From a virus, in the IMG/VR virus record IMGVR_UViG_3300035201_000103, positions 1-20,960 of that record: 20,960 nucleotides of DNA, one strand, 5' to 3'. The first letter of the stretch is position 1. Every line of letters starts with the position of its first letter. The notes beneath the pieces are model-generated. The model was given only the letters and a program-made list of their open reading frames with translations, did not search any database and was not told the origin of the DNA. Positions 1-20,960 of the stretch are shown piece after piece. The position numbers and the translations under genes were made by a program.

Positions 1-26
1 GTCAACCACATCTTCTGCTCCTTCAT
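1..26 (-). CDS. Start of a further gene, cut by the window edge
   Basis: Only the first codons are visible. An ATG at 26-24 overlaps the TGA of the upstream oxygenase gene in an ATGA junction and reads MKEQKMWL to the edge. A second in-frame ATG at 11-9 is preceded by a perfect AAGGAG (23-18) with a 6-nt spacer, so it may be the true start. The junction style matches other genes in this window. No function can be assigned from eight residues. Confidence 0.5.
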
Positions 27-556
27 ATTGGTAGTAATTTATCAGGACAGACATAGTTGAAATTAATGACGATTCTATTTGTAGCGAGGGTAGGACAGGA
101 CGATGCGTGCATTTTTAAACCATCAAAAATAATGAGTTTATTCTTCTCTGGTCTAACACGATCGGTGATGCTCCCATTTCTGTCAAAGAAGACGGTATCA
201 CCATCAGAATCGTTGACATAATATAGTGCTGTAGTGTGTGGAATATTAAAATCCACGTGTGGTCTATTATAACCTGAACTGGTCTGTAAAAGCAACCCTC
301 CCTTAATCCTTATTAGTTTATGATCCTTCGGTGCAAATTGTAAGAGAGCAGGATATACAAAATCCAAACACTCAGATTCTATTCCCTCTTCCTCATCAAA
401 GAATAGATGAGCAAATCCTGGTGATCCACGATGATGTGGTCCCTCGTGAGCATATGTGACATCATTCAGAAAATGCCAGTTGAATTTTATTCCCGACATC
501 ATATTGTGAATCTTGTCCACATATAATTCTGGTAATAGATCTCTAATGACCTTCAT
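23..556 (-). CDS. 2OG-Fe(II) dioxygenase-like protein, 177 aa
   Basis: This is a probable 2-oxoglutarate- and Fe(II)-dependent oxygenase of the small cyanophage type. The double-stranded beta-helix facial triad is readable: H100 and D102 in RPHVDFN, and a distal H150 in LKMHASS, followed by R161 in NRIVINFNY, which would bind the 2OG carboxylate. LYYVND and GDTVFFDRNG (about 111-128) match the central strands of the fold. Such enzymes hydroxylate or otherwise oxidise proteins, nucleic acids or small molecules; the substrate here is unknown. The gene overlaps the end of the preceding oxygenase gene by 14 nt, and no good Shine-Dalgarno precedes the ATG, which suggests translational coupling. 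Oxygenases of this superfamily are abundant in T4-like cyanophages, where they are proposed to affect nitrogen or carbon metabolism, largely without biochemical proof. Confidence 0.85.
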   Translation of the reverse strand: MKVIRDLLPELYVDKIHNMMSGIKFNWHFLNDVTYAHEGPHHRGSPGFAHLFFDEEEGIESECLDFVYPALLQFAPKDHKLIRIKGGLLLQTSSGYNRPHVDFNIPHTTALYYVNDSDGDTVFFDRNGSITDRVRPEKNKLIIFDGLKMHASSCPTLATNRIVINFNYVCPDKLLPI

Positions 557-1157
557 AGTTCATTGATAGTACTACACGATCTTCATCTGTATTATTTGGT
601 TGTGTTGCGTGTTTCAACCAACCAGGAAATACCAGGATATCGTTAGTTTGAACTGGTATCTCTTTCCACAGATTCTGCTCTGGTACCTGTGGAGAACCAA
701 AGCGATGATACTCTAGTGGATCCCTAATAAGAAAGTTCCCTGACCCTTGGGATGCCTTGAGATAACAAGACAATACCATAGGACAGGGACTGTGTAAATG
801 TTCTGTTGTTATTCCACCACGCTTGTGGATATTTATCCAAGACTCACGTGGTTGTATCCTCATATCATAATATCCCCAGTGCTTCCAAATTGGAACTAAC
901 TGTTGATGTATGACATATAAGAACTTCTGTAAGCACTCCCAGTTATGAGGTGCATATGATTCTAGGGATGCTGACGCTGTACTAAATGCGTTGTTGCTCT
1001 CTAGTTCTGAGTTCTTGTTAACTGTGTCTAATAATGATCCAACATCAAACTGTAATGCACCACCGTGTTGATACTCAAAATCATAGTTGAGTCTCCAAAC
1101 ATAGTTTGGTATGTACTCAACTGGTTTAGGGTTTTCTGGTGTTATTATTAAACTCAT
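543..1157 (-). CDS. 2OG-Fe(II) oxygenase-like protein (TIGR02466-type), 204 aa
   Basis: This second putative 2OG-Fe(II) oxygenase belongs to a different subgroup from its neighbour. Its core resembles the family called putative 2OG-Fe(II) oxygenase (TIGR02466): TTEHLHSPCPMVLSCYLK supplies two histidines (H120, H122), GNFLIRDP follows, and FPGWLKHATQPN gives the distal H183, with R194 in DRVVLSMNY as the likely 2OG-binding arginine. The start is taken as the ATG at 1157, because a perfect AAGGAG lies 7 nt upstream at 1170-1165. A TTG one codon earlier would add one residue but fits less well. The N-terminal 100 residues show no motif I recognise. Its substrate is unknown. It sits between two very small ORFs and the second oxygenase, all overlapping. 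Confidence 0.85.
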   Translation of the reverse strand: MSLIITPENPKPVEYIPNYVWRLNYDFEYQHGGALQFDVGSLLDTVNKNSELESNNAFSTASASLESYAPHNWECLQKFLYVIHQQLVPIWKHWGYYDMRIQPRESWINIHKRGGITTEHLHSPCPMVLSCYLKASQGSGNFLIRDPLEYHRFGSPQVPEQNLWKEIPVQTNDILVFPGWLKHATQPNNTDEDRVVLSMNYEGH

Positions 1158-1302
1158 CAACTTTCTCCTTCAACTGCTTAATACGTTTAGCAGTCTCTTC
1201 CCTGACCTTTTTGGACAGTCGTTTGAGAGTGGGTGGATGAGTTTCATAGTTTATGAATGAGGACCAAAAGTTATTATCATTTTGGTTTTTTGGACTCGAC
1301 AT
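1126..1302 (-). CDS. Very small overlapping ORF, 58 aa, basic and helical
   Basis: An ATG-started frame is open for 58 codons and fills the apparent gap between the 45-aa ORF and the 204-aa oxygenase. It begins MSSPKNQNDNNFWSSF and continues into a highly charged stretch, RLSKKVREETAKRIKQLKEK (residues 29-48), which would form an amphipathic or coiled-coil helix. It overlaps the upstream ORF by 26 nt and the downstream oxygenase start by 32 nt. No strong Shine-Dalgarno precedes it, so translation would depend on coupling. Support is the composition, the absence of stops and the otherwise gapless packing of the genome. No homologous family is recognised. It could be a non-coding overlap, but the composition argues against that. 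Confidence 0.55.
   Translation of the reverse strand: MSSPKNQNDNNFWSSFINYETHPPTLKRLSKKVREETAKRIKQLKEKVDEFNNNTRKP
1165..1170 (-). promoter_or_regulatory. Ribosome binding site for the 204-aa oxygenase
   Basis: On the minus strand this reads AAGGAG, 7 nt before the ATG at 1157. It lies inside the coding sequence of the overlapping 58-aa ORF and decides the oxygenase start in favour of ATG over the adjacent TTG. Confidence 0.75.
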
Positions 1303-1414
1303 CTGCTGAGGATTTGTGTAACTGTTCTATCGCTTTGAGGACTTCGGGAGTTTCTTCCCACTCCCAGGTATCCTCGTGTCCTTTACTGTTTATCTTCTTG
1401 AATTGTCTTAGCAT
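1277..1414 (-). CDS. Small acidic hypothetical protein, 45 aa
   Basis: I place the start at the ATG at 1414, because AAGGAG lies 10 nt upstream at 1430-1425. An upstream in-frame ATG at 1459 would extend the product to 60 aa but would lie deeper inside the heme oxygenase gene. The product is charged and contains a compact WEWEETPEVLKAIEQLHK stretch (residues 18-35), suggestive of a short folded helix. It overlaps the end of heme oxygenase by 32 nt in another frame. I believe similar small proteins occur in cyanophages, but no function is known to me. Confidence 0.6.
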   Translation of the reverse strand: MLRQFKKINSKGHEDTWEWEETPEVLKAIEQLHKSSADVESKKPK

Positions 1415-1964
1415 AGGGTAGCATCTCCTTAAATGTTCTAGTAGCAAATCCGTAAGCAACTCTTACTTCATCTGCCATATCATCATTGAGTTTAGCACGA
1501 ATAGCACCTTTTAGTTTGTCTGGGTTCTCAAATACGTACATATGTGACGAACCAGGTACTTTCTTAGCAAGCATCTGTCCACCCATAAGGTCACCCATAT
1601 GACGTGTATAGATGTGTGCCATTAATCTATCCTGCCTACTCTTCTCACTAACATCCTTCTCAATCTCAGCAATGTACTTAGTAAATTCCTTTGTAGTCTC
1701 TAATGTTGGTGGTACTTCTACACCGTGCTCTGCCCATAACTCTTGAAAGTCCTTAACTAAACCTGGATACCTGTTGATATCATCTAATCCTGATAGCACA
1801 TCTGCTTTAGATGCTGCATTCTCTAGTACATCATATTGTTGTATTTGATTATACAAGAAGATTGCATAAGACTTGGGATGTAGTGTCCCACCGAACATCA
1901 TACCAACAAAGGGTTGCTCCTCTGCTCTCTTGTGATGTTCCCACGTTGCTTCTTTAAGTGACAT
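1383..1964 (-). CDS. ho1: Heme oxygenase (biliverdin-forming), 193 aa
   Basis: This ferredoxin-type heme oxygenase opens heme to biliverdin IX-alpha, CO and iron, the first step toward phycobilins. The N-terminal signature LKEATWEHHKRAEEQPF aligns with the family, with H11 as the proximal heme ligand. The distal helix signature YTRHMGDLMGGQMLAK (119-134) holds the flexible glycines G124, G128 and G129 that pack over the heme. Its length is near that of cyanophage and plant-type enzymes without a membrane tail. Phage ho1 products are known to support pebS or pcyA in making bilins; neither reductase is in this window. The start codon shares one base with the TAA of the preceding gene (TAATG). 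With the two CpeT-like genes at 17443-18344 it points to phage manipulation of host bilins. Confidence 0.95.
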   Translation of the reverse strand: MSLKEATWEHHKRAEEQPFVGMMFGGTLHPKSYAIFLYNQIQQYDVLENAASKADVLSGLDDINRYPGLVKDFQELWAEHGVEVPPTLETTKEFTKYIAEIEKDVSEKSRQDRLMAHIYTRHMGDLMGGQMLAKKVPGSSHMYVFENPDKLKGAIRAKLNDDMADEVRVAYGFATRTFKEMLPYAKTIQEDKQ

Positions 1965-2185
1965 TAGATCTCAATGTGTTTAAGGTTGACAAATTTTTCA
2001 ATGGTTTCATCTACCTGTTGGTAGATAGGTGATAGATCTATGTTAGATCTGATATCGTGTGCAATCTGGTCAACTTGTTCTTCAGTCAGACAATGGTCTG
2101 GATGTAAAGAGTTGCACACTGGGATACGTTGTTCAACCAACTCATTCAAGTTAATACGTATCTCATAATCTCTGTAGACTGGCAT
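1964..2185 (-). CDS. Hypothetical protein, 73 aa
   Basis: This small soluble acidic protein has no recognised domain. It begins MPVYRDYEIRINLNEL, has a CNSLHPDHCL segment (24-33) with two cysteines and two histidines, and ends in a predicted helix. The Cys/His spacing could bind a metal but is not a standard zinc finger. Both ends form TAATG junctions, with the 112-aa gene upstream and heme oxygenase downstream, so the three are almost certainly co-translated. No function is assigned. Confidence 0.75.
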   Translation of the reverse strand: MPVYRDYEIRINLNELVEQRIPVCNSLHPDHCLTEEQVDQIAHDIRSNIDLSPIYQQVDETIEKFVNLKHIEI

Positions 2186-2523
2186 TAGTAACTGGGATCT
2201 CCTGGTATGTTGTCATCATCAATAGCAGTTGACTCTCCAATCATTTCAATCCCTTCCTCTGGTTCAGCGTTGAGTTCGAATGATGGCATACCAACCTCGC
2301 TATCATCTCCCATTATATCACGTTTTACCATAAACAGTGCATCAATAGCACCTTCTAACCTGGATCTCTGACTGTAAGCATCAGATCTCTTTTGGAAGTC
2401 AATGGTAGTGACACCATAAGGGTTCAGTTTCTTATTACTGAACTCTTCATCCAACTCCTCAATCAGTTTACTCTGTTCTTCCTTCTGTAAGTGGAAGTTT
2501 TGTATTAGTTCATCGATGTTCAT
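2185..2523 (-). CDS. Hypothetical protein with N-terminal helical hairpin, 112 aa
   Basis: Residues 1-70 are highly charged and helical (EEQSKLIEELDEEFSNKK, then a Tyr/Arg-rich segment around 45-56), consistent with a coiled-coil hairpin. The last 35 residues are acidic and low in complexity, with DDDNIPGDPSY at the C-terminus. It overlaps the preceding gene by 4 nt (ATGA) and the next by 1 nt (TAATG). No enzyme motif is visible. A structural or adaptor role is possible but unsupported. Confidence 0.75.
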   Translation of the reverse strand: MNIDELIQNFHLQKEEQSKLIEELDEEFSNKKLNPYGVTTIDFQKRSDAYSQRSRLEGAIDALFMVKRDIMGDDSEVGMPSFELNAEPEEGIEMIGESTAIDDDNIPGDPSY

Positions 2524-3326
2524 CGTTTGGTTCCGTCTGAGTGATAGTTGATCGCTCGCATTGCTCTTGCAATCTTTCTAGTTACAGTGTCTTCAGTTGA
2601 ATACTCTGCTGCGAGTGAGTAATTGAAAGATTGTTCTAAGTCCCAGTCTTTTGGTTCAGCAGGTTCTTGAGTAAAATCATACCAATCTTTCTCAATGTGT
2701 TCACGTAACACAGGTATAAATTGTGCTAGTGGTGTTCCTGCTTTAATAAGTGTACCATCTGGTCCAGAGTCAAGCACTTTCCAGTACAATTGGACGTTGA
2801 CTTGCATTGCAAACCGTGGGTCATACATACCAGCAACTGCCTCGAATCTAGTTTCGTTGTTGTAATACACTGGGAGTTGTAAAAACACAATGTCATCACT
2901 AGCACGAACCCTCCAAGGTGTTTCAAGTTTTATAACGTGAGCAAGAGTATCTTGTGGAAATACTCCTGACTCTGCATCCTCAAGCAGTGGGACTGTCTGA
3001 TCTGGTGGATGATCTCCAATAAAATTGGAGTGTCTGGTAAAGTTGGTTACCTGTTCATATCTATAAGAGATACCGTCATTCTCTGTCCATATCCTGAAAT
3101 CCATAGGTGAGGTTACCACCCAACCCATACGTGTGATTTGTTTTAGACCTGGACAATTAGCAACGTTTTGTGTACCCATAAATGGACACCTTCTACCCTT
3201 CGCATCCTTATCCTTCCATTGTCTTTTAATGGTTGAAGCAGGAAGCAGTGGATAGTTCTCTGCTAGACCAGGTTCAAGTGAGAAGAATCTGATCCACGGT
3301 TTCTTCTTACGGAAGATATTCCACAT
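2520..3326 (-). CDS. DUF6065-like protein next to the halogenases, 268 aa
   Basis: The start is set at ATG 3326, because GGAG lies 6 nt upstream (3336-3333). The longer open frame to 3392 only overlaps the halogenase gene and lacks such a site. Visible conserved-looking blocks are FSLEPGLAENYPLLPA (15-30), CPFMGTQNVANCPG with C47 and C58, GWVVTSPMDF (68-77), GMYDPRFAMQVNVQLYW (166-182) and AGTPLAQFIPV (196-206). This pattern recalls the uncharacterised DUF6065 family, which I associate from memory with tryptophan halogenase and 2OG-oxygenase neighbourhoods; that assignment is tentative. The beta-rich composition suggests a soluble folded enzyme or chaperone-like partner. It overlaps the end of the first halogenase gene by 20 nt, so a joint function is likely. 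Confidence 0.8.
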   Translation of the reverse strand: MWNIFRKKKPWIRFFSLEPGLAENYPLLPASTIKRQWKDKDAKGRRCPFMGTQNVANCPGLKQITRMGWVVTSPMDFRIWTENDGISYRYEQVTNFTRHSNFIGDHPPDQTVPLLEDAESGVFPQDTLAHVIKLETPWRVRASDDIVFLQLPVYYNNETRFEAVAGMYDPRFAMQVNVQLYWKVLDSGPDGTLIKAGTPLAQFIPVLREHIEKDWYDFTQEPAEPKDWDLEQSFNYSLAAEYSTEDTVTRKIARAMRAINYHSDGTKR

Positions 3327-4983
3327 TATCTTCTCCATAGATGTGTTCAAGTAGGTAATCATAATGAGTAGGACAGTCATCCGACTCAACAAACTTCTTC
3401 ACATTAGCAATATATTCTTCTCTTGTCACCTTACTGACTCCTATTGCGTGCTCGTTCTCATCACCACCCATTAAGTATCTTGTACCTAACTGTAGTCCTT
3501 GACCTGCTGCAATATAATTCATACCGTGCATATTAGCATTCAATGGTTCAGCGTGATCTAATATAGATCCCATCCTCTCAAAGTTATCATTAACCTTGAT
3601 GTTACCATCAAACTCTTGTATCATATATTCATTACGTTGTGATGCCCACTTCCAATATGGATTATCAGTCCTCATTGACAGTGCATAGTGCATAGCAACA
3701 AACTTACCAAATCCAATAATCTCACGTCTAGCACAATAATTATACCACTGTCTCTCTATATTTGTGATGTATCCTCTTCTTCTATTGAGTATGTCAACCA
3801 GTCTAAGGATACTCTCGTGTGTTGTTAATAGTCCTGTTGATTCTAATGGTTCAACAAATCCATATGATAGACCAATAGCAAGACAATTAAGTTCCCACGC
3901 TTTATCTCTATAACCGTGCTTCATCTCAATAGTTTCAATCTCATACTCATCAGGTGCAATACCAAACTTCTGTTCAATCCAGATCTGAAACTCTTGCTCT
4001 GTCTCGTGTTGCATTGCAAATCGTGATGACCAAGCATAACCAACACCAATACGATTCCATAGTGGAATAGTCCACATCCAACCATTATCAGCACCAGTAC
4101 AGTCAGTCACATTGTGCATTGCTTCTTTACGTTGATCTATGTCAAGGTAAGGAATACGTGCGAAGTGTGCTCTATCATTTGCAAGTATATCTTTAAAATC
4201 ATTAAAGTTTACATTCATCAATCCCTCAATGAGTGCACCTTTAAATCCAGTACAGTCAATGAATAGATCACCCTGTACTCCTACAGTCTTATTATCTGCT
4301 GCTAATCTAACTGCTAAGTGTTTAATCTCTCTATTAGATGCAGCAGGTGATCCACCTTTCTTCACATCCTTGACCATACCACGTACTTCACCTATTACGT
4401 GTGTGAATCTATCCTTCTCTGCCCACGGATAACATATATTATCTCTTAGGAACTCCCCAAACTTCTCAGCATCCAAATGATATGCTACATCAGTTTCCAT
4501 ATTATAGTTATCCCAATCCATATATCCTTCTGGTGTCTCAGCACTACCCCACTGCTTATTATTTGCTACAAGTGTATCGTTCTCAGGATTATAGAACTGA
4601 CTGAATGACTTATTGTCTGGATTATATTCTTCTGGATGTCTCTTCTGTAAGTCAAACCAATCTTCAATACCATTAGCAGTGTTGTCTAACTTATATTTAC
4701 CAAATGGATACTGGAAGGTTGATCCTTTCTCTCTAAAATCTGTGAACTGAATACTATTCTTGTATGTGGCATTACAATACTCCATCCAGTCTGTATCTTG
4801 TAGACCTAGAGCATCAGTAAACTTATTAAAGTGTCCCAGTGTTGACTCACCTACACCAATTGGTTTATGTTTTGCACTCTCAACAAGCACAACATTAACC
4901 CAAGGACATAGTTTCAACAAGGCAGCACAGGTCATCCAACCAGATGATCCACCACCCACAATTACAATGTTATTGACTTGCAT
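3307..4983 (-). CDS. Tryptophan-halogenase-like flavoprotein A, 558 aa
   Basis: This is a FADH2-dependent halogenase of the PrnA/RebH family. The family uses FADH2, O2 and chloride or bromide to make HOX, which is passed to a catalytic lysine and then to an aromatic carbon, typically of tryptophan. The FAD-binding motif IVGGGSSGW lies at residues 8-16, and VGVGEST-like residues GVGEST at 43-48. The catalytic lysine is K75 in ATYKNSIQF. WMWTIP (302-307) is the family's WxWxIP signature. EPLESTG (378-384) carries the equivalents of PrnA E346 and the halide-pocket Thr-Gly. All key residues are present, so it should be active if reduced flavin is supplied; no flavin reductase gene is in the window. 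It follows halogenase B with a 3-nt gap. Confidence 0.92.
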   Translation of the reverse strand: MQVNNIVIVGGGSSGWMTCAALLKLCPWVNVVLVESAKHKPIGVGESTLGHFNKFTDALGLQDTDWMEYCNATYKNSIQFTDFREKGSTFQYPFGKYKLDNTANGIEDWFDLQKRHPEEYNPDNKSFSQFYNPENDTLVANNKQWGSAETPEGYMDWDNYNMETDVAYHLDAEKFGEFLRDNICYPWAEKDRFTHVIGEVRGMVKDVKKGGSPAASNREIKHLAVRLAADNKTVGVQGDLFIDCTGFKGALIEGLMNVNFNDFKDILANDRAHFARIPYLDIDQRKEAMHNVTDCTGADNGWMWTIPLWNRIGVGYAWSSRFAMQHETEQEFQIWIEQKFGIAPDEYEIETIEMKHGYRDKAWELNCLAIGLSYGFVEPLESTGLLTTHESILRLVDILNRRRGYITNIERQWYNYCARREIIGFGKFVAMHYALSMRTDNPYWKWASQRNEYMIQEFDGNIKVNDNFERMGSILDHAEPLNANMHGMNYIAAGQGLQLGTRYLMGGDENEHAIGVSKVTREEYIANVKKFVESDDCPTHYDYLLEHIYGEDNVEYLP

Positions 4984-4986
4984 AAT

Positions 4987-6504
4987 CTAATTGATACCGT
5001 CAGTATTATATAGGGTCTGGTTGTAGAAGTCAAGTGGGACAGGCATATTATTGGCAATCTGAATTCCCTGTTCAAGTCTCATACTAACCTCATTGTCTAC
5101 ATTCTTGAGCATCTCATCGTCATATAGTTTATCATAGTGTGCTTCCATATCCATTATCTCCTTCCTACCAATGATAGTATATCCTAGTCCTGCCAATACA
5201 AACTGCATACCAATAAACAAATCATTTAATGTTGTTGGTATGTCCCTACAATCAATTTGATTTAGTGTATGGAAGTAAACAGAAGTTGCTGCATCCCAAT
5301 ATGGTGTGTCATCCTTGAATGCTGCGGTGAAATGATGGACAACAAAATCTCTGAATGTCATAAACTTAACGTGACACGCTGCATTGAACCAGTCACGTTG
5401 TAGTCCTGACAATGTATCCACCTTTGGATCAGCAAATTGTATGAAATTAAATAGAAACTCGTGTACTGAGAACAAACCACCTGATTCTAATGGTTCAATG
5501 AAACCAGCAGACAACCCAATAGCTAGAGTATTGCCTACCCATATCTTTTCTCTCATACCTGTTGGCCAACGTATATATCTGAAATCACTATCAGGTGCAT
5601 CAGGACAACCTAGATGATCTTTAAATTCTTTGAGTGCAAATCTCTTGTCTTGGAACTTACTACTGAAATTATATCCTGTACCAATCCTATTCCAAGTTGG
5701 TACCTTCCAGACCCATCCACTTGATAGTGCTGTAACACTGGTATAACTTGTAAGTTCCCGTGCCTTATCAACATACTCCCGTTTAGTGCACCACGTACTG
5801 TCATTGAGTAACACGTCCCTCCAATCTTCCCAGGGTACACCCAGGCGATTCATCAATATTGCTCTGAATCCTGTGCAATCTATGAATAGATCAGCAGTTA
5901 TCTCTCTACCATCATCAAGAGTTAGTTTCTCTATATTGTCACCATTAGTGTCTATCCTATCTACTGTCTCTCTAATATAATTTAAACCACGTGGTAAGCA
6001 GAACTTATCCTTTAAGTACGTAGCAAACTTAGTAGCATCGATATGATAACCAACTAACTTGTCTATGTGTGGTGTATATAATTTTCCCTGTTCAGATACT
6101 GCTGCTGCATTAGAGTATACATTTTGGAATGTATTATTTGAAGGCTGACGATAATGCTTCCAAACATAGTAATCTAATGGTGGTAGACCTGTGTCATAGC
6201 TACCAAAAGGGTACTGCCACGGTTGGTCAGTACCCCAATTTTCAAATCTAATGCTGTTCTTATATGTTGCGTCACACGCTGGCATCCACTCTTTATCTTC
6301 GAGTTCAAGATACCTTACAAATGTATTAAAATGCTGTGTTGTAGATTCCCCTACCCCTATAGTTCCAACTAGAGGAGACTCTATCAACGTAATATTCTTA
6401 GAAGCCTTGGAAAGGGGACTGTCACCAAAATGTTTAAGTAACACTGATGCTGTCATCCACCCTGCACTGCCACCTCCGACAATACAGATGTTATTAAATT
6501 TCAT
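4987..6504 (-). CDS. Tryptophan-halogenase-like flavoprotein B, 505 aa
   Basis: This paralogue of the adjacent protein has the same architecture: FAD motif IVGGGSAGW (8-16), GVGEST (50-55), catalytic-type K82 in ATYKNSIRF, and WVWKVP (264-269), a mild variant of WxWxIP. The halide pocket differs. The sequence is EPLESGG (337-343), so the Glu is kept (E340) but the position of the halide-contacting Thr is Gly (G342). That could change halide choice or turn the enzyme into a plain flavin monooxygenase. It is about 50 residues shorter than protein A, and the two differ widely outside the motifs, so duplication is not recent. The gene starts 6 nt after the stop of the 174-aa late gene without a clear Shine-Dalgarno, suggesting co-transcription with tail genes. 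Confidence 0.92.
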   Translation of the reverse strand: MKFNNICIVGGGSAGWMTASVLLKHFGDSPLSKASKNITLIESPLVGTIGVGESTTQHFNTFVRYLELEDKEWMPACDATYKNSIRFENWGTDQPWQYPFGSYDTGLPPLDYYVWKHYRQPSNNTFQNVYSNAAAVSEQGKLYTPHIDKLVGYHIDATKFATYLKDKFCLPRGLNYIRETVDRIDTNGDNIEKLTLDDGREITADLFIDCTGFRAILMNRLGVPWEDWRDVLLNDSTWCTKREYVDKARELTSYTSVTALSSGWVWKVPTWNRIGTGYNFSSKFQDKRFALKEFKDHLGCPDAPDSDFRYIRWPTGMREKIWVGNTLAIGLSAGFIEPLESGGLFSVHEFLFNFIQFADPKVDTLSGLQRDWFNAACHVKFMTFRDFVVHHFTAAFKDDTPYWDAATSVYFHTLNQIDCRDIPTTLNDLFIGMQFVLAGLGYTIIGRKEIMDMEAHYDKLYDDEMLKNVDNEVSMRLEQGIQIANNMPVPLDFYNQTLYNTDGIN

Positions 6505-6510
6505 AATGAG

Positions 6511-7035
6511 TTAAGTAGGTGGTTCTACGTATGCTCCACCCCAGTTTGAATAACGTTCCCAACAGGGACTGTCTTGTGCACTTATCTTAGCAGGTCTTGT
6601 GGTTGATGGCTCAACAACGTCAGACATATACTCTGCGATTTCATCTTCTGTCATCGCTGGATCCATTGGTTCTTCTACATCAGACGGTCTTTGAGTATTC
6701 TCTTTGACTGTCTTAACGTGCTGGAACCAACTAGCGTCAGAAGCGTTCAAAGCTTTACCCGCAGCTAAGTCTTTGTACAGCATATCTAATTGCTGACCAA
6801 CTTCACCGTATGCTACACGTCTTGTCGTAGCAGGATCAGCATATGTTTCAGTTCTCTTGACCCAGATCATATCAGCAGCACTTGGTGACCATTCTAGTGT
6901 CCAAGAGTTAGTAATATCATCAGGGGCATTCACCCACATTTGAGAGCAACCACGTCCTAAGAACAATGTGTACTCTTCACCAGGATCCACTACGTCTGCT
7001 ACGTAGCCATTAAAGTCCATTAATGCTTTCTTCAT
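6511..7035 (-). CDS. Putative tail-fibre assembly or virion-associated protein, 174 aa
   Basis: The central region reads RRVAYGEVGQQLDMLYKDL (73-91) followed by WFQHVKTVKENTQRP (103-117). This RR.xYG..GQQLDMLYKD...VK...P pattern is common in small proteins after phage tail-fibre genes, including tail assembly chaperone-like families. The C-terminus is acidic, then ends in WGGAYVEPPT. It has a good ribosome site (GGGAG, 5-nt spacer) and follows the glycine-rich adhesin gene by 9 nt, so it belongs to the late fibre operon. An assembly role for the adjacent fibre is an inference from position and motif; it could also be a minor virion protein. Confidence 0.6.
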   Translation of the reverse strand: MKKALMDFNGYVADVVDPGEEYTLFLGRGCSQMWVNAPDDITNSWTLEWSPSAADMIWVKRTETYADPATTRRVAYGEVGQQLDMLYKDLAAGKALNASDASWFQHVKTVKENTQRPSDVEEPMDPAMTEDEIAEYMSDVVEPSTTRPAKISAQDSPCWERYSNWGGAYVEPPT

Positions 7036-7044
7036 TGGATCTCC

Positions 7045-7845
7045 CTACTTGTAGTTAATAACAGTAATGACACCGTACTTACCGTTTGAACCACGGAAAG
7101 AACCAAAGTGTCCACCAGATCCACCACTACCATAAGCAGAGTGATCTTGGTGATTATGTGAGAAGTTACCACCATTTGGCCAACCAGCAGCAACTGATCC
7201 TCCAAAGTGAGATGGTCCTCCAGTTCCACCACCGTGAGCAGCGTGGGACTGTCCACCTCCACCCCAGATGTTAATGTCTCCACCAGAACCATTACGTCCT
7301 AGTCCACCTGAGTGGGAGTTGTTACGTGCAGCACCGTGTCCACCACCAGCAGATAGATATGGTCCAAAGGATGAGGATCCTCCGTCTCCACCACGGTTAA
7401 AGTACCAAGTACCTCCACCGCCTCCACCAACTGAAATACCAACTGAAGAAATGTTTTCGACGCTCATTACACGCTCAGAATATCCACCAGCACCACCAGA
7501 CTCTCCGTGTCCAGCACCACCTCCTCCACCACCATTGCAGCGGACGTGAATATACTTCACACCTGATGGTCTGTTCCAGGTTCCACCCCCAGTCCAGACG
7601 TTCATATTGTAAATGTTTTCGGAACTTACAGATGCCCAAGACATCGAAGAACCATTGTTAGTTAGAAACTTTCCAGACTGTCCTGAGATACTAGGTACTA
7701 TCTGACCAGACGAACCTGACATAGTTCCGTTCACGGTCAAATTACTGCACGTTAATGTTCCGTTCGCAGTAATATTACCAGACGCTAGGGTAAATCCACC
7801 GATGCCTGACAGGTCTCTAATAGATGCAACTTTAAGTGTACTCAT
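7045..7845 (-). CDS. Glycine-rich tail-fibre adhesin 1, 266 aa
   Basis: The N-terminal part (1-75) looks like a fibre-attachment segment: MSTLKVASIRDLSGIGGF, then beta-strand repeats such as ITANGTLTCSNLTVNGTM. From about residue 105 the protein is dominated by GGGG tracts broken by aromatic, His, Asn and Ser residues, ending KYGVITVINYK. Such glycine-rich domains form polyglycine-II sandwiches in T-even-type tail-tip adhesins and bind host surface receptors. It has only two cysteines, unlike its neighbour at 8437-9408. A TATAAATA late box lies 26 nt before the ATG. Exact placement in the virion (tip adhesin or baseplate fibre) cannot be told from sequence. Confidence 0.8.
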   Translation of the reverse strand: MSTLKVASIRDLSGIGGFTLASGNITANGTLTCSNLTVNGTMSGSSGQIVPSISGQSGKFLTNNGSSMSWASVSSENIYNMNVWTGGGTWNRPSGVKYIHVRCNGGGGGGAGHGESGGAGGYSERVMSVENISSVGISVGGGGGGTWYFNRGGDGGSSSFGPYLSAGGGHGAARNNSHSGGLGRNGSGGDINIWGGGGQSHAAHGGGTGGPSHFGGSVAAGWPNGGNFSHNHQDHSAYGSGGSGGHFGSFRGSNGKYGVITVINYK

Positions 7846-7871
7846 TTTACCTGTTTAGTTTTCCTCAAATC

Positions 7872-7879
7872 TATTTATA
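7872..7879 (-). promoter_or_regulatory. T4-type late promoter box TATAAATA
   Basis: The minus strand reads a perfect TATAAATA in the 37-nt gap between the 184-aa gene and adhesin 1, 26 nt before the adhesin ATG. It matches the T4 and cyanophage late promoter consensus recognised by the phage sigma-like factor (gp55 in T4). The spacing is close to that of the box at 17184. Confidence 0.85.
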
Positions 7880-7882
7880 TGT

Positions 7883-8437
7883 TTATGGAGTTGGTCTAAC
7901 CTCATCTGTTTCCAGATATGGTTGATCCCTATTCCATTGATCATCATCAGGGTAATAACCTGGATGATAATGTACTTTATTGGCAGGATAATCCCTTCCA
8001 GTGGACTCATCCTCCCATTTCTCTACCTTGAAGGTCTCCTTATATTTCAAAGTGATACCATCTTCTTTAACCCAAGCCTGTACTATGTAATCAGTATCGG
8101 GTTCAAGTCTAGGGAAACTTATATTTTCAAACCAAGGACAGTCTGTACAGATGATACTATCGTACTTCATCTCATACAGTGGTGTATCTGTTCCTTTGCT
8201 GATACACACGTACATCTCTAGGTTATTAAATTCTAATGCGTACACACCATTCTTTCTAACACTCATCTTAACATTAGGATCGTAAGATTTTAGTGTTTGA
8301 AATCCAGATGCTTCCACAGTATTAAGAGCAACATCAAATACTATTGTTGCTTCATTATATTCTAATGCCTGTACCTCATTGTCAGCAGGTTTGGCAGTAT
8401 GAATATCGGTTTGAGTTGGGTTACTAGTTGGTTCCAT
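7883..8437 (-). CDS. Small virion-associated protein with Ig/FN3-like region, 184 aa
   Basis: Residues 28-140 are rich in predicted beta strands and include FPRLEPDTDYIVQAWV (108-123), which resembles the F-strand region of fibronectin-III or Ig-like domains. Three cysteines lie near the middle (C78, C97, C100). The tail is acidic and aromatic (HYHPGYYPDDDQW, 157-169). The gene lies between two glycine-rich adhesins and starts in a TAATG junction with GAGG just upstream. A decorating or fibre-linking role is inferred from context and fold-like features; no family is firmly recognised. Confidence 0.65.
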   Translation of the reverse strand: MEPTSNPTQTDIHTAKPADNEVQALEYNEATIVFDVALNTVEASGFQTLKSYDPNVKMSVRKNGVYALEFNNLEMYVCISKGTDTPLYEMKYDSIICTDCPWFENISFPRLEPDTDYIVQAWVKEDGITLKYKETFKVEKWEDESTGRDYPANKVHYHPGYYPDDDQWNRDQPYLETDEVRPTP

Positions 8438-9408
8438 TAAGCCTCATAGCATACTGTTATGTTACCAGTTCCACCATTATATTGTCCAGCCCCGTTACGA
8501 GCCCAATGACCCCAGTTTCCACCGTTGCCATAAGATCCACTCCAAGTCCCTGTGTCATCAGCATAGTTAGAACTTGACCAATTGTTTCCTCCACCTCCAC
8601 CTGCTGCTCCATTACAGTCACAGCCTGGGTTTCCTCCACAATTTCCAGCGTTCCAACCGCCTCCACCACCGCCTCCTCCAGAGGCATCATTACCTGGTCT
8701 TCCACATTCATCACCATTAGTATCTCCATTACCACCGTGTGCTCCACCCTGTGAACCACACTGTCCGTTCTCTCCTCTCTGGTGTCCTGCTCCTCCTCGA
8801 CCAGCACCACTACATCCTTCACGACCACCGCCCCCGCCACCACCTGCTGCTACCAACAGGATATTGCCCTGAGACAAGTTAACACCCCAAGGTGAGAAGA
8901 ACATACTTGCTGCTCCACCACCTCCACCTCCAGCAGAGCATCCTCTACAAGAAGCGTGAGTACCACGTCCACCTGATCCATAACCAGATCCATTATTACC
9001 ATTACCTCCACCACCCCAACATCCGAAGCAACCTCCTCCGTTAGAGCCACCACCTCCGACATATGCTCGGAAGCGTCTGGACTGAACCCATCCTTGTTCT
9101 AAGATGAGTCGTGCATAGGCAGCACCACCTGATCCACCGTGTGCACCACCTTGACCGCCATTACCACCAGCTGCACCCCAAGCCCAAACCCAAATATAGT
9201 TACCAGTACCTGAGTTAATATACAGGCTATTGTCCCCACTTCCTTGGAAGCGATGACATCGAAGTTGTTTTCCAAATTGTGATGTTGTAAATACTGAACC
9301 GTTATTATCAGCAGTAACTGCTTCGATTCCTCCAGCACCACCACCTCTTGATCCTAGCGAGTGTGAAAGACCGTTAAGTATACCTGAATAACCAATTTGT
9401 GTTCCCAT
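8437..9408 (-). CDS. Cysteine- and glycine-rich tail-fibre adhesin 2, 323 aa
   Basis: The start is the ATG at 9408, which forms a TAATG junction with the preceding gene. The open frame upstream to 9498 merely overlaps that gene. Residues 1-70 hold a non-glycine segment, then IWVWAWGAAGGNGG begins a glycine-rich domain of about 245 residues with runs of up to eight Gly. Twelve cysteines are present (51, 127, 130, 154, 157, 199, 217, 235, 257, 263, 265, 320), several in CxxC spacing (CFGC, CRGC) plus CDC. The glycine-rich domain fits polyglycine-II adhesins of phage tail tips. The cysteines are unusual for a phage fibre and could bind metal or form disulfides outside the cell. The receptor is unknown. 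Confidence 0.8.
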   Translation of the reverse strand: MGTQIGYSGILNGLSHSLGSRGGGAGGIEAVTADNNGSVFTTSQFGKQLRCHRFQGSGDNSLYINSGTGNYIWVWAWGAAGGNGGQGGAHGGSGGAAYARLILEQGWVQSRRFRAYVGGGGSNGGGCFGCWGGGGNGNNGSGYGSGGRGTHASCRGCSAGGGGGGAASMFFSPWGVNLSQGNILLVAAGGGGGGGREGCSGAGRGGAGHQRGENGQCGSQGGAHGGNGDTNGDECGRPGNDASGGGGGGGGWNAGNCGGNPGCDCNGAAGGGGGNNWSSSNYADDTGTWSGSYGNGGNWGHWARNGAGQYNGGTGNITVCYEA

Positions 9409-10262
9409 TATGCGTAATTCGATCCTGAGCCAAAGACAGTGAATGCGTGTTGAGCAGTATTTGGTGTATGTACCATAGCAAATGATACTACGCACCATTT
9501 CTCATCGTGTGATGGAGCTGATCCACCTATCCACTGGATGTTAGTACTCTGTCCATTAATATTAATGGATGATGGAATACCAGACCCACCTACTTCATAT
9601 ATAGCACACGTAATACCATATCCGTGAGCTCCATCAGTAGGAACATTGTTTAAAGATAATGTCCAGTTACCTCCACCGTTCTTGTTTATCCAGATAGAGT
9701 TACCATTATTATAGTCGTGAGTTATACTTCCACTAGTTGTATAGAAGTAGACACGCTCTGAAGTTTCTTCAAAGTGAAATCTACCAGTTGAAGTAATATG
9801 TTGTGACTCAATATCAACGAAGTGAGCATAGGACAGATCGTCGTCTCCAAGTAATGTCCACGTTGCTCCGTTTTCAATCGTGACCGTAAATCCTGAGTCA
9901 ATCTGTACAGGACCAGCAGTAAATCCGTTTGTAAATTCTACACCACCGTTCGCTATAGGACCAATGGTTATGTTTTCTGTTATATTTGTACCGTTCGTTC
10001 TAATTATACTTCCTTCACCAAGAGCAGGACCACCTCCACCAACGTCTGTCCAACCTGGGTTACCCTGGTTAGCATCCTGTTTGTAGATCTGTGCCATATC
10101 TTCGGTGCTGTTATACACCAAAGTACCAAACGCAGGAGTTCCCAACGCAGTGACTTGAGCCTGGTTGAGATACGGTAAGTTAAGTTGTTCAGTAATACTC
10201 CACGCTTCTACAAGACCTCTTGTAGTTGCCTGAATATTATTACCATTAATCTTTGTAGTCAT
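9408..10262 (-). CDS. Tail-fibre/virion structural protein, 284 aa
   Basis: The N-terminus (1-75) contains LNLPYLNQAQVTALGTPAFG followed by GTLVYNSTEDMAQIYK, a pattern of phage fibre proteins with a small beta domain. GGGGPALGEGSIIRTN then links to a beta-strand repeat region (FTNGFTAGPVQIDSGFTVTI, 109-128) and an Ig-like or jelly-roll-like C-terminal half with AFTVFGSGSNYA at the end. It has a strong ribosome site, GAAGGAGGG at 10280-10272, 9 nt before the ATG, and a late-like box 28 nt upstream. It is the first gene of the adhesin cluster that ends at 6511. Its place in the fibre is inferred. Confidence 0.75.
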   Translation of the reverse strand: MTTKINGNNIQATTRGLVEAWSITEQLNLPYLNQAQVTALGTPAFGTLVYNSTEDMAQIYKQDANQGNPGWTDVGGGGPALGEGSIIRTNGTNITENITIGPIANGGVEFTNGFTAGPVQIDSGFTVTIENGATWTLLGDDDLSYAHFVDIESQHITSTGRFHFEETSERVYFYTTSGSITHDYNNGNSIWINKNGGGNWTLSLNNVPTDGAHGYGITCAIYEVGGSGIPSSININGQSTNIQWIGGSAPSHDEKWCVVSFAMVHTPNTAQHAFTVFGSGSNYA

Positions 10263-10289
10263 CTACTACTACCCTCCTTCTATGTTAAC

Positions 10290-10297
10290 TATTTAGA
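10290..10297 (-). promoter_or_regulatory. Late promoter-like box TCTAAATA
   Basis: It differs by one base from TATAAATA and lies 28 nt before the ATG of the 284-aa fibre gene, overlapping the TAA of the 1191-aa gene. The same CTAAATA core recurs at 13890, also just ahead of a structural gene, which supports function. Confidence 0.6.
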
Positions 10298-13200
10298 TTA
10301 CCATCTCTCTTATGTGAATCACACTTCCAGTAGCAGGAGAGGAAGAAATACTAAAGTCAACTGCGTTACCTGATACCTGATAATCAACACCAGGAATCTG
10401 AGCAACACCATTTAAGAATACCATTACAGAGTAGCTGGTATGTCCAGGTGAGATAGCGAAACCAGTCGTAGACCCGTTTCCATTATATGTTACACCGTTG
10501 TTGTTATTGGCAATACCCGTTGCAAGAGTATATTTGTCAGCACAACCATAATTACCAGTAACATCTAAGTTACCATTAATATAAGTGTTACCTGCGATCT
10601 TCATCCTGTTGGATGCGTCAGGTGCCATACCAATACCATAATTTGTTACACCAGAGAATCTACGTGCAGTAATAGGTGAAGTATCGGTCAATCCGAACTT
10701 GTACCATATACCTGTGTCATAAATCCATCCTAGTGAGTCACCAGCTTGCCAGTCAATATTATAGATAATATCACCATCATTAAATGCTAATGACGAATCA
10801 ATATCTGGTTGACCTGTGCCATCATCTTCTGCAAGGAAGTTCTGCTTTAGTACAGTTCCATCATCGTTGGCATACGTCAATTTTATTGTCTGAATATTTT
10901 CCTGAGCAGTGATTCTCTTCTGGAAAGTCACTGGACCTGAGAAAACAGATTCAAGTTGGTTAGATGCACCACCAATTACGGTTAGTTTGTCAGTAAGTAC
11001 AACCTCAGAGAATGTCTGAATCGTAGTTCCCTCTTCACCAACAACGTTCAACTGTGCGATGTCTTCGTTAGTGATCTGACCAGTAATCGGGTTGATAACC
11101 TGGTTACCAACATACAGTTCACCATCACTGTTAACACCTGAGTAGTAAGCAACACCTGCTGCTTCCTTAAGTGACTGTGATAATCTGACCTGTATAGATG
11201 ATAGTACCTCCACCTGTGTAGATGGGAACGCTGTACTGTAGTTACCTGGACCAAAACCAAGATATTCAAACGTATGACCCGATGCTCTAAGGATTGAGTA
11301 CCTTCGAAGTTCACATAACAGTGGAGCAACTGAGTTATCAGCGTTAAGTTTCAATGCAATCTTTCTTTCTTCTTCATCACCTAATCGTGCAGTAACAACG
11401 ACACTGTTCAAGGTGTTAGAAGTAGTGTTATAACCTAAGTTGTTCTCCTGTTCTAATAAGAAGAACTGTGCAGTCTCTCTACTAATTGATAGCTGTGTAT
11501 CTTCATTAGCTTGTGGTTGTGCACCATCAGTTGTAGTGACCTTACCTAGTATGTCATTGTCTGCAATAGACACAGAAGGAGCTGGGTCAGCAACTGGGTT
11601 ATCTCTGTCAAATGTTGGATAAACATCTACAGCATACTGTGAGAACGCAAAGTCATTAAAGTTTGACGTTGATGGTGATACCGAAGCATTCAGTATGGTG
11701 AGATAATAGATACCATCCTTAACACCACGTTCAAATGGTTGGAATACTTCTACCTCGTAGATGTAATAAGTCTTGTCGTATGCAGGAGAGTTTGTTTCAG
11801 ATGATCTAGGTTGTACAACGAAACCAGTAATAGGTTCACGAGGTATTGGGAATGAATCCTTATCTAGAACATAACGGAAACGATAGATTCTATCCTTAAG
11901 GTCTCTTGCATCAGGTACCCTTCTAATGAAGGATGTTGGTGTAAATCCTAAGTTCTGATACTGTGCGTTAGCAATCAGAGTTGTGTATATATCGTTATTA
12001 GTTGAGTCTACTTGTAGATACCAGTTTGACTGGTTAGGATCATACTTGATAGGAGACTCATCAGCACCAGGTAGTGTACCAGTTACATCAGCACCAGATG
12101 GATCAATCTTTGCTGTGTGAGTTGTAGGAGCATTAGCACCAGAAGCAATCAACAATACGTTAATCTCATCAGGAGTTGTTGGTCCATCTTTTCTAGCACC
12201 AACGGTATAACCCTGAATCTTACTAGGTGGTTTTGCATTCTCATTGGTATAACCATAGAGATACAACTTAGTTGGGTCTGCTGCGTTTCTAATCTTAGCA
12301 ATATCAAACGTTACCCAGTTAATTGATATCTCTGGGACATCACTTATACTCTTGGGTGGGATGATATGTGTGAGCTGCCCTGCCTTGTCTTTCGTAAATG
12401 CTGCGCTCTTAAAGCCTTTAGATCGGAGAGAAGTGTTACCAAAGTTTGAGTTCGAGTTGGTAATCGAGAGGTCTCCTCCGCTGTCAGAGAAGAAATGGTC
12501 TCCAAATCCAACTGCGAAAACCGAGACGACCTGGATGAATGCGTCGTTACTTGCGTAGATGTGTCTGTGTCGCCAACCTTTACGGTATTTACATAACCCG
12601 TTAATGTGTGCACCAGAGCCCGCAGCTTGGGCTTCGTAGTTTCCAGTAGACGGGTTATAGAGTACGAATGCTCTGTCATCTTTCTGGAGCGAAATGCCAG
12701 TAAACTGAGCAACAACCATTGATTTGAAACCAGTTGCCTCTGCACCATTAGCGTGCATACCATTTATGCCCCAAACTGATCTTAGTGAACAGTTGAATAC
12801 ATATGGAGATGCTGAGTCAACAGTATCAATCTCAACTTTAACCAGTACGTTACTACCAATAGCATTACCAGATGGTTCTGATGACATCTGATACGTAAAC
12901 TGGTTACCTTGTGCTGACGTGACAAGGAACGATCCATTATAAAGGTTAGCGTCTGCCTCAGTTGGTCCTGTTACACCACTCAAGTTAACAGCAACACCAA
13001 CAGAGAATCCGTGGTTTACTGGGTTATCTTGAATGTCAACAGTAAATGCTGTTGCAGTTTGACCGTTTCTGATAATTTGAGATACTCTAAATTCGTCAGA
13101 AATCGGACCTACAATTCTATTCTCTTCGACTCTTGCCTGTAATTGGTCTTGTGCAATAGTACCAGAGGTATCAGGTATCGTTGCGTATGCTTTAGATATC

Positions 13201-13868
13201 TTCTGATAGTAAAGTTCCAAGTCTGCATTGTTTGCATACTCGAAACAAGTTAGTTTATGATGAGAGAAGTTTGGAGCAATAGTATCAACTACATCACTAC
13301 GGTAGTAAACTCCATTGTTGTCACCATCAAAAAATGACTGTTGCCAGAAATAACAACCACCAGTTAGTCTGAATATAGCAGAGGCAGATGGTTCATTACT
13401 TGAGGTAATACCTAATGATGCTTGTATCGTTGGATATGGTACATACTTTGGAATAATCTTAGTACGACGTAAGTCAGATCCAACAACAGAACAACCTCTG
13501 GGAACAATAATACCACCATTCACTGAGTTAAACTTGTGAAGGATGTTGTTCGGAGAGGTTAGATCGAAATTTGTATTTTCATCAAATGGTGTGATCTCAG
13601 TATATAAGTTAGTACCTGGTCTATTGTCTAGAACATATTCAGAGGGATATAGGTAGATCGAAAATGCGTCAAATTCGTCATTACTTAGACCAACACGATA
13701 AGAGAATCTTGCCACTTCAAGAAATGCCCTCTGCAATGTCTTGAACGGACGTAGTGCCGAGTTACCTCGGTTATCATATGCATCTGATGCGTCAAAGTCG
13801 TCGGGGTTGACGTATATAATACGACCAGTCCTCGACGTGATGATATTCTTTAGACGGGTTAGTGCCAT
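10293..13868 (-). CDS. Large virion fibre protein with beta-helix-like N-terminus, 1191 aa
   Basis: The N-terminal region has the layout of right-handed beta-helix proteins of the pectate-lyase type: RIIYVNPDDFDASDAYDNRG (16-35), then PFKTLQRAFLEVARF and IYLYPSEYVLDN. The middle section holds many beta-rich segments with aromatic and Asp/Asn turns. The last 60 residues, with VMVFLNGVAQIPGVDYQV and GSVIHIREMVI, form a compact terminal domain that I associate with marine phage fibre proteins. It is probably a trimeric tail-fibre or baseplate-fibre protein; catalytic activity on polysaccharide is possible for the fold, but no active site is identified. It has a good ribosome site (AAGAGGAT, 8-nt spacer) and a weak late box 21 nt before the ATG. 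Confidence 0.8.
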   Translation of the reverse strand: MALTRLKNIITSRTGRIIYVNPDDFDASDAYDNRGNSALRPFKTLQRAFLEVARFSYRVGLSNDEFDAFSIYLYPSEYVLDNRPGTNLYTEITPFDENTNFDLTSPNNILHKFNSVNGGIIVPRGCSVVGSDLRRTKIIPKYVPYPTIQASLGITSSNEPSASAIFRLTGGCYFWQQSFFDGDNNGVYYRSDVVDTIAPNFSHHKLTCFEYANNADLELYYQKISKAYATIPDTSGTIAQDQLQARVEENRIVGPISDEFRVSQIIRNGQTATAFTVDIQDNPVNHGFSVGVAVNLSGVTGPTEADANLYNGSFLVTSAQGNQFTYQMSSEPSGNAIGSNVLVKVEIDTVDSASPYVFNCSLRSVWGINGMHANGAEATGFKSMVVAQFTGISLQKDDRAFVLYNPSTGNYEAQAAGSGAHINGLCKYRKGWRHRHIYASNDAFIQVVSVFAVGFGDHFFSDSGGDLSITNSNSNFGNTSLRSKGFKSAAFTKDKAGQLTHIIPPKSISDVPEISINWVTFDIAKIRNAADPTKLYLYGYTNENAKPPSKIQGYTVGARKDGPTTPDEINVLLIASGANAPTTHTAKIDPSGADVTGTLPGADESPIKYDPNQSNWYLQVDSTNNDIYTTLIANAQYQNLGFTPTSFIRRVPDARDLKDRIYRFRYVLDKDSFPIPREPITGFVVQPRSSETNSPAYDKTYYIYEVEVFQPFERGVKDGIYYLTILNASVSPSTSNFNDFAFSQYAVDVYPTFDRDNPVADPAPSVSIADNDILGKVTTTDGAQPQANEDTQLSISRETAQFFLLEQENNLGYNTTSNTLNSVVVTARLGDEEERKIALKLNADNSVAPLLCELRRYSILRASGHTFEYLGFGPGNYSTAFPSTQVEVLSSIQVRLSQSLKEAAGVAYYSGVNSDGELYVGNQVINPITGQITNEDIAQLNVVGEEGTTIQTFSEVVLTDKLTVIGGASNQLESVFSGPVTFQKRITAQENIQTIKLTYANDDGTVLKQNFLAEDDGTGQPDIDSSLAFNDGDIIYNIDWQAGDSLGWIYDTGIWYKFGLTDTSPITARRFSGVTNYGIGMAPDASNRMKIAGNTYINGNLDVTGNYGCADKYTLATGIANNNNGVTYNGNGSTTGFAISPGHTSYSVMVFLNGVAQIPGVDYQVSGNAVDFSISSSPATGSVIHIREMVI

Positions 13869-13889
13869 TTACTCTGATCCTCTTATGTT

Positions 13890-13897
13890 TATTTAGT
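13890..13897 (-). promoter_or_regulatory. Possible late promoter box ACTAAATA
   Basis: It matches TATAAATA at six of eight positions and shares CTAAATA with the box at 10290. It lies in the 34-nt gap 21 nt before the ATG of the 1191-aa gene. Position supports it more than sequence does. Confidence 0.4.
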
Positions 13898-13902
13898 TGT
13901 CA

Positions 13903-15825
13903 TTAAGGATTGGGGTTACCACCGCCACCTTGACCACCAGCACTAGAACTAGTTACCTGATTATATTGTGCTGCCTCCCAGTCGGAAACGGTATTCTCAA
14001 ATCCGTTTACCTGGAATGTCACATCAGCTGTTGAGGCATATACAATGAGATGTGAATTAGGACCAACTACGATACCTTTATGCTCATTAGTGCTATTAGC
14101 AGTAAGAGCTACATCATAGAAAATGTAATCCTTAGTTTCAAGATCAGTCGCTGCTGCTACAGATGATACTGTTGCAGTATCACGATCAGCACCTTGACCT
14201 AATGGTGTGTCTACAAATGTATCAGATCCTGCGAATGCAGCAGATCCAGTACCTAATGTGACATATAGGGCAGTGCCTTCCCAAGCAGAGACCCATCCAT
14301 ACTTACCACCAGTTACAGTACCAACTGTCTGTGTAGAAGTACCAATAGTAAATGTATCACCAGTAATCCAAGTACCCTTAACATCATAGAGGAAAATCTC
14401 TGTGAATTGAGGATCTTGTACTACAGTTACCTGTGATGAATAATTTGTATCTGGTGCAGCAGATGCTGTACCTTCAGCGTAGTAATAAATTGGGTTTGGA
14501 GTTGTACTTGTTGGAATAATTTGAATCGTTCCGTTTGAACCAGCAGTACCAGTCTTAGTTACCCCTGTGGTATATTCAACACCAGCAGTAGGTGTGGCAC
14601 CTGTACCCTCCTGAATATCAGAGAATCTTAATGGTAAACCTGTGTTGGTTGAATCAGACTGATCAAAGAGATAAGTACGATCAACGTCCATTGTGAAACC
14701 AGTAGGAACTACTTCACGTCCAGCAACAGTTCCCCAAGTAAATTGAGTTGTGTATGATGCACTAGCAGTAGGAGTGAACTGAGTTTCTACAGTTGCGTTT
14801 GATGTACCACCTGTTAATGTTTCAGCACCATCAAACCAATCGATCTGTGCTTGTGCACCCTGTACCATTGGAGTAACAGTTGAACCATCGTTATGTGCTG
14901 CATCGGTTGTACCCCATACACCACGTGTGACTGTTACGTCATTACCAGTAACACCAGTAGCAAGCATAACTTCGTTACCGACTCTGATATGAGTACCAGT
15001 AACAATCGTTGTACCATCAGTAACTGTTAGAGTTGTATCTCCAGCAGCAAACTGAGCACCCTCATTAATGGTAGTTGTGGTTGCGTTGTCTGTGAACATA
15101 GAAACAACCTGTCCAGAAGGGTGTGCAGCAGCACTCGTTCCAAACTGTGCACGAGTAACAGCAACGTCACCACCTCCAGTAGTACCAGAGTAATAAGTAA
15201 TCGCTCCTGCTAGTATAATTTCAGCAGTATATCCAGTCAAACCATCTGATAGAACGAAATATGCCGCTGCACCTGCAAGAGCCCCCGCATCTACAAATTT
15301 CAGCGATGTATCACCTGAAGCAATATCAGCAACTTCCAAACTCATTGCGGTTGTACCTGTACCCCTAAAGGTACCAGTAAAACCAGAAACACCACCAGTA
15401 ATAGTCTCACCACCTTGGAAAGTTCCAGTAGCACCCTGTGAGTTAGTGTTCACAGCAGTACACTTCTTAACTTTCACATAGTTAGTGATCGTTGCTGTGG
15501 ATACAACAGTGTCAAGAATAAATCCACTCTTTGCTAGATCAGTAGATCCTACAAGAAGACCAGGAGTAGCATCTGATCTGCTGATTCCTGGATTAATTTC
15601 CATCTTATAGGTTGAGATGGGATTACCTCGTGCAAATGCATACGTTGAGGCATCCATCGTTAATTTCTGTGTATAGTCTTTATGTCCTATACGATATGTT
15701 GCAGCACTACCTCCTCTCTCAGCCACACTCAATACTGAAGATGCAGTATGTTCTGAGTCTGTCGTGTAAAGGACGGATGCTGTTGTTGCTGCGGGGGCTG
15801 CGGCAGCGAGTCTTCCTGCTGTCAT
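13903..15825 (-). CDS. Virion structural protein with internal repeats, 640 aa
   Basis: This is a Thr-, Gly- and Ala-rich protein of beta character. Two related segments (about 171-243 and 262-319) share GDTxL, a middle strand pair, VxVTRxxxGTxxAAH and a closing strand. A second short motif, resembling GGETITGGVSGFTGTF (138-153), recurs near 335 and 485. The C-terminus ends in a glycine linker (GGQGGGGNPNP). Such repeats are common in structural proteins of T4-like cyanophages. It follows the 441-aa fibre gene by 4 nt with no box of its own, so it likely reads from the late promoter at 17184. It may be a fibre, collar or head decoration protein; the location is not resolvable here. Confidence 0.75.
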   Translation of the reverse strand: MTAGRLAAAAPAATTASVLYTTDSEHTASSVLSVAERGGSAATYRIGHKDYTQKLTMDASTYAFARGNPISTYKMEINPGISRSDATPGLLVGSTDLAKSGFILDTVVSTATITNYVKVKKCTAVNTNSQGATGTFQGGETITGGVSGFTGTFRGTGTTAMSLEVADIASGDTSLKFVDAGALAGAAAYFVLSDGLTGYTAEIILAGAITYYSGTTGGGDVAVTRAQFGTSAAAHPSGQVVSMFTDNATTTTINEGAQFAAGDTTLTVTDGTTIVTGTHIRVGNEVMLATGVTGNDVTVTRGVWGTTDAAHNDGSTVTPMVQGAQAQIDWFDGAETLTGGTSNATVETQFTPTASASYTTQFTWGTVAGREVVPTGFTMDVDRTYLFDQSDSTNTGLPLRFSDIQEGTGATPTAGVEYTTGVTKTGTAGSNGTIQIIPTSTTPNPIYYYAEGTASAAPDTNYSSQVTVVQDPQFTEIFLYDVKGTWITGDTFTIGTSTQTVGTVTGGKYGWVSAWEGTALYVTLGTGSAAFAGSDTFVDTPLGQGADRDTATVSSVAAATDLETKDYIFYDVALTANSTNEHKGIVVGPNSHLIVYASTADVTFQVNGFENTVSDWEAAQYNQVTSSSAGGQGGGGNPNP

Positions 15826-15829
15826 TGTT

Positions 15830-17155
15830 TTACCAGAGTCCTACGAAATGATTTTGAAGTCTTAGTCTGCCACCAAAGTCAGGAGCAGAAATTGGTCCAC
15901 CGAAGCTAACACCCAGTGTTCCAACGTTTTCAGTAGATAACAGAGTAGCATCTGCATCTGGGAACTTGATTGATCGAGTTCCTGTAATATTATCTATGAT
16001 CAGTTTGACTTGGTTCTGATCATTAGCTGCGTCTAAAAGAGTAAATTCTTTAGCAGATTTACCTTCAAATACCTGGGTAGCTTTTTCAGTAAGTACTATG
16101 TTGTTCTCACTAATTGGAACGTTAAGGTTCGCTTGTGGGAACTCGTACCTAAGAATTGTAGCACCAGACATATTACTTAGGTCAAACTGAATACGCTTAG
16201 TAATATCAGTACCATCAGCGAACCGAGGGTCAGCGTAATCTTTGTTTGTAAATGTCTGTGTAGCATTAGTACCAGCAACAATCAATGATTGGTCTGGCCA
16301 AGTCACTACACGATCAGATGTTACATCAGGTGAGTTAAAAGTAACCTTTGGTGTAGGGTTATTAGGATCACCAGATTCAATATTAGATATTGTAGGATTG
16401 ATAAGGTTTTTATTACTAATATTTTGTTCAGTAATAGTATCAATCAGTGTTGACTGTGATGCTGTGGTACCATAGTCAGGCAATCTATAGATGTGCGTAA
16501 CTGGTGCTTCCCAAGAGTCAGTCTCAAATAATGCAATCTTACCAGAGTTAGATGAACCCACAATTTGTAGGTTACCATCCTGAATAATAATAGTCTTATT
16601 ACTAATAGTCTGTGTAGTATCGTTACCTAATAATGTTGTAGATGTGAAACTACCTGTACTTGGTAGAGCAAACGAACGTATACCTGCACCAGTTGATACA
16701 CCAGATATTTCAAACTTTGCTTTCTTATCAGGGTTCTGATCGTCAGCAAGGAAGAAGTTGGTATCTTGGAACTCAGCAGGACCATTAACAAGGAACTTAC
16801 CAGAACCCTGTGGTCTCATATCAATGTTTACATTGGAAGATGTAGTATCTCCAGCAATGAATCTAATAGTAGCGGAACCATCAGCGTTATCTTGCTTCTT
16901 ATAGTACATACTAGATGTACCGAAAGCCAGACCAAGTTCGTTGTAAGCATCTTGGTAAAGACCTGTGTCTCTGTCAAGGTCAAAACAAAGTCCTGGTTGG
17001 GACTGACTACCTGCTCCCACTCCTTTAAAGATCTGATTGACCTTTGCCTTACGGTTAGGAATGAGTGGATCACTGATTACGACAGGTAAAACTGCTTCAC
17101 CAGTTAACACGCCATCGGCCAGTGTATCTAATTGTGAAATTCTTTTGGTTCCCAC
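15830..17155 (-). CDS. Tail-fibre protein with NKT-type repeats, 441 aa, GTG start
   Basis: The N-terminal segment GTKRISQLDTLADGVLTGEA leads to PVVISDPLIPNRKAKVNQIF and looks like an attachment domain. A repeat follows, marked by TQTISNKTI (181-189), EQNISNKNLINP (243-254), TQTFTNKDYADP (299-310) and TQVFEGKSAKEF (360-371). Each is followed or preceded by strand pairs such as RVVTWPDQSLIVAG or RSIKFPDADATLL. Such T.TLTNKTL repeats are typical of phage fibre shafts. The start codon is GTG at 17155; no ATG or strong Shine-Dalgarno fits. A perfect late box 28 nt upstream supports this start. It is the first gene of the late block to the left. Confidence 0.8.
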   Translation of the reverse strand: MGTKRISQLDTLADGVLTGEAVLPVVISDPLIPNRKAKVNQIFKGVGAGSQSQPGLCFDLDRDTGLYQDAYNELGLAFGTSSMYYKKQDNADGSATIRFIAGDTTSSNVNIDMRPQGSGKFLVNGPAEFQDTNFFLADDQNPDKKAKFEISGVSTGAGIRSFALPSTGSFTSTTLLGNDTTQTISNKTIIIQDGNLQIVGSSNSGKIALFETDSWEAPVTHIYRLPDYGTTASQSTLIDTITEQNISNKNLINPTISNIESGDPNNPTPKVTFNSPDVTSDRVVTWPDQSLIVAGTNATQTFTNKDYADPRFADGTDITKRIQFDLSNMSGATILRYEFPQANLNVPISENNIVLTEKATQVFEGKSAKEFTLLDAANDQNQVKLIIDNITGTRSIKFPDADATLLSTENVGTLGVSFGGPISAPDFGGRLRLQNHFVGLW

Positions 17156-17183
17156 TTACACTTTGCGCTATTTCGTACAGTTT

Positions 17184-17191
17184 TATTTATA
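17184..17191 (-). promoter_or_regulatory. T4-type late promoter box TATAAATA
   Basis: A perfect late box on the minus strand lies in the 54-nt gap between the CpeT cassette and the 441-aa fibre gene, 28 nt before the GTG. It marks the switch from the cassette to the late structural block. No hairpin with a T-run lies in this gap, so cassette transcripts may read through. Confidence 0.88.
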
Positions 17192-17209
17192 ACTCTTCTA
17201 CAGGCGGGA

Positions 17210-17458
17210 TTAATAAGGTACCTCACCTTCACAGAGTTCAGACATTTCAAAGATAATAGGATGACACTCCTCCATAATCAAATATTGTGATATATGGTAT
17301 AGATCATCCATCGTATATTCCATTTCACACCCATCAATCAATTCCATTGAAGGGTTATCTACCTCATCAAAGGTAAAAGCCATACCATTGATGAACCACA
17401 TCTTAACAACACCTTGATTCTTGAGTAAAACATACTCACTGCTTATTTTGTATAGCAT
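17210..17458 (-). CDS. Small acidic hypothetical protein, 82 aa
   Basis: This acidic protein has three cysteines and a beta-then-helix look (MWFINGMAFTFDEVDNP, then a helix around DDLYHISQYLIMEE). Its start is uncertain. ATG 17458 gives 82 aa and overlaps the first CpeT gene by 16 nt. ATG 17401 gives 63 aa and has a weak AAGG nine bases upstream. It is the last gene of the CpeT cassette. No family is recognised. Confidence 0.6.
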   Translation of the reverse strand: MLYKISSEYVLLKNQGVVKMWFINGMAFTFDEVDNPSMELIDGCEMEYTMDDLYHISQYLIMEECHPIIFEMSELCEGEVPY

Positions 17459-17907
17459 TTTGTAAACTCAAATGGTCCGCTATTTGATCCCCAGAGTAGA
17501 TTACCTTTCTTATCCCAACCTCTATCATCAGTAGAAAACTTATTATCCTCCAGCACAGCCTTGGTTTTGACTTTAATACCATCAGGGTGTTCCCAATCAG
17601 GATCAGTTTTACCTGCCCATCCTTTAGGAATCTTTGTCCAAATAGTATCTGCTGCTTTCTCTCCTCCTTTCTGTGGATTATATGTCTCAAGTATTAATGA
17701 TAGATCGTGTTGCCTTAACCATACAAAATGATTTCTCTCTCTGTATGGTTCTTCAGGGTTATAATCATACCACTGTTTAGTCTTGAGAATTTGTCCGTCC
17801 CAGTACCAGAGGTAGTGCACATATGCAAAAGATGCTGGTGATGATTGAGCTTGTTGTAGATTATGCCAGTGACCCACTAGCATTTCAAGGAAGTCATCCG
17901 TGTACAT
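17443..17907 (-). CDS. cpeT: CpeT-like phycobiliprotein lyase 1, 154 aa
   Basis: This is a member of the CpcT/CpeT T-type lyase family, which attaches bilins to a beta-subunit cysteine of phycobiliproteins; a cyanophage CpeT homologue has been characterised as a bilin-binding protein. The family pattern is clear: LVGHWHNLQQAQ (10-21), SFAYVHY (26-32), KQWYDY (44-49), PYRERNH (54-60), and GNLLWG with GPFEF (135-148) at the end of the barrel. It is shorter than cyanobacterial CpeT of about 200 residues, as expected for phage forms. It starts 2 nt after the stop of the second CpeT-like gene. It probably handles phycoerythrobilin or assists antenna remodelling during infection. Confidence 0.85.
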   Translation of the reverse strand: MYTDDFLEMLVGHWHNLQQAQSSPASFAYVHYLWYWDGQILKTKQWYDYNPEEPYRERNHFVWLRQHDLSLILETYNPQKGGEKAADTIWTKIPKGWAGKTDPDWEHPDGIKVKTKAVLEDNKFSTDDRGWDKKGNLLWGSNSGPFEFTKCYTK

Positions 17908-17909
17908 TG

Positions 17910-18344
17910 CTATGTATGCTTGAAGATAAAGGGACCAGGTATCTTACCCCACAGTATATTACCATCCTTATCGGTTCCTTTGTCAAATGATGTATAGGTA
18001 ACAGAATCTAATGTAATAATTGTCTCAATCTTAATTCCTTTCTCATTATATGTGTCTGGTGGTGTCATACCAATAAAACCTGTCACATCTTCCTTAAAGA
18101 TAAGGTGCAGGCCACTCTCATTGATATTTAATTTTATATGATCTTCCTGTATATCTAAATGATGTGTCCTTTGACGATAAACTTCTCCACTCCAGTCATA
18201 CCATTGTTTAGAGTGTAAATGAGCACCTTCTACCCACCAGTCATAATGAACGTGTGCAAATTCATTAGGCCACTGTTGTGCCTGTTGCAAGTTATCCCAT
18301 TTATGACAGAGGTACTCTAGAAATGTAGCACTAGAGATTGCCAC
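17910..18344 (-). CDS. CpeT-like phycobiliprotein lyase 2, 144 aa, probable GTG start
   Basis: This divergent paralogue of the next gene shares WDNLQQAQ (16-23), FAHVHY (29-34), KQWYDW (46-51), VYRQRTHH (55-62) and GNILWGKIPGPFIF (128-141). The GTG at 18344 is chosen because it aligns the N-terminus with the other copy and has AAGGA 11 nt upstream. An ATG at 18389 would add a basic 15-residue tail entirely within the upstream gene. The middle of the protein (65-125) differs strongly from copy 1 and is shorter, so bilin or partner specificity may differ. It overlaps the 98-aa gene by 14 nt. Confidence 0.78.
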   Translation of the reverse strand: MAISSATFLEYLCHKWDNLQQAQQWPNEFAHVHYDWWVEGAHLHSKQWYDWSGEVYRQRTHHLDIQEDHIKLNINESGLHLIFKEDVTGFIGMTPPDTYNEKGIKIETIITLDSVTYTSFDKGTDKDGNILWGKIPGPFIFKHT

Positions 18345-18627
18345 GTGCTTTAATATCCTTAATCGCTGCCATAGTCTCTTGAGCAGCAAATGATCCTACA
18401 TCTGCTTGACTTGGTAAACCACCTAGACCTGGTATAGGCAGTGGTCCTTGATGATACTCTTGTTCTTTAAGTGCTTCTTCTGCTGCCTCTACCTTTGCTG
18501 AGTTTGCAACAGGTGAAATAATTACATTGCCTTCGGGACACTCTATTACGAATGGTGTTCCTCTAGCAGCAAGTTTCAAAGTAAAAGCAATATTCTCTAT
18601 TGCTTCCTCATAAGTTAATCTATTCAT
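18331..18627 (-). CDS. Hypothetical protein, 98 aa
   Basis: The N-terminal 45 residues look like a small alpha/beta unit (LTYEEAIENIAFTLKLAARG, then PFVIECPEGNVIISPV). A Glu/Ala-rich helix follows, then a Pro/Gly-rich linker (GPLPIPGLGGLPSQ, 61-74) and a short C-terminal helix. It overlaps the preceding gene by 4 nt (ATGA). No family is recognised. Its place directly before two CpeT-like genes suggests shared expression, not a proven shared function. Confidence 0.7.
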   Translation of the reverse strand: MNRLTYEEAIENIAFTLKLAARGTPFVIECPEGNVIISPVANSAKVEAAEEALKEQEYHQGPLPIPGLGGLPSQADVGSFAAQETMAAIKDIKARGNL

Positions 18628-18872
18628 TGTGTAATAAAACAGCGTTGTTCTTCTGGTACAGATTCACAGATCTGTGCTATGGTCTCTTGAAAACCTTCTG
18701 CACCTTCTTTGTCCCATTTAAACTTAATCTTTTCAATGTTTCCATCAGAGGCTTGAAGGGACACTGATCGTTGAGGGACATTAATCCAGACATAATCTAA
18801 CCATAAATCTTGGGAGTCCATAAGCAAGTCAAGGTATTCAAAGAGTATGTAGTTGAGTTCTTCGTTGTCCAT
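18624..18872 (-). CDS. Hypothetical acidic protein, 82 aa
   Basis: The ATG at 18872 forms a TAATG junction with the 50-aa gene, the dominant junction type here, giving MDNEELNYILFEYLDLLMD as the N-terminus. An ATG at 18896 with AGGA five bases upstream would add eight residues but overlap the 50-aa gene by 25 nt. The product is acidic, with a helical start, a VSLQASDGNIEKIKFKW beta segment and a short C-terminal part containing two cysteines. No function is recognised. Confidence 0.7.
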   Translation of the reverse strand: MDNEELNYILFEYLDLLMDSQDLWLDYVWINVPQRSVSLQASDGNIEKIKFKWDKEGAEGFQETIAQICESVPEEQRCFITQ

Positions 18873-19024
18873 TAGGAAGGCCAAGCTACCATACATTTAC
18901 ATCCTGTACGTGCTTCTGCACGTTGTATTGCTTCTTGCATCGTAACACAATTGTCAACCACTTCCTCAAAAGGTACAGAGGAATTTGGTCTCTTCAATTT
19001 AACTGTGTACTTTCTTGTGGACAT
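18872..19024 (-). CDS. Small conserved-looking protein, 50 aa
   Basis: This frame is too short for common gene-calling cut-offs but well supported. GAGG lies 5 nt before the ATG at 19024, and the TAA overlaps the next ATG (TAATG). The product begins MSTRKYTVKLKRPNSSV, has a predicted helix (TMQEAIQRAEARTG, 28-41), and ends CKCMVAWPS. This beta-helix-beta layout resembles small basic phage proteins of unknown role. It is the first gene after the early-type promoter and the structured leader, so any leader control would act on it first. Confidence 0.72.
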   Translation of the reverse strand: MSTRKYTVKLKRPNSSVPFEEVVDNCVTMQEAIQRAEARTGCKCMVAWPS

Positions 19025-19086
19025 AATGACCTCGAAAATATTGGGGTGGGAGATTGGATTTCTGTATTACCAATAAAGGACGGGCA

Positions 19087-19101
19087 TTACTACAGTAGTA
19101 A
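19087..19101. repeat. 15-nt perfect palindrome in the leader
   Basis: TTACTACAGTAGTAA has seven-base arms that are exact inverted repeats around one central base. It lies 63 nt before the 50-aa gene, downstream of the predicted start of transcription. It could be a protein-binding operator or a short hairpin. Confidence 0.6.
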
Positions 19102-19114
19102 ATTTTACATCCTT

Positions 19115-19226
19115 GCCTGAGACCCGACTGGTAAGTCGATTCTGCTTTCGCAGCAGCACCACCTGTGTCTCATCACCTTATCCAGCTATATGCCAGAAAG
19201 ATTATTCAGTCACTCCCGTGTCAGGC
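19115..19226 (-). ncRNA. Candidate structured leader RNA
   Basis: In the non-coding leader the minus strand can form CTGCT-GCGAA-AGCAG (19156-19142) and CGACT-TACC-AGTCG (19138-19125), both enclosed by TGAGAC (19172-19167) pairing with GTCTCA (19123-19118). This makes a three-way junction of about 55 nt. A longer alternative pairs GCCTGACAC (19226-19218) with GTCTCAGGC (19123-19115) at eight of nine positions and competes with the enclosing stem. Mutually exclusive stems are the layout of regulatory leaders, but no known riboswitch class is recognised. The first hairpin has a 5-bp stem and a GNRNA-like pentaloop, as in boxB-type protein-binding hairpins. No covariation data are available. Confidence 0.4.
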
Positions 19227-19244
19227 GATCAACCCAACAAATAT

Positions 19245-19273
19245 ATTATACACTAGTTCAAGAGAATTGGCAA
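19245..19273 (-). promoter_or_regulatory. Host sigma70-type (early) promoter, TTGCCA-17-TATAAT
   Basis: On the minus strand a -35 element TTGCCA (19273-19268, five of six matches) is separated by exactly 17 nt from a perfect TATAAT (19250-19245). Transcription would start near 19238, just past the stop of the gp5-like gene at 19253. T4-like phages use such promoters for early transcription by host RNA polymerase. It would drive the seven-gene CpeT cassette through a leader of about 210 nt. Confidence 0.8.
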
Positions 19274-20960
19274 CCCATAGAACTGAGCAGGACCAGCACC
19301 ACATCCAGCAGTGAAGACTCCAGTGTTTACGTTATATACAGCTACACCATTTTCAACTTGGTTCATTATCGCACCACCCTTGGCAGTATTGAATTCTCCG
19401 ATACCACCTGCCTTGGTGTTCACTAGGGTCAAACGACCTCCCATCTTACCGTTCACAACATCAATGATTCCACCAGGTACAGTACATTCACAAATATTAA
19501 TCTGTGCTGCTGGCATTGGACTTGGACCTACACCTGTAGCATTGATTGAAATTGTTGGACCTTTAATCAAATTGACCACACCTGTTATAGCAGGAATGGG
19601 ATTAAGCATACCAACGTTCTTAAAGTGAACATTGTTAATAAATTCTGTCTTCCAAGCACACTCATTAATGATCTCACCAGATATGGAGTTCATTAGTGAA
19701 GATGCTTTCACTGACATTGCAGAGGTGTTAACAGCAAACTCATTAAGGGCATTAAACGTGATATTAGGAGCCTGTATTTTGTAATCTCCTTCATAGCTAA
19801 CATCGTAGTCAGATGCAAACGTTTGTGCTGCTTTAGATTGCTTGGTACCATCAGGGCCGACACCCTGTGATACGTGTAGGTTCTGTGTACCTCCAACTTC
19901 TATGTTGAAATTACCCATCACCTTGAGAGTATAGTCACCTTCTACTGTAAGTGTCTTATTACCTTTAACTGTCTTACAGTCGTCACGACCTAAGATCTTA
20001 GTCTCATTACCAGGAATATTGGTATGTTGATCACCGTGAGCAGTTGCAATAACAGTCTGACCACCAGCGTGTGAAACAATTGTCTTCTCTTTGCCTGGTG
20101 TATTATCCTGTATGGTTGTAGCACCATTCATTGACGTAACTGCTTGAACCTTATAAGGATCAATAGCTTGCATCAAGCTAGAGAAATAATCTCCTTTAGT
20201 TTGATGATTACCACCACTACTACCAGACATATCAATCTCAATCTCTTGTTGTAGAAATTCTGGTACATCTTCACAAGTACTCGTACCTAACAATGGTAAC
20301 CAGAACGTTTGTTTAGGCGGTCTATGACTTCTACCACAATCCTTATTACCAAACAATGCTTTCAATAGACCCATTATGATGCTGATCAATGAAGACCAGT
20401 TCATCTTAGAGAAATCAAATGAGAATAATGATGTAAGTTTAGATATTGCACTCAATCCACCTTTAGCAACAGCGATAGCAGCCATTACCTTCTGACCCAT
20501 CGCAGAAACCTTACCCATTGCTCCTTGAACCTTGCTTAGAACACCATTAACTGTGTCATCTACCTTACTAGCAAGACCACCAACTACCTTGTCAACAATA
20601 TTTGCAGAGATACTATCAGCAAAACCACTGATATCACTCATAGCACCACTAATGGCACCTAATATATAATTTCCTTCAAATCCACAGAATAGACCTGTGA
20701 TAAAACTGGATAATTTGGTTAATGTTTGAATGATACCCAATGGTATAACATTAGTCAGTGCACCCATCAAACTACTAATCATACCTTCCAAGGCTTTGGC
20801 TAGTACGTTCTTTAATGCGCTCATAACACCACTAATGGCATTAGATACTGCTGTCTTTATACCCTCGAATGATGATTCAAGTACATCATTCCTCAATTTC
20901 TTACCAGTAATGATAGAAATTAAGTTTCCATTGCTATCCTTAGCAATTGAACCCGATAAC
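19253..20960 (-). CDS. gp5-like baseplate hub/needle protein, C-terminal part (partial)
   Basis: The frame is open to the window edge; a TTG at 20896 is internal, so the true start lies outside. About 568 residues are visible. The first 210 are strikingly hydrophobic and Gly/Ala/Ser/Met-rich with amphipathic helices (for example MSALKNVLAKALEGMISSLM). Then comes a beta-helical region with four consecutive VxGxxxxx octads, VKGNKTLT, VEGDYTLK, VMGNFNIE and VGGTQNLH (19969-19874), the signature of the T4 gp5 C-terminal trimeric beta-prism of the cell-puncturing needle. A further beta-rich part ends YGLPILLN. No lysozyme domain is visible in this portion. The gene ends inside the early promoter region of the CpeT cassette. 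Confidence 0.8.
   Translation of the reverse strand, partial: LSGSIAKDSNGNLISIITGKKLRNDVLESSFEGIKTAVSNAISGVMSALKNVLAKALEGMISSLMGALTNVIPLGIIQTLTKLSSFITGLFCGFEGNYILGAISGAMSDISGFADSISANIVDKVVGGLASKVDDTVNGVLSKVQGAMGKVSAMGQKVMAAIAVAKGGLSAISKLTSLFSFDFSKMNWSSLISIIMGLLKALFGNKDCGRSHRPPKQTFWLPLLGTSTCEDVPEFLQQEIEIDMSGSSGGNHQTKGDYFSSLMQAIDPYKVQAVTSMNGATTIQDNTPGKEKTIVSHAGGQTVIATAHGDQHTNIPGNETKILGRDDCKTVKGNKTLTVEGDYTLKVMGNFNIEVGGTQNLHVSQGVGPDGTKQSKAAQTFASDYDVSYEGDYKIQAPNITFNALNEFAVNTSAMSVKASSLMNSISGEIINECAWKTEFINNVHFKNVGMLNPIPAITGVVNLIKGPTISINATGVGPSPMPAAQINICECTVPGGIIDVVNGKMGGRLTLVNTKAGGIGEFNTAKGGAIMNQVENGVAVYNVNTGVFTAGCGAGPAQFYGLPILLN

Follow-up and report, generated by a model that had tools for sequence, protein, structure and literature searches.

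What does it mean that a marine virus, whose host is probably a cyanobacterium, carries two flavin-dependent halogenase genes in tandem, one of them with a changed halide loop? The window, that is, the whole stretch of 20,960 nt analyzed here, holds this pair in a cyanomyovirus-like tail-fibre region, with 3 nt between the stop codon of the upstream gene (B) and the ATG of the downstream gene (A). A third gene, C, starts within the end of A, the two overlapping by 20 nt. The earlier note on this DNA, made from the sequence alone, had placed two FADH2-dependent halogenase-like genes at 3307-6504 and had read EPLESTG in A and EPLESGG in B; coordinates, strand, reading frames, and both motifs proved exact. 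The gene row is given in Table 1.

Table 1 Genes and sites of the halogenase region, in window coordinates
Feature	Position	Strand	Remark
2OG-Fe(II) oxygenase PF13640	23..556	-	PHROG label 'DNA endonuclease V'; context
2OG-Fe(II) oxygenase PF13759	543..1160	-	context
Heme oxygenase PF01126	1383..1964	-	same gene row; context, cassette membership not implied
C, 268-aa protein, phrog_7084	2520..3326	-	no Pfam match
A, flavin-dependent halogenase, 558 aa, EPLESTG	3307..4983	-	VirX1 type
B, flavin-dependent halogenase, 505 aa, EPLESGG	4987..6504	-	sister subfamily of VirX1
Gly342 codon GGT of B	5479..5481	-	changed halide-loop position; hand-counted from residue number
Protein of 174 aa immediately upstream of B, phrog_1787	6511..7035	-	no function assigned; context

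Both proteins are full-length members of the PF04820 family, scoring 286.4 bits (A) and 322.9 bits (B) against a cut-off of 21. In an alignment using PrnA numbering, anchored on a near-identical protein, K75 of A and K82 of B align with PrnA K79, E381 and E340 with E346, S382 and S341 with S347, and T383 and G342 with T348. The flavin motif GGGSxGW is present in both, and the tryptophan motif reads WMWTIP in A and WVWKVP in B, which has V where WxWxIP has I; the lysines, FAD motif, and WxWx[IV]P signature listed in the earlier note are all kept. Both proteins carry GxGxxG, WxWx[IV]P, and the tunnel motif Fx.Px.Sx.G (motifs as defined in passages of PMC8407142), and B fits the tunnel motif because the Thr position is unconstrained in it. 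A and B are 31% identical. Purifying selection acts on B as strongly as on A: for comparisons with dS >0.18, dN/dS (NG86) was 0.15-0.20 for B (11/15) and 0.15-0.20 for A (11/15), the very close comparisons left out of this range reaching up to 0.38 for B. Since both are full-length family members under purifying selection, chance similarity is not an issue. The predicted model of B (pLDDT 90.4) shows the halogenase fold along its full length, with Z scores of 47.0 to SttH (5hy5), 46.9 to PrnA, and 43.6 to VirX1 (483 residues at 1.9 Å); the variant-A fold is assigned to B from this model and to A from sequence only. The halide loop is a less confident part of the model (block means of 77 and 79 for residues 331-350), which was built without FAD or halide, and a helix begins in it at residue 342.

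Among solved structures, the best sequence match of both proteins is VirX1 (441.8 bits for A and 294.3 bits for B), and the sequence search found none nearer to B. VirX1, from cyanophage Syn10 (CPUG_00131, PDB 6qgm), was reportedly described by Gkotsi et al. 2019. We found that it corresponds to gene L003:9514-11106 of Syn10, whose product agrees fully with chain 6qgm from residue 2 onward; in its pair it is the downstream gene, with ESTG, and the gene directly upstream is B-type and reads ESNG. A is its counterpart by place and sequence (42% identity), and B belongs to the sister subfamily, which carries ESGG or ESNG. In a tree of 68 rows from which the motif columns had been removed, A (as the identical copy L011) lies inside an ESTG clade (support 100/97; 28 rows, T in 28/28); in this tree VirX1 (L003) was collapsed into one row with L010 at the 60% identity level, and in another comparison it shares a clade with A. 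By these sequence criteria, A is a VirX1-type halogenase. Passages of PMC8407142 describe VirX1 as the first characterized viral halogenase, name no natural substrate for it, list it as a trimer, and give its preference as I > Br > Cl, so halide choice varies within the family.

The window's B (group L017) falls outside the VirX1 ESTG clade, in a sister clade (support 98/96) with 25 N, 3 G, 1 T, and 1 other at the T348 position and with one bacterial-record row; its Gly group (100/99) is nested among the Asn rows. Labels at this position change 6 times on the tree, compared with a shuffled mean of 30.1 (five labels, bacterial records forming one). The A/B split is old, with B in a separate sister subfamily that usually has Asn at PrnA T348. 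Residue counts rest on the window's two proteins together with viral sequences made nonredundant at 85% that were 450 aa or longer and had phmmer scores >330 bits (A) or >280 bits (B), a set without P-RSM6 and distant viral rows; the counts lean to relatives of A and B, because the best 80 matches were taken from each of two viral-contig scans and one genome scan. Among the matches listed, the T348 position is T in 68/68 A rows and N in 53, G in 5, S in 1, and T in 1 of the 60 B rows, and nearly all sampled bacterial relatives have Thr. The Lys, the Glu, and W272 are kept in all 68 A and all 60 B rows listed, and in the latter the motif Ser is kept in 58/60 (the other two read EGNG) and both Trp of WxWxxP in 60/60. 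In separating A from B, the T348 column comes first of 461 (0.98), by a narrow margin over PrnA 339, 385, and 356 (each 0.97), and positions 321, 327, 353, and 357 also differ; the change is therefore not confined to a single residue. The P-RSM6 pair, EATG upstream and ESTG downstream, is A-type in both genes. A distant viral row, L072_352, reads ESNG; as it lies outside the main family, its Asn arose separately. We found no characterized B-subfamily member and no paper on an Asn/Gly subfamily in the open literature, a scope that covered neither the VirX1 paper nor the survey of activity across the family by Fisher et al. 2019.

From the missing Thr, said to contact halide in PrnA, the earlier note had derived either a different halide preference or a non-halogenating flavin monooxygenase. 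The T348 position is indeed changed, but the text matched in PMC11840605, PMC5945002, and PMC7336383 has the halide held by two backbone NH groups of the halide loop, so that the contact there is a backbone NH and not the Thr side chain. With the halide held by the backbone and the position left free in the motif, the idea that loss of Thr alone implies either outcome is not supported. Nor, in known enzymes, does halide choice follow the residue: BrvH keeps Thr yet prefers bromide (in passages of PMC5945002), VirX1 with ESTG prefers iodide, and PMC8269204, in the part matched, regards halogenation activity as less likely to be set by the halide motif alone. The matched text of PMC6424973 does not cover the residue of PltM at this position. 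The earlier note's conclusion from the lost Thr is weak, B keeping the catalytic Lys, Glu, Ser, WxWxVP, and fold besides and being under purifying selection. Even with the T348 column at the head of the ranking and located at the halide loop, and with a family in which VirX1 shows that halide choice varies, we consider it unlikely that Thr to Asn or Gly has reset the preference of B to another halide (bromide or iodide) than that of A.

Might B instead have lost halogenation and act in the same pathway as a flavin-dependent monooxygenase or oxidase? The changed halide loop and the two B-clade rows that also lose the motif Ser would fit, but the WxWxxP motif, held in passages of PMC8407142 to block monooxygenation, has both its Trp in every B row listed, the catalytic Lys and Glu are likewise kept in every one, and selection on B is as strong as on A; such a change of function seems quite improbable.

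Among the matches listed, 25 distinct B-A pairs were found (17 groups at 85% identity). Their order and type are partly by construction, because the pair set admitted only an upstream gene scoring as B followed by one scoring as A. Among the matches listed, 14 further adjacent viral pairs are 5 A-A and 9 B-B by score, with A before B in 0/14. The genes are kept together as a pair. Across the pairs, Mantel r was 0.905 for B-A, 0.973 for A-C, and 0.900 for B-C, correlations that indicate common inheritance only. B can exist without A, because 4/21 rows of the B1 subclade have no neighboring A gene, three of these with >3 kb of room. A often occurs without B: 60/98 distinct A genes listed have no halogenase upstream despite room. 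That B serves mainly as a partner subunit, shaping or regulating A in a mixed oligomer, would suit the recurring order, the tight spacing, the joint rise of B and A distances, and the trimer listed for VirX1; every catalytic residue examined is kept in B, however, most A genes listed do without an upstream halogenase, and the correlation, higher still between A and C, reflects common inheritance, which makes this role improbable. Tandem halogenase genes are frequent, as A-A pairs in phages and as rows in bacteria, and a redundant copy without a special role might be read from this; with 31% identity, an old split, and purifying selection on B, we hold it most improbable. In the open literature we found no paper devoted to the pairing itself, although a table published in 2010 gives two prnA genes for one cyanomyovirus genome (parts of PMC3037559 and PMC2984593).

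Syn10 shares the window's B-A-C order, and the Syn10, P-TIM40, and S-RIM44 pairs read ESNG then ESTG with C directly after; Syn9, compared by order alone, has two halogenase places and C in the same order. These cyanophage tandem genes (Syn9/Syn10, P-TIM40, S-RIM44) are 38-43% identical to the window's proteins, and their upstream copy has Asn where read, whereas the window's B has Gly. Genes for 2OG-Fe(II) oxygenases also lie downstream of the pairs of Syn10 (by Pfam) and of P-TIM40, S-RIM44, and P-RSM6 (by annotation). With PrnA, RebH, and other free-tryptophan halogenases, A and B have in common the fold, flavin motif, Lys, Glu, Ser, and WxW. A and B lack or do not conserve the Trp-binding residues of PrnA, which we take to be Y443, Y444, E450, F454, and W455, and these positions are absent or variable across the 68 A and 60 B rows among the matches listed; Y replaces PrnA H101 in both proteins. 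The Trp4 region is tied to tryptophan use in passages of PMC8269204. The pyrrolnitrin-like chlorination of free tryptophan suggested for cyanophage PrnA (in parts of PMC9964418 and PMC2984593) is disfavored for A and B on the grounds that each lacks or varies the residues that bind Trp. BrvH and Xcc4156 also have the variant-A fold, the B model matching them at Z 44.2 and 45.0, and an open pocket is described for both in passages of PMC7336383 and PMC5945002; they keep the Thr and have the next residue changed from Gly to Ser or Asn, whereas in B the first residue is changed and the Gly kept.

What is new here is that gene C directly follows A in 25/25 distinct B-A pairs (17 groups at 85% identity; among the matches listed). 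Over all A genes, its presence is less regular: relative to 98 distinct A genes C lies directly downstream in 61, within 2 kb in 5, and not close in 31, with <400 nt of room in 1. In annotated phages, C occurs in 14 records of 8 named phages, 14/14 beside a halogenase, whereas 65-67 annotated phage records hold a halogenase. A C relative also lies directly downstream of four B-type ORFs. That C partners halogenases in general was rejected on its distribution at the A genes, on the annotated phage records, and on 130 bacterial halogenase ORFs with room, near which the C family was not found. DUF6065, a related Pfam family, exceeded its cut-off in 8/38 halogenase-bearing genomes drawn from the best 80 loci of the genome scan, and in 0/8 did it share a contig with a halogenase match, the assemblies being fragmented. 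A C relative in an Alteromonas genome (L274) has no halogenase in view within 3.4 kb.

The predicted fold of C may be dUTPase-like. Its AF2 model (pLDDT 89.9) gave 50 listed matches, all dUTPases, with rmsd 2.6-7.2 Å and Z 8.9-9.8, which is little more than the typical chance level of 7 to 8; the best aligned 128 residues at 4.1 Å (Z 9.8). The best Foldseek E was 1.3e-4, with TM scores of 0.33 (normalized to the query) and 0.66 (normalized to the target length), and a weak profile search returned only dUTPases (7 rows, best E 0.044). PF00692 had no match in the window's C up to E 0.5 and one in 52 C relatives, at E 0.23, below cut-off. The matched dUTPase chains are 113-163 residues long, compared with 268 aa for C. 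No paper on gene C was found in the open literature.

The explanation we favor, at a probability of about 0.6, is that A and B are both active FADH2-dependent halogenases with different pockets, separated by an old split and carried in one B-A-C cassette in the tail-fibre region of a cyanomyovirus. The family, conserved residues, recurring order, co-inheritance, and purifying selection are read from sequence and the fold is predicted, whereas we infer that B is catalytic and binds halide through its backbone, that the genes share a transcript and a pathway, and that C has a role. As two-component enzymes, A and B would turn reduced flavin and O2 into a flavin hydroperoxide. Oxidation of a halide, bound by two backbone NH groups where the helix after EPLES begins, would give HOX. 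By way of the tunnel, HOX would reach the conserved lysine (K75 in A, K82 in B) and be transferred to an electron-rich substrate within an open pocket. The reduced flavin may come from a host enzyme; flavin reductases (PF01613, PF03358) were found in 0/4 related contigs (99-172 kb, possibly incomplete). The hosts have flavin reductases of their own. In B, the first of the two residues that supply these NH groups went from Thr to Asn at the base of the subfamily and to Gly in the window's group. A helix can readily begin with Thr, Asn, or Gly, and since each also supplies a backbone NH, halide binding is probably kept in B. The A/B difference more likely concerns the substrate, possibly with a tuned halide choice, and the two would then act at different steps or on different substrates of one process.

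A further reading, which we think rather unlikely, makes B-A-C one viral halogenation machine, in which two non-equivalent halogenases, their halide loops having diverged a single time as this viral family evolved, act on one substrate brought or recognized by the dUTPase-like C. A nucleotide or nucleic-acid component is a possibility for this substrate, and the boldest; a neighboring tail-fibre protein comes second. If true, this would give marine cyanophage halogenases a natural role.

VirX1 emerges as half of a recurring two-halogenase arrangement, followed in the sampled pairs by a third gene, and its partner comes from a distinct subfamily, with one halide-loop residue among the positions that set it apart. 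The natural series of Thr, Asn, and Gly at the halide loop may bear on what sets halide choice, and B, A, and C, from Syn10 or from the window's virus, form a concrete set for a natural-substrate search.

The window's 20,960 bases, from a single virus record, carry on the minus strand, in order, tail-fibre and glycine-rich proteins, a 174-aa protein, the upstream halogenase B (motif EPLESGG), the downstream halogenase A (EPLESTG), a 268-aa protein C, two small ORFs, a heme oxygenase, and two 2OG-Fe(II) oxygenases. The tandem halogenase pair proposed in the earlier note was borne out, as A and B are both complete PF04820 proteins lying 3 nt apart. Of the annotated phages, those nearest at the DNA level are P-RSM6 and P-TIM40, both infecting Prochlorococcus, through their tail-fibre genes, and two of four longer contigs from relatives hold a photosystem reaction-centre gene (PF00124); by sequence, both fit a cyanophage. 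The two glycine-rich tail-region proteins immediately upstream of the cassette are conceivable substrates of the adjoining modifying enzymes. At the far end, one gene carries the PHROG family 274 label "DNA endonuclease V" and has a Pfam match to 2OG-Fe(II) oxygenase PF13640; the label may be a misnomer.

Features of the window discussed in the text
Feature	Position	Strand	Remark
B	4987-6504	-	complete PF04820 protein
A	3307-4983	-	complete PF04820 protein
C	2520-3326	-	start (3326) within the 3' end of A
Glycine-rich protein	7045-7845		tail region
Glycine-rich protein	8437-9498		tail region
PHROG family 274 gene	23-556		PF13640 match

Among solved structures, VirX1, the halogenase of cyanophage Syn10, was the top sequence match for A as well as B. 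The Syn10 gene at L003:9514-11106 encodes a protein identical to VirX1 from residue 2 onward, and its upstream neighbour (CPUG_00132) encodes a B-type protein with ESNG; VirX1 is therefore the downstream partner of a tandem pair. A shares 42% identity with VirX1, B 41% with the Syn10 upstream protein, and A and B 31% with each other. Cyanophage halogenases, the presence of two in one genome, and VirX1 chemistry are already known (PMC8407142, PMC3037559, and PMC2984593). Nothing was found in the open-access literature, a scope outside which the original VirX1 paper and the family-wide activity survey lie, on the paired arrangement as such, the Asn/Gly subfamily, or gene C. Halogenase-like genes also occur beyond the named cyanophages, in MT837902.1 and MT835646.1 (human faecal samples) and in KC465899.1 (Pelagibacter phage HTVC008M).

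To date the split between A and B, we assembled a set of at least 326 different ORFs, each 380 aa or longer, that match either protein (192 viral and 134 bacterial among the matches listed). A quick tree of 156 of the listed matches resolved two main clades in the viral family; one distant viral sequence outside it also carries ESNG. A 68-sequence tree built without the motif columns supported the ESTG clade at 100/97 and the B clade at 98/96; the Gly group, nested among Asn sequences, had 100/99. Two ESTG sequences (L181 and L183) branch basally on the B side (92/89). The column of PrnA T348 ranked first of 461 comparable columns in splitting the subfamilies (0.98, with three other columns at 0.97). 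Among the matches listed, this residue is Thr in 68 of 68 A sequences, and in 60 B sequences it is Asn in 53, Gly in five, Ser in one, and Thr in one. Among listed bacterial sequences at 85% nonredundancy, it is Thr in 118 of 129, Asn in one, and Gln in one, the motif being unmatched in nine; 100 of the 129 have motifs unlike ESTG at other residues (ESTS 67, EATA 23, ESTA 8, ESTN 1, and EATS 1). Within this viral family, the simplest history would comprise one Thr-to-Asn change, one Asn-to-Gly change, and one reversal to Thr in L078, whose B-clade halogenase carries an ESTG that is likely a return from Asn. The sole listed ESNG halogenase from a bacterial genome record (L184:4001-5578, a Deltaproteobacteria MAG) is nested in the B clade of the viral sequences and may represent co-binned phage DNA. 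In the eight bacterial genomes searched, including that of Asticcacaulis sp. AC460 (G027, the genome of L208), there were 4-32 tryptophan-halogenase matches per genome, some of them fragments and many in adjacent rows.

Pairs were selected by score, a B-type gene followed by an A-type gene being required, which gave 25 distinct B-A pairs; at 85% identity these form 17 groups, and the window's pair enters the count as its identical copy in L011. The upstream copy has Asn in 16 and Gly in nine, the downstream copy has Thr in all 25 (ESTG in 24 and EATG in one), and C lies directly downstream in all 25. The A-before-B order was found in none of the 14 other adjacent viral pairs among the matches listed. 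A is frequently unaccompanied by B: of 98 distinct listed A genes, 60 have none although there is room upstream. B of the window's subclade seldom occurs without A (among listed sequences, A is present in 17 of 21, absent despite room in three, and undecidable in one). Syn9 and Syn10 carry the pair; in S-CREM1 the A type alone was found. Purifying pressure on B equals that on A, and C is under tighter constraint: at dS > 0.18, dN/dS was 0.15-0.20 in 11 of 15 comparisons for B and likewise for A, and 0.05-0.10 in 13 of 15 for C, close comparisons (0.13 to 0.40) being left out of this summary.

Other tandem arrangements were also seen. P-RSM6 carries two A-type genes in tandem (L006:8001-9587 and 9577-11157), the upstream one with EATG, in which the motif Ser is lost in place of the Thr. 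The viral tandem pairs in L117, L116, L123, and L134, both members being A-type ESTG, are separate cases of doubling. More distant halogenase-like genes in tandem rows (L072, L073, L075, L083, L099, L037, and L103; motifs GSPG, GSGG, EASS, ESSA, and EATS) form a third viral group.

The window's C had no Pfam match. Its model (pLDDT 89.9) resembled dUTPases in Foldseek (E 1.3e-4) and by structural alignment (Z 9.8, 128 residues at 4.1 A), every one of the 50 rows shown being a dUTPase; when solved structures were searched with a profile, dUTPases alone came back, and with weak scores (seven rows, best E 0.044). Of 52 C relatives, four touched DUF6065 (best E 1.6e-4) and one the dUTPase family (E 0.23). 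C is present in 14 of the 65-67 annotated phage records holding a halogenase, adjoining it in all 14, and of 98 distinct listed A genes, 61 have C immediately after them; it was not found near the 130 listed bacterial halogenase ORFs with room for it. A second, distant C relative lies farther downstream in L013 (12457-13143, ~2.5 kb past the end of the first C) and at similar places in L011, L016, L018, L026, and L112-L115.

The change from Thr to Gly in B's motif (Gly342, at the PrnA T348 position) led the earlier note to suggest another halide preference, a non-halogenating flavin monooxygenase, or a pair acting in sequence or as a heteromer. We give less weight to the views that B no longer halogenates or is a purely structural partner: B retains both WxWxVP tryptophans, the flavin-binding motif, the catalytic Lys and Glu, and the Ser, and its predicted model is a full-length halogenase. 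A simple halide switch, which would set B apart from A through this loop residue, likewise carries less weight. In known enzymes, halide is bound by the backbone NH groups of Thr357 and Gly358 in AbeH (PMC11840605) and of T359 and G360 in RebH (PMC5945002), and in general by two backbone NH groups at the loop (PMC7336383, which also mentions that doubts have been raised about the site's relevance to halogenation); the T348-equivalent residue is unconstrained in the tunnel motif Fx.Px.Sx.G (PMC8407142). Because Gly supplies a backbone NH as Thr does, halide binding is probably retained in B, by analogy with these enzymes. A and B differ at several positions close to the T348 column. PrnA's tryptophan-binding residues are absent from both, which makes free tryptophan an improbable substrate for either. 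On this basis, the favored reading is that A and B would be two active halogenases differing in substrate or site.
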